A stretch of 61,140 nucleotides of DNA, taken from the IMG/VR virus record IMGVR_UViG_3300011113_000522, positions 1 to 61,140 of that record; one strand, written 5' to 3'. The notes below the pieces were generated by a model. It did no database searches, was not told where the DNA came from, and saw only the letters and a program-made list of their open reading frames with translations. Shown piece after piece: positions 1 through 61,140 of this stretch; positions within the stretch are counted from its first letter, which is position 1; each line of letters opens with the position of its first letter. The DNA is from a virus. A program made the position numbers and the translations under genes.

Positions 1-291
1 AAAGATGGCGATACGGAAGAAACAATCAAATCTGCTGCTAAGGATATGAATGAAGAAGATGCACCTAGGTGGCAAGATTCTGATGGTGATGGTAAATGGT
101 ATGAACCAGAAGATGTAAATGAATATGGCGATGATGAAACACATTCGGTGCATGTTTCGGAAACTGGAGTTGAACCGTATGATGCAGCATATGATAAACC
201 TAAAGATGCAATGACTGAGTCTTTTTGGAAACGTGTCAATGGCAATTTGCATGGACATGAATATATACTTCGCGAAGCATTTCGCAAATAG
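1..291 (+). CDS. Acidic protein, probably 5'-truncated at window edge
   Basis: The frame is open from base 1; the first ATG is at 46, but codons before it read as acidic protein too, so the gene probably begins outside the window. The visible part is rich in Asp, Glu and Gly and ends in a short basic tail (ILREAFRK). No domain is recognised. A hairpin terminator follows 45 nt after the stop, so it ends a transcription unit. Function unknown. Confidence 0.6.
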   Translation, partial: KDGDTEETIKSAAKDMNEEDAPRWQDSDGDGKWYEPEDVNEYGDDETHSVHVSETGVEPYDAAYDKPKDAMTESFWKRVNGNLHGHEYILREAFRK

Positions 292-335
292 ATGCCTGCT
301 ACCTTAGGCTAAACATTTCAAGGCAAATGTTTAAG

Positions 336-361
336 AGTGCGTCTTATGGCGCACTTTTTTA
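336..361 (+). terminator. Rho-independent terminator
   Basis: AGTGCG (336-341) pairs with CGCACT (350-355) and is followed by a run of T. It closes the transcription unit of the first gene. Confidence 0.75.
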
Positions 362-380
362 CTGTAAAAACAACGCAATG

Positions 381-389
381 ATATTTATT
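381..389 (+). promoter_or_regulatory. Late-type motif ATATTTATT
   Basis: Copy of the recurrent ATATTTAT core. It lies only 3 nt before the 30-codon ORF at 393 and about 86 nt before the gene at 476, so its real target may be the latter. Confidence 0.5.
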
Positions 390-392
390 AAT

Positions 393-485
393 ATGAACAG
401 TATAATTGCATTTATACAAGGTAGCATTGCAATAGTTGTTGCTGCACTATATAGTGTATATGAAATTATTAAAGGATGTCGATGA
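393..485 (+). CDS. 30-residue hydrophobic peptide
   Basis: ATG at 393 opens a 30-codon frame beginning MNSIIAFIQGS, with one hydrophobic helix of about 20 residues and a short KGCR tail. Its stop overlaps the start of the next gene (ATGTCGATGA), the tight coupling seen between other genes here. It could be a single-pass membrane peptide. Against it: no Shine-Dalgarno, and an ATATTTAT motif ends 3 nt upstream, which would put a transcription start inside the ORF. Function unknown. Confidence 0.4.
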   Translation: MNSIIAFIQGSIAIVVAALYSVYEIIKGCR

Positions 486-880
486 AATTAAAAGCATTAT
501 TAGAAGGATATGCGTGGGAGCGCAAACCAGGTAAAGGATTACCTACATTAGCTGAAGTAGAAGCACAGCACCGTAAAAATTTATCTGAAGAAGATGATTT
601 AACTAACCAATCACTAACTGCTTTAAGTACAGTTTGTCAAAAATGTAAATCTGATTTAGAAACTGCATTTAATCAAACAACGTTTGTCGATGATAACAAA
701 GATGAAGCTAGAAATACGATGCGAGATTATTCTATGGTATTAATGACAGCAATTTGTAATTATATCGAAGACATTCGATTAATGCATGAACAACATCCTG
801 AAGTTAGCATGGACCTGGTTGTTATCGATAATGCAAAAAAAATATTAGTTGATGAAAGTTTAAGTAAGATGATATTTTAA
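476..880 (+). CDS. Hypothetical protein with capsid-targeting-like N-terminus
   Basis: 134 residues, mostly helical. The N-terminus (MSMKLKALLEG) ends in LLE|G at residue 10, similar to the leaders of several other proteins in this window that look like prohead-protease substrates. The rest contains two Cys (CQKC) and an acidic middle; no fold recognised. The start overlaps the stop of the 30-codon ORF, and a small basic protein follows 2 nt after its stop, so the genes are co-transcribed. The start is ATG 476 (ATG 482 is also possible). Role unknown; a minor virion protein is one possibility. Confidence 0.7.
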   Translation: MSMKLKALLEGYAWERKPGKGLPTLAEVEAQHRKNLSEEDDLTNQSLTALSTVCQKCKSDLETAFNQTTFVDDNKDEARNTMRDYSMVLMTAICNYIEDIRLMHEQHPEVSMDLVVIDNAKKILVDESLSKMIF

Positions 881-882
881 TA

Positions 883-1029
883 ATGGCAGCAAAAGCAAAA
901 ATATCTGCAACATCGATGCACGTACGGCGTCCAAAAGTAAAACGTCCAGGAGTTCATGCAAAATCTAAACAAAGCACAAGCAAAACTAGTAAAAACTATG
1001 TTAAACCGTATGCAGCTCAAGGAAAATGA
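883..1029 (+). CDS. Small basic phage protein (48 aa)
   Basis: 48 codons, too short for usual ORF cut-offs, but clearly coding. It is strongly basic with the run RRPKVKRPGVHAKSK and the ending SKNYVKPYAAQGK, a pattern I recognise from small conserved proteins of T4-like marine phages (xVKRxGVHAKSKxS..SKNYKKxYxGQG). No function is established; its charge suggests nucleic-acid binding. It begins 2 nt after the preceding stop. Confidence 0.8.
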   Translation: MAAKAKISATSMHVRRPKVKRPGVHAKSKQSTSKTSKNYVKPYAAQGK

Positions 1030-1035
1030 CATATC

Positions 1036-1058
1036 ATACATTTAGTGATTAAATGTAT
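1036..1058 (+). other. Perfect hairpin, possible terminator
   Basis: ATACATTTA (1036-1044) and TAAATGTAT (1050-1058) form a 9-bp stem with a 5-nt loop directly after a stop codon. It has no T-run, so termination is uncertain; it may instead protect the 3' end of the mRNA. Confidence 0.45.
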
Positions 1059-1066
1059 AAAGTCAT

Positions 1067-1075
1067 ATATTTATT
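1067..1075 (+). promoter_or_regulatory. Late-type motif ATATTTATT
   Basis: ATATTTAT core followed by TTAAAAGGATT. It ends 13 nt before the ATG at 1089; the AAGGA in between is a Shine-Dalgarno sequence. Confidence 0.6.
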
Positions 1076-1088
1076 TTAAAAGGATTCA

Positions 1089-1463
1089 ATGTTTGAAAAA
1101 TTAATTTCTACACTAATGGCATCACGCGATCAAGCTCATATATTTCATTGGCAAACCACTGGTCCGGGTTCATTTGCAGCACATATGGCGCTCAATGCTT
1201 ATTATGATGCGGTTCCTGCAATGATTGATGCCTTGGTAGAATCATATCAAGGAAAACATGGAATTGTTACTGGATATGAGCCTGCAGAACGATTTAATGA
1301 ATATACTCAAGATGGTGCACTTAAATATTTCAAAGCATTATCATTGTTTGTTGAACGAGCTTATGCAAAAATTCCAAAAGAAGATACAAACATCATCAAT
1401 CAATTGGATGCCTTTAAAGATTTAATTTATTCAACAATATATAAATTGGAAAACTTATCATGA
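1089..1463 (+). CDS. Ferritin/Dps-like phage protein
   Basis: 124 residues, all-helical, beginning MFEKLISTLMASRDQAHIFHWQ. The AH-x2-HW motif (residues 17-21) followed by H-x6-YYDA resembles the first helices of Dps/ferritin-like proteins and a family of short phage proteins related to them. Dps proteins bind DNA and oxidise iron; whether this one keeps either activity cannot be read from the sequence. A good Shine-Dalgarno (AAGGA) precedes the ATG, and the stop overlaps the next start (ATGA at 1460). Confidence 0.7.
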   Translation: MFEKLISTLMASRDQAHIFHWQTTGPGSFAAHMALNAYYDAVPAMIDALVESYQGKHGIVTGYEPAERFNEYTQDGALKYFKALSLFVERAYAKIPKEDTNIINQLDAFKDLIYSTIYKLENLS

Positions 1464-2041
1464 AAATTTTTGATATTAAAAATCCAAAACATGTACAAAT
1501 TCTTAAGGAAGAATTACATAGAGCTAAACGTATTCTTCGCGAATATAATGAAGCTGAAATTTGGAAGCGCTTAACGGTGCAACAACGTGAAGAATTATTA
1601 TCTTCAGTAGATGATGATATGGGTCCGGATTTTGCTGATGAATATGCAGAGGAGGATTGGATGCAAATACCAGATGCTATTACAAATCGCATTGATATAA
1701 GTAGATATACAGCTGATTATGTACGTTCAGTTGATAAAAGCGCTTTGATGTATGCACGTGGTATTTTTGATATTATATTTGACGAAGCTCGATTTAAAAA
1801 TACTAAAGAACTTCAAAAATTTATTGCTAATAAAATTGGTACTACATCTACAGAGCCTGAAACAATGAAGGCTGCACTAATACAATATGCACGAGATAAT
1901 TCTGCAAACATGATGAAACTAAATGTTGAAACACAACGTATGGCGCAATCTGCAATGGGTAGCAGTGGTACGTTTGGTGGCGAAACAAAACCATCTCGAG
2001 ATCCATTTTATGGTGGCGGAGCTGAGTGGACTGGTGACTGA
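1460..2041 (+). CDS. Hypothetical protein
   Basis: 193 residues, rich in Lys/Glu with a helical N-terminal half (EELHRAKRILREYNEAE) and a Gly/Pro-rich C-terminal tail (FGGETKPSRDPFYGGGAEW). Start and stop overlap both neighbours (ATGA, TGATG), so translation is coupled. No recognised domain. Function unknown. Confidence 0.75.
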   Translation: MKIFDIKNPKHVQILKEELHRAKRILREYNEAEIWKRLTVQQREELLSSVDDDMGPDFADEYAEEDWMQIPDAITNRIDISRYTADYVRSVDKSALMYARGIFDIIFDEARFKNTKELQKFIANKIGTTSTEPETMKAALIQYARDNSANMMKLNVETQRMAQSAMGSSGTFGGETKPSRDPFYGGGAEWTGD

Positions 2042-2250
2042 TGCAGCATCGCACGGAGTTTATAGCATTGTCAGTAATAGAGGTGCATCGCAAACAAGAA
2101 TGCAATGAACCTAAGTTACGATTCATTAATCGCAATCACATTATGCAAATTTGGCAAGATAATGATGACGTTATTATTGAACTAACAGATTACAATAAAC
2201 TAAAAATTCAAAATGAAAATATTCATACATTAATGGATCGTTTTATTTGA
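2041..2250 (+). CDS. Hypothetical small protein
   Basis: 69 residues; the ATG overlaps the upstream stop by one base. The C-terminal half (IMQIWQDNDDVIIELTDYNKLKI) looks like beta strands. Not recognised. Confidence 0.65.
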   Translation: MQHRTEFIALSVIEVHRKQECNEPKLRFINRNHIMQIWQDNDDVIIELTDYNKLKIQNENIHTLMDRFI

Positions 2251-2254
2251 AACG

Positions 2255-2263
2255 ATATTTATA
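2255..2263 (+). promoter_or_regulatory. Late-type motif ATATTTATA
   Basis: ATATTTAT core, 18 nt before the ATG at 2282, with AAAAGG in between as ribosome-binding site. Confidence 0.6.
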
Positions 2264-2281
2264 ATAAATAAAAAGGTTAAC

Positions 2282-2470
2282 ATGACAACATCACAAGAAA
2301 TTTTTGATCAAATTGAACAACATTGGATTGTATTCAAAGAAAATCATGAGCGGTTTACGGACAAAGGAGTAAAGGCAGCGGGCGTTAGAGCACGTAAAGC
2401 AATTAACGAAGTTAAAAAACTTGCAAGTAAATATCGATCAACTCAATTAGCTGAATCAAAAGGCGAATGA
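2282..2470 (+). CDS. Histone H1-like (Hc1 family) DNA-binding protein
   Basis: 62 residues. The central segment DKGVKAAGVRARKAINEVKK matches the core of the short Hc1/histone H1-like proteins of Bacteroidota and Chlamydiae (KGNKAAGTRARKAxQE-type). These bind and condense DNA. It ends with a short polar tail (AESKGE) rather than the Lys/Ala-rich tail of longer Hc1 proteins. It is preceded by AAAAGG and followed by an overlapping gene (ATGA at 2467). A nucleoid or packaged-DNA role is inference; the family is one pointer to a Bacteroidota host. Confidence 0.8.
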   Translation: MTTSQEIFDQIEQHWIVFKENHERFTDKGVKAAGVRARKAINEVKKLASKYRSTQLAESKGE

Positions 2471-3288
2471 AACTTATAAACGAACATATCATTTTTAAAA
2501 CATTATCTGATATCATTTCAGAACAAGATGCGTCCAAGGGCCCGTCATTAGAAACTGATAATGCTGAGTCTGATGATGATTCATCACCGTTTACTCCTGC
2601 AGAAAAAAAATTCTTAGGTAAGTTTGATGCATATGGTACGAGGCATTTGGGTATTTTGTATTCACTTTCCGATATTGGAGTTCGCGAATTTTTAATGAGA
2701 TCTGGTAAAGATTTAAATTTAAATGCTGCTATTTTACTACAATTATTACGAGATAAAATTATTACAATAGTTCCGTATACGGGCTGGGGTCGAAATGATG
2801 ATTATACAATCGAATTGACATTATCATTAGATGATATAAAAGGTTTTGGTGAAGAAGATCGCAAAAAAATAGAAAAAGGGTCTGAAGCATCTGGAGCTCC
2901 TGCTGGAGGAGGCGCATCGCCACCGGCACCAGAAGTTGCTTGGGTTGTACGTTATGGAGATTTATTAAAGGAATCTGCAAAAATTGTAAAACGTTTATTA
3001 ACAAATCAAACTATTGCAGAATCTAAACGAAAAACTACAAAATCAACAGTACATGTTAAGGATTCTAGAATGCTTAAACATTTACCTAAGCACTATATTG
3101 CACATTTAGAACAGTTAATTAGTGCATTATCAAAAAAACAACAAACAGCAAGCGAAAAACAACGTTTAATTGCAGATATTTTAGATAATTTATATGTAAA
3201 TTTTAAGTTAACTGACAAACAAATTGCTAAATCTTTTGAAATGCACAACAAACAAAAGCGATTACAAAAATTTTTAGATAAAAAATAA
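2467..3288 (+). CDS. Probable packaged virion protein with (L/I)xE leader
   Basis: 273 residues. The first 20 residues form an amphipathic helix ending in IISE|Q (E19), like the capsid-targeting leaders of T4 internal proteins cut by the prohead protease. An acidic segment follows, then a middle domain (residues about 50-140) with the look of a small winged or alpha/beta fold, an Ala/Gly/Pro linker (SGAPAGGGASPPAPE) and a basic helical C-terminus ending in KRLQKFLDKK. No enzyme motif seen. It overlaps the Hc1-like gene by 4 nt. An internal or ejected protein is inferred from the leader only. Confidence 0.65.
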   Translation: MKLINEHIIFKTLSDIISEQDASKGPSLETDNAESDDDSSPFTPAEKKFLGKFDAYGTRHLGILYSLSDIGVREFLMRSGKDLNLNAAILLQLLRDKIITIVPYTGWGRNDDYTIELTLSLDDIKGFGEEDRKKIEKGSEASGAPAGGGASPPAPEVAWVVRYGDLLKESAKIVKRLLTNQTIAESKRKTTKSTVHVKDSRMLKHLPKHYIAHLEQLISALSKKQQTASEKQRLIADILDNLYVNFKLTDKQIAKSFEMHNKQKRLQKFLDKK

Positions 3289-3291
3289 AAT

Positions 3292-3320
3292 TTGGATATT
3301 TCAATCTATTTTATTATATT
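3292..3320 (+). promoter_or_regulatory. Sigma70-like promoter TTGGAT-N17-TATATT
   Basis: TTGGAT at 3292-3297, exactly 17 nt, TATATT at 3315-3320. The predicted start is near 3327, about 27 nt before the ATG at 3354. The leader has no Shine-Dalgarno. One of six sites with the same layout. Confidence 0.7.
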
Positions 3321-3353
3321 ATTAATAAGTTATAAACCATTAAAAACAAAAAA

Positions 3354-3563
3354 ATGTCGTATTACACAGCAAAAGTCCAATTGATTGACACGGTTGATAC
3401 ACCTAAAGGTCCAAAAGAAAAGCGAAGCACTGAAACCTATCTCGTAGAAGCGCTTTCAGTAACAGAAGCAGAAGCTAAAGTTGTTGATGATTTTAAAGGT
3501 TACACGTTTGACTTTGAAGTTAAATCAGTTTCAGCAAGTAAAATCATTAAAATTATTGACTAA
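3354..3563 (+). CDS. DUF4494-like protein
   Basis: 69 residues. The pattern TETYLVEALSVTEAEAKVVDDF followed by a beta strand fits DUF4494, a short family common in Bacteroidota genomes and their phages; function unknown. First gene of a tightly packed operon (next ATG overlaps its stop) behind a TTGGAT-type promoter, so probably expressed early. Confidence 0.65.
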   Translation: MSYYTAKVQLIDTVDTPKGPKEKRSTETYLVEALSVTEAEAKVVDDFKGYTFDFEVKSVSASKIIKIID

Positions 3564-3841
3564 TGGCAACATATAAAGCAGGAGATACTGTGGTTGTTAC
3601 TCAAGATGAGGTAAATCGAGTAGGAGTGGTTCTAGATCGATATGTAGTTAATAAAACCGTCGTATTTGATGTATTGCTAGAAAATCGTTCAGCAATGTGT
3701 ATGATTACTGCAAACTCAAAACACGATACATATCTCAATAAACATTTAACTGCAATGCTTTGCGATACGGATATGATTCAAACAACTATTCCTTATAAGC
3801 AATTAGTAGCAGATGATGCATTGCCAATTACTAAATCATGA
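3563..3841 (+). CDS. Hypothetical protein
   Basis: 92 residues; the N-terminal half (YKAGDTVVVTQDEVNRVGVVLDRYV) looks like a small SH3/KOW-type beta barrel. The ATG overlaps the preceding stop. Function unknown. Confidence 0.65.
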   Translation: MATYKAGDTVVVTQDEVNRVGVVLDRYVVNKTVVFDVLLENRSAMCMITANSKHDTYLNKHLTAMLCDTDMIQTTIPYKQLVADDALPITKS

Positions 3842-3844
3842 TGC

Positions 3845-4129
3845 ATGAATTTAGAAAATTTAAAAAAACGAGTCTGTAAACGATATCCAGGTAGCATTGC
3901 TGCAATGGATATGGATGGTGAGTATTATATCGTTCATAATGATACCAGTTTAAACGAAACATTTATGGTACCAGGCTGTGATACAGAAATTGCAGCTTGG
4001 CATATGATATCACAATTTGTTCAAGTAGAACAAAGCATTAATAGAACTCATCCATTAAAACAAATGATTTCAGAACAAAAAAAGCAACAAAATCAAGAAC
4101 GAATTGCAAACAGAATCCATGGACGTTAA
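3845..4129 (+). CDS. Hypothetical protein
   Basis: 94 residues, alpha/beta N-terminal part (SIAAMDMDGEYYIVHND) and a Gln/Lys-rich helical tail. Lies 3 nt after the previous stop in the same operon and overlaps the methyltransferase start. Not recognised. Confidence 0.65.
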   Translation: MNLENLKKRVCKRYPGSIAAMDMDGEYYIVHNDTSLNETFMVPGCDTEIAAWHMISQFVQVEQSINRTHPLKQMISEQKKQQNQERIANRIHGR

Positions 4130-4784
4130 ACAATTAAACGAAACTATTCTAAACAACTTAACCGGCACCGATTCGCATATGTTACGATGGGATACATTGC
4201 AACCAACGGATGCAGATTATATGATGTATAGTCCAATACCCGTAGGATATAATACAACTTCCGAACAACGTTTTTTAATGCAAAATTTGCTAGTAGGATT
4301 CGTAGGCGGATCTTTACTCGATATAGGTTGCGGCCGATGTGATATGTATGGTATAGCACGCGATTTGGCTGCGTTAAACAATGACGCATTATTATATAGT
4401 GCCATAGACCATAATCCTATAATGACGCAGTTAGGCGAACAAAAATGGGGCTTAGATAAAGTTAATGTAGGTGCATTTGAAACTGCTAAATTAAATAAAC
4501 ACGAATGGGTTGTTGCATCTGGTGTATTTACGCAACGACGTTGTGAAACTGAAGATGATGATTTGCGCAAATTGTTTGATGATATTCATACATTATATGA
4601 TTTATCAACACAAGTAGTTTCATTCAATTTAATGAATCCAATTAACACGCATCACCACGATGGGTTCTTTTATGTACATCCCGGGTTAGTTATGGACATG
4701 TTAATTGAACGTTATCAATTTGTTAACATACGATGCAATTACTCAAAAGATGTATACACAGTATTAATTTATAAATTACAATAA
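4119..4784 (+). CDS. SAM-dependent methyltransferase
   Basis: 221 residues from the ATG at 4119; the frame also opens at a TTG 15 nt earlier, which is less likely. Class I methyltransferase motif I is clear (LLDIGCGRCDMYG), followed by an acidic post-I strand end (YSAIDHNP) and a motif-IV-like strand (WVVASGVFTQRR). This fold binds S-adenosylmethionine; the substrate cannot be read. No NPPY or PCQ motif is seen, so DNA base methylation is not supported; small-molecule or protein methylation is possible. Overlaps the upstream gene by 11 nt. Confidence 0.75.
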   Translation: MDVKQLNETILNNLTGTDSHMLRWDTLQPTDADYMMYSPIPVGYNTTSEQRFLMQNLLVGFVGGSLLDIGCGRCDMYGIARDLAALNNDALLYSAIDHNPIMTQLGEQKWGLDKVNVGAFETAKLNKHEWVVASGVFTQRRCETEDDDLRKLFDDIHTLYDLSTQVVSFNLMNPINTHHHDGFFYVHPGLVMDMLIERYQFVNIRCNYSKDVYTVLIYKLQ

Positions 4785-4789
4785 ACTAT

Positions 4790-5182
4790 ATGACAAACAG
4801 TATTAACCAGCCTTGGGCTATTTCAGACAAATTCGTTGCACGCTATGGAGCAACGTGGGCTAACATGGATTTTGAATTTGAATCAAAAATATCCGAAAAA
4901 AATTTTAAAACAGAACCAATGGAATGTTTGATCGGACATCTAATTATTTGCAATCAAAAAATTTCTATGCGATATAAAGATTTAATTGCATATTCAAAAG
5001 CTATTAGCACTTTATCTAACAATGTTTATGCAAATAAACCTAATAAACAAGATGCATTTCCTGTAGATATCAAGGGCAGAACATTTATTTTATGTAAGCA
5101 TGAAATTGGAAAATTAGATCAAACAATATCTGATGCATTACATACTGCAATGCGTGGATATGAATTAGGTTTATATTTATAA
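4790..5182 (+). CDS. Hypothetical protein
   Basis: 130 residues, mixed alpha/beta, no recognised motif. It starts 5 nt after the methyltransferase and is followed 4 nt later by the next gene, so belongs to the same operon. Confidence 0.65.
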   Translation: MTNSINQPWAISDKFVARYGATWANMDFEFESKISEKNFKTEPMECLIGHLIICNQKISMRYKDLIAYSKAISTLSNNVYANKPNKQDAFPVDIKGRTFILCKHEIGKLDQTISDALHTAMRGYELGLYL

Positions 5183-5186
5183 GTAG

Positions 5187-5375
5187 ATGCATACGAAAAC
5201 ATATGTATATTATTTTAGAACGGATTCAAAGCAAGAACCAATTGGTAGCGTTACAGCACATAGTGTTGCCGAAGCTCGTGAGAAAATATGCATAATTAAA
5301 CAGTTGCCTATTCGAGAAATTGAGCATTTATTCGTTATTAAACAAAAAAAGGAACACAATGCAAACAATATTTGA
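5187..5375 (+). CDS. Hypothetical small protein
   Basis: 62 residues; strand-helix pattern (YVYYFRTDSKQEPIGSVTA, then AREKICIIKQ) reminiscent of small DUF4494-like or KTSC-like phage proteins, but not enough to assign. Overlaps the next gene by 17 nt. Confidence 0.6.
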   Translation: MHTKTYVYYFRTDSKQEPIGSVTAHSVAEAREKICIIKQLPIREIEHLFVIKQKKEHNANNI

Positions 5376-5814
5376 TAGAATTTTTATAGGCAAAGCTGAA
5401 TATTTAGCTGTCATGACGATGCACGCATCTGAACGGATTGAGAATTTGTTTGATTTATATGATTCAACATCTAAACAAACTAGAAGCATGGATTTGTCTG
5501 CATTTTTCTCGGAAGTTCAAAAAAACTTAGAACAATATCAAGACACCCCAATTGTTGATTCTCATGATGTTATATCTCCATTACCTGCAGCAGACAACAC
5601 TGAATTTGTCGACGTAATGATCGACGATCATAACATCATGATTGAATCAAATAGTTTGCGAGCCGTACGACATGTAACATACAAATTTGTAGAATCTGGT
5701 TACATATTGCAACGAGACATAGCAACAGAAAAAATGTTTCGCAAAGACAAAACAACCCGATATATTCGGATCTTTCGTATTATTAGTTACGTAAATTCAA
5801 TGTGTCTTAATTAA
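5359..5814 (+). CDS. Hypothetical protein
   Basis: 151 residues from the ATG at 5359, chosen because AAAAAAGGA precedes it; the frame is open further upstream from a TTG inside the previous gene. Helical N-terminal half, alpha/beta C-terminal half. Its last base overlaps the next ATG. Not recognised. Confidence 0.6.
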   Translation: MQTIFDRIFIGKAEYLAVMTMHASERIENLFDLYDSTSKQTRSMDLSAFFSEVQKNLEQYQDTPIVDSHDVISPLPAADNTEFVDVMIDDHNIMIESNSLRAVRHVTYKFVESGYILQRDIATEKMFRKDKTTRYIRIFRIISYVNSMCLN

Positions 5815-6374
5815 TGGCAAAAAAACAACAAGCACCTGATGCTATAATCAAACAGTTTTCCAAACCACAATTTAAATCTGCAGATGCAGTATTTTTTACT
5901 TGGTTAGGTGCAAAAAAATATGGTTATGTTAAAACAACTAAAGAAACTACATGGGGCATTCAATACATGGTTGAATCGCATAATACATGCTATCCATGCG
6001 GCGTTTCGATTAAAGGGCACAAAACAACATATACAACGGGATGCATCGACGTCGATGAAACAAGATCTATTGGACAAAATGAGCTCAAGAGACGCATTCA
6101 AACCGGACATTCAAGCACATATACAGAGCTTTTTACAGACACCCGAAGGTCAGAAACTGAAAGCGGAAACGAGCCTACAATTAGCAAACGCATATCTGCT
6201 GCAGATTCTAAATCAACTAAAACAACCAGAGTTAACAATGCAACAAAACATGTTGCTAAATCTAGCACTAATGAAAATAGTACAAGAAATTCAAAAAAAC
6301 GAAAAGATTCTAAACTCGATACGGCAATTCAACGTCAACGAGATTTCTTAAATGGGTTTATTGAAAAATCTTGA
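5814..6374 (+). CDS. Hypothetical basic protein
   Basis: 186 residues. Residues 1-85 contain aromatic, beta-rich sequence with two Cys (NTCYPCGV); residues 95-170 are a Ser/Thr/Lys/Arg-rich, low-complexity tail. The tail region overlaps a second open frame (6055-6351) that looks more protein-like, so the C-terminal half of one of the two may not be real. The start overlaps the previous stop (TAATGG). Last plus-strand gene before the minus-strand block, converging on it end to end. Confidence 0.6.
   Translation: MAKKQQAPDAIIKQFSKPQFKSADAVFFTWLGAKKYGYVKTTKETTWGIQYMVESHNTCYPCGVSIKGHKTTYTTGCIDVDETRSIGQNELKRRIQTGHSSTYTELFTDTRRSETESGNEPTISKRISAADSKSTKTTRVNNATKHVAKSSTNENSTRNSKKRKDSKLDTAIQRQRDFLNGFIEKS
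6055..6351 (+). CDS. Candidate overlapping gene in alternate frame
   Basis: 98-codon frame starting at ATG 6055, fully inside the 5814-6374 gene but in another frame. Its product is amphipathic, with regular helices (LQLANAYLLQILNQL and ENEKIL-type segments) rather than low complexity. The frame is open even further upstream (ATG 5908). Two long open frames in AT-rich DNA are unusual. No Shine-Dalgarno is visible before 6055. Unrecognised. Confidence 0.35.
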   Translation: MKQDLLDKMSSRDAFKPDIQAHIQSFLQTPEGQKLKAETSLQLANAYLLQILNQLKQPELTMQQNMLLNLALMKIVQEIQKNEKILNSIRQFNVNEIS

Positions 6375-7595
6375 TTACTTAGCTAGGTTCCAAATTGTTT
6401 TAGATGCATAATAATCAACTTCACTTAATTGTCTCGTTACCTTTGCAGCTTTCATATCTGACTCCCATACTTCCATTGTAGGAAACTTAGATGCATTTAA
6501 ATGTTTAGTTAATAACCATAGGCCCTTTTCATCGCCAGCTGGTTTTTTAAGTTTTTGACTTATTGCATCTATTACTTGAGATAAGTATAATTTTTTATGA
6601 TTTTGTGTTTTTACGCCTCCAGCAAAAACATTATCCATTACTTGAGCAATATCTGTTGGCGAAACCGTTTTACCTTGCAATACCGTCCAAACTTGGCCTT
6701 TACTACCTAATAATTTACCAAAAGAAGTTAGTGATAGTTTACTTGGTGTACTAGTAGTTTTCGATGTAGATGTTTTATTAGATTTTTTCGGAGATCCTGT
6801 TTTTCTCTTTTTTTCAATTTCTTCAAATTCTTTTCCGTATTTTTTCCAAGTTTCTGGTTCAAACATTTGTTTTAAATCTGAAGCAGACACGCCTTTATTA
6901 TTCATGAAGTTTTCGGCAGCAGCGCCTGTTATTTCTATTTTTATTGCAGATTTTAATGCCGGGTCATTTTCTATTGCATTTAGTAATTTTTCTGAGTCTT
7001 GTTTAGCGTTTTTTGCACCTTGATTTTCTAAAAATTTAGCTATTTGGTCTTGAACATATTTTTTTCTAGCGCCGCCGGTACGTAAACCCAACGTTTGTAT
7101 GAATTGAATTATTTCTTCTATTTCCGTAGGGGACATTTTTGTTAGTGCAAGTTGCCTTCGATATTTTTTCAATCCCATATATGTTGATGCGCTAAGAATT
7201 TTTTTAACGAACTTAAACTTTTGATATCCTACATATAATAAAACTCCAATTATACCTGTCCAAACAACTTTTCCTGTTGTAGGATAATACCACGGAACAT
7301 CTGGATCTGATGCAAAGTTTGTTGCATCTATCCATTCTTTTCCATATTCATCAAATGCTTTTTTCAAATTAGGGTCATCTATAGAATTACCTTTTCGTTT
7401 TAATCCATACGAGTTAAATGCAAATGCATAATTTTCTCGAACCCAATTTGCAAAAGCATCGGCATTTTCTTGCGTTTTAATGTTTTTTGCAAATGTATAC
7501 TTTAATTGATCTGAAGTTTTAATTTTTGATTCAAATACTGGTTTTGTTTTTAATGTAGTTCGAATTATATGTTCTAACATTAGATGCGAATTCAT
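6375..7595 (-). CDS. Probable internal virion protein
   Basis: 406 residues, minus strand. The N-terminal leader includes MLEHIIRTTLKTK and ends in VFE|S (E22), a possible prohead-protease site. A hydrophobic segment near residues 105-125 (VVWTGIIGVLLYVGY) could span a membrane. A Lys/Ser/Thr-rich linker (about residues 265-290) separates it from a C-terminal domain. No enzymatic motif. It lies 2 nt downstream of the larger minus-strand gene, so both are co-transcribed. A DNA-ejection-related role is inference. Confidence 0.6.
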   Translation of the reverse strand: MNSHLMLEHIIRTTLKTKPVFESKIKTSDQLKYTFAKNIKTQENADAFANWVRENYAFAFNSYGLKRKGNSIDDPNLKKAFDEYGKEWIDATNFASDPDVPWYYPTTGKVVWTGIIGVLLYVGYQKFKFVKKILSASTYMGLKKYRRQLALTKMSPTEIEEIIQFIQTLGLRTGGARKKYVQDQIAKFLENQGAKNAKQDSEKLLNAIENDPALKSAIKIEITGAAAENFMNNKGVSASDLKQMFEPETWKKYGKEFEEIEKKRKTGSPKKSNKTSTSKTTSTPSKLSLTSFGKLLGSKGQVWTVLQGKTVSPTDIAQVMDNVFAGGVKTQNHKKLYLSQVIDAISQKLKKPAGDEKGLWLLTKHLNASKFPTMEVWESDMKAAKVTRQLSEVDYYASKTIWNLAK

Positions 7596-7597
7596 AG

Positions 7598-8866
7598 TTA
7601 TTGTCCTTTTGCTTTACGTAGCAGCGCTTCTATATTCTTTGCTTCACGCTCTACTTTTTCTTTTGATTGTATATCAAATTTTGAATATATTTTTTCCCAT
7701 GCATTAAGTGATAGTTCGTACGGTATAAATCCAATACCCAATTTGGCACCAAATACTGAAGCTTTTAATGTTCCGGTGCCTAATCTATACATTAAACGCC
7801 TTGCTTTTGGACCCTTAGTTGATTTCAATATTTTTGTCAAATTGTTTTGAATTCTTCTTTGAAAATATGCATTCATATCTTGTTTGATTTGTGGTGCATA
7901 TTTTGACATATCTTTGATAACAATTTGTTCTAATCGATTTAATATTGGAGATTTTGATGTTGCTAGTCTTTTTCCCAATTGGGCCATTCCGTTTGCAGTT
8001 AATTTTTGAACTGCTGGAAGTTTGCTAAACGCTCCTCCGATAATTGGAAGCAATGCAAAAATAGCCATTGTTCCGGATTCCATGTATCGGCCTTCATCAT
8101 AATACATTGCAGCATCAGCTGCCATTATACCTGATGATATTGCCATTCCTGCAACAGGCAAAAACATTGCTGCAATTGACAATGCAAATGCTATTTCGTG
8201 CTTATTTTCCGTAGCCCATTTTGCAGCTGCAAATTCGTCTGATTCCCATCTAGATTTTTCTTGCTTTGCAACTTGTTGAATGTTACCTAAAGCTTTCTGT
8301 ATCATGTTGATAGATTCGGAATTTGCATTAATGCCATTTAAATGATCAATAATGCGTTCTAAACGTTTTGCACGTTTCCAATGATCCATTCCTACCCAAC
8401 CCGTTATCTTACCAGATTTATCAGTTGTATATGTCCCAAATACATCGTAAATAAATTGACCAATGCCTCGACCATTTGTAAGTTTTTTTAGTTCTTTTAA
8501 AACTTTATCAAATTGCGATGCAGATTTAATTGCCATGATAGCACGAGCTATATTGTTTTCGTTGTCAGTGATACCTTTTGATTGATAAATTACATCGGCA
8601 ATATAAGATTCATATGATGGATACGTACGAATACCAGGAGGCAATTTCTTGCCTTGCTTTTCTAAATGCGTACGCAATTCATTTGGAACCCAACGTGGAG
8701 CACGTCCCGTTAATCCAGGAATTTGGTATTGATCGATAAGTGATGCTTGTGAAGTTGCACCAGATTGTGTGGTAGCCCATCCTTTAAGTGGCGATTGTTC
8801 TAATATCAAATTTACAATACATTGATTGTGATAATGATTTTTTAGAATTATACTTTCTGGTAACAT
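7598..8866 (-). CDS. Probable internal virion protein with hydrophobic core
   Basis: 422 residues, minus strand. The N-terminal leader ends in LILE|Q (E23). Residues about 225-290 form a long hydrophobic region with Gly/Pro turns (ALSIAAMFLPVAGMAISSG, then IFALLPIIGGAF) that resembles the hydrophobic linker before toxin domains in polymorphic toxins and could insert into membranes. The C-terminal quarter is basic and helical. No catalytic motif seen. It heads the minus-strand pair with the 6375 gene. A pore-forming or ejection role is a guess from hydrophobicity and leader. Confidence 0.6.
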   Translation of the reverse strand: MLPESIILKNHYHNQCIVNLILEQSPLKGWATTQSGATSQASLIDQYQIPGLTGRAPRWVPNELRTHLEKQGKKLPPGIRTYPSYESYIADVIYQSKGITDNENNIARAIMAIKSASQFDKVLKELKKLTNGRGIGQFIYDVFGTYTTDKSGKITGWVGMDHWKRAKRLERIIDHLNGINANSESINMIQKALGNIQQVAKQEKSRWESDEFAAAKWATENKHEIAFALSIAAMFLPVAGMAISSGIMAADAAMYYDEGRYMESGTMAIFALLPIIGGAFSKLPAVQKLTANGMAQLGKRLATSKSPILNRLEQIVIKDMSKYAPQIKQDMNAYFQRRIQNNLTKILKSTKGPKARRLMYRLGTGTLKASVFGAKLGIGFIPYELSLNAWEKIYSKFDIQSKEKVEREAKNIEALLRKAKGQ

Positions 8867-8869
8867 ATA

Positions 8870-8878
8870 AATAAATAT
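8870..8878 (-). promoter_or_regulatory. Late-type motif on minus strand
   Basis: On the minus strand this reads ATATTTATT, upstream of the gene starting at 8866, so the motif keeps the same orientation relative to its gene as at the plus-strand sites. Only 3 nt separate it from the ATG, so the mRNA or protein start here is uncertain. Confidence 0.5.
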
Positions 8879-8900
8879 GGTGTAAACGTAAACAATATGG

Positions 8901-8929
8901 TTGGAAACGCAAATTGTATTTCATATTAT
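8901..8929 (+). promoter_or_regulatory. Sigma70-like promoter TTGGAA-N17-TATTAT
   Basis: TTGGAA at 8901-8906, 17 nt, TATTAT at 8924-8929; predicted start near 8936, 27 nt before the ATG at 8963. No Shine-Dalgarno in the leader. A TATAAT one base further on (8930-8935) would have a 23-nt spacing and is less likely. Confidence 0.6.
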
Positions 8930-8962
8930 TATAATATAATTAACCAATTAAAAATTTAAGTT

Positions 8963-9526
8963 ATGAAAAAGTTAGTGTTTGCATTTGTATTGATTTCTAA
9001 TGTAGTTATTGCACAGCATCAAACCGTTGTAGGAACAAATATACCATGGTATTCAGACATCATAAAATATACATCACCAGATCCCAATGCCAAAGATTTT
9101 TTATCTTCGTTAATCGAAGTAGTCGCAATCAATGAAACGGATTACACAGAAAGATTGGTTTTCTTAAATGAAGATTCGGTTCGAATGAACTTTGGAAAAG
9201 CCTTAAATGAAATGCGTGCACAATATAACCGAAATCCTTTGACGTATAATGATTCAATTTCACAAAGCATTAAACATACTTTTGAAAATGAATTGCCAGC
9301 TGAGTTTCCAGAAACATACTATATGTTGCAACCAGTTCTATACCAAAATACCGTAATGCACTTTGCTAATAAAGCAAAAGCATATTGCGATTATGTTATT
9401 GATCTTGCTACATTAACTGATACAGATTTTTTTGAAATGACTGACTCAACTGCATCAGAATATGGATTCTATTTTGATGATATCGTATATGAAGGAGCAT
9501 ATGCTGTCATTATCGTTGTAAAATAA
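8963..9526 (+). CDS. Exported protein, possible CAP-like domain
   Basis: 187 residues with a classical signal peptide: MKK, a hydrophobic core and a cut site near VVIA|Q, the style common in Bacteroidota. After it, the segment ALNEMRAQYNRNPLTYNDSISQ is reminiscent of the first helix of CAP/SCP superfamily domains (LNxxRxxxxxxPLxYxxxL), and the protein ends in a hydrophobic strand (AYAVIIVVK). The CAP assignment is weak. It is the only plus-strand gene inside the minus-strand block, with its own promoter and a terminator. Likely periplasmic or surface-located during infection. Confidence 0.65.
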   Translation: MKKLVFAFVLISNVVIAQHQTVVGTNIPWYSDIIKYTSPDPNAKDFLSSLIEVVAINETDYTERLVFLNEDSVRMNFGKALNEMRAQYNRNPLTYNDSISQSIKHTFENELPAEFPETYYMLQPVLYQNTVMHFANKAKAYCDYVIDLATLTDTDFFEMTDSTASEYGFYFDDIVYEGAYAVIIVVK

Positions 9527-9546
9527 ATTGATTGCTCGCATAGTAA

Positions 9547-9576
9547 AATAAGGCAGATTGCTCTGCCTTATTTTTT
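9547..9576. terminator. Bidirectional terminator
   Basis: AATAAGGCAGA (9547-9557), loop TTGC, TCTGCCTTATT (9562-9572), with T-runs readable on both strands. It sits between the convergent genes ending at 9526 (+) and 9592 (-) and can serve both. Confidence 0.85.
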
Positions 9577-9591
9577 GTGTTTGTTAATTTG

Positions 9592-10272
9592 TTATTTACC
9601 AGATGGAGTATATCGGCCAGAGGCAGGAGCTTCTCCTGTAGCCGTGGAGTTTGCCAGCAACTTGTCACGCATATCCGAGGTCCCTTGATCATTAGCCATT
9701 TTTAGTATACTACCACCTTGACTACTCACTACGTTAGGTATCGACGGATACCATACAACGTTGGATTTTACACCAGCTGCAACCTTACCGTTATGTTTAT
9801 ATGTACCAGCTGCGAATTGAGCTAATGTAGTAGGATTATTCAATGACTCCCAAAAATTGGTATTTGCTGTGTCACCAAAATTATTACCATAATAAACTAA
9901 ACAATTTGTCCAACATACAGTCAAGCTTGGACTCATATACCAAGTTGCGCCTTTTGGCCAAACTGCAAATATATCTGCACCATACAAACCTTTAGCCCAG
10001 TTATCATATGGTTGAGTATATGATGCTCCTTTTTTAATTATTCCTAATGATAAGTATCCATATGAATTTTCTTCAGCTAATGCATCTTTAGCAGTTGTTA
10101 ACCAAGCCGGATCAGTTCCTGTTTGTTCCGTTAAATGTTGCAGTACGGATTCGCGCAAACCATACTCATTAATGTCGGCCATGATTGAGTTGTAAACCAA
10201 TTGTCGTTTTGCTGATTCGGATAAATTTTTGGTACCAAATCGAAGCATGTTTTCTGAAAGTAAATTTTTCAT
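9592..10272 (-). CDS. Probable packaged protein, paralogue of the 10339 gene
   Basis: 226 residues, minus strand. Leader of 49 residues ending HLTE|Q, then a mature domain starting near TDPAWLTTAKDALAEEN. It shares many segments in order with the neighbouring gene: DPAW(L/M)TTAK, KGATWY(M/V)SPSLTV, AAGTYKH(N/K)GK, SNVVWYPS, QGG. The predicted cleavage points fall at the same place in both, just before the conserved domain. The fold is not recognised; many Trp/Tyr and Gly suggest a beta-rich domain. Strong AAGGAAA ribosome-binding site. Probably a capsid-internal protein; function unknown. Confidence 0.65.
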   Translation of the reverse strand: MKNLLSENMLRFGTKNLSESAKRQLVYNSIMADINEYGLRESVLQHLTEQTGTDPAWLTTAKDALAEENSYGYLSLGIIKKGASYTQPYDNWAKGLYGADIFAVWPKGATWYMSPSLTVCWTNCLVYYGNNFGDTANTNFWESLNNPTTLAQFAAGTYKHNGKVAAGVKSNVVWYPSIPNVVSSQGGSILKMANDQGTSDMRDKLLANSTATGEAPASGRYTPSGK

Positions 10273-10312
10273 TTGTTTGTTTCCTTAAATATTTTATATA
10301 TATATGTTCTCG
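10273..10312 (-). repeat. Duplicated leader upstream of the 9592 gene
   Basis: On the minus strand this region reads GAGAACATATATATA.. then AAGGAAACAAACAA before the ATG. A near-copy lies at 11002-11041 before the paralogue, so the gene duplication included the 5' region with its ribosome-binding site. Confidence 0.65.
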
Positions 10313-10338
10313 TTAACAATATTGTTTTTGCTATTTTA

Positions 10339-11001
10339 TTATTGGCCAGCTGGCACGTATTTAGTACCAGCACCTGGTCCATATGGTTGACCGTCAACAT
10401 GTTTTAATGCTGCGCGCATTGCATCACCACTATCACCTAATGGCAAATGTGTATATATACCACCTTGTGTAACTACGGCGTTAGACAAAGAAGGATACCA
10501 TACAACATTAGACTGTATGCCGGTAACCGGTTTTCCTTTGTGTTTATATGTACCCGCTGCTAATTGAGTCGCCATGGTATTATTACTTAATGCACCAGAA
10601 TCAATGAATGCATTCCAACCGCCAAAATCATCATAATTATAAACTTTTGCAGCACAAAATGCTACGGTTAGGCTTGGAGATACATACCACGTGGCACCTT
10701 TAGCTACAGCAGCAAATTTAGTTTTTTCCAATCCATAACTTGTAATCATATCGCTAGGTTGTGTATATGTTGCTCCTGGTTTGAGTATTGCAACTGATAA
10801 AAATCCATCATTTTTTTCAGCTAATACATTTTTAGCAGTTGTCATCCAAGCTGGATCTGCTGCGGCTTCTGCTTCCATTATTAATCCTTGCCGTACAGCT
10901 CCATGCAAACCATGCTCATTAATGGTTTCTATGACTGATTTAAGAACCGATTGTCTTTGCATTGCAAATGGCAACGCGTTTTTTAAAAATAAATTTTTCA
11001 T
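10339..11001 (-). CDS. Probable packaged protein, paralogue of the 9592 gene
   Basis: 220 residues, minus strand. Leader of 43 residues ending LIME|A, followed by an Ala/Glu stretch and the conserved mature part DPAWMTTAKNVLAEKN. The same conserved blocks as the 9592 product occur in the same order, while leader and loops have diverged, which implies an old tandem duplication. No motif identifies an enzyme. AAGGAAA precedes the ATG. Co-transcribed with the 9592 gene (66 nt apart). Probable internal virion protein; function unknown. Confidence 0.65.
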   Translation of the reverse strand: MKNLFLKNALPFAMQRQSVLKSVIETINEHGLHGAVRQGLIMEAEAAADPAWMTTAKNVLAEKNDGFLSVAILKPGATYTQPSDMITSYGLEKTKFAAVAKGATWYVSPSLTVAFCAAKVYNYDDFGGWNAFIDSGALSNNTMATQLAAGTYKHKGKPVTGIQSNVVWYPSLSNAVVTQGGIYTHLPLGDSGDAMRAALKHVDGQPYGPGAGTKYVPAGQ

Positions 11002-11041
11002 TTGTTTGTTTCCTTTATAGGTTTTTTATATATATGTTCTT
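11002..11041 (-). repeat. Duplicated leader upstream of the 10339 gene
   Basis: Minus-strand GAACATATATATA..AAGGAAACAAACAA before the ATG, matching the leader at 10273-10312. Confidence 0.65.
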
Positions 11042-11050
11042 GTTATCAAT

Positions 11051-11059
11051 AATAAATAT
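11051..11059 (-). promoter_or_regulatory. Late-type motif on minus strand
   Basis: Minus strand reads ATATTTATT, about 50 nt upstream of the gene starting at 11001; a likely promoter for the paralogue pair, divergent from the 11084 promoter. Confidence 0.5.
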
Positions 11060-11083
11060 GTTTCAAAAAAAAAGTAATGCAAT

Positions 11084-11112
11084 TTGGATTTTTCATTTTT
11101 TTTACATAATAT
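11084..11112 (+). promoter_or_regulatory. Sigma70-like promoter TTGGAT-N17-TAATAT
   Basis: TTGGAT at 11084-11089, 17 nt, TAATAT at 11107-11112. Predicted start near 11119, leaving about 8 nt before the ATG at 11127 and no Shine-Dalgarno. Confidence 0.6.
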
Positions 11113-11126
11113 AAAATAAAACATAT

Positions 11127-12152
11127 ATGATACGTTATGGTTATGCCTGTATCAACATGGAGTTATCCGCCCAGGGTATTCGTACCGGTCGTGCCATGAT
11201 TGATCGCAAATTCAAACTTGGTGGTTTACGGCTTGCATCTGATATTGCACTTGCCAATGCCCGCGATTTACTTATTATTCTGCAATGGAATGAAGCACGC
11301 GGCATTCGTTTGTTTCGTTTAGGTTCTGAGCTCTTTCCCCGTTGGAATCATTACGAGCTTGCAGATTTACCTGACATTGATCTTATTGCACAGCATCTTC
11401 GTGCCGCAGGTGACTTTGCTCGTGCACATGGTCATCGCATTACAACGCATCCTGGTCCATTTCATATCTTAGGTAGTCCTGATGCTGTAGTTGTTGATAA
11501 TTCTATCGTTGGTCTTGAACGACATTCTGAGCTCTTTGATATGATGGGCTTTGCTCCTAGCTTTGAAAACAAGATCAATATTCACGTAGGTGCTACTTAC
11601 AATGACAAGCCCGGCACCATTGCACGGTGGTTGCATAACTATGATCGGCTTTCAGATTCTTGCAAGGCACGTTTAGTTATTGAGAATGATGACAAGGCAT
11701 CTATGTATTCCGTACGCGAATTGTATTCTATGCTACATGCAGAAATTGCTATACCTATTACGTTTGACTATTGGCATCACACATTCAATACTGGTGACAT
11801 CAGCGAACAAGAAGCATTCTTTATGGCGCGTGAGACTTGGCAACGTCATGGTGTGACACAATGTACTCATTACAGTGAATCCCGTCGACGTGAAGCACAA
11901 ATTCTTATCGAGCGTATGTTTGCACATCACAACATTGACATTGCCGACTTGCCCAATTGGCCTACCTTTCACAAACAATACAAAGAGTTTACCAAGATCA
12001 AGGAGCAGGCTCATGCTGACTATATCACACAGCTTCCGAATACATATGGTGTTGCAGATCTCGATGTTATGGTTGAGGCAAAGGCTAAAGAACAATCATT
12101 GATTGCATTGAATGTTGAATGTTGTCAAAACACCCAATTAATATTAGAATAA
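11127..12152 (+). CDS. uvsE: UV damage endonuclease (UvdE/UvsE)
   Basis: 341 residues, the usual length for the family. UvdE is a TIM-barrel, metal-dependent endonuclease that nicks DNA 5' of UV photoproducts. Family features visible: RYGYACINMEL at the N-terminus, FRLGSELFPRWNH, HGHRITTHPGPFHILGS with metal-binding His, ERHSELFD, NIHVGATYNDK, RLVIENDD and FDYWHH. The gene is markedly richer in G+C than its surroundings (29 of 60 bases at 11161-11220; 33 of 60 at 11401-11460; compare 15 of 60 at 20161-20220) and uses CGT/CGC Arg codons, suggesting recent acquisition. Own TTGGAT-type promoter. Confidence 0.93.
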   Translation: MIRYGYACINMELSAQGIRTGRAMIDRKFKLGGLRLASDIALANARDLLIILQWNEARGIRLFRLGSELFPRWNHYELADLPDIDLIAQHLRAAGDFARAHGHRITTHPGPFHILGSPDAVVVDNSIVGLERHSELFDMMGFAPSFENKINIHVGATYNDKPGTIARWLHNYDRLSDSCKARLVIENDDKASMYSVRELYSMLHAEIAIPITFDYWHHTFNTGDISEQEAFFMARETWQRHGVTQCTHYSESRRREAQILIERMFAHHNIDIADLPNWPTFHKQYKEFTKIKEQAHADYITQLPNTYGVADLDVMVEAKAKEQSLIALNVECCQNTQLILE

Positions 12153-12153
12153 G

Positions 12154-12162
12154 ATATTTATA
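12154..12162 (+). promoter_or_regulatory. Late-type motif ATATTTATA
   Basis: ATATTTAT core directly after the uvsE stop and 32 nt before the ATG at 12195; AAAGG lies between. Confidence 0.55.
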
Positions 12163-12194
12163 TATAATATTATTAATTTATTATAAAGGTTATT

Positions 12195-12377
12195 ATGAAA
12201 GCAGAATATCGCTACAAAGTTAAAATTACCGATGACATTGCTGATGCTCACGACATTATTCGTGCGGTAGGTAAAGCATTAACAGAAGGTAAAATTGACA
12301 AAGCTTCTGCACTTGACAATTTGGCTCGTGCATTAAAAAAATTAGAATCAGCAAAATACTATATTGAACGAGGATAA
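12195..12377 (+). CDS. Hypothetical small protein
   Basis: 60 residues, a strand followed by helices (DDIADAHDIIRAVGKALTEG and ALDNLARALKKLE). AAAGG ribosome-binding site; stop overlaps the next ATG by one base. Function unknown. Confidence 0.7.
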   Translation: MKAEYRYKVKITDDIADAHDIIRAVGKALTEGKIDKASALDNLARALKKLESAKYYIERG

Positions 12378-13384
12378 TGGCAAAGCGTTTTCCGTACATA
12401 GTTTTAGCAGCTGCATTTAGTTTAGCCGCAAGTGCCGCATATTACAGCGTGTTCGGATTGAGTAAATTGTTTGCATCACAAGCAACTGCTGTAGTTGTTT
12501 TAGCATCTACACTAGAAATTTCAAAACTAATATCAGCATCATATCTGCATCGTTATTGGAAACAAATTTCCCGTTTAATGCGAATTTATCTAACTACGGC
12601 AGTTTTGATATTGATGATGATTACATCTTTAGGAATTTATGGATTTTTGGCTTCGTCTTATCAAGACACCGCATATCGATTGCAAAACTTAGAAAGTATT
12701 ATTAACAATTTAGAAACTAAACGTGCGCGTTTTGAAACGCAATTAACGGCTGTTACTAAAGAAAAACAAAATGTAGATAACAATGTAACGCAATTGACTC
12801 AAGCATTGTCAACCAATCGCATTCAGTATACGGATCGCCAAGGCAATCAAGTTGTTCGCACAGATGCAGCAAATCGACGGACTTATGAAAAACAATTGGA
12901 TGCATCTACTCAACGATTGCAAGAATTAACTAAACGAGAATCCGTACTTGCTGATTCAGTTACTGCGGTCGAATTAAAAATTACAGATTTGCAAACAACG
13001 TCAGACGTTGCAGCAGAAGTTGGCCCATTAAAATACATTGCAAAAATCACCGGTCAAAGTATGGATACTGTGGTCAATTGGTTGATTTTAATGCTTATAT
13101 TGGTGTTTGATCCGTTAGCAATCATATTGCTTATTTCAGCAAATAAAATTTTACATAATAAAAAAATCATCCAACTACAAGATGAATCATCTCTGCAGGC
13201 GGAGCAGTCAGAAGCAACTGAGGAGAGTCAAGCCAAGAGGGTTAAAGCCCCAACTCAAGCTTCTGACAATGAAATTGTATCGCCATCCAAAAGTAGCAAT
13301 GATACAATACTAAGTCCTAATCCAGAAATATTGTCATACCGAAATAAATTTAAAATTGAACGTGAAAAGAAATACAAAAAGTAG
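12377..13384 (+). CDS. Membrane protein with central coiled coil
   Basis: 335 residues. Three or so hydrophobic helices in residues 5-100 (AAAFSLAASAAYYSVFGLSK; ATAVVVLASTLEISKLISAS; TTAVLILMMITSLGIYGFLA), a coiled coil in about 105-220, another hydrophobic helix near 235-260 (WLILMLILVFDPLAIILLIS) and a charged tail. I recognise this layout (LExSKLxxASxLxRxW.. and LVFDPLA) from phage membrane proteins of unknown function in T4-like marine phages. It could act on the host envelope or be involved in lysis timing; neither is shown. Overlaps the zinc-ribbon gene at its end. Confidence 0.7.
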   Translation: MAKRFPYIVLAAAFSLAASAAYYSVFGLSKLFASQATAVVVLASTLEISKLISASYLHRYWKQISRLMRIYLTTAVLILMMITSLGIYGFLASSYQDTAYRLQNLESIINNLETKRARFETQLTAVTKEKQNVDNNVTQLTQALSTNRIQYTDRQGNQVVRTDAANRRTYEKQLDASTQRLQELTKRESVLADSVTAVELKITDLQTTSDVAAEVGPLKYIAKITGQSMDTVVNWLILMLILVFDPLAIILLISANKILHNKKIIQLQDESSLQAEQSEATEESQAKRVKAPTQASDNEIVSPSKSSNDTILSPNPEILSYRNKFKIEREKKYKK

Positions 13385-13529
13385 TCCTACACCAAAAGGA
13401 TTTAAAAAGTTACAATGCAAATATTGCGATGATATTTGCCAAAAAGTAGATGTTAATGCAACTGCAGTTACCTGTTTCCGTTGTGTATCAAAACTTGTCA
13501 ATGGACAACAATTGGAAATACGAAAATAA
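13362..13529 (+). CDS. Small zinc-ribbon protein (55 aa)
   Basis: 55 codons from a GTG at 13362, in a frame different from and overlapping the end of the membrane protein. The product has two Cys pairs, CKYC-DDIC and CFRC, spaced like a zinc ribbon, plus a basic N-terminus (MKRNTKSSPTPKG). No ATG start exists; GTG 13362 or a TTG two codons upstream are the only choices. The following gene's promoter starts inside its last codons. Likely a nucleic-acid- or protein-binding zinc ribbon; partner unknown. Confidence 0.65.
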   Translation: MKRNTKSSPTPKGFKKLQCKYCDDICQKVDVNATAVTCFRCVSKLVNGQQLEIRK

Positions 13530-13540
13530 ATCAATATAAT
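13512..13540 (+). promoter_or_regulatory. Sigma70-like promoter TTGGAA-N17-TATAAT, leaderless
   Basis: TTGGAA at 13512-13517, exactly 17 nt, perfect TATAAT at 13535-13540. A transcription start 6-7 nt downstream coincides with the ATG at 13546, so the mRNA would have no leader. Confidence 0.75.
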
Positions 13541-13545
13541 AAGTT

Positions 13546-14322
13546 ATGTTACAAGCAGAAAAAATCAAAACAAACTGGGAACAGTATCGCGAATTAGTGA
13601 ATACTTATTTTCCTACCCGTAAAGATCAATTAAATAAAATGTATGATGAATTTGAAGATCGCATGGCAATGATGCCAGCATCATCAATTGCTCATTTTCA
13701 CAATGCATTTGCCGGAGGATATGTAGATCATGTACTTCGAGTTATTGCATGTGCTGAAAAGCTTTATGAGTCTTGGACTGAAATGGGTGCAGATATGTCC
13801 GGTTATACCATTGAAGAACTTCGCTTTGCTGCAATGCATCACGATTTAGGTAAAGTAGGATTTCCAGGAGATGGCAATGAAGTATATCAAATAGAAACTT
13901 CAGATTGGCATCGAAAAAATCAAAACAAAATGTATCGTCACAATGAAAATATTCCATTTACCATGGTACCAGATCTTTCAATTTGGTTGCTACAGGAATA
14001 TGATGTTAAAATGTCTTGGACGGAATATCAAGCAATTAAAATACATGATGGAATGTATGATGATGCAAATAAGCCATATTTTGTTGCTCGATCAGCACAA
14101 GCCAAATTGAAAACAAATCTTCCTATCATTTTGCATCATGCAGATCATATGGCAGCACAAATTGAATTTGAACGTTGGAGAAACAAAGATAAAGAAACAC
14201 CTAAGGCGGTTTCGGAAAAAAGTAGAGCACAAAAATCAACAGGGTTAAAGAATTTAGCTGAAAGCAATCCGGATGTTGAACAGTCATTAAATGATATATT
14301 CAAAGCATTTAACGAGGAATAA
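13546..14322 (+). CDS. HD-domain phosphohydrolase
   Basis: 258 residues. HD-superfamily metal ligands are visible: H62 (GGYVDHVLRV), H99-D100 (MHHDLGKVG) and later His/Asp (IKIHDGMYDD; LHHADHMA). HD proteins hydrolyse phosphate esters of nucleotides or nucleic acids; the substrate here is unknown, but nucleotide metabolism or second-messenger cleavage are the usual options. First gene of an operon with a TM protein and the gp55-like sigma factor, under a promoter predicted to give a leaderless mRNA. Confidence 0.85.
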   Translation: MLQAEKIKTNWEQYRELVNTYFPTRKDQLNKMYDEFEDRMAMMPASSIAHFHNAFAGGYVDHVLRVIACAEKLYESWTEMGADMSGYTIEELRFAAMHHDLGKVGFPGDGNEVYQIETSDWHRKNQNKMYRHNENIPFTMVPDLSIWLLQEYDVKMSWTEYQAIKIHDGMYDDANKPYFVARSAQAKLKTNLPIILHHADHMAAQIEFERWRNKDKETPKAVSEKSRAQKSTGLKNLAESNPDVEQSLNDIFKAFNEE

Positions 14323-14323
14323 C

Positions 14324-14641
14324 ATGTTATTTTTAATCATAACAAACATACTGCTACTAGGAGTTGCGGCATACTTAGCATATCGCGTATGGTATCTTGC
14401 CGGAGCTGTTGCTGACATACAAGAACAAGATGAAGATGTAACTGAGTATATTGAATCATTGGAAGTAACCAATCAATTCATGTATACGAAAGTTGTTGAA
14501 GCATATGAAAACATGAAACGTGTTGATTTGCGAGGTGCTTTTGCTGCAGAAGATGAAGTGGGAACTACATTTGATATGTTAAAAGAAATAGTTGAAACAT
14601 TAAAAGATCAATTCAATGCCGAGAGCCAAGAAAACAAGTAA
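14324..14641 (+). CDS. Single-pass membrane protein conserved in T4-like phages
   Basis: 105 residues from ATG 14324, preferred over ATG 14291 because GAGGA precedes it and the product then starts with a clean N-terminal membrane helix (FLIITNILLLGVAAYLAY). The C-terminal part contains DLRGAFAAEDEVGTTFDMLKE, which resembles a segment (DxRGxFExDDEVGxxF) found in small T4-like phage proteins of unknown function. Overlaps the sigma gene by 26 nt. Confidence 0.7.
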   Translation: MLFLIITNILLLGVAAYLAYRVWYLAGAVADIQEQDEDVTEYIESLEVTNQFMYTKVVEAYENMKRVDLRGAFAAEDEVGTTFDMLKEIVETLKDQFNAESQENK

Positions 14642-15314
14642 AACATATTTTACTAAAATAACAGACCTAGCAATTGCTGGTTATAATAAAAGTCCAGATG
14701 TTGCTACGCGTGAAAAAATATATCGCAGATTTATTTATCCTGCATTCATGAAACTTACTGAAAATATCATCAACAAAGTTAAACCTGATTATATTGATTC
14801 GTCATTTCAAGACTTGCAAACCGATTTGGTTACATATCTAACTGCACGTTTAGATAAATTTAATCCATCTGCAGGCAAAGCATATTCATATTATACTCGC
14901 ACTTCATTTAATTACTTGATTGCAGAAAATCAAAAAGCTTACGCAAAAATAAAATCAGATGCACTTGAACTAGATATTGATGAACAACGCAATGTTGTTA
15001 TAGAAATATCCAATGCGGACATGTTGGAAACATTGTGCGAATTTATGGATGCATACATTACATATTGTTATGAAAATCTAAATTATATTTTTACTAATCC
15101 TACAGATATACATGTAGCAGATTCAGTATTACATATTTTTGAAACTCGTGCAAACATTGACAACTTTAATAAAAAAGCATTGTATATTTTTATTCGCGAA
15201 CGTACCGGTTTAGACACATCTAATATTACGCGCGTAGTTAAAACACTTAAACAAATATACGATGCAAAATTTAAAGAGTACGAACAAACAGATTTCATAA
15301 AATTACCTTTTTGA
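14616..15314 (+). CDS. 55: Late-transcription sigma factor, gp55-like
   Basis: 232 residues. The segment LDKFNPSAGKAYSYYTRTSFNYLIAENQK (about residues 80-108) is the region-2 signature of T4 gp55 and related phage sigma factors (KFDPxxGxAFxYFTxxxxNxxIxxxxK). gp55 binds host RNA polymerase in place of the main sigma factor and directs it to the late promoter box TATAAATA, with the sliding clamp as activator. The gene is expressed with the HD hydrolase, upstream of the structural module it would control. The many ATATTTAT motifs nearby are the natural candidate targets. Confidence 0.85.
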   Translation: MPRAKKTSKTYFTKITDLAIAGYNKSPDVATREKIYRRFIYPAFMKLTENIINKVKPDYIDSSFQDLQTDLVTYLTARLDKFNPSAGKAYSYYTRTSFNYLIAENQKAYAKIKSDALELDIDEQRNVVIEISNADMLETLCEFMDAYITYCYENLNYIFTNPTDIHVADSVLHIFETRANIDNFNKKALYIFIRERTGLDTSNITRVVKTLKQIYDAKFKEYEQTDFIKLPF

Positions 15315-15322
15315 TATTTATT
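15314..15322 (+). promoter_or_regulatory. Late-type motif ATATTTATT
   Basis: ATATTTAT core 16 nt before the ATG at 15339, with AAAGGG between; opens the baseplate module right after the sigma gene. Confidence 0.65.
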
Positions 15323-15338
15323 TTAAAGGGTTTTTGAT

Positions 15339-15779
15339 ATGGACAAAAATGATGAATTATTCAAAGGAACTACCTTTGCCGATTTAATGTCCGATGTTTA
15401 TCACAATTCAAAAAAGAAAGATAGACAAATAAATCAATTGATTGCACAACTTCAGCCGCTAATAAAAAATGCATCTGATGCTACTATTATTGTACCTTTG
15501 ATTAAAGAATATTTAGATGTTGCAGTTAAAAATGATGATCATCTAGTTAAATTAACTGCAATTGTTCAACGTTATATTTCAACCAAACAAACGATATCTG
15601 GAGCAGATGGTTTATTAAGCGATGAAGAAAAACAACAATTGCTTCGCGTTGCGGAACAAACGTTATCAGCTGAGTTGACGGAAGAATTAGATAATATTGA
15701 ACATGATTCTGCTGTTTTAAAACAACGCATTGAAAATGCAATGAATAAAACAAAAGGCAATAATGAACCTACAACATAA
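15339..15779 (+). CDS. Hypothetical protein of baseplate operon
   Basis: 146 residues, almost entirely helical and acidic, with likely coiled-coil segments at the C-terminus (LRVAEQTLSAELTEELDNIE). AAAGGG ribosome-binding site. Overlaps the hub gene by 17 nt. Possibly a chaperone or scaffold for baseplate assembly, from position only. Confidence 0.65.
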   Translation: MDKNDELFKGTTFADLMSDVYHNSKKKDRQINQLIAQLQPLIKNASDATIIVPLIKEYLDVAVKNDDHLVKLTAIVQRYISTKQTISGADGLLSDEEKQQLLRVAEQTLSAELTEELDNIEHDSAVLKQRIENAMNKTKGNNEPTT

Positions 15780-16794
15780 ACATATTGAATGGGATGTTGC
15801 TGAAGTATTAGAACATGATTATACATATCAATATAATACATCTGATGTTAATGATGCTACAATTGATAAGTTATTTGCACTTAAAGTTAGATCGTGTAGT
15901 ACATACTTTAATAAAAATGTATATTTAGCTCGACCTGCTAATACTAGCACGAAACGGATTCCATTGGTTGGCGAATTTGTTTTAATATTCAAAACATTTA
16001 ACGAACAAACAACCCCATCTAGATGGAGAGAAAGTTGGTATTATGTTTCTACAATTGATTTACAATCTTCTATCAATGAAAACATGTTACCTGGTATATC
16101 GGATGAATTATCACAAGAACAAATTGATTCGATTCAACCAGGAAAAACATTTGTTAGAAAATCTATATCGCCATTACAACCATATGAGGGTGATATGTTA
16201 TTCGAAGGTCGTTTTGGTAGTAGTATACGCTTTGGTAGTAGCATAAATGTTGCATATCCTAGTAATTATTACTATAAACAAGCTCCATGGAGTTCTCCAT
16301 TTTCAACTAGCATTGATCCGATAATTATTTTGTCTAATGGTCGTATAAATAAGCCTGCAAAAGAATTTGTTGTAGAAGATGTAGAACAAGATGCATCATC
16401 TTTGTATTTAACTAGCAATCAACGATTAGACACATTAACATTATCTAAATCATTAACCGTACATAACACAGAATTTGCAGGTTCGCAGTTTATTGGAGTA
16501 GCTGATAGAATCATACTACGAGCAAAACGAGATGTTGCTGTAATTGATTCGCAAGAAGGAATTGTATTAAATACGTCCGGAGACATTTACATCGGAGGTG
16601 AAGATGCTACAGAACCATTAACGCATGGTTTAGTATTGCAACAAATTGTACAATTGTTAGTACAAGCAATTGCAGCAGGAGCTACAGGACCAGGAGGTGC
16701 ACCTTGCGTTACAAATGCTGCAGCATTATTGGGACAAATTTCTGATTTGCTACCGGATTTAAATAGTACTAAATATAAAATAACAAAAACGTGA
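15763..16794 (+). CDS. 5: Baseplate hub / spike protein, gp5-like
   Basis: 343 residues. Residues about 20-140 look like an OB-fold (KRIPLVGEFVLIFKT; WYYVSTIDL), as at the N-terminus of T4 gp5. The conserved GDMLFEGRFGSSIRFGSS (about 148-165) is typical of phage hub proteins of this type. A beta-repeat region follows (DRIILRAKRDVAVID; GIVLNTSGDIYIGG). The T4 gp5 lysozyme domain is missing; peptidoglycan degradation must come from another protein. It sits upstream of gp25 and gp6 genes, the expected neighbourhood. Confidence 0.75.
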   Translation: MNLQHKHIEWDVAEVLEHDYTYQYNTSDVNDATIDKLFALKVRSCSTYFNKNVYLARPANTSTKRIPLVGEFVLIFKTFNEQTTPSRWRESWYYVSTIDLQSSINENMLPGISDELSQEQIDSIQPGKTFVRKSISPLQPYEGDMLFEGRFGSSIRFGSSINVAYPSNYYYKQAPWSSPFSTSIDPIIILSNGRINKPAKEFVVEDVEQDASSLYLTSNQRLDTLTLSKSLTVHNTEFAGSQFIGVADRIILRAKRDVAVIDSQEGIVLNTSGDIYIGGEDATEPLTHGLVLQQIVQLLVQAIAAGATGPGGAPCVTNAAALLGQISDLLPDLNSTKYKITKT

Positions 16795-16795
16795 T

Positions 16796-17626
16796 ATGGC
16801 AGTAGCATTTCCTTTTGATCAAATTACTAATAAACCCGGAGCTGCAATTAACAAACTGCAGACTGCATTAAACAAGGTTATTGCAAAACTCAATCAAAAA
16901 GTTGCAGAAGCTATTGGTAAATCAAACATATTACCAAAAACGATTAGTTGTAACGATCCAAAAGTTAAAGAATTAAAACGAATTTTAGAACAAATTCAAC
17001 GATATATTGATCAAATTCAAAGAATTTTACGTATATTAAATATTATTGTGCCGATATTAACAGTTGCAGCACAAATTGCTGCTGTTATTATTAATGGCCA
17101 AGTAGCATTACCAATACCGTCGCCACCAGCAGTTAGTCAAGCATTAGCTGTTCAAAATGAATTGGTTGCAAATATTGCAAAAGCACTAACTCAAGCATCG
17201 ATAATATTAGGAGTTGTAAATGGAGCCGTTGCAGTATCATCTAAATTAATTGCTGGCGTAGTCAACATATTATCTGCAATTTGTAATAATGAAACATTTA
17301 CAGTTACGCAAGATACACAGAATGCAATTGATTCTATTAATAATGAAGTTGTAACTGCTACTATAGATTCTGAATTTTATCAATTACTTAATGTATCACA
17401 AGAAGACATTGATTTGCGAGAAGATTTAATTCAACAGCTGCAACAAGAACAACGATCATTACTAGATTTACTAGAAGCACCTAGTCAAGTAATTATTGGA
17501 ACTGGCACACAACCTCCGGATTCAGACCGCGGAAAAGCTGGAGATTATTTTATAAATCAAACTACAAGAACAATATATGGCCCTAAGATTTCAGATACTG
17601 AATGGCCAATGGGCATAAATTACTAA
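16796..17626 (+). CDS. Virion structural protein, hydrophobic helical
   Basis: 276 residues: an amphipathic coiled-coil N-terminal half (LKRILEQIQRYIDQIQRILR), a hydrophobic middle (IIVPILTVAAQIAAVII) and a C-terminal segment of the kind found at the end of phage fibre proteins (GKAGDYFINQTTRTIYGPK). It is encoded 1 nt after the hub gene. Probably a tail-tip or baseplate component; the hydrophobic middle might interact with membrane. Inference from position and composition. Confidence 0.65.
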   Translation: MAVAFPFDQITNKPGAAINKLQTALNKVIAKLNQKVAEAIGKSNILPKTISCNDPKVKELKRILEQIQRYIDQIQRILRILNIIVPILTVAAQIAAVIINGQVALPIPSPPAVSQALAVQNELVANIAKALTQASIILGVVNGAVAVSSKLIAGVVNILSAICNNETFTVTQDTQNAIDSINNEVVTATIDSEFYQLLNVSQEDIDLREDLIQQLQQEQRSLLDLLEAPSQVIIGTGTQPPDSDRGKAGDYFINQTTRTIYGPKISDTEWPMGINY

Positions 17627-17631
17627 ACCTA

Positions 17632-17640
17632 ATATTTATA
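17632..17640 (+). promoter_or_regulatory. Late-type motif ATATTTATA
   Basis: ATATTTATATAAAAG, 13 nt before the ATG at 17654. Confidence 0.65.
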
Positions 17641-17653
17641 TAAAAGTATTCAT

Positions 17654-18178
17654 ATGGATTCAAAAACATTAATAAAAGCACTTAAAATCGCTGTGCGAGA
17701 AGTTATAAAAGAAGAATTAACTGAAATTCTTCGAGAAGGATTACAATCTACTATTACAGAAATATCGCAACCAAAAAAGCCAGTTAGAGTAGATGCAAAT
17801 AAATCGGTACATGTTCAACCCAAGATAGTTAATGAGTCAGTAAAAAAATCAAAGGTACAATTCACTGATAATAAATGGGCATCTATTTTAAATGAAACGG
17901 ACGTATTAACAGAAGATCAACCATTAGCATTAAATAGTTTTCGCGATATAATGAACGAAGGAATGGAAGAAATTCGAATGACATCTCGAGATGCAGTTAA
18001 TTTTGGAGCGATGCGACAAAATATGAAAGAGGCAATGGGGATAGCCCCATCAGCACCAAAAATTATGGAAGATCCGGAAACTGGTAAAGTATTTGATGTA
18101 CCGCAGGAAGTTCAACAAGCAATGACTCGAGACTATTCTGCATTAATGAAAGCAATTAACAAGAAGAAAGGAATGTAA
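17654..18178 (+). CDS. Hypothetical virion-associated protein
   Basis: 174 residues. N-terminal amphipathic helix rich in Lys/Glu (IKALKIAVREVIKEELTEIL) with several ΨxE sites (for example LRE|G), a flexible middle and a conserved-looking C-terminal part (DPETGKVFDVPQEVQQAMTRDYSALM). Stop overlaps the gp25 start. Not recognised; inferred to be a virion or assembly protein. Confidence 0.65.
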   Translation: MDSKTLIKALKIAVREVIKEELTEILREGLQSTITEISQPKKPVRVDANKSVHVQPKIVNESVKKSKVQFTDNKWASILNETDVLTEDQPLALNSFRDIMNEGMEEIRMTSRDAVNFGAMRQNMKEAMGIAPSAPKIMEDPETGKVFDVPQEVQQAMTRDYSALMKAINKKKGM

Positions 18179-18624
18179 TGGGATATCAAATTACACCACC
18201 ACCGGCATCTACTTCACAGCCAGTTGGATTAGGTGTTGGATTTCCATTAATCGGTCCAGGCGGTTCTGTTATTTATATTTCAAGTGAACAAGCATTGCAA
18301 AATTTAAAAACTTTGCTTTTAACTAGAATTGGAGAACGTTATGGAATTCCTGACTATGGCACAAATTTGTTAAATGCATTATTTGAGCCAAATGTATCTG
18401 AATTAAAAAATACAATCGTTGAGTTAATTCAGCCAAAAATTGCATATTGGTTACCATATATTTTTATTGAATCAATTGATGTTGTAACTGCAGAAGATGA
18501 TCCAGATTTAATTTATGATATACAAGTATCAATTAAATTTTCTGTTAGTAATTTTAATACACAAACGCTAACTATTAATGCCAACGAAAATGGTACAGTA
18601 ACTGTTACTGAAGATCGAGGATAA
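18178..18624 (+). CDS. 25: Baseplate wedge protein gp25
   Basis: 148 residues. GPW/gp25 family: VIYISSEQALQNLKTLLLTRIGERYGIPDYGTNL with the conserved RIGER-P-YG core, then FEPNVSELKNTIVELIQP and the strand that ends the fold. gp25 is the most conserved baseplate wedge subunit and connects the wedge to the sheath. Directly upstream of gp6, as in many contractile phages. Confidence 0.92.
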   Translation: MGYQITPPPASTSQPVGLGVGFPLIGPGGSVIYISSEQALQNLKTLLLTRIGERYGIPDYGTNLLNALFEPNVSELKNTIVELIQPKIAYWLPYIFIESIDVVTAEDDPDLIYDIQVSIKFSVSNFNTQTLTINANENGTVTVTEDRG

Positions 18625-18629
18625 TTAAC

Positions 18630-20510
18630 ATGGAAACTAAAAAAGATGTTTCATACTTAGGTAAAGATTTTGGGCAATTCAAAAGAAATTTAATTGATTT
18701 TGCTAAACAATATTTTCCTACAACATATACCGATTTTAATGAATCATCTCCTGGTACTCTGTTTATCGAAATGGCTGCATATGTAGGCGATGTTTTATCA
18801 TATTATGCAGATAACAATTTAAGAGAATCATTATTAGAGCAAGCAAGTGAACGAACGAATATATATGATCTAGCAAAAGCATTAGGATATAAACCTAAAA
18901 ATGCAATACCTGCATATGTTACACTCGATATATATCAACTTGTTCCTGCTGCTGGCTCAGGTGCGAATGTTGCACCAGATTTTAATTATGCATTAACGAT
19001 TAAAGCTGGTATGCAAGTAAAGCAAACTAATGGTTCATCTGTATTTAGAACATTGGATTCTATAGATTTTGCATTTTCATCTTCTTTTGATACAACTGAA
19101 GTTACTATATACGAAAGTGATGATGCAACAAAACAGCCTACATATTATCTTTTGAAAAAACAAGCACGTGCAGTATCTGGAGAAATTAAAACTGCATCGT
19201 ATACATTTGCCACACCTATTGCGTATGATAAAATAGTTTTACCGGAAACAAACGTTGTAGAAATTATTTCAGTTACAGAATCAGATGGCGATAATTGGTA
19301 TGAAGTGCCATATTTAGCACAAGATACTATTTTTGAAACAATTCCAAATTTAGCAGAAAATGATCCGGATTTAGCAGCATATCGGTCATCATCCCCTAGT
19401 TTATTAAAATTGAAAAAAACAGCTAAACGATATATTACAAGATTACGTAGCGACAATAAACTTGAATTGCAATTTGGTGCTGGTATATCAGATAATAATG
19501 ATGAAGAAATTATTCCTAATCCTAGCAATGTAGGAAATGGATTATCTGCAGTTAGGCGAGGCGTCGATGTTGATATTGATCCATCTAATTTTTTATATAC
19601 TAGAACATATGGTCAGGCACCAGCAAATACAACATTAACTATAACATATACTGTTGGAAATGGAATTGTCGATAATGTATCTGCTGGCGTATTATCAAAT
19701 ATCAATCGAATTGAATTTGAAGATGATATCAATTCCGTAAACAATGCGGGAATAGTTAATTTTATAAAAAATACCGTTGCTGTAACAAATTCTGCACCAG
19801 CTGTTGGTGCAAAAACTGCAGAAACATTACAGGATATTAAAAATAATGCTTTAGCAAATTTTGCAACACAGAATCGTTTAGTTACTAGAGATGATTATAT
19901 TATACGTGCATATTCAATGCCAGCAAAATTTGGTAGTGTAGCAAAAGCATATATCGTTCCTGACGATCAGCTTACTCAAGAAAATTACGAACAAAGCAGA
20001 ATACCTAATCCATTAGCAATGAACATGTATGTTTTAGGTTATAATTCATCTAAACAATTAACAACATTAAATCAGGCAATCAAAGAAAATTTAAAAAATT
20101 ATTTGAATTACTATAGAATATTAACAGATGCAGTTAATATTAAAGATGCATTTATTATTAACGTTGGTCTGCAATTTGAAATTTCTGTATTATCTAATTA
20201 TAATAGTAATGAAGTATTACTTAAATGTATAGATGCAGTTAAATTGTATTTTGATATCGATCGTTGGCAAATAAATCAACCAATTATTAAATCTGACGTG
20301 TTTAATATATTAGGCAATGTCAAAGGAGTACAGTCTGTTGTTAATGTTGCATACAATAATTTATATGATTCAGATGCAGGATATTCTGGTAATGTATATG
20401 ATTTATCTAGTGCTACTAAAAATGGCGTAATTTATCCTTCACTCGATCCTAGTATTTTTGAAGTTAAATTTCCAAACCGAGATATTAAAGGTCGAGTTGT
20501 AAATTATTAA
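18630..20510 (+). CDS. 6: Baseplate wedge protein gp6 (J-like)
   Basis: 626 residues, near the T4 gp6 length. N-terminus FGQFKRNLIDFAKQYFPTTYTDFNESSPGTLFIEMAAYVGDVLSYYADN is the family signature; later the J-like region with TLQDIKNNALANFATQNRLVTRDDY (about residues 395-420). gp6 dimers form the inner ring that ties wedges together. Located 5 nt after gp25 and followed by other tail genes. Ribosome-binding site GAGGA. Confidence 0.93.
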   Translation: METKKDVSYLGKDFGQFKRNLIDFAKQYFPTTYTDFNESSPGTLFIEMAAYVGDVLSYYADNNLRESLLEQASERTNIYDLAKALGYKPKNAIPAYVTLDIYQLVPAAGSGANVAPDFNYALTIKAGMQVKQTNGSSVFRTLDSIDFAFSSSFDTTEVTIYESDDATKQPTYYLLKKQARAVSGEIKTASYTFATPIAYDKIVLPETNVVEIISVTESDGDNWYEVPYLAQDTIFETIPNLAENDPDLAAYRSSSPSLLKLKKTAKRYITRLRSDNKLELQFGAGISDNNDEEIIPNPSNVGNGLSAVRRGVDVDIDPSNFLYTRTYGQAPANTTLTITYTVGNGIVDNVSAGVLSNINRIEFEDDINSVNNAGIVNFIKNTVAVTNSAPAVGAKTAETLQDIKNNALANFATQNRLVTRDDYIIRAYSMPAKFGSVAKAYIVPDDQLTQENYEQSRIPNPLAMNMYVLGYNSSKQLTTLNQAIKENLKNYLNYYRILTDAVNIKDAFIINVGLQFEISVLSNYNSNEVLLKCIDAVKLYFDIDRWQINQPIIKSDVFNILGNVKGVQSVVNVAYNNLYDSDAGYSGNVYDLSSATKNGVIYPSLDPSIFEVKFPNRDIKGRVVNY

Positions 20511-20518
20511 GGAAATAA

Positions 20519-21634
20519 ATGTTTAGAATATTTTATGCAGAAAAAGATACAACATTGTATCAAGCATATCCAGATTACAATACTGGATTAGATGAGATAC
20601 TTGAAGTTGGTAAACGATTAAATACATCGGGCGATACATTATTAATATCTCGAGCAATTGTTAAATTTGATATGACTGAAATTTCAGCATCGCTCGCTAC
20701 ATATAGTAAAACAGTTAATGATTGCAAATTTATATTAAATTTATATACATCCCATGCAAAAAATTTACCGTCTGAATATGCAATTCAAGCTAAAATGTTA
20801 GGACAAACATGGGTCAATGGAACAGGATTTTTAACTGATTTAACAATAGACGGTGCTACATGGTCAGGTTCAGCTTCGGGATCAGCTTGGATATCTGGTA
20901 GTCAATCTGTACAGATTGGATCTAGTAGTTTATATATTTCTGGTTCTGGTGCAGGAGGTAATTATTTATACTATTCTGGATCTGGCAATACATTATCGTT
21001 AATAACATCTGAATCATTTTCTTATAGAACTACAGATTTAAACATTAATGTTACGGATCAAATAAAAATTTGGATTAGTGGAAGCAATAGCAATTCAATT
21101 CCAAATTATGGATTTCTAATTCAAGTATCTGATGCAGATGAAATCAATAATAATGTTGCGGGATTCATAAGATTTTTTAGTAGAGAAACTCATACAATAT
21201 ATGTACCTAAATTAACGATGTACTTTGATAATACTTCGTTTACGACGGGTTCATTAACAGCTGCAAATTTAGAATCATATTCGGTATATACTAAAATTAA
21301 ACCTACATATAAAGATACCGAGATTGCTAAAATACGAATTTATGCTCGAGATAAATTTCCGAGGAAATCTCCAACAAATTTATTTCCTATACAAACAGTA
21401 AAGTATTTACCAACAACTACATATTATTCAATTTCGGATGCTGCTACAGAAGAGGTCATAATTCCGTTTGATAATATTTATACTAAAGTAAGTTGCGATA
21501 GTACTAGTAACTTCATTTATTTAGATATGAACGGTTTTATGCCAGAACGCAATTATCGTTTAAATCTTAAGATTGTAGATGGATTTACAGAACAGTATAT
21601 CGACGATCAAATTTATTTTAAAGTAGTTAGGTAA
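20519..21634 (+). CDS. Tail/baseplate structural protein
   Basis: 371 residues, beta-rich with Ser/Gly-rich loops (SGSASGSAWISGSQ). N-terminus MFRIFYAEKDTTLYQAYPDYNTGLDEILEVGK and the LISRAIVKFDM segment resemble carbohydrate-module-like domains of phage tail proteins. TAAGGA precedes the ATG. The C-terminal part (about 245-371) is a second beta domain. Position between gp6 and a gp7-sized protein implies a baseplate component. Confidence 0.7.
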   Translation: MFRIFYAEKDTTLYQAYPDYNTGLDEILEVGKRLNTSGDTLLISRAIVKFDMTEISASLATYSKTVNDCKFILNLYTSHAKNLPSEYAIQAKMLGQTWVNGTGFLTDLTIDGATWSGSASGSAWISGSQSVQIGSSSLYISGSGAGGNYLYYSGSGNTLSLITSESFSYRTTDLNINVTDQIKIWISGSNSNSIPNYGFLIQVSDADEINNNVAGFIRFFSRETHTIYVPKLTMYFDNTSFTTGSLTAANLESYSVYTKIKPTYKDTEIAKIRIYARDKFPRKSPTNLFPIQTVKYLPTTTYYSISDAATEEVIIPFDNIYTKVSCDSTSNFIYLDMNGFMPERNYRLNLKIVDGFTEQYIDDQIYFKVVR

Positions 21635-22521
21635 TGGATGCAATAACAAACAAGTTAGATTCGATTAATGTTGATCAACAACTTAAATATCAAAAGGATG
21701 GATTAACTAGAATATCAAATGATATATCAGTTATGCCTAGAAATACTAACGGTAACATTATTTTAAATCAAAATTCTGATTCGAACCCGTTACTAATTAT
21801 TGAGCCAACTGCAAATAGGATAACATTGAAATCAATGCTACGAGTTTTAGATACTCAATTTAAATATTTTAAATTTCCGGCACGTACTACGGTTATTGAA
21901 GAAGAACCAGTTGATTTAGATTTAGATTTAGATTTACAACTAGAATTACAAGATCCAGTATTTGCGAGATACCGTCCGAGTGAAGATCAACGTATTGCAG
22001 CTAGTAACATTTATTCCGGAATTGAAATAAATGAAGTTCAAGACGGGTTGTTACAATCCATTCCAAATTCGTATGTTATAACAAAAGAACTTAAAAACTC
22101 CGGTGTAGATTTACGATTTAGAATTAAATTGCAACATCGATATGATGCGCCAGATGGATTTGGAACTGCCTTTTTTTCTATAATTAAATCGAGTGAACAA
22201 GGTTTAGATAGAGAATATCGTACATTTGAAAATACCTCAGAGTTTAGGCCAACAATACCTGGTTCAATTAATCAATATGAAGTTCAGAATTTAGAAGTTG
22301 ATATTGTCATTCCAAATGCAGAATTTGAAATTGGAGACAGATTCGGCATAGGTGCAAAAGCTGGACAAAATAATGATACTCAATATCATACTATTAATGC
22401 ACTTCAATCATATTGGGTTATTACAGATGCAAGTAAAAATGTAGATTTTTGGAATCAAGAAATAGCTCAACCAGAAATAGTAAATGAAGAGATTGACACG
22501 ATAAGCACAACTAGGACATAG
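21634..22521 (+). CDS. Baseplate structural protein with Asp-Leu repeat
   Basis: 295 residues. A short DLDLDLDLQLEL run (about residues 92-105) links an N-terminal region to a C-terminal beta domain (LRFRIKLQHRYDAPDGFG..). The ATG overlaps the preceding stop by one base, and the next gene starts right after this stop. No family assigned; structural by context. Confidence 0.65.
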   Translation: MDAITNKLDSINVDQQLKYQKDGLTRISNDISVMPRNTNGNIILNQNSDSNPLLIIEPTANRITLKSMLRVLDTQFKYFKFPARTTVIEEEPVDLDLDLDLQLELQDPVFARYRPSEDQRIAASNIYSGIEINEVQDGLLQSIPNSYVITKELKNSGVDLRFRIKLQHRYDAPDGFGTAFFSIIKSSEQGLDREYRTFENTSEFRPTIPGSINQYEVQNLEVDIVIPNAEFEIGDRFGIGAKAGQNNDTQYHTINALQSYWVITDASKNVDFWNQEIAQPEIVNEEIDTISTTRT

Positions 22522-25500
22522 ATGTTAACGCAATATAAAAATATCGATCAAATTAAATTAGCTACAAAATCAATTTCGGGAGATCGACTAGGCCAATCTA
22601 AAACTGAATTTGCGTCATATGATTCTAATGAATCTACTTATTTCAATCTAGATATTATCAATGTAACAAATGATAATCGCATTGAATTTCATGTATACTC
22701 TGGCACATCTTGGTTAACTGGAAATCATAAAATTCAATTTCAAACAAAAATTCCACAATTTAGAGACATAAATACAAAACAATTAATTAACATTAATAAT
22801 GGTTTTGGAATTGACGTTTATTCTGAATTAGAAAAATTAAAGTTAACTACGGGTAATTTTCGTATTGCTATCAATTTTTTTAAAAACTTAATTGGTAGTT
22901 ATGAATTACAGCATTTACGAATTGATGAAATTTCTCCAGATAGAACCGAAATACGTTTACGTGCAATAGATGATGAAAATCCTGAATTTCTTCAACAAAT
23001 TACAAACTATATTCAAACAGTAAATCAAACATCTGATCAATATTATAAAACATATTTGTTAAATTTTAGTAGAAATCAGTGTGTTTTATTTGTTAATAGT
23101 GTTGTAATTGGCGAATATCTGTATGTGAAGTTATATGAGCCATTACCACAAAATATTACAACTAATTTTAAATGTTGGGTTGTTGAAGAACAAAAGCCAA
23201 CATATTTTGATAATGTTTTTATTGCTCCACAATTAATAGAAAAACAATTCAATTCGTTAGCTGGACCAAATTGGCAAGCAACAGCTGTTGCAGAAACATC
23301 GGCTGAAACGGATTATAAAACATGGACCAATTTATTAGGTTCGTCAGTACAAACATCGCAACAAATTGTAGATGCATATTTTTCTGGTAGTTTATCTGGA
23401 ATGTCATTGAATATTGATTATTCCGATTTAAATAATTTTATATTTTACAGTTCAGCTACAGAACGTTTATTAAATTTTAAGTACAAACTAGATTTATTAG
23501 AATATTATACATCGCAAAGTGTAGCAGTATCTCAATTATCTGGCAGTGTTGCTACAACTAACGTTCAAGATTTTGCCAAACTAAAATCATCGTTAATTGG
23601 TGGGTTTGATGCATTTGAACAATATTTGTATTATCAATCATCTTCGCAGTTAACTAGTAATCAAATACCACATGAATCTCCGTCAGTATCACAATTAACT
23701 GGCAGTTATATAACGCCTGTACCTAAAGTAAATTCAACAAGGCCATATACATTAGCGGCAGTTAGTAGTAGCATGTTTAAATCTTGGTTTGATGGTACAT
23801 ATGCATCTGCATCGTTTTATGATTCATTAAATGTTAATGCTTTAGTTTATGCGATACCTGAATTTATCAGATTAGATTCAGCAAATGTACAACTTAATAC
23901 ATTTGTTAATATGTTAGGTCATCATTATGATATATTGTATACGTATATCAATCACATGACCCAAATCAATAAACGAGAAGAAAATCCTAAATTAGGTATG
24001 CCAAATGAATTGCTTTATTCTGTAGCAAAACAATTTGGTTGGACATTGACTAATGGCAATCAATCTCAAGATTTATGGCAATATGTTTTAGGAACATCTG
24101 AAACCGGAATTCCATTAACTGGTTCAAATACAGTAGGCGATCCTTCGGTATCGGGACAAAATATTACGTATGCAATTTGGCGAAGAATTGTTAATAACTT
24201 ACCATTATTATTGAAATCAAAAGGAACTAAACGAAGCATTCAAGCATTGCTATCTTGTTATGGAATTCCTCAATCATTTATAAGTATCAATGAATATGGT
24301 GGTCCTAGATTAGATAGAGCTCCAATATATGAAAAATATAATTTCGATTATGCACTAGATTTAAGTAGCAGTGCAGCAGGTACTGTTACTGTAAATTATT
24401 CGCAATCGATTAATGCTGTAGAACTTCGTTTTAGACCAGATAATATTGAAACTAATCCTTTGATACCAACTACCATGAACCTATTTAATATAGGCTCTAA
24501 TGCGGTTACATTAGAATTTAATAGTGGTAATAAAGGTGTCATGAAACTCAATGGCACGGCTTCTGGTTTAATTGAATTATATAATGATGAATGGGTTTCT
24601 ACCGTATTGCGAACAAATGGTACTAATTTAGATTTAATTACAAAAAAATCTAAGTATGGTAAAATTGTTGCTGCTGTTTCTGCATCGACCACTGCATCAA
24701 TTGCTGGATCTGGTACTTTAACATTAGGCGGAACATCGTCGGGTGCTAGTAGATTTATTGGGCAATTGCAAGAATTAAGATTTTGGTCATCATCCTTATC
24801 AGATACTGCATTTAACAATCACGTTAAAGCACCAGGAGCTTATAATGGTAATTCTAATGCATATGATGAATTAGTATTTAGATTACCACTTAATCAAAAA
24901 ATAAATCATGCATTAACGGGTAGTTTAACTGGTATACAGCCTAAATCATCTACAATATCAGCATCATTTGCAAGTTGGACACTTAACACGCCATATGATT
25001 CATATGAAGAAACTCATTATTATGATGCCCCATCATTAGGTGCTGGTACATATGATGACAACAAAGTTCGTATCGAATCTAATCGATTAGTTGGCTCGCT
25101 GGATGTAAAAACTAGAGCAGAACGTAGTCAATTTGATACCGCTCCGTTAGATAGCAAAAAATTAGGAGTATATTTTTCTCCACAAACAATGATTGATGAA
25201 GACATCATTGCACAAAATGGATTTGTTGATTTAGATCAATATATCGGAGATCCGGGAGAAACTGATTCAAAATCATATCCTAGATTAATTCAAGCTGCAC
25301 AATCATATTGGAAAAAATATCAAAATAAAAATGATATCAATGCATTTATTTCTATGTTTACGTTGTTTGATTTATCATTTTTCCGGCAATTGGAACAGCT
25401 ATTGCCGGCACGAGCTGATAAACTAACTGGTATTTTAATTCAACCTAATATATTTGAACGTAGCAAAGATTCAATTCTTCCAAAAATAGAACGATATGAT

Positions 25501-26094
25501 AGTTCATTTGCAACTACAATTACAGATCCAGCTCCAACTGCATCTGGTGATTATTTACAATATTTAGGTGCAATTGATGGAGCGATCTTATCTCTTAGTG
25601 CAGAAGATGATGATCAATGGCAAATGTATTTAACGGCATCAACAGCTGATAAATATGATGGTGTTATATATTCACATCAATATTTAGTAAGATCTGGCAG
25701 CACATATATAACGGCATCAACGCCATATTGGATTAGTGAAGCAATTTCTCCGATTTATATTACTAGTACATATTCTGAATTTAAATTGATTGATGCAATT
25801 GCAATAACATCATCAGGAGTAATTGGTTCATATGGTAGCGGTACTTATGGCTCTAGTTCGTATGCTTTAGCATTAAGTAAAAAGTTTACTGGCAGCTTTG
25901 CAGAGTTTCAAGATTATTTACCAAAAGGTATTGAAAACCAACGGTATGCAGGAGCAAAACTTACTTCACCAGACTTCAATATAAACTCAACTCAAACTGT
26001 TGATGGCGGTCCTGTTGTAGAATGGAGAACAGCAAATCCAAATCAATTGATATATCAAAATAACGGCGAACAAGGTAGTTTTGTTTTAGTATAG
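22522..26094 (+). CDS. Large baseplate protein, gp7-like in size and position
   Basis: 1190 residues, the largest gene here. It follows gp6 and two small structural genes, as T4 gp7 (about 1030 residues) follows gp6. Residues about 610-760 resemble a LamG/concanavalin-like beta sandwich (VELRFRPDNIETN..; STVLRTNGTNLDLITKKS; RFIGQLQELRFWSSSLSD), a carbohydrate- or protein-binding fold. Ser/Thr-rich segments elsewhere fit an extended virion protein. gp7 equivalence is inferred from order and size only. Confidence 0.65.
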   Translation: MLTQYKNIDQIKLATKSISGDRLGQSKTEFASYDSNESTYFNLDIINVTNDNRIEFHVYSGTSWLTGNHKIQFQTKIPQFRDINTKQLININNGFGIDVYSELEKLKLTTGNFRIAINFFKNLIGSYELQHLRIDEISPDRTEIRLRAIDDENPEFLQQITNYIQTVNQTSDQYYKTYLLNFSRNQCVLFVNSVVIGEYLYVKLYEPLPQNITTNFKCWVVEEQKPTYFDNVFIAPQLIEKQFNSLAGPNWQATAVAETSAETDYKTWTNLLGSSVQTSQQIVDAYFSGSLSGMSLNIDYSDLNNFIFYSSATERLLNFKYKLDLLEYYTSQSVAVSQLSGSVATTNVQDFAKLKSSLIGGFDAFEQYLYYQSSSQLTSNQIPHESPSVSQLTGSYITPVPKVNSTRPYTLAAVSSSMFKSWFDGTYASASFYDSLNVNALVYAIPEFIRLDSANVQLNTFVNMLGHHYDILYTYINHMTQINKREENPKLGMPNELLYSVAKQFGWTLTNGNQSQDLWQYVLGTSETGIPLTGSNTVGDPSVSGQNITYAIWRRIVNNLPLLLKSKGTKRSIQALLSCYGIPQSFISINEYGGPRLDRAPIYEKYNFDYALDLSSSAAGTVTVNYSQSINAVELRFRPDNIETNPLIPTTMNLFNIGSNAVTLEFNSGNKGVMKLNGTASGLIELYNDEWVSTVLRTNGTNLDLITKKSKYGKIVAAVSASTTASIAGSGTLTLGGTSSGASRFIGQLQELRFWSSSLSDTAFNNHVKAPGAYNGNSNAYDELVFRLPLNQKINHALTGSLTGIQPKSSTISASFASWTLNTPYDSYEETHYYDAPSLGAGTYDDNKVRIESNRLVGSLDVKTRAERSQFDTAPLDSKKLGVYFSPQTMIDEDIIAQNGFVDLDQYIGDPGETDSKSYPRLIQAAQSYWKKYQNKNDINAFISMFTLFDLSFFRQLEQLLPARADKLTGILIQPNIFERSKDSILPKIERYDSSFATTITDPAPTASGDYLQYLGAIDGAILSLSAEDDDQWQMYLTASTADKYDGVIYSHQYLVRSGSTYITASTPYWISEAISPIYITSTYSEFKLIDAIAITSSGVIGSYGSGTYGSSSYALALSKKFTGSFAEFQDYLPKGIENQRYAGAKLTSPDFNINSTQTVDGGPVVEWRTANPNQLIYQNNGEQGSFVLV

Positions 26095-26109
26095 AAATTT
26101 ATAGATTGT

Positions 26110-26118
26110 ATATTTATA
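26110..26118 (+). promoter_or_regulatory. Late-type motif ATATTTATA
   Basis: ATATTTATATTAAATAAGG, 19 nt before the ATG at 26138, with AAGG as ribosome-binding site. Confidence 0.65.
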
Positions 26119-26137
26119 TTAAATAAGGTAAAAACAT

Positions 26138-26788
26138 ATGGGATATTTAGATAACTCAAGCGTAACAGTTGACGCAATTTTAACATTAAAAGGTCGAGAA
26201 CTTTTAGCTCGAGGAGGCAATGCTTTTAACATCACACAATTTGCAGTAGGAGATGATGAAATTGATTATTCATTATGGAATCCGGATCATCCATTAGGAA
26301 CTGCTTATTATGGAACTATCATTGAAAATATGCCAATCGTAGAAGCAGTTGCCGATGAAACTCAGGCGCTTAAATACAAACTAATTACATTGCCAAAACA
26401 AACAACTAATATACCAGTTGTAACAGTAGGAAATACCGCAATTACATTAGCAGCGCCAGGCGATTCTACAATTATTGCTCCAAATACAAGCAACTTTAAA
26501 GGTGGTAATGCAACTTTAGGTTATACAGCAATTTTGTCAGACTCAAGCGTAGCCGATATTCAAGTAACAAGAGCATTGCAAAATTCAGTACTTCCGACTA
26601 CTCCTCGTTTTATCGGCGATAATGAAGATGCACAAAGCATTGCAGTAGCAGGATTTGAATTCCGAGTTGTTGCTAAAACTCAATTGATTTCAGATAAAAC
26701 TGCAACTATAACAGTGATTGCAAATGAAACTGGTGGCAGTGTTACTATTAATTTAACCGTTAAAAAAGCAACTACTGCAACAATATAA
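26138..26788 (+). CDS. Tail/baseplate structural protein
   Basis: 216 residues. The N-terminus MGYLDNSSVTVDAILTLKGRELLARGGNAFNITQFAVGDDEIDY is a recurrent feature of structural proteins in T4-like phages, where it seems to be an assembly domain. The C-terminal half (about 105-216) is an Ig-like beta domain (TATITVIANETGGSVTINLTV). Followed directly by the next structural gene. Confidence 0.75.
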   Translation: MGYLDNSSVTVDAILTLKGRELLARGGNAFNITQFAVGDDEIDYSLWNPDHPLGTAYYGTIIENMPIVEAVADETQALKYKLITLPKQTTNIPVVTVGNTAITLAAPGDSTIIAPNTSNFKGGNATLGYTAILSDSSVADIQVTRALQNSVLPTTPRFIGDNEDAQSIAVAGFEFRVVAKTQLISDKTATITVIANETGGSVTINLTVKKATTATI

Positions 26789-28060
26789 ATGGAAAACAAT
26801 ATGAAAATGAATGAATTCATTGCACGATTAAAACAACAACCTAGAATCGGCGGAGTACCACTTCGTCCAACGCAAGCAGCCAATCAAACAATTGCAGCTG
26901 CAGGTGTAGTTAATGATCAAGTACGGCAATTAGCACAACAACTTGCAAATCAAATTGTAGCGGAACGCGATCAAGCACAAATTTTAGCTCGTAATGGAAG
27001 AACGTATACAAAATTTGATACGGTTAATGACGTTGTTGCAAATCAAACCGAAATTGTTACTGCAGGTTTATGGAGCGATAATTTAGCAAGTTTGACTACA
27101 TATTTTACAGCATCAGGTCAAACTACGACTCAACGACGTTATTATGTTGATGTATATCAATCAACACCAAGTGCAGATGGAGCCGCTGTACAATTTGCAT
27201 TAGCATTTGGTCATGCATTGGGTAGCGGGTCTGATTCTCAAGGACAACTTAACGATTCTCCAAGTAAAGCAGTTTATTCACAATATCGACAACTTTTACT
27301 TGCTCCAACTGATACGCGCTTTACAACAGCAGGATCGGGTAGTACAGATTATGTATATGTTGTTAACTTTAAACGTAATCGAATGAAAGAACGTTTAGAT
27401 CCAGGAAATTGGGAAATTCCATTGAAACCAATTTCATCTCGTGCAACTAATGCAACTGGCTCTGTTGTTACTGGGTCTGGAGCAATTATACAACTTATTG
27501 ATGATTCTTCGATTGCATCTGCAACCACAGGTCAATCAGGTAAAGTTTATAACATCGTTTCTGGTTCAATTAATTCGGGAGTTTATAATTCAACGGCGCC
27601 AGTATATTACGGATTAGCATATCCTGATTATGGTACTTTGATTTTAGATGGTAAGATGCTTGATCAAAAATTAGGTTTTGCAACTAATACAGGTTCTAGT
27701 TCAGAAGGAAATAATCATTTTGTATTATATCATTCTATTTCAGGCTCAGCTAAATTTACCGATCCTGCTACATCTGATCCATATGGATTTATTGCACGTA
27801 ATTCTGAAAAAGTAACAAGTACGCATTATTTTGTGAGAATTAAAAATGCAGAATATAACTTTTCAAACAACCCATCATATGTTTCAGGAAGCGTTGGCCA
27901 AATTGCACAATCAACATTTATTGGCGATCCTAAAACGTATATTACAACGGTTGGATTGTATAATGATAGTCAAGAATTATTAGCAGTTGCAAAACTTTCT
28001 AAACCTTTATTGAAATCATTTCAACGAGAAGCTCTCATACGAGTTAAATTAGATTTCTAA
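26789..28060 (+). CDS. Tail/baseplate structural protein
   Basis: 423 residues. A helical N-terminal region (about 1-75), then beta-rich domains, and a C-terminal module ITTVGLYNDSQELLAVAKLSKPLLKSF..IRVKLDF that recurs in the next gene (ITTIGLYNDFGELLAIGKLAQPIKK) and in other T4-like phage virion proteins. The shared ending suggests a common attachment site. ATG follows the preceding stop immediately. A terminator-promoter hairpin lies downstream. Confidence 0.72.
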   Translation: MENNMKMNEFIARLKQQPRIGGVPLRPTQAANQTIAAAGVVNDQVRQLAQQLANQIVAERDQAQILARNGRTYTKFDTVNDVVANQTEIVTAGLWSDNLASLTTYFTASGQTTTQRRYYVDVYQSTPSADGAAVQFALAFGHALGSGSDSQGQLNDSPSKAVYSQYRQLLLAPTDTRFTTAGSGSTDYVYVVNFKRNRMKERLDPGNWEIPLKPISSRATNATGSVVTGSGAIIQLIDDSSIASATTGQSGKVYNIVSGSINSGVYNSTAPVYYGLAYPDYGTLILDGKMLDQKLGFATNTGSSSEGNNHFVLYHSISGSAKFTDPATSDPYGFIARNSEKVTSTHYFVRIKNAEYNFSNNPSYVSGSVGQIAQSTFIGDPKTYITTVGLYNDSQELLAVAKLSKPLLKSFQREALIRVKLDF

Positions 28061-28078
28061 AATTGACATTGATTTAAG

Positions 28079-28114
28079 CCCTGTTATATTTATATTAAAT
28101 GTAGCAGGGTTTTT
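28079..28114 (+). terminator. Terminator hairpin whose loop holds a late motif
   Basis: CCCTGTTA (28079-28086) pairs with TAGCAGGG (28102-28109; one G-U pair) and is followed by TTTTT. The loop contains ATATTTATATTAAA, the late-type motif for the next gene. One element thus ends one transcript and begins the next. Confidence 0.7.
28086..28094 (+). promoter_or_regulatory. Late-type motif ATATTTATA
   Basis: Core lies in the loop of the 28079-28114 hairpin, 26 nt before the ATG at 28121. Confidence 0.65.
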
Positions 28115-28120
28115 ACTATA

Positions 28121-29701
28121 ATGACACTAAAGAAAATAAATCAAACAGAAGATCCATACGTAGGCGCATATCCGTCGGTATTTAAAAAAATTGATACGTC
28201 TGATGTAAAGATCAATCCATTTCCTGCATATAAATCTTGGACTTTTTATTCGGGTAGCGTAACTTCAAGTGTGTTGCCATTGCAGGGAATATATTCTGAT
28301 GTTAATGTTTTACCTGCATTAGGAAGTGAATTAACATACAACGATGCAAAGAACATAGATAATAGTTTGCAAAGCGTTACGTATTTTTCTGTAAATCATT
28401 TGTATTATAAAAATAAATTAGAACCTTTGAAAACATATGGTCCTACTGATTTAACTAAAACAAAAAAAGCATTATATCAAACTGCATCGATATTGTCTAT
28501 TCCTCAAGTGCGAATAGGCGAAGGCATAAAACCTGCATCATTTTCTTTTACATCTTCAGTATCTGGTTCATTTTCGAGCGATCGATATGGAAATATTATA
28601 GATTCTGCATTTAATACTGCATCAATTGTTACGGATGTAAAATGGTATGAAGGTTTCAATGAGTATTTTGATACATCTAGAATTACATATACATCTGCAG
28701 GCGTAACATATGTACCTGGCATCGTTACAACAACCGGACAACAACGTGCTTTAGGATTAGCAGCATATTTTTCTGGTTCTGGTTATATTGAATCTGCATT
28801 ACCAGGTTTATATGACCGAGATCATGATTATGCAGTTTCATTTTTTATTAGTGGTACAAATTCAACATCTGCTAATCAATTAATTGCAACAAAAGCATCA
28901 CAAAGCACTACACCTACATATCCATTTCGAATAGAATTAAGTGGTAGCAATCAATTAATTTTTACAACTGCAGGTAGTGATAGATTTAAAACTTTTATTA
29001 CATCGTCAGCCGTTGTAACATCGAGTTGGACTCATGTAGTTTGTCAAAAATCAGGTAGCAGTATGCAAATGTATATAAATGGTACTTTGCAATCATCTAC
29101 TACAACTCCGTTATTTGTAATTCCTACATCTCCATTATCTGCATCTGCTAGGATTGACAATCGCGACACGTTAAAAATAGGCGGTTTTAGCACCAATAGT
29201 TTAAATCTACAAGGATATCTAGATGAAGTTAGAATCTTTAATAAGTCTCTAACCGCATCGCAGATAAGTGCGTTATCTAACCGTACGGAAGGCGGCACTG
29301 CATTACAAACGCAATATGTAGGAAATGTTTTTAGTAAACATGGCATTGTTGTGTTTTCATCTGCAGATTATCGAATCAATGATATGATTAAAACGCCATT
29401 TACTGCATCGTATCGTAGTACGGTTACCATACATGAATTAAATGTTGTGACTCGTTTAGATTCCGGAGACTTTAATATGTCTACCAATATTTCATTAACA
29501 GCTGATGATGATTCAACATATCGTACGTTTGCAACGAGTAGTGCATTTTCTCCGTATATTACAACAATTGGTTTATATAATGATTTCGGAGAATTGTTAG
29601 CAATAGGAAAATTAGCTCAGCCTATTAAAAAACGCAGCGATGTTGATATGAATTTTGTAATTCGTTTAGATTTAGATAAAAATATAACATTTAAAGGATA
29701 A
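28121..29701 (+). CDS. Tail structural protein with LamG-like domain
   Basis: 526 residues. Residues about 205-390 form a LamG/concanavalin-like module: YFSGSGYIESALPGLYDRDHDYAVSFF, SSWTHVVCQKSGSSMQMYING and LQGYLDEVRIFNKSLTASQI are characteristic strands. Such modules bind sugars, so receptor contact is plausible. The C-terminus shares the GLYND-ELLAIGKL module with the upstream gene. Probably an adhesin-like baseplate component. Confidence 0.72.
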   Translation: MTLKKINQTEDPYVGAYPSVFKKIDTSDVKINPFPAYKSWTFYSGSVTSSVLPLQGIYSDVNVLPALGSELTYNDAKNIDNSLQSVTYFSVNHLYYKNKLEPLKTYGPTDLTKTKKALYQTASILSIPQVRIGEGIKPASFSFTSSVSGSFSSDRYGNIIDSAFNTASIVTDVKWYEGFNEYFDTSRITYTSAGVTYVPGIVTTTGQQRALGLAAYFSGSGYIESALPGLYDRDHDYAVSFFISGTNSTSANQLIATKASQSTTPTYPFRIELSGSNQLIFTTAGSDRFKTFITSSAVVTSSWTHVVCQKSGSSMQMYINGTLQSSTTTPLFVIPTSPLSASARIDNRDTLKIGGFSTNSLNLQGYLDEVRIFNKSLTASQISALSNRTEGGTALQTQYVGNVFSKHGIVVFSSADYRINDMIKTPFTASYRSTVTIHELNVVTRLDSGDFNMSTNISLTADDDSTYRTFATSSAFSPYITTIGLYNDFGELLAIGKLAQPIKKRSDVDMNFVIRLDLDKNITFKG

Positions 29702-29702
29702 C

Positions 29703-30245
29703 ATGATACGACTTAAAACATTGATTCGAGAAATGACTGGAAGTGATTTGAAACGTATCTTACAAAAAATTAAAAATAAACAATTTAAACTTTTCGGCCA
29801 AGGCGATAACGGCCGAGTTTATGAAATTGATGGCGAAGATAAATTGTTTAAAATAACCACCGAATCAGAAGAATATCGAGTAGCTGAAAAAATTGTTGAT
29901 CGATATACACAATTTACAACGTTTATTCCAGTATATTATGTCGATGGTAATAACATGTACATTATGGCAAATGCTGATCGATTGTCTCGGAATCAAGAAA
30001 CTGCAATAAATCAATTTATTGCTAGTTATAAAACTTATGCACGCGATCAAGGAGGTGAAGTTTCTATATTTGAATATTTAGATGCCGATGGAGGTCGAAA
30101 TACGGATATACAAGTTGCTAATTTTTTACGAGCTTTGCAACGAGATATTCAAAAAATAGATATTCCTGATCTAGATTTAGATTTAGATTTTAAAACTGAT
30201 AACGTTATGATATGGAATAATAAACTAGTTATGATTGATTGGTAA
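29703..30245 (+). CDS. Minimal protein-kinase-like protein with capsid-targeting-like leader
   Basis: 180 residues. Kinase elements: a glycine-rich loop G-Q-G-D-N-G-R-V (32-39), a following Lys in LFKIT (K50), the catalytic D-F-K-T-D-N (D162, K164, N167; consensus DxKxxN) and the metal-binding Asp in MIDW (D179). The chain ends one residue after that Asp, so the activation segment and most of the C-lobe are absent. The first ten residues (MIRLKTLIRE) resemble the leaders of neighbouring packaged proteins. If packaged, it could phosphorylate host targets at once after ejection, as T4 Alt ADP-ribosylates; this is inference. Confidence 0.7.
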   Translation: MIRLKTLIREMTGSDLKRILQKIKNKQFKLFGQGDNGRVYEIDGEDKLFKITTESEEYRVAEKIVDRYTQFTTFIPVYYVDGNNMYIMANADRLSRNQETAINQFIASYKTYARDQGGEVSIFEYLDADGGRNTDIQVANFLRALQRDIQKIDIPDLDLDLDFKTDNVMIWNNKLVMIDW

Positions 30246-30248
30246 CGT

Positions 30249-30257
30249 ATATTTATA
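30249..30257 (+). promoter_or_regulatory. Late-type motif ATATTTATA
   Basis: ATATTTATATAAAAG, 15 nt before the ATG at 30273, right after the kinase stop. Confidence 0.65.
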
Positions 30258-30272
30258 TAAAAGAATGTAATT

Positions 30273-32618
30273 ATGTCAATGCTTTTAGAAAATCTCATAC
30301 GAACATACTTAATTGAAGGACGTACGGTCGCTAAAATACGCGGTGCATCTGCAAAAGATACTGCAGCAGCTCGTGCTGCAGGAGCGGTATATGCATACAA
30401 TGTTTTAGTTAAAGGGACTAAAAATCAAGATGAAATTATTGATTTAGTTCAAGCGGCAACATTAGCATCTACTGGCGTTGACACAGAAAATAGAATAGCA
30501 GTTGGACAGTCTAGCAAATTTGCACGTGGTGATTATGTTTATGTAATGAGTGACCCATTACCGAAAAAACGACAAATTATCGTTGTAAGAATTTTTAAAT
30601 TAACTGATATTACAAAAAATCATCTCAATTTCACGAATGTTATAGCTAGTTATGAACTTGCTGGAAGTATCGGAGGAGCTGATTTTTTTACTGCAACTAT
30701 GTTTAAACAACTCTTAATTGGCGAAAAACAAGATACAACTCCCGTTGATGATTTAAAAAGTAAAGATTCAGAGGCAAGTGATGTAATTAAACAGGCATCT
30801 GACTTGTTAGCAGGAAATGAACAAGTTACAAATCATGAATTAAAACGTGATGGTATAGTTGTTGGTAAATTCAATGGTACTATAGATAAAAATGGATTAC
30901 CGCTTGAAGGAAAAGCAGAGTTAAATGATGGACAAGTATTTGATGGTAAATTCAAAGATGGTAAATTTATTACTGGTTCTTGCAAGCAAATAATATCTAA
31001 TGGTGATATTTTTGAAGGTGAGTTAACGGATGGTGTACCAACTGCAAATGTTACGCATCATATAACAAAACCGGATGGTAAGTATTATGAAGGTACAGTT
31101 AATTCAAGCTTTTTACCTATTGACGGTAGTGTATATTCATCATCTGCTAAAACCGAAAAGATTGGTGATTTTATATTAGGAGCATGGACTGCAGTTGAAA
31201 AACCTTTATTTACTAATCAACAAATTATTGATGCAACAAACTCATCAAAATATAGTGATGCAACAAAATATTTTCAACAGCTGATGGTTGATAAAATTGG
31301 TACTCAACCTGAAATTGTTTCGTTACTTGCGGATACGGATAATAATATGAGTAATACATATACTAAAGTAAAAAACAACGTTGATGGTAAATGGGGTGAC
31401 AATTCTAAATCATTAACAAAAGATATGCAATTCATATTAGGATTACCAGAAACTGGTATTGTTACTTCTGATTTCATAGATAAAATTGCTAACTTTGACA
31501 AACAAACGGTATCATCTACAGAAACAACAAAAACAGAATCTATATTAAATGTAAAAAATACGTTGTTAGAGCAAATTGATCTAGATTCGATTAGAAAACG
31601 AGCGGCTATTAGAAAAGTTACACCACCGCCGCCGACACCAAAACCTAAACCAACGCCGACACCAAAACCAAAACCTAAACCTAAACCAACGCCGACATCA
31701 TATAAAGATCAATATATTTTACAAAAAGATTATGAACTTCAATACGTCAAAGGTTCAGCTGATAAATTTTTGTCTGCATTAAAAGCTTGGGAGTCTCCTG
31801 CAGGTTATGCAAGTTCAATGGGATGGGGCGAAACACCTAGTACCAGATCGTTTGCGAAACAAAAAATATTTGATCGTAAAACAATTAAAATACCAAAAGG
31901 TACTATAGTATATATACAACCCGGTAAAGTTATTATTAATGTACCAAGTGAAAGTGATACAGGTGGTATTATACCCAATTGGCATTTTGAATTTACATAT
32001 ACGGATAATTTCTTAAGAACAAATTCATATTATAACATATGGAAACAATACGATACCCAACAAAAACAAGAGTGGAAGACTGCAAAAAAGTTAGGAATTC
32101 AAAACGTTAAATTTGCGGAACCAAAATATCAAAATGATAAATTAATCAAATTTTTGAAAACATTGAATCCATTAGTTCAAAACAGAATAAAATTTGAAAA
32201 AGAATTGTCTAAAGAACAAAGAATTCAATTGAATGATGAGTTTAATCGATGCATACAAATTGCGAAAGATTTTTATGAATTATTTGAAAAAAATCCTAAA
32301 AAATATTTTGGTCGTTATAAAGGTTCATCATGGATTCCAGGAGACCAAGATTTACCCGGAGCATTGAACTATTTGCAAGATGCTGTTAGGGATGCATATG
32401 AAGATGAATTTAAATTATTAACAAAATCAAGCAATTTAGATATACAAAATAATGTAAAAAAATTACACGATATATATACTGGCGTACAACAATATATAAT
32501 TGATTTAATTAGAACTAACGGAAATAAACGTTTAATTACAACGTTTAGAATTAAATTAGTTCATCCATATGATTCAAAGAAGAATACTAACGTAACAATT
32601 AAGTTTGATTATTTATGA
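30273..32618 (+). CDS. Multidomain packaged protein with MORN-like repeats
   Basis: 781 residues. Leader MSMLLENLIRTYLIE|G (E15). Residues about 189-291 hold MORN-like repeats (LNDGQVFDGKFKDGKF; SNGDIFEGELTDG; PDGKYYEGTV). A second leader-like site, NTLLE|Q (E433), lies before a Pro/Lys/Thr linker (about 450-476), so the protein may be cut into two parts. The C-terminal region includes NPKKYFGRYKGSSWIPGD (about 672-689), also present in the next gene. No catalytic site recognised. Stop overlaps the next ATG by 4 nt. Role: probably capsid-internal and ejected. Confidence 0.65.
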   Translation: MSMLLENLIRTYLIEGRTVAKIRGASAKDTAAARAAGAVYAYNVLVKGTKNQDEIIDLVQAATLASTGVDTENRIAVGQSSKFARGDYVYVMSDPLPKKRQIIVVRIFKLTDITKNHLNFTNVIASYELAGSIGGADFFTATMFKQLLIGEKQDTTPVDDLKSKDSEASDVIKQASDLLAGNEQVTNHELKRDGIVVGKFNGTIDKNGLPLEGKAELNDGQVFDGKFKDGKFITGSCKQIISNGDIFEGELTDGVPTANVTHHITKPDGKYYEGTVNSSFLPIDGSVYSSSAKTEKIGDFILGAWTAVEKPLFTNQQIIDATNSSKYSDATKYFQQLMVDKIGTQPEIVSLLADTDNNMSNTYTKVKNNVDGKWGDNSKSLTKDMQFILGLPETGIVTSDFIDKIANFDKQTVSSTETTKTESILNVKNTLLEQIDLDSIRKRAAIRKVTPPPPTPKPKPTPTPKPKPKPKPTPTSYKDQYILQKDYELQYVKGSADKFLSALKAWESPAGYASSMGWGETPSTRSFAKQKIFDRKTIKIPKGTIVYIQPGKVIINVPSESDTGGIIPNWHFEFTYTDNFLRTNSYYNIWKQYDTQQKQEWKTAKKLGIQNVKFAEPKYQNDKLIKFLKTLNPLVQNRIKFEKELSKEQRIQLNDEFNRCIQIAKDFYELFEKNPKKYFGRYKGSSWIPGDQDLPGALNYLQDAVRDAYEDEFKLLTKSSNLDIQNNVKKLHDIYTGVQQYIIDLIRTNGNKRLITTFRIKLVHPYDSKKNTNVTIKFDYL

Positions 32619-33382
32619 TACGATTAACGCATTTACTTACAGAACAAACCGACGCTGTTAAGTTTTGTAAAAAAAATATTTTATCTAAACCACAGTTTTC
32701 TAAAGAAAAATGGAGTGAAATTGGCGTATGGGGAAATCGAAATATTGCTGGCACTTCAACAAAATCTCAGCATGCAGTTGGAAATGCTATTGATTGGCAC
32801 GGAGCAAAAGGTGTCGGCGATCCGGTTATGCAAGAATTAGCAGATTATTTAGTAGCAAATCATTCTGTATATTCTGCTGAAAATATAATCTACAATAGGC
32901 GCATTTGGAATTCTCCAAAAGGCTGGCACGTATATAAAGGAGAAAATCCACATATAGATCATGTACATATTGATTTTAAAACTACCGCTAAATTAAAAAA
33001 TAACAATGTTCAAAAAAACAATGACATTGTGCAACAAGCGCTATGGGATATGTATAATAAAACAACAAAAAATCCCGAAAAATATTTTAAACAATATAAA
33101 GGCCAATGGTGGATACCTGGAGATGATAAACCAGAAGCTGCTGCAAAAAAATTAAAAAGTTTATTTTTTAATACGTGGTATGATCGTTTACTTAAAATAT
33201 ATTCATTTGGTACTGCTGAAGATAAAAAAAATATCAATTGGTTAACTAAAGCCGTTAACGATGTAGCAAAGTTAATTGAAACTGGCCAGTCTGGACAAGT
33301 TCCTGTAAAATTTTTAAAATGGAATGCACAAAATCAAACATATAAATTAATCAAGCAAAAGTTCAATTGGACTTATATGTAA
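32615..33382 (+). CDS. M15-like peptidoglycan peptidase, probably packaged
   Basis: 255 residues. Leader MIRLTHLLTE|Q (E10), a likely prohead-protease site. Residues 50-120 hold the metal ligands of the D-Ala-D-Ala peptidase fold: S-x-H53-x2-G-N-A-I-D60 and H113-I-D-H116-V-H118. Such enzymes cut peptidoglycan cross-links or stem peptides. The C-terminal half carries the module NPEKYFKQYKGQWWIPGD (153-170), shared with the upstream MORN protein. It could locally open the wall during DNA entry, replacing the lysozyme domain missing from the gp5-like hub. Packaging is inferred from the leader. Confidence 0.75.
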   Translation: MIRLTHLLTEQTDAVKFCKKNILSKPQFSKEKWSEIGVWGNRNIAGTSTKSQHAVGNAIDWHGAKGVGDPVMQELADYLVANHSVYSAENIIYNRRIWNSPKGWHVYKGENPHIDHVHIDFKTTAKLKNNNVQKNNDIVQQALWDMYNKTTKNPEKYFKQYKGQWWIPGDDKPEAAAKKLKSLFFNTWYDRLLKIYSFGTAEDKKNINWLTKAVNDVAKLIETGQSGQVPVKFLKWNAQNQTYKLIKQKFNWTYM

Positions 33383-33386
33383 AGTT

Positions 33387-33869
33387 ATGAAACGAAATCA
33401 TTTTCACAGCGCTGGAAATTCAAAACGCGCTAATGCTCTTAAACATGGTTATAAATCTGGCCTAGAACATACAGTATCAGAACAAATCAAACAAACGCCA
33501 TATGAACTTCGATATGAAGCAGAAACATTGAATTACATAGTACCAGAACGACGAGCAAAATATACTCCAGATTTTGTATTTACAAAACGTAATGGCGGCA
33601 CTATGTATATTGAAACAAAAGGACGTTGGACTACTGCAGATCGTACTAAAATGAAACATGTTTTACAATCAAATCCTGGAATTGATATACGTATGGTGTT
33701 CCAAAATCCTAATCAAAAATTATCAAAAACATCTCCAACTACATATCAAGCATATGCTCATAAGCTAGGTATTCAACATGTTGCAAAGAAAGATATTCCT
33801 GCGGAATGGTTTGCAGAATGCGTAAAATCTGGCGAAGAACCAGCAAATCCAAAACGTTTTTTTGTTTAA
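33387..33869 (+). CDS. Endonuclease I, Holliday-junction resolvase family
   Basis: 160 residues, the typical length of T7 endonuclease I. The catalytic set of this PD-(D/E)xK fold is present: E27 (SGLEHTVSEQ), D62 (YTPDFVF), E76-x-K78 (YIETKGRWT). These enzymes resolve branched DNA before packaging. T4 itself uses the unrelated gp49, so this is a non-T4 solution. Located just before the primase/nuclease operon, 4 nt after the peptidase gene. Confidence 0.85.
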   Translation: MKRNHFHSAGNSKRANALKHGYKSGLEHTVSEQIKQTPYELRYEAETLNYIVPERRAKYTPDFVFTKRNGGTMYIETKGRWTTADRTKMKHVLQSNPGIDIRMVFQNPNQKLSKTSPTTYQAYAHKLGIQHVAKKDIPAEWFAECVKSGEEPANPKRFFV

Positions 33870-34015
33870 GGTTTGTTTTTTGAAATATTTTTAATATATT
33901 CATGTAAGTTAATGAAATTTATTTTATTAATAGATTGAAGAATTTATTGATTCAATCGTTAAGCCAGTAATGAAATGTATGTGCTTAACATATATTATAT
34001 ATTAATTATATTCAA
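33870..34015 (+). other. Intergenic AT-rich region
   Basis: No ORF of note. GATTGAA near 33933 and TTCAATC near 33952 could pair as a weak hairpin after the endonuclease I gene. The TTGGAT promoter of the primase operon follows. Confidence 0.4.
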
Positions 34016-34044
34016 TTGGATTCCTTACAGTTTTTTATTATAAT
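34016..34044 (+). promoter_or_regulatory. Sigma70-like promoter TTGGAT-N17-TATAAT, leaderless
   Basis: TTGGAT at 34016-34021, 17 nt, TATAAT at 34039-34044. A start 6-7 nt downstream falls on the GTG at 34050, so the primase mRNA would be leaderless and begin with GTG. Confidence 0.75.
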
Positions 34045-34049
34045 ATAGT

Positions 34050-34991
34050 GTGAAGAATCTTAAACTGTTACAATTATTAGAATCAGTTTTAGGTAAAGGA
34101 AAATCTACTTCCGGCAATAACATTGCATTCTTTTCTCCATTTACTTCACATTACAAACCAAAATTAGAAATTGACGTTAATACTAATCATGCAGGAGAAA
34201 ATCCATGGCATTGTTGGATATCTGATAAAAAAGGTCGAAGCATTTCTAGTTTATTCAAGCAAATGGGCTTGTCAAAAGAATGGTTTGAACAGCTTTCAAA
34301 AATAATTGAATCTGCTAGATATCGAAATACTGCAGAAATAAAATCAACGGTAACATTAGCATTGCCAGAACATTATGTTCCATTATGGAATAAAAAAAAT
34401 ACGCCTGATTATCGCAATGCAATTTATTATTTGCAGCAACGAGGTGTTGCAATATTAGATATTTTAAAGTATCGAATTGGATATTGCGAACAAGGAGAAT
34501 ATTCTGGCAAAATAATTATTCCTAGCTATGATGATGCAGGACAATTAAATTATTTTGTATCTCGAGCATTTTATCGAGCAGACAAACAAAAACATAAAAA
34601 TCCTAAAATATCAAAAGATATCATTGGATTTGATTTGACTATAAATTGGTCACAACCTATCATTCTTTGCGAAGGTGCGTTTGACGCAATTGCAATTAAA
34701 CGCAATGCAATACCGTTATTTGGTAAAATTATTCAACCGGCATTACAAAAGAAAATCATTGAAAAACGTGTACGAGATATCTATATTTGCTTAGATGCTG
34801 ACGCACTTCGCAATGCGGTGCAAATTGCAGAACGATTCATGGCAGAAGGATTAAATGTTTATTTTGTGCGATTGCAAGATGCTGATGCATCAGAATTAGG
34901 TTTTGAACAAATTACAAAAATTATTAACGATACTGATATATTAACATTTGAAGGCATTATGGCTCTCAAAATGGACATGTTATGGACATAA
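34050..34991 (+). CDS. DNA primase (TOPRIM) with degenerate zinc ribbon
   Basis: 313 residues, GTG start, supported by the conserved-looking N-terminus (LLQLLESVLGKGKSTSGNN) and promoter position. TOPRIM motifs are clear: ILCEGAFDAIAI (about 205-216, catalytic Glu) and IYICLDADA (about 245, metal-binding DxD), with a spacer of typical length. The N-terminal zinc-ribbon position reads FFSPFTSH..WHCWISDKKGRS: of the four expected metal ligands only C55 and possible His remain, so zinc binding is probably lost. Synthesises RNA primers for replication. Overlaps the nuclease gene by 10 nt. Confidence 0.88.
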   Translation: MKNLKLLQLLESVLGKGKSTSGNNIAFFSPFTSHYKPKLEIDVNTNHAGENPWHCWISDKKGRSISSLFKQMGLSKEWFEQLSKIIESARYRNTAEIKSTVTLALPEHYVPLWNKKNTPDYRNAIYYLQQRGVAILDILKYRIGYCEQGEYSGKIIIPSYDDAGQLNYFVSRAFYRADKQKHKNPKISKDIIGFDLTINWSQPIILCEGAFDAIAIKRNAIPLFGKIIQPALQKKIIEKRVRDIYICLDADALRNAVQIAERFMAEGLNVYFVRLQDADASELGFEQITKIINDTDILTFEGIMALKMDMLWT

Positions 34992-37900
34992 AAAAAATTG
35001 AAACTAGAATTGAAAGGATTGATAAAATCTTTCATATATCCGATGTACATATACGTACGTTAAAGCGACACGCTGAATATCGTCAAGTATTTAAAAATTT
35101 ATTTGATTATATTAAAGCAAATAGTACTGCAAATAGTATTGCAGTTGTGACAGGTGATATTGTTCATAGCAAATTAGATATGTCTCCGGAACTAGTTCAG
35201 ATGTTAGTCGATTTCTTCAATGAATTCACAATTCCTACGATTGTTATTTTAGGCAATCACGATATGAATTTGAACAATATGCATCGGGTTGATGCAGTTA
35301 GTCCAGTTTTAGATGTAATTAAAAATCCTAACATTCATTTTATTAAAGACAATGGTTTATTTGAATTAGGCGGGGTTACTTGGAATCATATGGCAGTCGA
35401 TAAAACTCCTGCAGAATACGTACGTGCAAAAGATTTCGTAGCATCTTATAAGATTGCATTGCATCATGGTGCCGTAAATACTGCTCGAACTGATATTGGT
35501 TATCAAATATCAAATGAACATGTTGGTGTTGATTTATTTGAAGGACATGACATTACGTTGTTAGGTGATATTCATAAACCAGCACAGTTTTTAGATGATG
35601 CACGTACAGTTGCATATCCTGGTTCACTTATTCAACAAAATCATGGCGAAGCACTAGATCATGGCATTTTGGTTTGGGATGTAGAACGACGCAGTGCAGA
35701 TTTTGTGCAAATTGAAAACGATTATGGCTATGTAACTATAGAAACTCAAGGCTCTACAATTATATCTTCGCCCCACCGTATGCCAAAACGTCCGCGCATT
35801 CGCATCAAGTTTAATGAAACGAGTGCAGCAGATATGAAACGGTTGATTGCAACAATTCGAAAAAAATATCAAGTAGAAGACATTACAATTCAACGAACTA
35901 TAGGAGCTGCAGCAACTAATGCATCTTCTAGCTTAGCAATTGGAAATGTTCGCGATGTTGAATATCAAAACACCTTATTAACAGAATATATTGATGCAAA
36001 TTATCCACAAGCTACGCCGCAAGAAGTTGATGCTATTAGACACATCAATCGCACAATAAATTCAAAATTGCCAGCAGTAGAATCGATACGACATACTACA
36101 TGGCATCCTATATCATTTGAATTTGATAACATGTTTTCATATGGAGAAGGAAATATATTAAACTTTGATAAACTTTCTGATGTATGTGGACTTTTTGCTG
36201 CAAACGCATCTGGCAAATCAAGTTTACTTGATGCAATTACATACACTATATTTGATAAATGCAGCAAAACAAGCAAAGCAAATGAAGTATTAAACAATAA
36301 AAAAACATGGTTCCGAGGTGTATTTCGTTTTGAGATGAATGGCATAACATATACTATCGAACGACGTGGCACTCAAAATAAAAAGAAAGATACGCACGTC
36401 AAAGTCGATGTAGATTTTTATACTGATTCAGAAAATTTAAATGGCGAAGAACGCAGTGAAACAAATAAAAACATTCGTCGCTATTTAGGCACATATGATG
36501 ATTTTATTTTAACGGCATTTTCATTGCAAGCAGATAACAATAATTTTATTGAAAAGTCACAAAAAGAACGCAAAGATTTGTTATCGCAGTTTTTAGATAT
36601 TACGGTATTTGAACAATTGTATCAACTTGCTGCAGATGAAATCAAAGAAACTGCAGGCCGATTAAAAGATTATAAAAAAACAGACTTTGCTGAAATTATC
36701 GTACAAGCTGATGCAGTAATTACAGAAAATCAAGATACAATCATTTCATTAGAACAGCTTGAAGATCAACAACAAGATCATCGAAATACATTGCAAGAAC
36801 AAATTGTAAGTCTCATTGAAACTAAATTGCCAACAACATACGATGGACCGAATATCAAAGAATTACAATTGCAAGAACGTGCTTTGATTGCTAAGATTGA
36901 GTCAATTCAAACCGAAATAGAATCTGCAGAACAAGAATTAGAAACATTGTCAGAAACAATTGATATATTAGAAACACAATTGGCTGAAATTGATGTAATT
37001 GCAATTCAAGAACAAACACAACAATATCAAACATTAGAATCTAAAGTAAATACTCAACTACAAAAATTTAGACAACATCAGGAGCAAGTAAATGCAAAAC
37101 AAGAAAAAATTAAACATCTCGAATCTCATGAATATGATCCAAACTGCAAATACTGTACATCTAACGTTTTCGTGCAAAATGCAATGGAAGCCCAAAATAC
37201 AATTGATTCGGATAGAGTGTTATTAGAAGAAATGCAACAACTCATTGAAGTTGCAAATGTAGAATTAAATCAATTACGTCCTGTATTTGATACGGTCGAT
37301 CAATATAACAAATTAAAATCTGACATTGCAACTAAAAAAATTACATTAGAACGCAATGAATTGCAACTTCAAATTTTAGAAAGTGATTTACAAACAAGAG
37401 AATCGGAATTAGAAACTACGATTGAACGGCAAGAATCATTTAGAAAAAACGAAACAGCAATTACACACAATCAACTAATTGATTCTTCAATTGAAGAATG
37501 TAAAACTAAAATTGCATCTTGTTCTCAACAAATCAAAATAATTCAAGATCAAATCAAATCATTGTTTGGGTCAATTGAAGTTGCACGTACAAATAAAAGT
37601 TCTGCAATAGAACAATTGGAACGCTATCGACAACTCGAAACAGAATACAAAGCATATGAGTATTATTTAGAATCAGTTAAACGCAATGGCATTCCGTATG
37701 AATTAGTTGCAAAAGCTATTCCTAAAATTGAGTCTGAAATCAATAATGTTCTCAATCAAATTGTTGAATTTAATATGGTGTTAAATACCGATGGCAAAAA
37801 TATCAATGGATATATTATTTACGATGAAGATAATTATTGGCCATTGGAATTAACATCCGGTATGGAACGATTTATTTCATCACTAGCAATTCGCATTGCA

Positions 37901-38128
37901 CTTATCAATGTTTCGGCATTGCCTCGTCCTAATTTTATTGCGATTGACGAAGGCTGGGGTTCATTAGATGCAGAACATATTTCTTCAGTAGTAAATTTAT
38001 TTGAATATTTTCGTACAAAATTTGATTTTTCAATCATTATATCACACGTTGATTCTATGCGCGATATGGTTGATAATTTAATTGAAGTTAACAAACAAAG
38101 CGGATTCAGCAAGATTAGTTGTGTGTAA
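34982..38128 (+). CDS. Single-chain Mre11-Rad50 (gp47-gp46) recombination nuclease
   Basis: 1048 residues in one uninterrupted frame. Residues 15-330: calcineurin-like phosphoesterase (D21-V-H23; VVTGDIVHS; ILGNHDMN; LLGDIHKP), as in SbcD/Mre11/gp47. Residues 375-1048: SMC-type ATPase as in SbcC/Rad50/gp46, with Walker A AANASGKSS (about 404-412), a coiled coil, a zinc hook CKYC (722-725), second coil, signature LTSGMERF and Walker B FIAIDEGWGSLD (about 986). T4 encodes the two as separate genes. The enzyme resects DNA ends for recombination-dependent replication. Same operon as the primase. Confidence 0.93.
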   Translation: MDIKKIETRIERIDKIFHISDVHIRTLKRHAEYRQVFKNLFDYIKANSTANSIAVVTGDIVHSKLDMSPELVQMLVDFFNEFTIPTIVILGNHDMNLNNMHRVDAVSPVLDVIKNPNIHFIKDNGLFELGGVTWNHMAVDKTPAEYVRAKDFVASYKIALHHGAVNTARTDIGYQISNEHVGVDLFEGHDITLLGDIHKPAQFLDDARTVAYPGSLIQQNHGEALDHGILVWDVERRSADFVQIENDYGYVTIETQGSTIISSPHRMPKRPRIRIKFNETSAADMKRLIATIRKKYQVEDITIQRTIGAAATNASSSLAIGNVRDVEYQNTLLTEYIDANYPQATPQEVDAIRHINRTINSKLPAVESIRHTTWHPISFEFDNMFSYGEGNILNFDKLSDVCGLFAANASGKSSLLDAITYTIFDKCSKTSKANEVLNNKKTWFRGVFRFEMNGITYTIERRGTQNKKKDTHVKVDVDFYTDSENLNGEERSETNKNIRRYLGTYDDFILTAFSLQADNNNFIEKSQKERKDLLSQFLDITVFEQLYQLAADEIKETAGRLKDYKKTDFAEIIVQADAVITENQDTIISLEQLEDQQQDHRNTLQEQIVSLIETKLPTTYDGPNIKELQLQERALIAKIESIQTEIESAEQELETLSETIDILETQLAEIDVIAIQEQTQQYQTLESKVNTQLQKFRQHQEQVNAKQEKIKHLESHEYDPNCKYCTSNVFVQNAMEAQNTIDSDRVLLEEMQQLIEVANVELNQLRPVFDTVDQYNKLKSDIATKKITLERNELQLQILESDLQTRESELETTIERQESFRKNETAITHNQLIDSSIEECKTKIASCSQQIKIIQDQIKSLFGSIEVARTNKSSAIEQLERYRQLETEYKAYEYYLESVKRNGIPYELVAKAIPKIESEINNVLNQIVEFNMVLNTDGKNINGYIIYDEDNYWPLELTSGMERFISSLAIRIALINVSALPRPNFIAIDEGWGSLDAEHISSVVNLFEYFRTKFDFSIIISHVDSMRDMVDNLIEVNKQSGFSKISCV

Positions 38129-38136
38129 TATTTATA
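38128..38136 (+). promoter_or_regulatory. Late-type motif ATATTTATA
   Basis: ATATTTATATAAAAGATATT, overlapping the end of the nuclease gene and 18 nt before the ATG at 38155; separates early-type from late-type genes. Confidence 0.65.
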
Positions 38137-38154
38137 TAAAAGATATTTTGCACA

Positions 38155-40836
38155 ATGAAACGCAAAGAAGCTGTATATAAAGGTCTACAATTTGTTCCTG
38201 TTTATTTTGAAGATACATCACTTACATCTCCAGATTATTTTCAAATATCAGAATTTCCTACTCGCTTAACTGCAGGTAAAAATCTATTTAAACTTCGCGG
38301 TAATCCGTTTAATTTAAAGGTCGGCGGAGCATTGGGTATTGAAATTTTAGATTACAATGGCGATCCAATATATCATGAAGTTGTAGATTATATCGATGAA
38401 GACAAATCTCGCGTAATTGCAATTTACATATATGAAGAAACATCTCCAGGCGATTGTGTCGTAACACTTTTAGCAGAAGTAGCATCAATCAATCAACAGA
38501 CGGTACCAACAGAGTGGCAAGGAAAGCCAAACATACGATGGTCGAGAACTGTACCAGTTAATCCAAATGTATCAAATGTATCAGAAATAATTTTTGAAAC
38601 ACTGCCTGAGATAACAGTCGAAGAAATAGTAGGAGTACAACTAAATAGAATATATTCGGGTAGTACGCAATTTCCCGTATTCACAACTGGTCAAGTACGA
38701 TATTATTCATATAATAACCAACCTGCAATTGAAATCACCGGAGGACAATTTACTGCGGATATGCAAACAGGAACTATAACCGTAGCAACGCCTACTTCAC
38801 CTAGTCCCACTCCTACATATGCAGTATCTACAACGCCATATGTATCAACAATTAAAAAAATATTGTCTCCTACAACGGCATTACTTGATACAGAATATAC
38901 AGTTTATAGTAGTCAAAGCATATCTGCACATACCTATACTGAATTTGCAAACTCTGCATTTTCATTAGCATATGAAGCTACTCCTACATATGTTGCAACT
39001 GAAAATTCACAGTCATTTGCTTACATACAAATTAAAGGCTTAGATCCAGCAACCGGCGATGTTTCTAGAATCAAAGTGTTTACTAATAACAACGGTACCG
39101 TTGGAACATGGGACTTAATTAACGATGTAGAACTTGAAGAAACAGAAATTTTTGTTGCAAATACCGCATCACTGTTTCCTGATTTAGCAGTTGGAGCATT
39201 TACATCACAAAGCATAATTGATACATATTGGTCAGCTTCAGCATTTCTGCAAGGAGTTCAAACCACAGCACCAACGTTAATATATACAACGGCTTCATTG
39301 AACAATGCAATGCAAATTTCTAGTTCAATTGATTTAACTGCAAAAAATTCCGTACTTGTTGCAAAAACAAACACAATGGGTGTTTTTATTAAAAACTCTG
39401 CTTACAAGGTTACGGTTGATGCATTAGCAACGCGAATTGCAACAGACCCAGTATTGTCAGTATATTTATCAGGTAGTTCATTTTATGCAGATCCAACAGA
39501 TTATTTCAATCAAGATTTTTCGTTTGGTAAACGCATCGGAGAACTACGTGCTACGGGTGATAATCAGCGTTTTGATGATGTTGTTTTAAACTTTGAATCA
39601 GATTATACCGGGACTGGTACGCTGATCTTAGTAGCAGAGTCAGGGGCATGGCAAGTTGCTGACATTCGAGTAACTACAGACAACGATGCAGGATATACTC
39701 CTAATTATACTCGCATAAAAACGCCTATACAAACTACACATAAAATTGGTAATCAAATTTCATTTAAAGCAGAATTTTACAATGTAGCAGGTGAGCGTAG
39801 CAAGCAAATTTCGTATGTATACAATAAAGATTGGGAAGGTGGAAATCGTTATATAGATGGCAATTATTCGATGCTAACTGGTTCTTTGTATGTAGCAGAT
39901 TCATTAAATAGTGGTGTAGCAATTAGCGGATATCCAAATTCAGGATTTGTTAGATCGTTGGGATATGAAGGATTTGCTGCAGGATTTCCTGGATTCTTGC
40001 TTTGGTCGGGTTCGGCATTGCCTGGTAGTGCTGGAACAAAAGGAGGAGTTCCATATAGTGGCGTTGGATTAGAACTTTATGCAAATACTGCAAGTTATTT
40101 TAGATACTCAACTTCGCCGTCTGAAATTGATGTTCGAACGGATAAATTCTTTTTTGGAAACCCTGCAACAACATTTATTAGTGGAGCTAATGGTAACGTT
40201 GAAATATCTTCAAGTGGATTTCATTTAACTGCACAAGGCAATGTAACGGCATCATCATTTATTGCAGTGCAAGGCGGCGATGTACTATTTGATTCGAATT
40301 CAGAATTTGTTGATGGATTAAACGTAGGTCGCGTTGTATATTTCGATCGATCGGAATTTATATATACTGGAAGTTTATCTACTACAGGTGCACAAACTTC
40401 TTCAATATTTGAAACGTTCGTATTACCGGGTGAAACTAGAATGCAAGTTTCGTTGATGTATAATTTTAATGCTGCAACTAGTACTACTGGCGATTTGCGA
40501 GGTCAGTGGTATATTCAATCTGCTAGTATATCAGGCAGTACAGGTACTAGTACTGGTTACGATTCCTGGAGCGCGCCAGCAAATTTATTTGGATCAGAAC
40601 AAATAATCACATCAATCAATGTTACTGCAGCATATCAAGGGGGTACTCGTACCTTTACTACAACATCAAATACATTTGCAAACTATCAAGGTCGATATGT
40701 TAGAATATACATGATTACAAGTAGAAATGCAACTGGAAATGTCAATGATATGTTAGCTATGAAAGGTTTTGTATATCGAACAAGTCGCGTAGTTGGAAGT
40801 TCTACATTACCGCCGCCGGGTGGTATTGTATCATAA
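38155..40836 (+). CDS. Large tail fibre-like structural protein
   Basis: 893 residues. The N-terminal 90 residues look like an attachment domain (FKLRGNPFNLKVGGALGIEILDYNGDPIYHEVVDY). The rest is beta-rich with Ser/Thr/Gly repeats, and residues about 560-760 have the pattern of trimeric fibre sequence (VEISSSGFHLTAQGNVTASSF). The C-terminus ends in a Pro/Gly tail (TLPPPGGIVS). No receptor-binding domain recognised. Controlled by its own late-type motif; a fibre or collar role is inferred. Confidence 0.65.
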   Translation: MKRKEAVYKGLQFVPVYFEDTSLTSPDYFQISEFPTRLTAGKNLFKLRGNPFNLKVGGALGIEILDYNGDPIYHEVVDYIDEDKSRVIAIYIYEETSPGDCVVTLLAEVASINQQTVPTEWQGKPNIRWSRTVPVNPNVSNVSEIIFETLPEITVEEIVGVQLNRIYSGSTQFPVFTTGQVRYYSYNNQPAIEITGGQFTADMQTGTITVATPTSPSPTPTYAVSTTPYVSTIKKILSPTTALLDTEYTVYSSQSISAHTYTEFANSAFSLAYEATPTYVATENSQSFAYIQIKGLDPATGDVSRIKVFTNNNGTVGTWDLINDVELEETEIFVANTASLFPDLAVGAFTSQSIIDTYWSASAFLQGVQTTAPTLIYTTASLNNAMQISSSIDLTAKNSVLVAKTNTMGVFIKNSAYKVTVDALATRIATDPVLSVYLSGSSFYADPTDYFNQDFSFGKRIGELRATGDNQRFDDVVLNFESDYTGTGTLILVAESGAWQVADIRVTTDNDAGYTPNYTRIKTPIQTTHKIGNQISFKAEFYNVAGERSKQISYVYNKDWEGGNRYIDGNYSMLTGSLYVADSLNSGVAISGYPNSGFVRSLGYEGFAAGFPGFLLWSGSALPGSAGTKGGVPYSGVGLELYANTASYFRYSTSPSEIDVRTDKFFFGNPATTFISGANGNVEISSSGFHLTAQGNVTASSFIAVQGGDVLFDSNSEFVDGLNVGRVVYFDRSEFIYTGSLSTTGAQTSSIFETFVLPGETRMQVSLMYNFNAATSTTGDLRGQWYIQSASISGSTGTSTGYDSWSAPANLFGSEQIITSINVTAAYQGGTRTFTTTSNTFANYQGRYVRIYMITSRNATGNVNDMLAMKGFVYRTSRVVGSSTLPPPGGIVS

Positions 40837-40837
40837 C

Positions 40838-40846
40838 ATATTTATA
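40838..40846 (+). promoter_or_regulatory. Late-type motif ATATTTATA
   Basis: ATATTTATATAAAACGGAA, 14 nt before the ATG at 40861. Confidence 0.65.
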
Positions 40847-40860
40847 TAAAACGGAACATA

Positions 40861-42864
40861 ATGGATAAAATAACAGTTTTATTTCCGGGTGGATTTAAAC
40901 CATTAACAGGAGCACATTTAGCATTAGCACAACGCTATGCCGAATCTCCACAAGTAGGTCAAGTAATTTTACTTATAGGACCTCAACCTAGAGAAGGAAT
41001 TACACGAGAACAAAGCATTGAAATGTTTAACTTGCTCAATGATAATCCAGATATACGAATTCAACCTACCGAATTTAATTCACCAATAATGGCAGCGTAC
41101 GAATATTTGTTTGCATTATCATCTGATGCAAAGGGTCGATATGCAATGGCTGCATCTACAAAAGGCGATGATTATGTCAGAGCAAAAGCATTTGTTCCTA
41201 ATGTAGACAAATATGCTACAATTGGCGATAAAAAAGGTAGAAAAATTCCTATGGGAATTGATGCAACGGAATTAAGTATCGATGTAGATCCAGAAACGTA
41301 TGCAGATGGAACTACAATATCAGCAACAATTGTTCGAAAAGCAATTGCAGATCGAGATTATGAAACATTTCGTGCATCATATCCGCAATTTAAAGATGCT
41401 CTAGTAAAAAATGCGTGGCAAGTTGTAACCGGTATGCAAGAGGCATTATTTACAAAAGATTGGTGGGTGAAACAATTGCAAGAAGATGTTAATGATGTAT
41501 TTGAAGCAATAATGAATACAACAGAACGAAATCGTCATTCTAAAAAAATAAACAAACTAAGATCATACTTAGACTCAAATCAAGAACGATCGTTCGTATA
41601 TGATTTTGATAAATTTCCTAAAACCGTATATGGTGCAGTTCTAACCGAAGGCGGTGCTGCAGGACACATGGCACATCCATGGGACGATCATGGTTTAACG
41701 TTTAGCGATGTCAAAGAAATTATATCTCGTGCTTTAGAAGGGCGATTAGATATCGAACAAGCAGTAACAGAAAAAACCGACGGTCAAAACATTCAAGTAA
41801 CGTGGAAAAATGGACAAATTGGATTTGCACGAAATAAAGGTACTGTTATTACGCCAATGTCCGTACAACAAATACAAGATAAGTTTGGAGGTAGAGGGCC
41901 AATATCAGATGCATTTGGAAATGCTGCAGAAGATTTAGCAGAAGCATTTAGTCGCGTACCGCAAGATAAACTCAATCAAATATTTAAAAATGGTCGAGTA
42001 TTTGCTAATATGGAAATTATTTATCCGGCTACAAAAAATGTTATTGCATATGAAGTTGCAGTATTACAATTTCACAACTTGATAGAATATGATGAACAAG
42101 GCAATCAAGTAGAAACGGATCTAACTGGCGGCAGTACTTTGCAAGGTATTATTCAAGATGCAAATGCTCACCTTCAAAAAACATTTTCATTTATTCCGCC
42201 GCAACGAATCAAAATTGGTAAAATTTCTGATTTCGAAGATCAACAAGCTGCATTCTTTAATGAAGTTGCACAATTACAAAATCGTTACGGCCTAAAAGAT
42301 ACAGATCGTTTAACTGAATATCATCGAGCATGGTGGTCGGATGTTATTAAAACGCAAGCCGATAAAATGGGATATGATATTCCAGAAAACATATTAAACA
42401 CATTGATTTATCGTTGGGCATTTTTTGATAAATCAGAAAGTATGACTACACTTAAAAAACAAATTGACAATGCAGAATTTTTAAATTGGGTTCAAGAGTT
42501 TGATAAAAATGAATTTAAACGTTATTACAAACAAAACATGGAACCGTTTGAAACATTGTTTTTGCGTCTAGGCGCAGTAGCATTAAAAAATGCAGAAAAT
42601 TTCTTAGCAGCAAATCCATCAAAAACGGTACAAGAAATTAAATCAGAATTAGCACAACTCATTCAAGAACTACAAAATAATCCTAATCAGCAGACAGTTG
42701 CAAAACTAGAATTAGAACTTAAACGAATTGAACGGTTAGGAGGTTTCGATGCAATTGTACCATCAGAAGGTGTAGTATTTACGTATCGAGGTAATACATA
42801 CAAATTAACAGGCGCATTTGCACCGGTCAATCAGATACTAGGCGTATTGAAATATGCACGTTGA
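40861..42864 (+). CDS. Nucleotidyltransferase fused to RNA-ligase-like domain
   Basis: 667 residues. Residues 1-185: HIGH-superfamily nucleotidyltransferase, with P-G-G-F-K-P-L-T16-G-A-H19 as the (H/T)xxH motif and ISATIVRK (about 152-159) as the ISSTxIR motif, as in NMN adenylyltransferases and cytidylyltransferases. Residues about 265-667: ligase-type fold with motif I E-K305-T-D-G308 (adenylated Lys), LEIIYP-like NMEIIYP, and motif V EGVVFTY..YKLTGAF (636-652). Similar two-part proteins occur in T4-like phages. It may join RNA or modify ends using ATP or NAD; substrate unknown. Late-type promoter. Confidence 0.78.
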   Translation: MDKITVLFPGGFKPLTGAHLALAQRYAESPQVGQVILLIGPQPREGITREQSIEMFNLLNDNPDIRIQPTEFNSPIMAAYEYLFALSSDAKGRYAMAASTKGDDYVRAKAFVPNVDKYATIGDKKGRKIPMGIDATELSIDVDPETYADGTTISATIVRKAIADRDYETFRASYPQFKDALVKNAWQVVTGMQEALFTKDWWVKQLQEDVNDVFEAIMNTTERNRHSKKINKLRSYLDSNQERSFVYDFDKFPKTVYGAVLTEGGAAGHMAHPWDDHGLTFSDVKEIISRALEGRLDIEQAVTEKTDGQNIQVTWKNGQIGFARNKGTVITPMSVQQIQDKFGGRGPISDAFGNAAEDLAEAFSRVPQDKLNQIFKNGRVFANMEIIYPATKNVIAYEVAVLQFHNLIEYDEQGNQVETDLTGGSTLQGIIQDANAHLQKTFSFIPPQRIKIGKISDFEDQQAAFFNEVAQLQNRYGLKDTDRLTEYHRAWWSDVIKTQADKMGYDIPENILNTLIYRWAFFDKSESMTTLKKQIDNAEFLNWVQEFDKNEFKRYYKQNMEPFETLFLRLGAVALKNAENFLAANPSKTVQEIKSELAQLIQELQNNPNQQTVAKLELELKRIERLGGFDAIVPSEGVVFTYRGNTYKLTGAFAPVNQILGVLKYAR

Positions 42865-42865
42865 T

Positions 42866-42874
42866 ATATTTATA
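42866..42874 (+). promoter_or_regulatory. Late-type motif ATATTTATA
   Basis: ATATTTATATTAAAATTGGAA, 19 nt before the ATG at 42894, directly after the ligase stop. Confidence 0.65.
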
Positions 42875-42893
42875 TTAAAATTGGAATTTAATC

Positions 42894-43874
42894 ATGGCTG
42901 AACGACACAAAAGCAAGTATAAAAAACCAGAAAATTCAAAACCTACTCGTCGAAAAGATATTACAGATTATACGCACGATGATAAAGCAGGAGCACTGAA
43001 TCCATATTCTACAGGAAAACGTCAAGAAAAAGTTGCTAGAAAAACAGATAAACCAATTCAAGATGATGGAAAAATGTTTCCTAAATATACTGAAAAAGAT
43101 CGTTTATATAAAAAAATTGAAGATGGCGATTATGATCCAAAACATGCAATGAATGTTTTACGTAAACGTCAAGAAACAGATACTGATGAATATTTTGATA
43201 CACGCGAAAAAATTGATCATGGCGTAACAACATCAGAATTGAAAGAACGAATTAATCAATTATCTCCAAAACAACGAGAACAATTGATTAGAGAATACTT
43301 ACGTAGAAAAATAGCTAAAGTATTGCGCGAACAACCCGAACAACCAACCGATCCAGAACAAGAGACAACAGAACAACCCGGTGGCGCTACACCTGGAGGA
43401 GATGCAGCCGGCGGCGCTACACCCGGAGGTGCTACACCTGCAGGAGCTGGAGGAGCTGCACCTGGAGGAGCTGGAGGTGCTACACCCGCACCCGGAGGTG
43501 CTGCCGCACCCGGAGGTGCTGGAGGTGCTACACCTGGAGGTACTACACCCACACCTGGAGGTGCCGGAGGAGCTGCACCTGGAGGTGCTACACCCGCACC
43601 CGGAGGTGCTGGAGGAGCTGCACCCGATGATCAAAATAAAGAAGAACAACAATCAAAAGCGTTAACACAAGTTGTGCAAACATTAACTAAAGAACCAGGT
43701 TCTCAAGGCAAAATTGATTTCATAATGAAATCTTTTGATGCCGTATATAAAGATGCGGATGTTAGAGATACTAGAAATTTCTTAAAATTATTAAGACGTA
43801 CGATTAACAAAAAATTAATAAAGTTAGGCTCGCAATCAATCAACCGAGCGCAAAATTTGCTTAACAACCGTTAA
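42894..43874 (+). CDS. Gly/Ala/Pro repeat protein
   Basis: 326 residues in three parts: a very basic N-terminal region (1-145) with KYKKPENSKPTRRKD and a helix LREYLRRKIAKVLREQ-like stretch; a low-complexity region of GGA(T/A)PGG repeats (about 160-245); and a helical C-terminal domain (about 255-326) resembling a small conserved module (SQGKIDFIMKSFDAVYKDADVRD). The repeats are flexible linkers; no enzyme motif. Structural or assembly role inferred from neighbours and promoter. Confidence 0.65.
   Translation: MAERHKSKYKKPENSKPTRRKDITDYTHDDKAGALNPYSTGKRQEKVARKTDKPIQDDGKMFPKYTEKDRLYKKIEDGDYDPKHAMNVLRKRQETDTDEYFDTREKIDHGVTTSELKERINQLSPKQREQLIREYLRRKIAKVLREQPEQPTDPEQETTEQPGGATPGGDAAGGATPGGATPAGAGGAAPGGAGGATPAPGGAAAPGGAGGATPGGTTPTPGGAGGAAPGGATPAPGGAGGAAPDDQNKEEQQSKALTQVVQTLTKEPGSQGKIDFIMKSFDAVYKDADVRDTRNFLKLLRRTINKKLIKLGSQSINRAQNLLNNR
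43381..43625 (+). repeat. In-frame GGAGGTGCTACACC-type coding repeats
   Basis: Irregular tandem units of GG(A/T)GGTGCTACACC(C/T) and GGAGGAGCTGCACC encode the Gly/Ala/Thr/Pro linker. The repeats are long and regular enough for replication slippage, so length is likely variable between relatives. They create long meaningless frames on both strands. Confidence 0.85.
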
Positions 43875-43890
43875 ATATAGAAAATAAGTT

Positions 43891-44535
43891 ATGTCAAAAA
43901 AGTTACAAAATGTTAAAGCTATTCAACAAATGTTAGATGGAACACATAAGTTCCAAACTAAAAAAACAGTTGGATTTTCTGATGCAAAGTCTAAACAGTA
44001 CGAACATCGAGAAATAGGCGATACATGGGAAGAAACAGATGTTCATGGAAATACATACATCGTAGAACAACGTGATGGTTTTCGAATTAGAAAAACAAAA
44101 AATTCCGATTTATTTCAGTCCGTACGAGATGAATTACAATCATTTCCAAATTGTAGAAAAGAAACGTGCACGTGCATTGGTACTCATCATTTAGATCAAA
44201 AAATGAGAAAAATTCATGGAATGTGTTTTGATTGTGTGATTGAAATGGAGCATGAATTAAAAAAAGCTGGCAAGTATGAAGAATATGAACAAAATAAAAT
44301 TCGAGAAAATGCATTAGCATGGTTGCGAGATGCTGAACGAGATGTTGAATTACTAAAACAAGCATATACACAGACGCAACAATTTGTATCAAATTCAGAT
44401 GGACATGTAGAACATTGGTCAGCAAAAATGACTCCAGAAGAATTTGAAAACACTATACAACGGCAATTTGATCAATTCAAAGAAAAATTTTTAGCTAATC
44501 TAAATGGAGAAATACAAAACAATGAAAATAATTAA
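43891..44535 (+). CDS. Hypothetical protein with Cys/His cluster
   Basis: 214 residues. A likely zinc site is formed by C-x4-C-x-C (PNCRKETCTC), H-H and C-x2-C (MCFDC) within residues 87-117; the rest is helical, with DAERDVELLKQAYTQTQQF as a coiled segment. Conserved-looking but not assigned. Overlaps the following membrane protein gene by 14 nt. Confidence 0.65.
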   Translation: MSKKLQNVKAIQQMLDGTHKFQTKKTVGFSDAKSKQYEHREIGDTWEETDVHGNTYIVEQRDGFRIRKTKNSDLFQSVRDELQSFPNCRKETCTCIGTHHLDQKMRKIHGMCFDCVIEMEHELKKAGKYEEYEQNKIRENALAWLRDAERDVELLKQAYTQTQQFVSNSDGHVEHWSAKMTPEEFENTIQRQFDQFKEKFLANLNGEIQNNENN

Positions 44536-44857
44536 AAAATATTGGGCTATTATTGCAGGAGCAATTTTAGCAATTATTGCAATTATATTTGCAAAAGATA
44601 AACATGACAAAAAGAAAATTTCAAAAATTGATAAAAAAATTGATGATAACAATCAGCAAATTGATGTAATTCAAGGTAAAACTGAAATAATCGATGATCA
44701 ACGTAATGCAGTTAAACAAGACATTGAAGAAATAAAACAAGATATAGCAACATTACAAGATGCAAAAGAAACAATTAAACCTGTAGAATTACCAGTAGAT
44801 GCAGCTAAGCAAAATATTTTAAATAAAACGCGTCGTGGACGAAAACCAAAGAAATAA
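44522..44857 (+). CDS. Inner-membrane anchored coiled-coil protein, i-spanin-like
   Basis: 111 residues from ATG 44522 (an ATG 18 nt upstream is less fitting). N-terminal signal-anchor helix WAIIAGAILAIIAIIFA, a long periplasmic coiled coil (KISKIDKKIDDNNQQIDVIQ) and a basic tail RRGRKPKK. This layout is that of Rz-type inner-membrane spanins, which bridge to the outer membrane in the last step of lysis. The neighbour has a signal peptide. Spanin assignment is inference from topology only. Confidence 0.55.
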   Translation: MKIIKKYWAIIAGAILAIIAIIFAKDKHDKKKISKIDKKIDDNNQQIDVIQGKTEIIDDQRNAVKQDIEEIKQDIATLQDAKETIKPVELPVDAAKQNILNKTRRGRKPKK

Positions 44858-44858
44858 C

Positions 44859-45239
44859 ATGAAACGAATATTAGTAATATTATTATTTCCAATATTTGCA
44901 TTTACGCAAACAACGCCTGACACATGTTTTACACAGCAAGAGATTATTGATATTTCATATACATTAGATTCATTGTATGCAGCAGATTCGATTAATAACG
45001 CATTGATTGAAACGTTTGAATCACTAACGATGAAACAAAATACATTGATTAAATTGGATTCTATACAACTTGTATATAAAAATCAACAAATCAAATTGCT
45101 TCAAGAAAATGTAAATTTATATATACGTAGAGAACAATACCTTAAACCAAAGTGGTATGATTCAAAAGGATTATGGTTTGCTGCAGGTATATTTACAACG
45201 TTGGGCTCCGGAATATTGATTAACGAAATATTGAAATAA
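44859..45239 (+). CDS. Exported small protein with C-terminal membrane helix
   Basis: 126 residues from ATG 44859; a GTG 24 nt upstream is possible but would spoil the signal peptide. Signal peptide with likely cut at FAFT|Q, a helical middle (LIKLDSIQLVYKNQQIKLLQ) and a C-terminal hydrophobic stretch (LWFAAGIFTTLGSGILI). No lipobox Cys is present, so it is not a typical o-spanin. With the preceding gene it may act on the envelope at lysis. Function unknown. Confidence 0.6.
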   Translation: MKRILVILLFPIFAFTQTTPDTCFTQQEIIDISYTLDSLYAADSINNALIETFESLTMKQNTLIKLDSIQLVYKNQQIKLLQENVNLYIRREQYLKPKWYDSKGLWFAAGIFTTLGSGILINEILK

Positions 45240-45240
45240 T

Positions 45241-46818
45241 ATGTCACAAAACATAAAACAGATTATTCAACAACAGTACACAATGTGTGCTAAAGATCCT
45301 GTTTTCTTTATGCGGCAATATTGTTATATTCAACATCCAAAACGCGGCAAGATCAAATTTAATCTTTATAATTTTCAGGAAGATACATTAACTGAATTGC
45401 GTGATAATCGTTACAATGTAATATTAAAATCACGTCAGTTGGGCATATCAACGTTGGCTGCTGGCTTTGCATTATGGAGCATGTTGTTCAAAGAAGATTT
45501 CAATGTTCTTGTAATTGCAACAACACAAGAAGTAGCAAAAAACTTGGTAACTAAAGTGCGCGTGATGCATGATAATTTACCTAGTTGGCTGAAAGGAACA
45601 ATTGAAGCAGACAACAAACTTTCATTGAAGTTTAAAAATGGTTCGCAAATTAAAGCAGTTTCATCTGCAACCACCGGTGCACGTTCAGAAGCATTATCAT
45701 TGCTTATTATTGATGAGGCAGCATTTATTCGAAACATTGAAGAAATATGGGTAGCATCGCAAGCAACATTATCAACAGGTGGAGGAGCAGTTGTATTATC
45801 TACACCTAATGGAGTAGGTAATTGGTTTCATCAAACTTGGGCAGATGCTGAATCAAATATTAATGGATTTCATACAATCAAATTGCATTGGACCGTACAT
45901 CCAGATCGAGATCAGCAATGGCGCGATGAACAAACGCAACTATTAGGAGAACGAGGTGCAGCACAAGAATGTGATTGTGACTTTATTTCATCTGGACATA
46001 CTGTAATAGATGGGGCTATATTGCTAGATTACGAAAATAAATGTAGCGAACCAATTGAACGACGCGGATTTGATAATGCATATTGGATTTGGGAGTATCC
46101 TAATTACGAAAAAAATTACATAGTAGTAGCAGACGTTGCACGAGGCGATGGCGCTGACTGGTCTACATTTCATGTTATCGATGTTGAATCTATTGCACAA
46201 GTTGCAGAATATAAAGGTAAACTACCACCAAAAGATTTTGGCAATATGCTCGTATCAGTTGCAACGGAATGGAATAACGCATTGCTAGCAATCGAAAATG
46301 CCAATATTGGTTGGGCTGCAATTCAACCAGCATTAGACAGAAGCTATGAAAATTTATTTTATACATACAAAGATGATGGTTATGTTGATGTAGACGTACA
46401 ACTTAAAAAAGGTTATGATATGAAGGATAAGTCGCAGATGGTTCCGGGAGTATCAACAACCTCGCGTACGCGTCCATTAATGATATCGGCTTTGGAAATG
46501 TATATGCGAGAACGAACTCCAGTAATTCGTTCGAAACGATTAATACAAGAATTATTTGTTTTTATTTGGTTGAATGGAAAAGCACAATCACAAAATGGAT
46601 ATAATGATGACCTCGTTATGTCATTTTGTATTGGATTATGGTTACGAGATACATCGCTCAAATTGCGACAACAAGGAATTGATCTTCATAAACGTGCACT
46701 TTCGCAATTTCAAAAATCTGAAACGAAAATATATACGGGTCGACCATCTAATGATTCAGATGGTTGGACGTGGAACAATGGACGAAACGATGAAGATTTA
46801 ACGTGGTTGATACGTTAA
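45241..46818 (+). CDS. 17: Terminase large subunit (gp17-like)
   Basis: 525 residues. ATPase: Walker A variant S64-R-Q-L-G-I-S-T71, Walker B LLIID158-E159, and coupling segment (VVLSTPNGVGNWFHQ). Nuclease (RNase H fold): Asp in VVADVARGDGADWS (about 298-311), AIENANIGW and the late Asp in NDDLVMSFCIG. It pumps DNA into the prohead and cuts the concatemer. The small terminase subunit is not recognised nearby. The ATG is 1 nt after the preceding stop. Confidence 0.95.
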   Translation: MSQNIKQIIQQQYTMCAKDPVFFMRQYCYIQHPKRGKIKFNLYNFQEDTLTELRDNRYNVILKSRQLGISTLAAGFALWSMLFKEDFNVLVIATTQEVAKNLVTKVRVMHDNLPSWLKGTIEADNKLSLKFKNGSQIKAVSSATTGARSEALSLLIIDEAAFIRNIEEIWVASQATLSTGGGAVVLSTPNGVGNWFHQTWADAESNINGFHTIKLHWTVHPDRDQQWRDEQTQLLGERGAAQECDCDFISSGHTVIDGAILLDYENKCSEPIERRGFDNAYWIWEYPNYEKNYIVVADVARGDGADWSTFHVIDVESIAQVAEYKGKLPPKDFGNMLVSVATEWNNALLAIENANIGWAAIQPALDRSYENLFYTYKDDGYVDVDVQLKKGYDMKDKSQMVPGVSTTSRTRPLMISALEMYMRERTPVIRSKRLIQELFVFIWLNGKAQSQNGYNDDLVMSFCIGLWLRDTSLKLRQQGIDLHKRALSQFQKSETKIYTGRPSNDSDGWTWNNGRNDEDLTWLIR

Positions 46819-46841
46819 CAGCCATGGTTCTTTAAATCGTT

Positions 46842-46850
46842 ATATTTATA
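46842..46850 (+). promoter_or_regulatory. Late-type motif ATATTTATA
   Basis: ATATTTATATTAAAATAGA, 17 nt before the portal ATG at 46868. Confidence 0.7.
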
Positions 46851-46867
46851 TTAAAATAGATATTATC

Positions 46868-48709
46868 ATGCCTACATTAAGAAATCGTTTAAGAAATTTA
46901 TTTGCAACGAATGTTATAGTTCGTGCATATGGTAAAGACAAACTTCGAGTTGTCGACACAAATAGATTGCAAAGTGTTGGTAATTTGAATCAATCAAAAA
47001 TTGCTGACCGATATACTAGATTACATGGTGCTAATAAACACCGAGTTGGTGGAATGGGCGGCTATGATTCAAACTACTATATGCATCAAAATCGTATGCA
47101 GCTATATGCTGATTATGAAATGATGGATAGAGACCCTATTATTAGTTCTGCTTTAGATATTTATTCAGATGAATCTACATTAACCAATCAATTTGGAGAA
47201 ATTTTATCTATCAAATGTAATGATTCTAAAATTCAAAAAATTCTATATAATTTATTTTATGATATTTTAAACATCGAATTCAATTTATGGACTTGGATTC
47301 GTAACATGACAAAATATGGAGATTTCTTTTTAAAATTGGATATTGCAGATGGATATGGAATTGTTAATGCACGGCCATTTTCTAGTTACGAAATCGAACG
47401 ATGGGAAGAATTCAATGAAGCTACGGGCGAATATGATATCAAGTTTAAACATGTAGCTGAACAACAACGAGGTTATGATGTTTTCGAAATTGCACATTTC
47501 CGTATGCTATCAGATTCTAATTTTTTACCATATGGTAGATCCATGTTAGAAGGTGCACGAAAAGAATTTCAAAAGCTCATGATGTTAGAAGATGCAATGT
47601 TAATACATCGTATCATGAGAGCTCCAGAAAAACGTATTTTTAAAATTGATATTGGTAATATTCCGCCAAATGAAGTTGATAGTTTCATGGAACAAATTAT
47701 CACTAAAATGAAAAAAATACCACACATTGATCCACAAACTGGTAATTACAATTTAAAATTTAATCTTAACAACATGCTAGAAGATTATTATTTACCCGTT
47801 CGTGGGGGAAATTCAACTACTACGATTGATACGTTGCCAGGTATGACATTTACAGGAATTGATGATATCAATTATATCAAACATAAAATGATGGCAGCTT
47901 TAAAGATACCTAAACCATTTTTAGGTTATGATGAAGGAGTTGAAGGTAAAACAACTTTAGCATCCATGGATATTCGTTTTGCTAGAACAATTGAACGTGT
48001 ACAACGTATTGCATTATCTGAATTAACTAAAATTGCAATTGTACATTTATATTCTCAAGGTTATGAAGGTGAAGAATTAATTAGTTTTGAATTAGATTTA
48101 ACCGCGCCATCAATTATATACGATCAACAAAAAGTTGCACTAATGACTGAAAAAATGACATTAGCAACTGCAATGAAAGATTCAAAATTAGTTTCAGACA
48201 AATATATCTATGAATTCATATTTAACATGTCCGAAGATGAATGGTTACAGCAACGTACAGATGTTGTAGAAGATCTTAAACTTCGATTCCGACAAAATCA
48301 AATCGAACAAGAAGGAAATGACCCAGTAGTAACAGGAGCATCATATGGTACACCGCATGATTTAGCATCAATGCATATGTCATCAGATGATGTCGAAACT
48401 AAAAATAAAGGTGGACGTCCCAAAGAAGGAATTAAATTTGGACAGCATAAAAATGAATTTGGTTGGGACCCGACAGGCGGAAAAACAATTCAGCAAACAT
48501 ATGATCCGGGTAATGAACGCACGGCGTTTTTTCCAGATCTTCGGGCAAGTAAAACAGTAAATAAGCCATCGGTTGCTACAGAAAGTTTCATTAAAAAAAT
48601 TAAAACAAAAAAAGGTCCTAATATTATTTCGGAATCTTTAAAAGATAATAATTTAAACAACGCGGATAATGATTCTGGCACAATGTTAGATGAAAATAAC
48701 ATTTTATAA
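46868..48709 (+). CDS. 20: Portal protein (gp20-like)
   Basis: 613 residues, comparable to T4 gp20 (524). T4-type portal features: YADYEMMDRDPIISSALDIYSDEST, FNLWTWIRNMTKYGDFFLKLDI, RIMRAPEKRIFKIDIGNIPPNEV and GKTTLASMDIRFARTIERVQ. It forms the dodecameric ring at the capsid vertex through which DNA passes and nucleates head assembly. The C-terminal extra 90 residues (about 520-613) are Gly/Lys-rich and probably flexible. It follows the terminase directly; in T4, sheath and tube genes lie between. Confidence 0.94.
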   Translation: MPTLRNRLRNLFATNVIVRAYGKDKLRVVDTNRLQSVGNLNQSKIADRYTRLHGANKHRVGGMGGYDSNYYMHQNRMQLYADYEMMDRDPIISSALDIYSDESTLTNQFGEILSIKCNDSKIQKILYNLFYDILNIEFNLWTWIRNMTKYGDFFLKLDIADGYGIVNARPFSSYEIERWEEFNEATGEYDIKFKHVAEQQRGYDVFEIAHFRMLSDSNFLPYGRSMLEGARKEFQKLMMLEDAMLIHRIMRAPEKRIFKIDIGNIPPNEVDSFMEQIITKMKKIPHIDPQTGNYNLKFNLNNMLEDYYLPVRGGNSTTTIDTLPGMTFTGIDDINYIKHKMMAALKIPKPFLGYDEGVEGKTTLASMDIRFARTIERVQRIALSELTKIAIVHLYSQGYEGEELISFELDLTAPSIIYDQQKVALMTEKMTLATAMKDSKLVSDKYIYEFIFNMSEDEWLQQRTDVVEDLKLRFRQNQIEQEGNDPVVTGASYGTPHDLASMHMSSDDVETKNKGGRPKEGIKFGQHKNEFGWDPTGGKTIQQTYDPGNERTAFFPDLRASKTVNKPSVATESFIKKIKTKKGPNIISESLKDNNLNNADNDSGTMLDENNIL

Positions 48710-48717
48710 AAATAAAC

Positions 48718-48726
48718 ATATTTATT
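48718..48726 (+). promoter_or_regulatory. Late-type motif ATATTTATT
   Basis: CATATTTATTATTAAAATAAAG, 23 nt before the ATG at 48750. Confidence 0.65.
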
Positions 48727-48749
48727 ATTAAAATAAAGATACTGAACGC

Positions 48750-49601
48750 ATGAAGAAATTAAAACATTCAAAGTATAAAAATACCGGTATTCTTTTTGAA
48801 ATGCTTGTTCAAAAATTAACATCTGAAACGTTATCATCAAACAAAACGGTAACTGCAGATATTATTAAAAAATATTTTGGCAGAAATACCGAATTATCAA
48901 AAGAACTACAATTATATAATGCATTGTTAAAAGAACAATTTAGAAGTGAAGCGCAAGGATTAGATTATATTCGTACTATAAAGAAAACATATGGTAATTT
49001 AAATCAAAGCATCTTAAAGCGACAAAAGTATAATTTAGTAAAAGAAATTTCAGAAAAATTTGTTTTTGCAGAAATGGCAAAAATTCATATTCCGAACTAT
49101 AAAACATTAGCTTCAATTCATATGTTGTTTGAATATCAAGAAACTGATAATCCAAAACAACTATTAGAATGTAAAAATGTTGTTATATTAAACGGGCTGC
49201 AATCGGGTAAAAAAATCACAATCAAAGATCCTATTATCGAATCATTTGAATCTCAACCTAAAGAAATACGTTTGGTTGCATATAAACTTCTTGTAGATAA
49301 ATTTAATAACAAATATTCGACTTTAAGTGAATCGCAAAAACGTTTATTGAACAAGTATATTACTAATGTTAACGATACGGCAGAGCTTAAGAAATATATA
49401 AAAACAATAATTCCAGAAATTAAAATGCAACTTGCAACTCAAGCAAAGTTAGTTACAGATAAAGTAACTAAGATTAAAGTTCAAAAACTTTCTGAAATGT
49501 TATGTACGGTTGAAAATATGAAAACAATTAAAGAATCTAATATTCTTTCTTTGTTGCGATATTTTGATTTGATTGATGAATTAAAAGGAGTGCATCAATG
49601 A
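48750..49601 (+). CDS. Hypothetical prohead-module protein
   Basis: 283 residues, Lys-rich and helical. The opening KYKNTGILFEMLVQKLTSETL is a pattern I recall from proteins beside portal genes in T4-like phages, function unknown. Located where T4 carries core genes 67/68, so a prohead core or assembly role is possible. Stop overlaps the next ATG by 4 nt. Confidence 0.65.
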   Translation: MKKLKHSKYKNTGILFEMLVQKLTSETLSSNKTVTADIIKKYFGRNTELSKELQLYNALLKEQFRSEAQGLDYIRTIKKTYGNLNQSILKRQKYNLVKEISEKFVFAEMAKIHIPNYKTLASIHMLFEYQETDNPKQLLECKNVVILNGLQSGKKITIKDPIIESFESQPKEIRLVAYKLLVDKFNNKYSTLSESQKRLLNKYITNVNDTAELKKYIKTIIPEIKMQLATQAKLVTDKVTKIKVQKLSEMLCTVENMKTIKESNILSLLRYFDLIDELKGVHQ

Positions 49602-50278
49602 AATCATTTCTTAAAGAAATTGAATCAAAATTCATAGAATTAGAAGATTCATTAGATACAGATAATCAACAAGACGCTGTTATCGATGACAATGTCGAAT
49701 TAGGTGAAATGTCTGCAACAGGCGGCGTTGCTGGATATAATATTCCAGCTGCATTTGCTAAACCTGGCAAATGGCAAAATAAAACAAAAACTTATGAATC
49801 AGTAAACTCATCGCCGACGTGGAAATTAGGAACATATCAAACTCCGGAAGATGAAGAAGAAGAATATACTGATAAATTTCCGTTTGCAATCGATGATAAA
49901 AAATGGCAACATAAAAATTATGAATACCCATCTATAGATTTAACAGACACGCCAGGACTATCTAAAAGAAAAGATAAAACTCAAAAACCAACTGTAGCAG
50001 AAACAATGGATGCAAAATATGAATCACTTATTGAATCATATCGATCATATGCAACAGGCGATGCAAAAACAACTCCGGAACAAAAAATAAAACATACAAT
50101 AAAAGAAGTTGCAAAAAAACTTCAAGAAATTGAACAAACAATAAACCATGCATCTCGTTTAAAATCAGAATCAGGTGTAGCACGCAATGGATATGGTTCG
50201 GCAGTAGAATCAGCATTAACAAAAATTTCAGAACGATTGATTAAAATATCAGAGCGCGTAAGAGCATTAGGGGAATGA
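49598..50278 (+). CDS. Hypothetical prohead-module protein
   Basis: 226 residues. Acidic N-terminal part with the segment EMSATGGVAGYNIPAAF (about 37-53), a Trp/Tyr-rich middle (KWQNKTKTYESV; KKWQHKNYEYPS) and a helical C-terminal domain. Not assigned; lies between the portal and protease genes, so likely an internal core or assembly protein. Confidence 0.65.
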   Translation: MKSFLKEIESKFIELEDSLDTDNQQDAVIDDNVELGEMSATGGVAGYNIPAAFAKPGKWQNKTKTYESVNSSPTWKLGTYQTPEDEEEEYTDKFPFAIDDKKWQHKNYEYPSIDLTDTPGLSKRKDKTQKPTVAETMDAKYESLIESYRSYATGDAKTTPEQKIKHTIKEVAKKLQEIEQTINHASRLKSESGVARNGYGSAVESALTKISERLIKISERVRALGE

Positions 50279-50279
50279 A

Positions 50280-50912
50280 ATGTCAAAACATCTAATCGTA
50301 GAATATATACCGTTTAAACCTGCAGGTTCATTAACTGAATCAAATGGTGCTGCATATGGAATACCTGGCGGTTTTGTTGTTCAAGGAGTTTTGCAACGAG
50401 CGGGAGCTAAAAATCAAAATGGCCGAGTATATCCAAAACATATTTTAGAAAGAGAATGTCGCCGGTATCAAACAGAATATATTGATCAACATAGAGCATT
50501 AGGAGAATTAGATCATCCTGACTCGTCCGTAGTTAATTTAAACAATGTTTCTCACAACGTTTTAAAGATATGGTGGTCTGGTGATGATTTACATGGAGCA
50601 GTACAAATATTAGATACGCCTTCTGGTAAAATACTTAAAGAATTATTTAAAGCTGGTATTACGTTGGGAATTTCATCGCGCGGATTAGGTTCAGTAAAAG
50701 AATTACGCAACGAAGGCGTAGTAGAAGTACAAGAAGACTTTGAATTGATTTGTTGGGACTTTGTATCTAATCCATCAACTCATGGGGCTTTTATGCATGT
50801 TACACGCATGCACGAATCAGTTAATAAAAATATAACAACAAACAAATACATAAAAACAAACGACATCATTACATCAATTTTATGCGATGATGGTAAATGT
50901 AGGATAATATAA
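50280..50912 (+). CDS. 21: Prohead protease (gp21-like)
   Basis: 210 residues, typical length. Herpesvirus-type serine protease fold as in T4 gp21: catalytic His in LGELDH79PDSS, Ser in GITLGIS132SRGLGSV, the second His in NNVSH. The enzyme cuts scaffold, capsid and internal proteins after (L/I)xE during maturation, which would act on the many LxE leaders found in this window. GGGGA ribosome-binding site; located between portal and scaffold genes as in T4. Confidence 0.95.
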   Translation: MSKHLIVEYIPFKPAGSLTESNGAAYGIPGGFVVQGVLQRAGAKNQNGRVYPKHILERECRRYQTEYIDQHRALGELDHPDSSVVNLNNVSHNVLKIWWSGDDLHGAVQILDTPSGKILKELFKAGITLGISSRGLGSVKELRNEGVVEVQEDFELICWDFVSNPSTHGAFMHVTRMHESVNKNITTNKYIKTNDIITSILCDDGKCRII

Positions 50913-51289
50913 TGAGAACGCCAAATTTAAAATTCATTTTAGAAACAATGATGCAGGATCAACCTAAACCGATTACGCGCGAAGAAAAACAGCAATTTAT
51001 GCAAGAAATAGCAAACTTTTCAGCAATGGGCGATTCCGTTTATGGCAAAGGCAATTTACAAGAATTAGTTGACCGCGTTCGAAGAATTGTAGATGGCGCG
51101 GATAAAATCATGACCGAAAGTGATGATTGGATGGCAAATGTTGCACATAAAAAAGGCAATAAACGAATGCATGAAGATTATCGCGATTTTGAACAAGCAG
51201 CACGCGATCTTAAAGAAGCACAAGATCGAATGTCGATGGCTTATGAAAATATTGGTCAACATTTAAATAGATATTTTAATGTCGGATAA
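50912..51289 (+). CDS. Hypothetical prohead-module protein
   Basis: 125 residues, highly charged and helical, with an N-terminus carrying FILE|T (E11), a possible protease site. ATG overlaps the protease stop by one base. The next gene has an early-type promoter, so this gene ends the prohead operon. Function unknown; possibly a core protein. Confidence 0.65.
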   Translation: MRTPNLKFILETMMQDQPKPITREEKQQFMQEIANFSAMGDSVYGKGNLQELVDRVRRIVDGADKIMTESDDWMANVAHKKGNKRMHEDYRDFEQAARDLKEAQDRMSMAYENIGQHLNRYFNVG

Positions 51290-51318
51290 TTGGATATTAA
51301 ATTTAATTTTATTATAAT
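51290..51318 (+). promoter_or_regulatory. Sigma70-like promoter TTGGAT-N17-TATAAT, near-leaderless
   Basis: TTGGAT at 51290-51295, 17 nt, TATAAT at 51313-51318. Predicted start about 51325, 2 nt before the ATG at 51327. It drives the 51327 gene and the bS21 homologue, up to the terminator at 52075. Confidence 0.75.
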
Positions 51319-51326
51319 ATAGGTGC

Positions 51327-51806
51327 ATGATGAACAAATTTAAAAAATTATATAAAGAATTTTTCGGATTGAAAGAACAAACGCAGCCAACTACTGGTGG
51401 CATATCAGTATCGCCAGAAAAATTAAATGATCCAAATGTTCAAAGTGCATTAAAAAAAGGTATTAAAGTTAGAGTTGAAGGCGAAATAGATGAAGCACAA
51501 TTAGTTAATAATTTAACTGATTATCAAGGAGGAGTAGAATATATTTTACGAGACCCAGCAACAGCTCAGCAGACCGCTCAAGAAATTCAAGAATGGGCAG
51601 AACGCAAAGGATTTACCGTAATTAAAAAAACTATATCGCCGTCAGGTAAAATTGGTTATTTTTATTTTAGATTGGGTCAAGATCCAGCATTGGAATCACA
51701 AAAGATTCAAGGCTATTTAGCACAAAAACCAGAACTAAAACATTTTAGATTCAATGTTAAAAATCAAGCATCTAAACAAACTAATCGACCACAAGGAAAA
51801 ATTTAA
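51327..51806 (+). CDS. Hypothetical protein
   Basis: 159 residues, ATG 51327 or 51330. The N-terminus (NKFKKLYKEFFGLKE|Q) is a basic amphipathic helix ending in a possible LxE site; then a mixed alpha/beta domain (GFTVIKKTISPSGKIGYFYFRLG). First gene behind the TTGGAT-TATAAT promoter. Ends 9 nt before the bS21 gene. Function unknown. Confidence 0.65.
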   Translation: MMNKFKKLYKEFFGLKEQTQPTTGGISVSPEKLNDPNVQSALKKGIKVRVEGEIDEAQLVNNLTDYQGGVEYILRDPATAQQTAQEIQEWAERKGFTVIKKTISPSGKIGYFYFRLGQDPALESQKIQGYLAQKPELKHFRFNVKNQASKQTNRPQGKI

Positions 51807-51815
51807 TAGTTATAT

Positions 51816-52052
51816 ATGAATAAAAAACAAAAACAACACCAATGCATCGTGCCAGGCAATGCAGCAGCCGTTAATGTAGTAAATCAAGACTTAGGTTTTG
51901 CATTAAGAACATGGAAACGCAAAGTAAAAGCTATCGGAGTTTTAGAAAAAACTAGAGATAACAAAGAATTTATTAAACCTAGCGTTAAACGTAGGCAACA
52001 ACTTAAAGCTGCACAATTCATTCAAAAAATTAAAGATTCGAATGCAATTTAA
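51816..52052 (+). CDS. Ribosomal protein bS21 homologue
   Basis: 78 residues. The segment ALRTWKRKVKAIGVLEKTRD, followed by KEFIKPSVKRRQQLKAA, aligns by eye with bS21 (ALRRFKRxxEKAGVLxExRxxExYEKPxxxRKRxKA). bS21 lies in the small subunit near the mRNA exit and the 3' end of 16S rRNA; in Flavobacterium ribosomes bS21 helps to hide the anti-Shine-Dalgarno. Phage-encoded bS21 is known from other phages. Here an N-terminal extension of about 25 residues is present. Early-type promoter and a strong terminator bracket it with one partner gene. Confidence 0.78.
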   Translation: MNKKQKQHQCIVPGNAAAVNVVNQDLGFALRTWKRKVKAIGVLEKTRDNKEFIKPSVKRRQQLKAAQFIQKIKDSNAI

Positions 52053-52074
52053 GTTTTTTTAAAATTATTTTTAG

Positions 52075-52103
52075 GCCCTAACAAAAAAAGTTAGGGCTTT
52101 TTT
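52075..52103 (+). terminator. Strong rho-independent terminator
   Basis: GCCCTAAC (52075-52082), loop of seven A, GTTAGGGC (52090-52097), then six T. It ends the bS21 operon and insulates the scaffold/capsid operon. Confidence 0.92.
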
Positions 52104-52124
52104 ACTGGTTTTTCAATTGATGTT

Positions 52125-52133
52125 ATATTTATT
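52125..52133 (+). promoter_or_regulatory. Late-type motif ATATTTATT, long leader
   Basis: ATATTTATTTTAG starts about 115 nt before the scaffold ATG at 52239, giving this operon the longest leader in the window. The leader is AT-rich, with direct repeats (ATTCTTTATATAGCG / TTATATTCTATTAAG), and ends in AAGGAG. Confidence 0.6.
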
Positions 52134-52238
52134 TTAGAATACGCTATTCATTCTTTATATAGCGTTTATATGTAATTATTTATATTCTATTAAGATTCTA
52201 ATAATCTTATTTCCAAAAAACAAATTTAAGGAGAAAAA

Positions 52239-53309
52239 ATGGCAAAATCGGACTTGCTAAAAGAAGCAATTGCTGATGCGAAGGCTGTTAAAGAAACTGC
52301 TTTAGCAAATGCAAAAATTGCTTTACAAGAAGCATTCGCTCCTAGACTCGAAGCAATGTTGCAAACAAAGCTACAAAACGAAGTTGAAGGCGAAGAAGAA
52401 ACGGATGCTATGGGTGATACCGCAGTAGCAGACACAGACGCAGCAGCAGCTGCAGACACGGGCATGGATATGCCTTCGAATGTTAAAGTTGGATTGGATT
52501 TTGATGATGATGGCAATTGGGATTTAGAAGGAATGGTAGGTGCAGAAGAAGAAATGGGTGCAGAAGAAGCACCAGTAGCTGCCGAACCAGCATCAGATGA
52601 AGAAATGACAGCTGAATACAACGAAGGTTATCATGAAGGAATAGATTTAGATGTAGAATCTATTATTCGTGAATTAGAAGAAGACATGGATCCAACGGAA
52701 GAAGGCGTATATGAAGATTATGAAATGAATCCAACGGAAGAAGGTTATCATGAAGGATATGAAATGGATCCAACGGAAGAAGGTTATCACGAAGGATATC
52801 ATGAAGGATATGAATCTGGAGATGAATACATTAACGAAATTATTGAAGCAATTCTACGAGAAGAAGATGGTATGATGATGGGTCCAGAAATCACAGAAAC
52901 TGAATCAGAAGTAGTTGATATGTTGCAAACCGAAATTGAAGAAAAAGATGCACAATTAAAAGAAGCATACCGTACCGTAAAACATCTTCAATCAGTTATT
53001 AATGAAGTAAATCTTCTTAATGCAAAACTTCTTTACACGAATAAATTGTTCCGTAACTTTGAGTTAAATGACGCTCAAAAAATGAAAGTTATTGAAAATT
53101 TTGATAGAGCTGCAAATACCCGTGAAGCAAAATTAGTTTTTGCGACATTGGCTGAAAGTTTTATTAAACCAACCAAAAAGCGTGTAGTTAAAGAATCATA
53201 TGCTTCACGCCCAACTAGAACAACCGCTCCATCGGTTGAAACAACACAAGTTTTGACTGAAGGTTTCGAATTGGCTAACAGATGGAAAAAATTAGCAGGA
53301 TTATTGTAA
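52239..53309 (+). CDS. 22: Prohead scaffold/core protein (gp22-like)
   Basis: 356 residues, very acidic. N-terminus ALANAKIALQEAFAPRLEAMLQTKL is typical of gp22-type core proteins; a repeat region (about 127-190) is built of DPTEEGYHEGYEM units; residues about 215-300 form a coiled coil; the C-terminus VLTEGFELANRWKKLAGLL is also characteristic. It shapes the prohead and is then degraded by the gp21-type protease (LTE|G and others). Strong AAGGAG. Directly before the capsid gene, as in T4. Confidence 0.88.
   Translation: MAKSDLLKEAIADAKAVKETALANAKIALQEAFAPRLEAMLQTKLQNEVEGEEETDAMGDTAVADTDAAAAADTGMDMPSNVKVGLDFDDDGNWDLEGMVGAEEEMGAEEAPVAAEPASDEEMTAEYNEGYHEGIDLDVESIIRELEEDMDPTEEGVYEDYEMNPTEEGYHEGYEMDPTEEGYHEGYHEGYESGDEYINEIIEAILREEDGMMMGPEITETESEVVDMLQTEIEEKDAQLKEAYRTVKHLQSVINEVNLLNAKLLYTNKLFRNFELNDAQKMKVIENFDRAANTREAKLVFATLAESFIKPTKKRVVKESYASRPTRTTAPSVETTQVLTEGFELANRWKKLAGLL
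52683..52815 (+). repeat. In-frame GATCCAACGGAAGAAGG repeats in scaffold gene
   Basis: Imperfect tandem units (GATCCAACGGAAGAAGGTTATCATGAAGGATATGAA-type, written here in outline) encode DPTEEGYHEGYEM copies. The unit number could vary by slippage. Confidence 0.75.
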
Positions 53310-53341
53310 AACAAAAAAAAAACAAAAACAAAGGAAAAAAG

Positions 53342-54988
53342 ATGAGTATTTCAAACTTACTTCAAACAAATGATTTTGTTCAACGAAACAATGCAAAAAC
53401 TTTAGCTGCAAAGTGGGAAAGAACAGGTCTATTAGAAGGTCTTCGTGGTGAGACCGAACGTGCTGGAATGGCACAATTGCTTGAAAACCAAGCACGTCAA
53501 TTAGTAAAAGAAGCTTCACAAACAGGTACCGCACAAGGATCTGAAGAGTGGGCAGGTGTAGCACTTCCATTGGTACGACGTATCTTTGCTGAATTTGCTG
53601 CAAAAGAATTCGTTTCAGTTCAACCAATGAATTTGCCATCAGGTCTTGTATTTTACCTAGACTTTAAATATGGTACAGCTCAGCCAGGATTTGATAACGA
53701 CAACAACAACAGAACAGGCGATCCATTTGGTTCTCCTAATGCAGATGACTCAATGTTTGGTGTTACTACTACAACTGGTGATCCAAGCGGAGGTCTTTAC
53801 GGTGCAGGACGTTTTGGTTATTCAATTAACGAAACATCTTCACTTGTAACTGCTGCTACTGGTTCAACACCAACCACTGCTCAAGTAAATGGTGATTCAA
53901 CTTATTCTGGTTCAGCTTCATACAGAATGATTACCGTTAATGTTCCTACAAGTGCAGATTTATATGCAGTTCGTTCATGGACATTCCGTTCTGGATCAGC
54001 TAACACTGAAATTACTCCAGTTCAAGCATTTTCAACAATTAATAGCAATTACACTGCTTCATTTGTTGTAACTTCAACTCAAGCAACTGCAATTTCTTCT
54101 TCGATTGCTGCAGGTAACTTTGGTTTGAATTATAGCAAACAACCTACAGATATTACTAGAGGTGATTTTGAAGACAATAAAGGTGCTTACGGAAACGGAT
54201 ACAATACCGATATCGACATTCCAGAAATCAATCTTGAAATGCAGTCTAACCCAATTGTTGCTAAAACACGTAAGTTAAAGGCTGTATGGACACCTGAATT
54301 TGCTCAAGACTTGAACGCATACCACTCAATTGATGCTGAAGCTGAATTGACTTCAATGCTTTCTGAGTATGTATCAATGGAAATCGATCTTGAAATCCTT
54401 GATATGTTGATTTCAGCGGCTCCAACAACTGAATATTGGTCAGCTCGAAACAACACTGTATGGGACGGAACAGCATTCCAAACTCTTGCAGCTGGTACAG
54501 CTACTCCAAGTTTAGGTGATGGATTCTACAACACCCAAGGCGGATGGTTCCAAACTTTAGGTACTAAACTTCAAAAAGTATCTAATAAAATTCATCAGAA
54601 AACATTGCGCGGTGGTGCTAACTTCTTAGTAACATCTCCTGCAGTTGCAACTATTCTTGAGTCTATCCCAGGATTTGCTGCCGACACTGATGGAACTAAA
54701 ATGGAATTTGCTGCCGGCGTTCAAAAAATTGGTAGCATCAATAACCGTTATACTGTATACAAAAATCCATACATGTTAGAGAACGTAATTTTAATGGGCT
54801 TCAGAGGTGCACAGTTCCTCGAAACGGGTGCTGTATTTGCTCCTTATATTCCGTTAATTATGACTCCGCTTGTATACGATCCAGTGAACTTCACTCCACG
54901 TAAAGGTGTCATGACCCGTTACGCGAAGCAAGTAGTTCGTCCAGAATTCTACGGAAAAGTATACGTTCATGGTCTTAACACGCTTTAA
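53342..54988 (+). CDS. 23: Major capsid protein (gp23-like)
   Basis: 548 residues from ATG 53342, chosen because AAAGGA precedes it; the frame opens 60 nt earlier inside the scaffold gene. T4 gp23 pattern: an N-terminal propeptide with LLEGLR and MAQLLENQARQLVKE|A (cut by the protease), then LPLVRRIFAEFAAKEFVSVQPMNLPSGLVFYLDFKYG. Central insertion of Ser/Thr-rich sequence (about 130-270). C-terminus has ILMGFRGAQFLETGAVFAPYIPL and KGVMTRYAKQVVRPEFYGKV. Codon choice is more C-rich (TTC, AAC) than in neighbours, as expected for a highly expressed gene. Confidence 0.95.
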   Translation: MSISNLLQTNDFVQRNNAKTLAAKWERTGLLEGLRGETERAGMAQLLENQARQLVKEASQTGTAQGSEEWAGVALPLVRRIFAEFAAKEFVSVQPMNLPSGLVFYLDFKYGTAQPGFDNDNNNRTGDPFGSPNADDSMFGVTTTTGDPSGGLYGAGRFGYSINETSSLVTAATGSTPTTAQVNGDSTYSGSASYRMITVNVPTSADLYAVRSWTFRSGSANTEITPVQAFSTINSNYTASFVVTSTQATAISSSIAAGNFGLNYSKQPTDITRGDFEDNKGAYGNGYNTDIDIPEINLEMQSNPIVAKTRKLKAVWTPEFAQDLNAYHSIDAEAELTSMLSEYVSMEIDLEILDMLISAAPTTEYWSARNNTVWDGTAFQTLAAGTATPSLGDGFYNTQGGWFQTLGTKLQKVSNKIHQKTLRGGANFLVTSPAVATILESIPGFAADTDGTKMEFAAGVQKIGSINNRYTVYKNPYMLENVILMGFRGAQFLETGAVFAPYIPLIMTPLVYDPVNFTPRKGVMTRYAKQVVRPEFYGKVYVHGLNTL

Positions 54989-55040
54989 TAGTTAACTTCA
55001 AATAGAATTAACAATTAACGACTTAATGATTTAAACAAGG

Positions 55041-55064
55041 AAGGGTGGCTTCGGTCACCCTTTC
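55041..55064 (+). terminator. Terminator with UUCG tetraloop
   Basis: AAGGGTGGC (55041-55049), TTCG loop, GTCACCCTT (55054-55062), short T-rich tail. Ends the capsid operon. The C(UUCG)G loop makes it very stable. Confidence 0.85.
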
Positions 55065-55075
55065 TTACTGTTTGT

Positions 55076-55084
55076 ATATTTATA
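55076..55084 (+). promoter_or_regulatory. Late-type motif ATATTTATA
   Basis: ATATTTATATTAAAAG, 12 nt before the ATG at 55097, directly after the capsid terminator. Confidence 0.65.
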
Positions 55085-55096
55085 TTAAAAGATATT

Positions 55097-55372
55097 ATGG
55101 CAGTAGAAAGACATAAATACGAAATGTTTGCAGAAATACGATACGCCGGACGACTTATCGATGTATTAGATCGAATTCGAGCTATACGAATGGTTTTGAT
55201 GGTACATATAGAACGAGACTTAGGACCCGATAAAGAACTAATCAAAATAAAAGTTATGACCGCATATCCGCCAAAAGAAACATTTTTTGCTATACGCAAA
55301 ATGTGTTTAGGAAAAATTGAAACATTGAAAGATATGACTCTTTTACAATCAACTCTTACAAAATTATTTTAA
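55097..55372 (+). CDS. Hypothetical protein
   Basis: 91 residues, alpha/beta (YEMFAEIRYAGRLIDVLDRIRAIR; VLMVHIERDLGPDKELIKIK). 10 nt before phoH, same operon. Not recognised. Confidence 0.65.
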   Translation: MAVERHKYEMFAEIRYAGRLIDVLDRIRAIRMVLMVHIERDLGPDKELIKIKVMTAYPPKETFFAIRKMCLGKIETLKDMTLLQSTLTKLF

Positions 55373-55382
55373 GGTTATTTTT

Positions 55383-56048
55383 ATGTCTACGCAAAATCGA
55401 GAAAAAACGCCGCCGAAATCTGATGTTAAGTTTTCAATTACATTATCAGAAGAACAAAAACAAGCAAAAGCAAAAATATTAGAAACGCCATTTAATTTTA
55501 TTTTAGGTAAAGCTGGATCTGGAAAAACATTGTTAGCAGTACAAGTTGCATTGGATATGTTTTTTAAACGACAAATCAACAAAATTATTATAACTCGGCC
55601 AACTGTATCAAATGAAGATAATGGATTTCTTCCTGGATCATTGGCAGAAAAAATGGATCCATGGTTAGTTCCATTGCGTAGCAATATGCGCAAAGTTTAT
55701 AATAAACCAGATATTTTAGATAAAATGGAACGAGAAGAAAATATCGAATTAGTTTCTTTAGCACATTTTCGAGGACGTACATTTGATCATGCAGTTTGTA
55801 TTGTAGATGAATTTCAAAATTTAACCAAACAACAACTTCAAATGGTTGTATCTCGTTTAGGAAAAGAAAGCATCATGATACTTACAGGCGATCGATATCA
55901 AATAGACTTAAAATTTGGAAATGATTCTGCAGTGCACGAAGTACCTAAATTAACCAAATCAAAATATGTTAATGAAATCATATTATTAGATAATCATAGA
56001 CATGAATCATTAAATGAAATTTTAAAACTTCTAAACGAAACGTACTGA
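55383..56048 (+). CDS. phoH: PhoH-like ATPase
   Basis: 221 residues. PhoH family: Walker A G42-K-A-G-S-G-K-T49, IIITRPTVSNEDNGFLPGSLAEKMDPWLVPL (family signature), Walker B VCIVDEFQNL, and a sensor LTGDRYQIDL. PhoH proteins are predicted RNA helicase-like ATPases, common in T4-like phages; their role in infection is not settled. It sits between capsid and neck genes, an unusual place for a metabolic gene. Confidence 0.92.
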   Translation: MSTQNREKTPPKSDVKFSITLSEEQKQAKAKILETPFNFILGKAGSGKTLLAVQVALDMFFKRQINKIIITRPTVSNEDNGFLPGSLAEKMDPWLVPLRSNMRKVYNKPDILDKMEREENIELVSLAHFRGRTFDHAVCIVDEFQNLTKQQLQMVVSRLGKESIMILTGDRYQIDLKFGNDSAVHEVPKLTKSKYVNEIILLDNHRHESLNEILKLLNETY

Positions 56049-56056
56049 TATTTATA
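56048..56056 (+). promoter_or_regulatory. Late-type motif ATATTTATA
   Basis: GATATTTATATGAAAAAGGAG, overlapping the phoH stop, 18 nt before the ATG at 56075. The AAGGAG just behind would begin near the predicted RNA start. Confidence 0.65.
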
Positions 56057-56074
56057 TGAAAAAGGAGTCGTACG

Positions 56075-57301
56075 ATGGATTACAGTGTTCAAAAACCGAT
56101 TTGGCCCGGAAGTTCTTCGTTTAATACTGGTAGTACTCCATTTGGATTTTTCGATACAGATGCTACGTTTGCTCAACATGCAGATAAATTTGCTAAATTT
56201 GCTGCGCAGTCATTAGGCTATCCAATTATGGATGTAGAATTGCAGGCTATAAATTTTTATACAGCCTTAGAAGCTGCAGTTGTAGAATATTCGAATCAAG
56301 TAAATCAAGTAAATATTGCTAACAATTTATTTAATACATTGGGTGTACAAACTGGTTCAAGCTTTTTGTCAGGAACTAGTTTTACCGATGCATTAGTTGG
56401 TAATTCGTTTGGATATGTAACTAAACTATCAAAAGCATATGGTACTGAAGCAGACAGTGGTGGTAATTTAAAATGGCATACAATTCGGTTTGATATCGAA
56501 CCGGGACAACAAACATATAGTATACGTACTGCAGTATCAAAATCATTAGGTATTATATTAACTACTAGTTCAGTTGAAGTTAAACGCGTAATACATAATG
56601 CCCCGCCTGCCATTGTAAGATATTTTGATCCATTCGTAGGCACCGGATTAGGTTCTCAGCAATTGCTTGATGCATTTGATTTTGGTGGATTTTCGCCATC
56701 TGTATCATTCATGATGATGCCAGTTCATGCCGATTTGATGCGTATTCAAGCAATTGAATTCAATGATCAAATACGAAAATCTCAATATTCATTTGAAATA
56801 CATGGAGATGATATTAAATTTTGGCCAGTGCCAGTCCGACCAACAGGTTCATCATCTGCAACACCATTTTTTGACAAAGTGTTTGTGGATGTAATATTTG
56901 ATGATGCCAAAACAAACGAAGGCGTGTTATTTGGCAATACAGCACTTATGCGAGGGGTTGTTACGGACGCATCAAATATACCATATACATATCAAACATA
57001 CAGTAGAATTAATGATATGGGGCGTTCATGGATATTTAGATACGCATTGGCGTTATCTAAAGAAATGTTAGGAATGGTTCGTGGTAAATATAGCAACGTA
57101 CCAATTCCAAATGGCGAAGTAACACTTAATGGATCAGATTTGATGTCTCAAGGACAAACAGAAAAAGATGCATTAATAACACAGCTTCGAGAATTTTTAG
57201 AAAAAATGACTCGCGAGCAAATGATCACGAGACAAAATACAGAAGCAACACAAATGATGGAAATTTATGCTAAAGTTCCATTGAAAATTTATGTTGCATA
57301 A
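56075..57301 (+). CDS. 13: Neck protein, gp13-like
   Basis: 408 residues. Features typical of the T4-like neck protein: FAKFAAQSLGYPIMDVELQAINFYTALEAAVVEYSNQVN near the N-terminus, HADLMRIQAIEFNDQIRKSQYSFEIHGDDIKFWPVP, and SWIFRYALALSKEMLGMVRGKY with PIPNGEVTLNG. gp13 binds the portal after packaging and forms the head-tail connector with gp14, encoded next. Strong AAGGAG. Confidence 0.85.
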   Translation: MDYSVQKPIWPGSSSFNTGSTPFGFFDTDATFAQHADKFAKFAAQSLGYPIMDVELQAINFYTALEAAVVEYSNQVNQVNIANNLFNTLGVQTGSSFLSGTSFTDALVGNSFGYVTKLSKAYGTEADSGGNLKWHTIRFDIEPGQQTYSIRTAVSKSLGIILTTSSVEVKRVIHNAPPAIVRYFDPFVGTGLGSQQLLDAFDFGGFSPSVSFMMMPVHADLMRIQAIEFNDQIRKSQYSFEIHGDDIKFWPVPVRPTGSSSATPFFDKVFVDVIFDDAKTNEGVLFGNTALMRGVVTDASNIPYTYQTYSRINDMGRSWIFRYALALSKEMLGMVRGKYSNVPIPNGEVTLNGSDLMSQGQTEKDALITQLREFLEKMTREQMITRQNTEATQMMEIYAKVPLKIYVA

Positions 57302-57309
57302 GGAGAAAT

Positions 57310-57831
57310 ATGGCACTATTTGGTTCAATGCGAGATGCAAAGTTTTTAGCATCAATCAATGCTGAATTGATTAATGCTATCGTTGATACTGAAATTGAAT
57401 TTTATAAACTAATTGTTGATAACACGGAATCAAACATCTACGGAGAATCAGATTCAAAATCATATTACGATTCACTTTTATTGCCATGTATTATAACTAA
57501 AGACGATAAAACAGCTAATATGGATGATTATGGACATTCATATACAAGAACATTGACTTTTGGCGTTTCTCGCGATTTGTTAGAAAAAGCAGATTTTTAT
57601 CCAGAAGTTGGTGATATTGTATTTTGGGATAATGAATACTATGAATTAGATAACGTTGATGCAAATCAATATTTTGCAGGAAAAAATCCAGAAACGTGGC
57701 CAAACGGCGATAGTCATGGTTATAGCGTATCAATTATATGTAATGCCCATGCAACTCGTCAAACTCCGCAAAATATTATTGATTTGCGTAGAGGCGGTTC
57801 TAATAATTCATTTCCGTATAAAGGACATTGA
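57310..57831 (+). CDS. 14: Neck protein, gp14-like
   Basis: 173 residues, somewhat shorter than T4 gp14. Contains the family's FYKLIVDNTESNIYGES region and DFYPEVGDIVFWDNEYYELDNVDANQYFAGKNP. Works with gp13 to close the head and bind the tail. AAGGAG ribosome-binding site; stop overlaps the next ATG. Confidence 0.82.
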   Translation: MALFGSMRDAKFLASINAELINAIVDTEIEFYKLIVDNTESNIYGESDSKSYYDSLLLPCIITKDDKTANMDDYGHSYTRTLTFGVSRDLLEKADFYPEVGDIVFWDNEYYELDNVDANQYFAGKNPETWPNGDSHGYSVSIICNAHATRQTPQNIIDLRRGGSNNSFPYKGH

Positions 57832-59054
57832 TGCCTAGATTAAATAGACAAAATATAGATCGTAAAACAAATAAGCCAAACCCTGCAAAAACAGAAGGTT
57901 TGACTGACGATCTATTGTTAAATAGAGCTTTACAAACAAGACGAGATGATGATGTTATACGCACTCGACAGCGAACTATATATGATATTGACTTTGCAAT
58001 CAAATGGTTTTTAGACAATGAAATACAACCACAAATTGTAGCTAACAGCCAAACGATAAATGTTCCAGTAATTTTTGCCAATGGCGAAAAATGGGATAAT
58101 GTACGCCGTTTAGGTTATATTCGAGATGAAAAAGGAATGTTGCAGTCGCCATTGATCATGATTAAACGAAGCAGCGTTCAAGAAAGAGATGCGCAGCGCA
58201 CATTAGATGTTAATCGTCCTAATACAGGAAATTACATTGTATATAAAAGTAAATACAATGAACGTAATCGTTATGAAGATGAATTATTTCCAATTCCTAA
58301 AAACATACCACAAGAATCTGAAAAATTTTATATTATAGATATTCCTAAGTATGTTACTATAGAATATGAATTATTAATGTGGTGCGATTTTACTAATCAA
58401 ATGAATTCATTAGTAGATCAAATATTACCATATGGTCGGTTTTCTTGGGGAAATGAAGGCAATAAATTTCCAACTGCAATTGGGTCGATATCATTTGAAA
58501 CTGTAAATACAATTGGAGAGGACCGTTTAGTGCGAGCTACAATACCGATAACCGTGCAAGCAACGTTGCTATCGGAACAAGAAGCACGGATATCTACCGT
58601 TAAAAAAATGTATTCAATTAAAAAAGTTGTATTTGAAAACACAATCGATGTTGGATATAATATATTTGAAACAACACAAATACCCGTGCAATTGTTACAA
58701 ATGCAATCTGTTATTACAAGCGGAGGTATTATCAATGTTGCTGGAGGTGGTGCCGCTGCATCAATTAACGCACAAGCAATGAATTACCTAACAAATTTAA
58801 CAGAGCAACTTGCAACATATGTTTCAGTAACCACCGTAAGCATATCAGCATTTGCTGCAATCAATCCAGTAACGACTGCTGTTGCTAGCAAAAATGAATT
58901 TGATGTGTTTATTAACGGACAATATATTGACAAAGTAGTATATACGTGGACGCCTAGTGATGTTGCTGCACAAACAATCATATTCAACACTGCAACATTA
59001 GGATATACATTAAATGCTCAAGATGTAATTGTAGTTAAAGGGAGGTGGGCTTAA
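57831..59054 (+). CDS. Tail completion/structural protein following the neck genes
   Basis: 407 residues from ATG 57831, which overlaps the upstream stop (TGATG); a TTG codon before it is in frame but unlikely as start. Residues about 40-260 (FAIKWFLDNEIQPQIVANSQTINVPVIFANGEKWDNVRRLGYIRDEKG) form the main domain; residues about 290-407 are beta-rich (FDVFINGQYIDKVVYTWTPSD). By position it may correspond to the tail terminator/sheath stabiliser (gp15 or gp3 of T4). Not firmly assigned. Confidence 0.65.
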   Translation: MPRLNRQNIDRKTNKPNPAKTEGLTDDLLLNRALQTRRDDDVIRTRQRTIYDIDFAIKWFLDNEIQPQIVANSQTINVPVIFANGEKWDNVRRLGYIRDEKGMLQSPLIMIKRSSVQERDAQRTLDVNRPNTGNYIVYKSKYNERNRYEDELFPIPKNIPQESEKFYIIDIPKYVTIEYELLMWCDFTNQMNSLVDQILPYGRFSWGNEGNKFPTAIGSISFETVNTIGEDRLVRATIPITVQATLLSEQEARISTVKKMYSIKKVVFENTIDVGYNIFETTQIPVQLLQMQSVITSGGIINVAGGGAAASINAQAMNYLTNLTEQLATYVSVTTVSISAFAAINPVTTAVASKNEFDVFINGQYIDKVVYTWTPSDVAAQTIIFNTATLGYTLNAQDVIVVKGRWA

Positions 59055-59383
59055 TGGCACGGCAATTTAGACCCGGACAATTACAGACCGGATCGTTGTA
59101 TAATATTTCTTCAAGTTATGCAGTTACAGCATCATTTGCTTTAAACGGTGGAGGCGGAGCGCTATTTCCATTTTCGGGTAGTGCAGTAATTACTGGGTCA
59201 TTAGAGATTAAAAGCGATGTTAATGATATATTTTTAATTAAAAATTTTAATAATCAACCCATATTAACAGTATCGCAAAGTGGCGTTATTGTAGTAGCAA
59301 CACAAAGTATAGATCCAATAGGCACAGCACCAAATGGAGCAATTTATTTTACGTCTGCATCTTTTTTTGTAGGTTTAGATTGA
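59054..59383 (+). CDS. Small fibre-type structural protein
   Basis: 109 residues from ATG 59054 (stop of the previous gene overlaps); a GTG 9 nt upstream is in frame. Sequence is Ser/Ala/Gly-rich with strands (SSSYAVTASFALNGGGGALFPFSGS), the style of trimeric tail fibre stems. Function inferred. Confidence 0.6.
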   Translation: MARQFRPGQLQTGSLYNISSSYAVTASFALNGGGGALFPFSGSAVITGSLEIKSDVNDIFLIKNFNNQPILTVSQSGVIVVATQSIDPIGTAPNGAIYFTSASFFVGLD

Positions 59384-59388
59384 TGCCC

Positions 59389-59397
59389 ATATTTATA
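59389..59397 (+). promoter_or_regulatory. Late-type motif ATATTTATA
   Basis: CATATTTATATAAAATAGGAA, 18 nt before the ATG at 59416. Confidence 0.65.
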
Positions 59398-59415
59398 TAA
59401 AATAGGAACATAACA

Positions 59416-59985
59416 ATGGCAACATGGAAAAAGGTAATAGTATCCGGAAGTAACATTTCACAATTGAATAATGATGCGGGCTATATAATATCTGCTATAT
59501 CTTCATCTGTATTATCATCGCCAGCACAAGGCGAAGCACGACTTACTAATAATGGCGTTGCTGGATCTATTATTGATTTAGGTTTACAAACAGGAGACTC
59601 TCCTACATTTGTTGGATTAACATTGACAGGCGATTTAGTTGTACTAGGCACGGCTTCATTTCAAAATACTGCTAATTTACTTGTTGCAGATCGATTTGTA
59701 TTGTTTGCATCAGGCTCTAATACTGCAGGCGATGGTGGTATTGTAGTTCAACAAGGTACGCAAAATATTGGTGAATTGTATGGTTATGATTCTGGTACAA
59801 CGCGTTGGGGATTTACGTCATCATTTGCAGCTTCATCGAATTCATTTACGCCGGTAGTATATGCAGGTGCAGTAGAAACAAGCGTTACAGCACCGTCCCC
59901 GGCACCAATATATGGTGGTTCGGGTAATGGATATGGTACAATACACGTTGATACGTTGAGTGGAGATATTTACATTTATTCTTAA
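59416..59985 (+). CDS. Tail fibre-type structural protein
   Basis: 189 residues. N-terminus MATWKKVIVSGSNISQLNNDAGY is closely similar to the start of the gene at 60260 (PSWKKVITSGSNASLNSL), so both probably share an attachment module. The rest is Gly/Ser/Thr-rich beta repeat (LGLQTGDSPTFVGLTLTGDL). Likely part of a fibre or decoration. Confidence 0.7.
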   Translation: MATWKKVIVSGSNISQLNNDAGYIISAISSSVLSSPAQGEARLTNNGVAGSIIDLGLQTGDSPTFVGLTLTGDLVVLGTASFQNTANLLVADRFVLFASGSNTAGDGGIVVQQGTQNIGELYGYDSGTTRWGFTSSFAASSNSFTPVVYAGAVETSVTAPSPAPIYGGSGNGYGTIHVDTLSGDIYIYS

Positions 59986-59992
59986 AAAAGTT

Positions 59993-60169
59993 ATGAGCAT
60001 AATCGACAAATTAAAATCAAAAACAGAAACAAAAACAGCCTCACAATTATCAAAACAAGAAATTGAATTTTTGTTAGTGCTACTTAAGGATGTTTCTATT
60101 CGTGGAGAACAAGTAGAAACGTTTTACAATATCATATTGAAATTGCAAGAACAATATCTAAAACAGTGA
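59993..60169 (+). CDS. Small helical protein of tail-fibre operon
   Basis: 58 residues from ATG 59993; the GTG 33 nt upstream lies in the preceding gene. Sequence ASQLSKQEIEFLLVLLKDVS with VETFYNIILKLQEQY resembles a small conserved phage protein next to fibre genes; possibly a chaperone. Unproven. Confidence 0.65.
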   Translation: MSIIDKLKSKTETKTASQLSKQEIEFLLVLLKDVSIRGEQVETFYNIILKLQEQYLKQ

Positions 60170-60177
60170 TATTTATT
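60169..60177 (+). promoter_or_regulatory. Late-type motif ATATTTATT, followed by structured leader
   Basis: GATATTTATTATAAATG overlaps the preceding stop. The predicted RNA start is at or just before the structured region 60183-60244. Confidence 0.6.
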
Positions 60178-60182
60178 ATAAA

Positions 60183-60244
60183 TGTTGTAGGCCGCAAGGA
60201 AGTGGGCACACGCACGGCATAAGTGTATGTAACCAACCACAACA
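60183..60244 (+). ncRNA. Candidate structured 5' leader RNA
   Basis: About half G+C (31 of 60 bases at 60181-60240) in AT-rich surroundings. TGTTGT(A)GG (60183-60191) can pair with CCACAACA (60237-60244); inside, CCG (60192-60194) with CGG (60215-60217), and CATA (60218-60221) with TATG (60226-60229) around loop AGTG: a three-way junction. It lies between a late motif and the fibre gene's AAAGGA. Could be a translation control element or ribozyme-like RNA; no known class recognised. Confidence 0.5.
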
Positions 60245-60259
60245 TGAAAGGAAAACGAT

Positions 60260-61140
60260 ATGCCGTCTTGGAAAAAAGTCATTACATCTGGCTCTAATGC
60301 CTCGCTAAATTCTTTATATGCTCCTAGCATAACTGGATCATTATTAGGAACAGCATCTTTTGCTATATCCGCATCATATGCACTAACAGCATCATATTCA
60401 AATAATTTACAAATATCAGGTTCAATCAATAATGTAGATTATATTGACTTTAATACAGGATCTGCTACACCTACTTGGAAATCGGGTAGAGTATTTTGGG
60501 ATAATACCGATGGATGTTTAAATGTATATAATGCTGAAGCTGATATTACTTTACAAGTAGGACAAGAAAATTGGACTAAAGTTAGAAATAATACCGGAAC
60601 ATCGATAACAAATGGTACAATTGTAAAAATTATAGGAGCACAAGGCGATGTTCCTACGGTAGAAAGAGCACAGTCTGTAGCTAAATCTGGTAGTATAAAT
60701 ATAGATACGCAGATACTAGGTGTTGCAACGCATACTATTGAAAATAATTCAATTGGGTATGTAACAACTCAAGGATTAGTAAGAGGTTTAAATACGAATG
60801 CATTTAATGATGGCGATACTTTATTTGTAGGTACTGCATCTTCCGGAGTATTGCAAAATACGGCTCCTGTCGCACCATATGAAATTATTCCTGTAGGGGT
60901 TTGCGTTAAAGCAAGTCCTGGTGGAAGTGGTATTATATATGTTGCTGTACAACAACCATTAGACTTTTCCGATTTAAGCACCGTACAAAAGTCAGGCTCT
61001 TACAGTTATGGAGATTTGTGGACTTATGTTCCAAGCGGATCTTTCGGTGTTTGGAAACACACTAATCAACTATCAGGCTCATACGGCGTAACCGGGTCAT
61101 TCTCAGTACAAGACAGCATTGATTCTAGCAATAAATGGTT
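60260..61140 (+). CDS. Tail fibre protein, 3' end beyond window
   Basis: At least 293 residues; the frame is open to the window edge. ATG 60260 follows AAAGGA by 7 nt or so. N-terminal module PSWKKVITSGSNASLNSL as in the 59416 gene, then LGTASFAISASYALTASYS (typical fibre stem repeats) and a domain with WTKVRNNTGTSITNGTIVKIIG, RAQSVAKSGSINIDTQILGVATHTI, often seen in phage fibre and tailspike proteins. The receptor-binding part would lie outside. Confidence 0.8.
   Translation, partial: MPSWKKVITSGSNASLNSLYAPSITGSLLGTASFAISASYALTASYSNNLQISGSINNVDYIDFNTGSATPTWKSGRVFWDNTDGCLNVYNAEADITLQVGQENWTKVRNNTGTSITNGTIVKIIGAQGDVPTVERAQSVAKSGSINIDTQILGVATHTIENNSIGYVTTQGLVRGLNTNAFNDGDTLFVGTASSGVLQNTAPVAPYEIIPVGVCVKASPGGSGIIYVAVQQPLDFSDLSTVQKSGSYSYGDLWTYVPSGSFGVWKHTNQLSGSYGVTGSFSVQDSIDSSNKW

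Follow-up and report, generated by a model that had tools for sequence, protein, structure and literature searches.

Phage-encoded bS21 and Shine-Dalgarno-led late genes in a T4-like virus suggest that a virus changes how signal-blind ribosomes choose messages

In Flavobacterium johnsoniae, ribosomes that lack bS21, or only its C-terminus, favour mRNAs with a strong Shine-Dalgarno sequence (SD) while SD-less mRNAs lose, and the Y54A variant likewise brings a gain for strong-SD mRNAs (PMC9976891). The host bS21 gene, rpsU, often carries an exceptionally strong SD in Bacteroidia; bS21 is also by far the ribosomal protein that phages carry most often, and McNutt et al. 2023 drew attention to phages in the context of bS21 and SDs (PMC9976891). 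Both Mizuno et al. 2019 (PMC6375957) and Chen et al. 2022 (PMC9723584) put forward the idea that a phage bS21 replaces the host protein. The latter authors described a phage-specific change in the N-terminal helix of bS21 near the mRNA, and found bS21 transcribed with late genes in other phages, which counts against the switch proposed below (PMC9723584). The results of the current analysis concern a bS21 gene in a 61,140-base stretch of viral DNA (the window; IMG/VR record IMGVR_UViG_3300011113_000522, 33.6% GC). The window is a fragment of a T4-like myophage, with genes for T4-type TerL, portal (gp20), protease (gp21), capsid (gp23) and baseplate wedge proteins (phrog_2, 213, 207, 138 and 219, respectively). 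Megablast of 24 kb of the window against phages gave no match, nor did tblastn against phages with the protein encoded at 30273. The nearest cultured kin of the major capsid protein (MCP) is that of Flavobacterium phage immuto (57% identity), and for TerL Microcystis phage Mel-JY01 ranks first (58%) and immuto second (54%).

The bS21 gene lies among the head genes, as the second gene of a short operon (Table 1). Its product belongs to the bS21 family (Pfam PF01165, 38 bits against a cut-off of 27, E 8.8e-11; phrog_21469, 'ribosomal protein S21'), which together with the promoter motif and the terminator-like hairpin bears out the first-pass annotation of a bS21 homologue placed after TTGGAT-N17-TATAAT and before a terminator. 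The closest solved structure is F. johnsoniae bS21 (7JIL). The C-terminus is Bacteroidia-like, with Phe68 where F. johnsoniae has Tyr54; the aromatic residue that stacks on A1534 in Bacteroidia-type bS21 is therefore kept as Phe68, Tyr itself being changed, and the close relatives that cover this position have Phe or Tyr there. The first 9 and last 3 residues of the F. johnsoniae row in our bS21 alignment are provisional, and the Tyr54 equivalence rests instead on the match to the solved structure. The basic N-terminal extension MNKKQKQHQ is among the most conserved parts of the family. Of 43 distinct sequences upstream of orthologous operons, 41 retain TTGG[AT]-N16-21-TAnnnT and 3 contain the late motif; the promoter of the bS21 operon is old. 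The start of the window bS21 gene has no SD. The same is true of 67 of the 68 lineages with a Tyr/Phe-type bS21 (one strong SD; mean pairing energy +0.09 kcal/mol), compared with -4.26 kcal/mol for all genes of the same loci under automatic choice of starts. Since an activator of SD reading must itself be made without an SD, the SD-less start of the phage gene fits a switch in translation initiation.

Table 1. Positions of the features discussed, numbered along the window
Feature	Position	Strand	Details
Head block order	TerL 45241, portal 46868, protease 50280, bS21 51816, capsid 53342	all same strand	
Operon promoter TTGGAT-N17-TATAAT	51290..51318	+	TTGGAT 51290-51295, TATAAT 51313-51318; -10 end 8 nt before ATG 51327
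Partner protein, first operon gene	51327..51806	+	159 aa; begins with MMNKFKKLYKEFFGLKE/Q, then a variable linker, with a ferredoxin-like domain at the C-terminus
Phage bS21	51816..52052	+	78 aa; second gene of two-gene operon inside late head-gene block
Intrinsic terminator-like hairpin and T run	52073..52104	+	10 pairs, hairpin 52073-52099 then TTTT; ends bS21 operon
DUF4494 gene, host indicator	3354..3563	+	heads SD-less early operon; immuto orthologue CDS 33120-33317
TTGGAA-N17-TATAAT, predicted leaderless mRNA	13512..13545	+	box ends 5 nt before ATG 13546
TTGGAT-N17-TATAAT, predicted leaderless mRNA	34016..34049	+	box ends 5 nt before GTG 34050 (DnaG-like primase)
SD AAGGAG, prohead scaffold-like gene 52239	52226..52238	+	-8.2 kcal/mol vs +2.0 in immuto orthologue
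SD AAAGGA, major capsid protein gene 53342	53330..53341	+	-6.1 kcal/mol vs +1.6 in immuto
Late promoter example TATTTATATnAAA	56049..56074	+	directly followed by AAGGAG and ATG (56075)

The partner gene at 51327 is present in 41 of the 68 loci with a Tyr/Phe-type bS21 and in none of the 106 other loci. In T4-like phages, capsid-targeting peptides are cut after LxE. The N-terminus of the partner protein resembles such a peptide, with an LxE cleavage motif, and the protein may be packaged in the capsid. Comparable N-termini ending in [LI]xE, reminiscent of the T4 peptides that direct proteins to the capsid and are cleaved by the prohead protease, occur at 2467, 30273, 32615, 50280, 50912 and 51327 (ISE/Q, LIE/G, LTE/Q, LTE/S, ILE/T and LKE/Q, the slash marking the cut). 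The predicted model of the partner is ferredoxin-like and matches bS6, including that of Bacteroidia ribosomes, and ACT domains alike (E ~1e-3); part of the comparison used provisional sequences for three bS6 proteins and the ACT domain. No sequence match to the bS6 family PF01250 was obtained at E 10. The partner was accordingly rejected as a relative of bS6, with ACT domains scoring equally and a sequence match absent, and is kept as a lead.

A generic sigma-70 scan of the window gave no excess over shuffles, and the promoters were therefore assessed by their conservation and by counting exact motifs. TTGGAW-N15-18-TATAAT occurs three times in the window against 0.29 expected, a count reached in 1 of 100 shuffles. 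TTGGA...TATAAT boxes ending 3-9 nt before a start number 17 against 0.44 expected, often as TATAATAAGTTATG. Several of their mRNAs, with boxes ending 5-8 nt before the start codon, are probably leaderless, since transcription starting 6-8 nt past the -10 box gives a leaderless or nearly leaderless mRNA with no room for an SD; part of the early lack of SDs is probably simple promoter geometry. The earliest promoters are probably another class, TTG-N20-TAnnTTTA, and for this reason the TTGGA...TATAAT class may be 'middle'. In G001, a near-complete relative with an 86% identical capsid protein, a run of small genes on the reverse strand at 11-19 kb (L085-L092), several of them after the near-identical promoter TTGGATCGCATT...TAAATTTAAGTATAATTAAAAA, is probably an immediate-early region. 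TATTTATATnAAA precedes many late genes, its first base lying mostly 20-27 nt ahead of the start. On the coding strand the late motif is TATTTATA, which becomes the T4 late octamer TATAAATA when reverse-complemented, and a similar motif is found in immuto. At 28070-28120 a late promoter TATTTATATTAAA is embedded in a terminator-like hairpin, GCCCTGTTA...TAGCAGGGTTTTT, immediately ahead of a gene, an arrangement kept at 49850 in G001. The early operon gene at 14616-15314 encodes a 232-aa protein with an immuto orthologue (33%); its position suggests a late sigma factor like gp55, with no family match.

The first-pass annotation had described the six genes behind TTGGA-type promoters as lacking an SD, that of 51327 being very weak, and their pairing energies agree: +1.6 (3354), +0.8 (8963), +1.8 (11127), +0.8 (13546), +1.5 (34050) and -3.0 (51327), a range of +1.8 to -3.0. 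The SDs that it listed at 1089, 2282, 12195, 15339, 52239, 53342, 56075, 57310 and 60260 are all present, and late genes without one, which it had placed at 46868 and 55097, are found among promoter-proximal late genes at 17654, 30273, 46868 and 55097. Two neighbouring minus-strand genes outside the late block (9592-10272 and 10339-11001), with alike N-termini and the common leader AAGGAAACAAACAAATG, are SD-led. The comparison of SD strength between promoter classes that it called for was made with pairing energies against the 16S tail, pooled over the window and three relatives. With 'early' resting on promoter type, mean energies were -0.1 kcal/mol for early promoter-proximal genes, -1.7 for early operon-internal, -3.7 for late promoter-proximal and -3.5 for late internal genes, and about -1.7 for a mock window. 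Early and late genes thus differ, both when promoter-proximal (p=1e-10) and when internal (p=1e-3), these p values being optimistic as the records share orthologues. In G001 alone the promoter-proximal contrast holds (p=1.5e-4) and the internal one is not significant (p=0.18), while in the window the genes inside early operons are also without SDs (p=0.007).

The association of bS21 with SDs extends well beyond the window. Six capsid queries were used to collect the loci surrounding the capsid gene, which were thinned at 90% MCP identity to 174 lineages; loci scored as lacking bS21 were kept only if they extended 2.6 kb or more upstream of that gene, absence being scored within contigs and not always whole genomes, and gene starts were called by one simple procedure, identical for both groups. 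Strong SDs precede 52% of the genes near the MCP gene in the 104 lineages with bS21 (mock 13%) and 12% in the 70 lineages lacking it (mock 15%; p=1e-25), and because the mock windows are nearly equal, composition is not the cause of the difference. At the MCP gene itself a strong SD is found in 91% of lineages with Tyr/Phe-type bS21, 94% of those with other bS21 types and 4% of those lacking bS21, and a peak of SD cores at -9 to -13 is confined to the loci with bS21. Lineages with Arg or Lys at position 54 use SDs just as the Tyr/Phe type does. The capsid tree of the 174 lineages has at least 9 changes in bS21 presence, and a dependent two-trait model on the MCP tree fits better than an independent one (LR 46.1, p=2.4e-9, a test that can be driven by few events), with fitted rates of SD loss of 9.0 in the absence and 0.1 in the presence of bS21. 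In five of the six smallest mixed clades the side lacking bS21 has no SDs. Well-supported branches provide four independent pairs, too few for a sign test, in which SDs change the same way as bS21 in 2.3 on average and the opposite way in none. The exceptions are two lineages with SDs in which bS21 was not found on partial contigs (L204 and L457), and one with bS21 and no SDs (L295). Among reference phages, immuto lacks bS21 over its entire 160,410-base record and has no SD preference (7% strong against 19% mock), and across 25 orthologues shared with the window the mean SD energy is -3.7 kcal/mol in the window and -0.7 kcal/mol in immuto (p=0.001). No preference is seen in crAss001 (21% strong SDs, mock 31%) or RM378 (32%, mock 29%) either, and strong SDs amount to 70% in T4 and 61% in Mel-JY01, which has bS21.

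The host of the window virus is likely to belong to Bacteroidota, as suggested by the DUF4494 gene, the Flavobacterium-phage kin of the MCP, the Bacteroidia-like C-terminus of bS21 and the early promoters that larger relatives share with immuto. Among 14 control genomes, the DUF4494 protein at 3354 has a match in Bacteroides only. The pattern TTG-N18-21-TAnnTTT[AG], which is close to the Bacteroidota -33/-7 promoter pattern, occurs 7 and 11 times in two larger relatives (0.7 and 0.5 expected) and 28 times in immuto. Scanning GTDB genomes with the bS21 alignment found no relatives, and the capsid alignment found 10 contigs (37-63% identity), three in Flavobacteriales/Flavobacteriaceae bins and the rest in unlikely bins, which is weak as host evidence. 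Two T4-like phage contigs, L410 and L414, come from one Flavobacteriales MAG (NAT55), one having bS21 and SDs and the other neither. Mel-JY01 (PP395634; L119), although labelled a Microcystis phage, clusters with Bacteroidota phages in both TerL and capsid, which are 55-58% identical to those of the window, and its host label may need a check.

We propose that these features are best explained by a virus-driven switch in translation initiation, to which we give a probability of somewhat under 60%. The Bacteroidia 30S subunit hides its anti-SD, with bS21, bS18 and bS6 jointly holding the 16S 3' tail, and ignores SDs. Phage bS21, made from the middle-type operon at starts that need no strong SD, would be translated by this unmodified, SD-blind ribosome and would then enter 30S subunits, which would pair with SDs. 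Late head and tail mRNAs, with AAGG or AAGGAG starting 9-13 nt before the start codon, would gain over SD-less host mRNAs. For the fuller statement, that a phage bS21 translated without an SD turns SD-blind Bacteroidia ribosomes into SD-reading ones, and that SDs placed mainly on late genes set late viral mRNAs apart from nearly all host mRNAs, we see the odds as even. The first-pass annotation had likewise suggested that phage bS21 may replace the host protein, free the anti-SD and favour late mRNAs. It is supported in part, by the likely Bacteroidota host, the co-occurrence of bS21 with SD-led genes, the difference between promoter classes and the SD-less bS21 start; exchange of the protein, exposure of the anti-SD and the gain for late mRNAs are inferred. 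An altered residue at the anti-SD contact is not supported as the cause, and loss of the aromatic that holds the anti-SD was rejected: comparison at the Tyr54 position finds Phe or Tyr kept (Phe68 in the window), and SD use is independent of residue 54, being the same in Arg/Lys lineages. As the aromatic is kept, the anti-SD would have to be freed in some other way, for which the partner protein and the basic stretch conserved at the N-terminus of bS21 are candidates. Judged on sequence alone, phage bS21 could keep the anti-SD hidden just like the host protein, and this counts against the switch.

In another reading, along the lines of Chen et al. 2022, phage bS21 takes over the ribosome and goes on hiding the anti-SD, phage mRNAs are favoured through its divergent N-terminal part by some other means, and the late SDs serve subunits lacking bS21, for example when host bS21 runs short. 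The aromatic kept in all close relatives and the conserved MNKKQKQHQ extension agree with it, as does the reading of strong SDs by F. johnsoniae subunits without bS21 (PMC9976891). However, restored hiding would disfavour the SD-led late genes just when they are needed, and SD use tracks possession of the gene, so that we consider this reading improbable. We give somewhat more credence, while still holding it unlikely, to a difference of hosts, whereby phages with bS21 infect SD-reading bacteria outside Bacteroidia, their kin lacking bS21 infect Bacteroidia, and bS21 serves some other purpose, for instance the supply of a subunit that is limiting. The bS21 types with Arg or Lys at position 54 do look non-Bacteroidia, a third of them have an SD on bS21 itself, one relative of this kind has Microcystis recorded as its host, and the hosts of the window's clade are known by inference. 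Against this, that clade has DUF4494, immediate-early promoters like those of Flavobacterium phages and the Bacteroidia-like bS21 C-terminus, and the two contigs from one Flavobacteriales MAG differ in bS21 and SDs jointly, with the proviso that such bins can be mixed. A difference of hosts also fails to account for the lack of SDs on bS21 and the TTGGA-promoter genes in genomes whose capsid genes carry one in 91% of cases.

There might also be no switch at all, early mRNAs being leaderless or very short-leadered and late SDs reflecting high expression, in which case promoter geometry and expression level would suffice. The 17 TTGGA...TATAAT boxes at 3-9 nt before starts (0.44 expected) are what this would predict. 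It is nevertheless very improbable, because the internal genes of early operons in the window are also without SDs, if less clearly so in G001, because bS21 is itself an internal gene and yet SD-less, and because relatives lacking bS21 have the same kind of late genes with no SDs.

For the role of phage bS21 in infection, the link gives a concrete, testable answer in Bacteroidota phages, namely that bS21 goes with SD-led late genes and its absence with SD avoidance, and the comparison can be repeated on public contigs. If the proposed switch is true, it would represent a specialised ribosome made by a virus, and would offer a route to gene expression in Bacteroidia apart from host mRNAs.

Several described systems share part of this arrangement. 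In the autoregulation of rpsU in F. johnsoniae, bS21 content likewise decides SD reading, but the SD of the host gene is extra-strong and its product comes from bS21-less ribosomes, whereas the phage gene has no SD (PMC9976891). The bS21 of Pelagibacter phage HTVC008M shows that a phage bS21 enters E. coli ribosomes, although there the host is of another phylum and a GFP assay gave almost no activity for purified ribosomes containing the phage protein (Mizuno et al. 2019, PMC6375957); tblastn with the window bS21 in the phage collection did not find this protein. Mel-JY01 has bS21 in the same slot and SD-led late genes, but differs in Lys at position 54, an SD before bS21 and the host label. 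The Bacteroidetes myophages of Chen et al. 2022 are similarly large myophages of 31-34% GC with bS21 among terminase, portal, protease and capsid genes, a Bacteroidetes-like bS21 with an aromatic at position 54, and a proposed take-over of the ribosome (PMC9723584). Their genomes are 293-331 kb, and their bS21 is encoded on the other strand from the structural genes and appears in late transcripts (PMC9723584), whereas the window bS21 is on the structural-gene strand, in its own TTGGA-TATAAT operon and with an SD-less start; the window shares the terminase-portal-protease-capsid placement but, without the reverse-strand position, falls outside clades a-e of Chen et al. Their text mentions the SD or anti-SD in three places, none of which analyses SDs on phage genes (PMC9723584), and in a literature search that left subscription papers largely outside we found no report on SDs of the genes of bS21 phages. 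Immuto (vB_FspM_immuto_2-6A, MW353175, Immutovirus) has the T4-like head and tail genes (TerL 54%, MCP 57%), DUF4494 and the portal-to-capsid order of the window, and differs from it in having neither bS21 nor an SD preference. The association of bS21 with SD-led late genes, the SD-less start of bS21 and this contrast with sister phages free of bS21 appear to be new.
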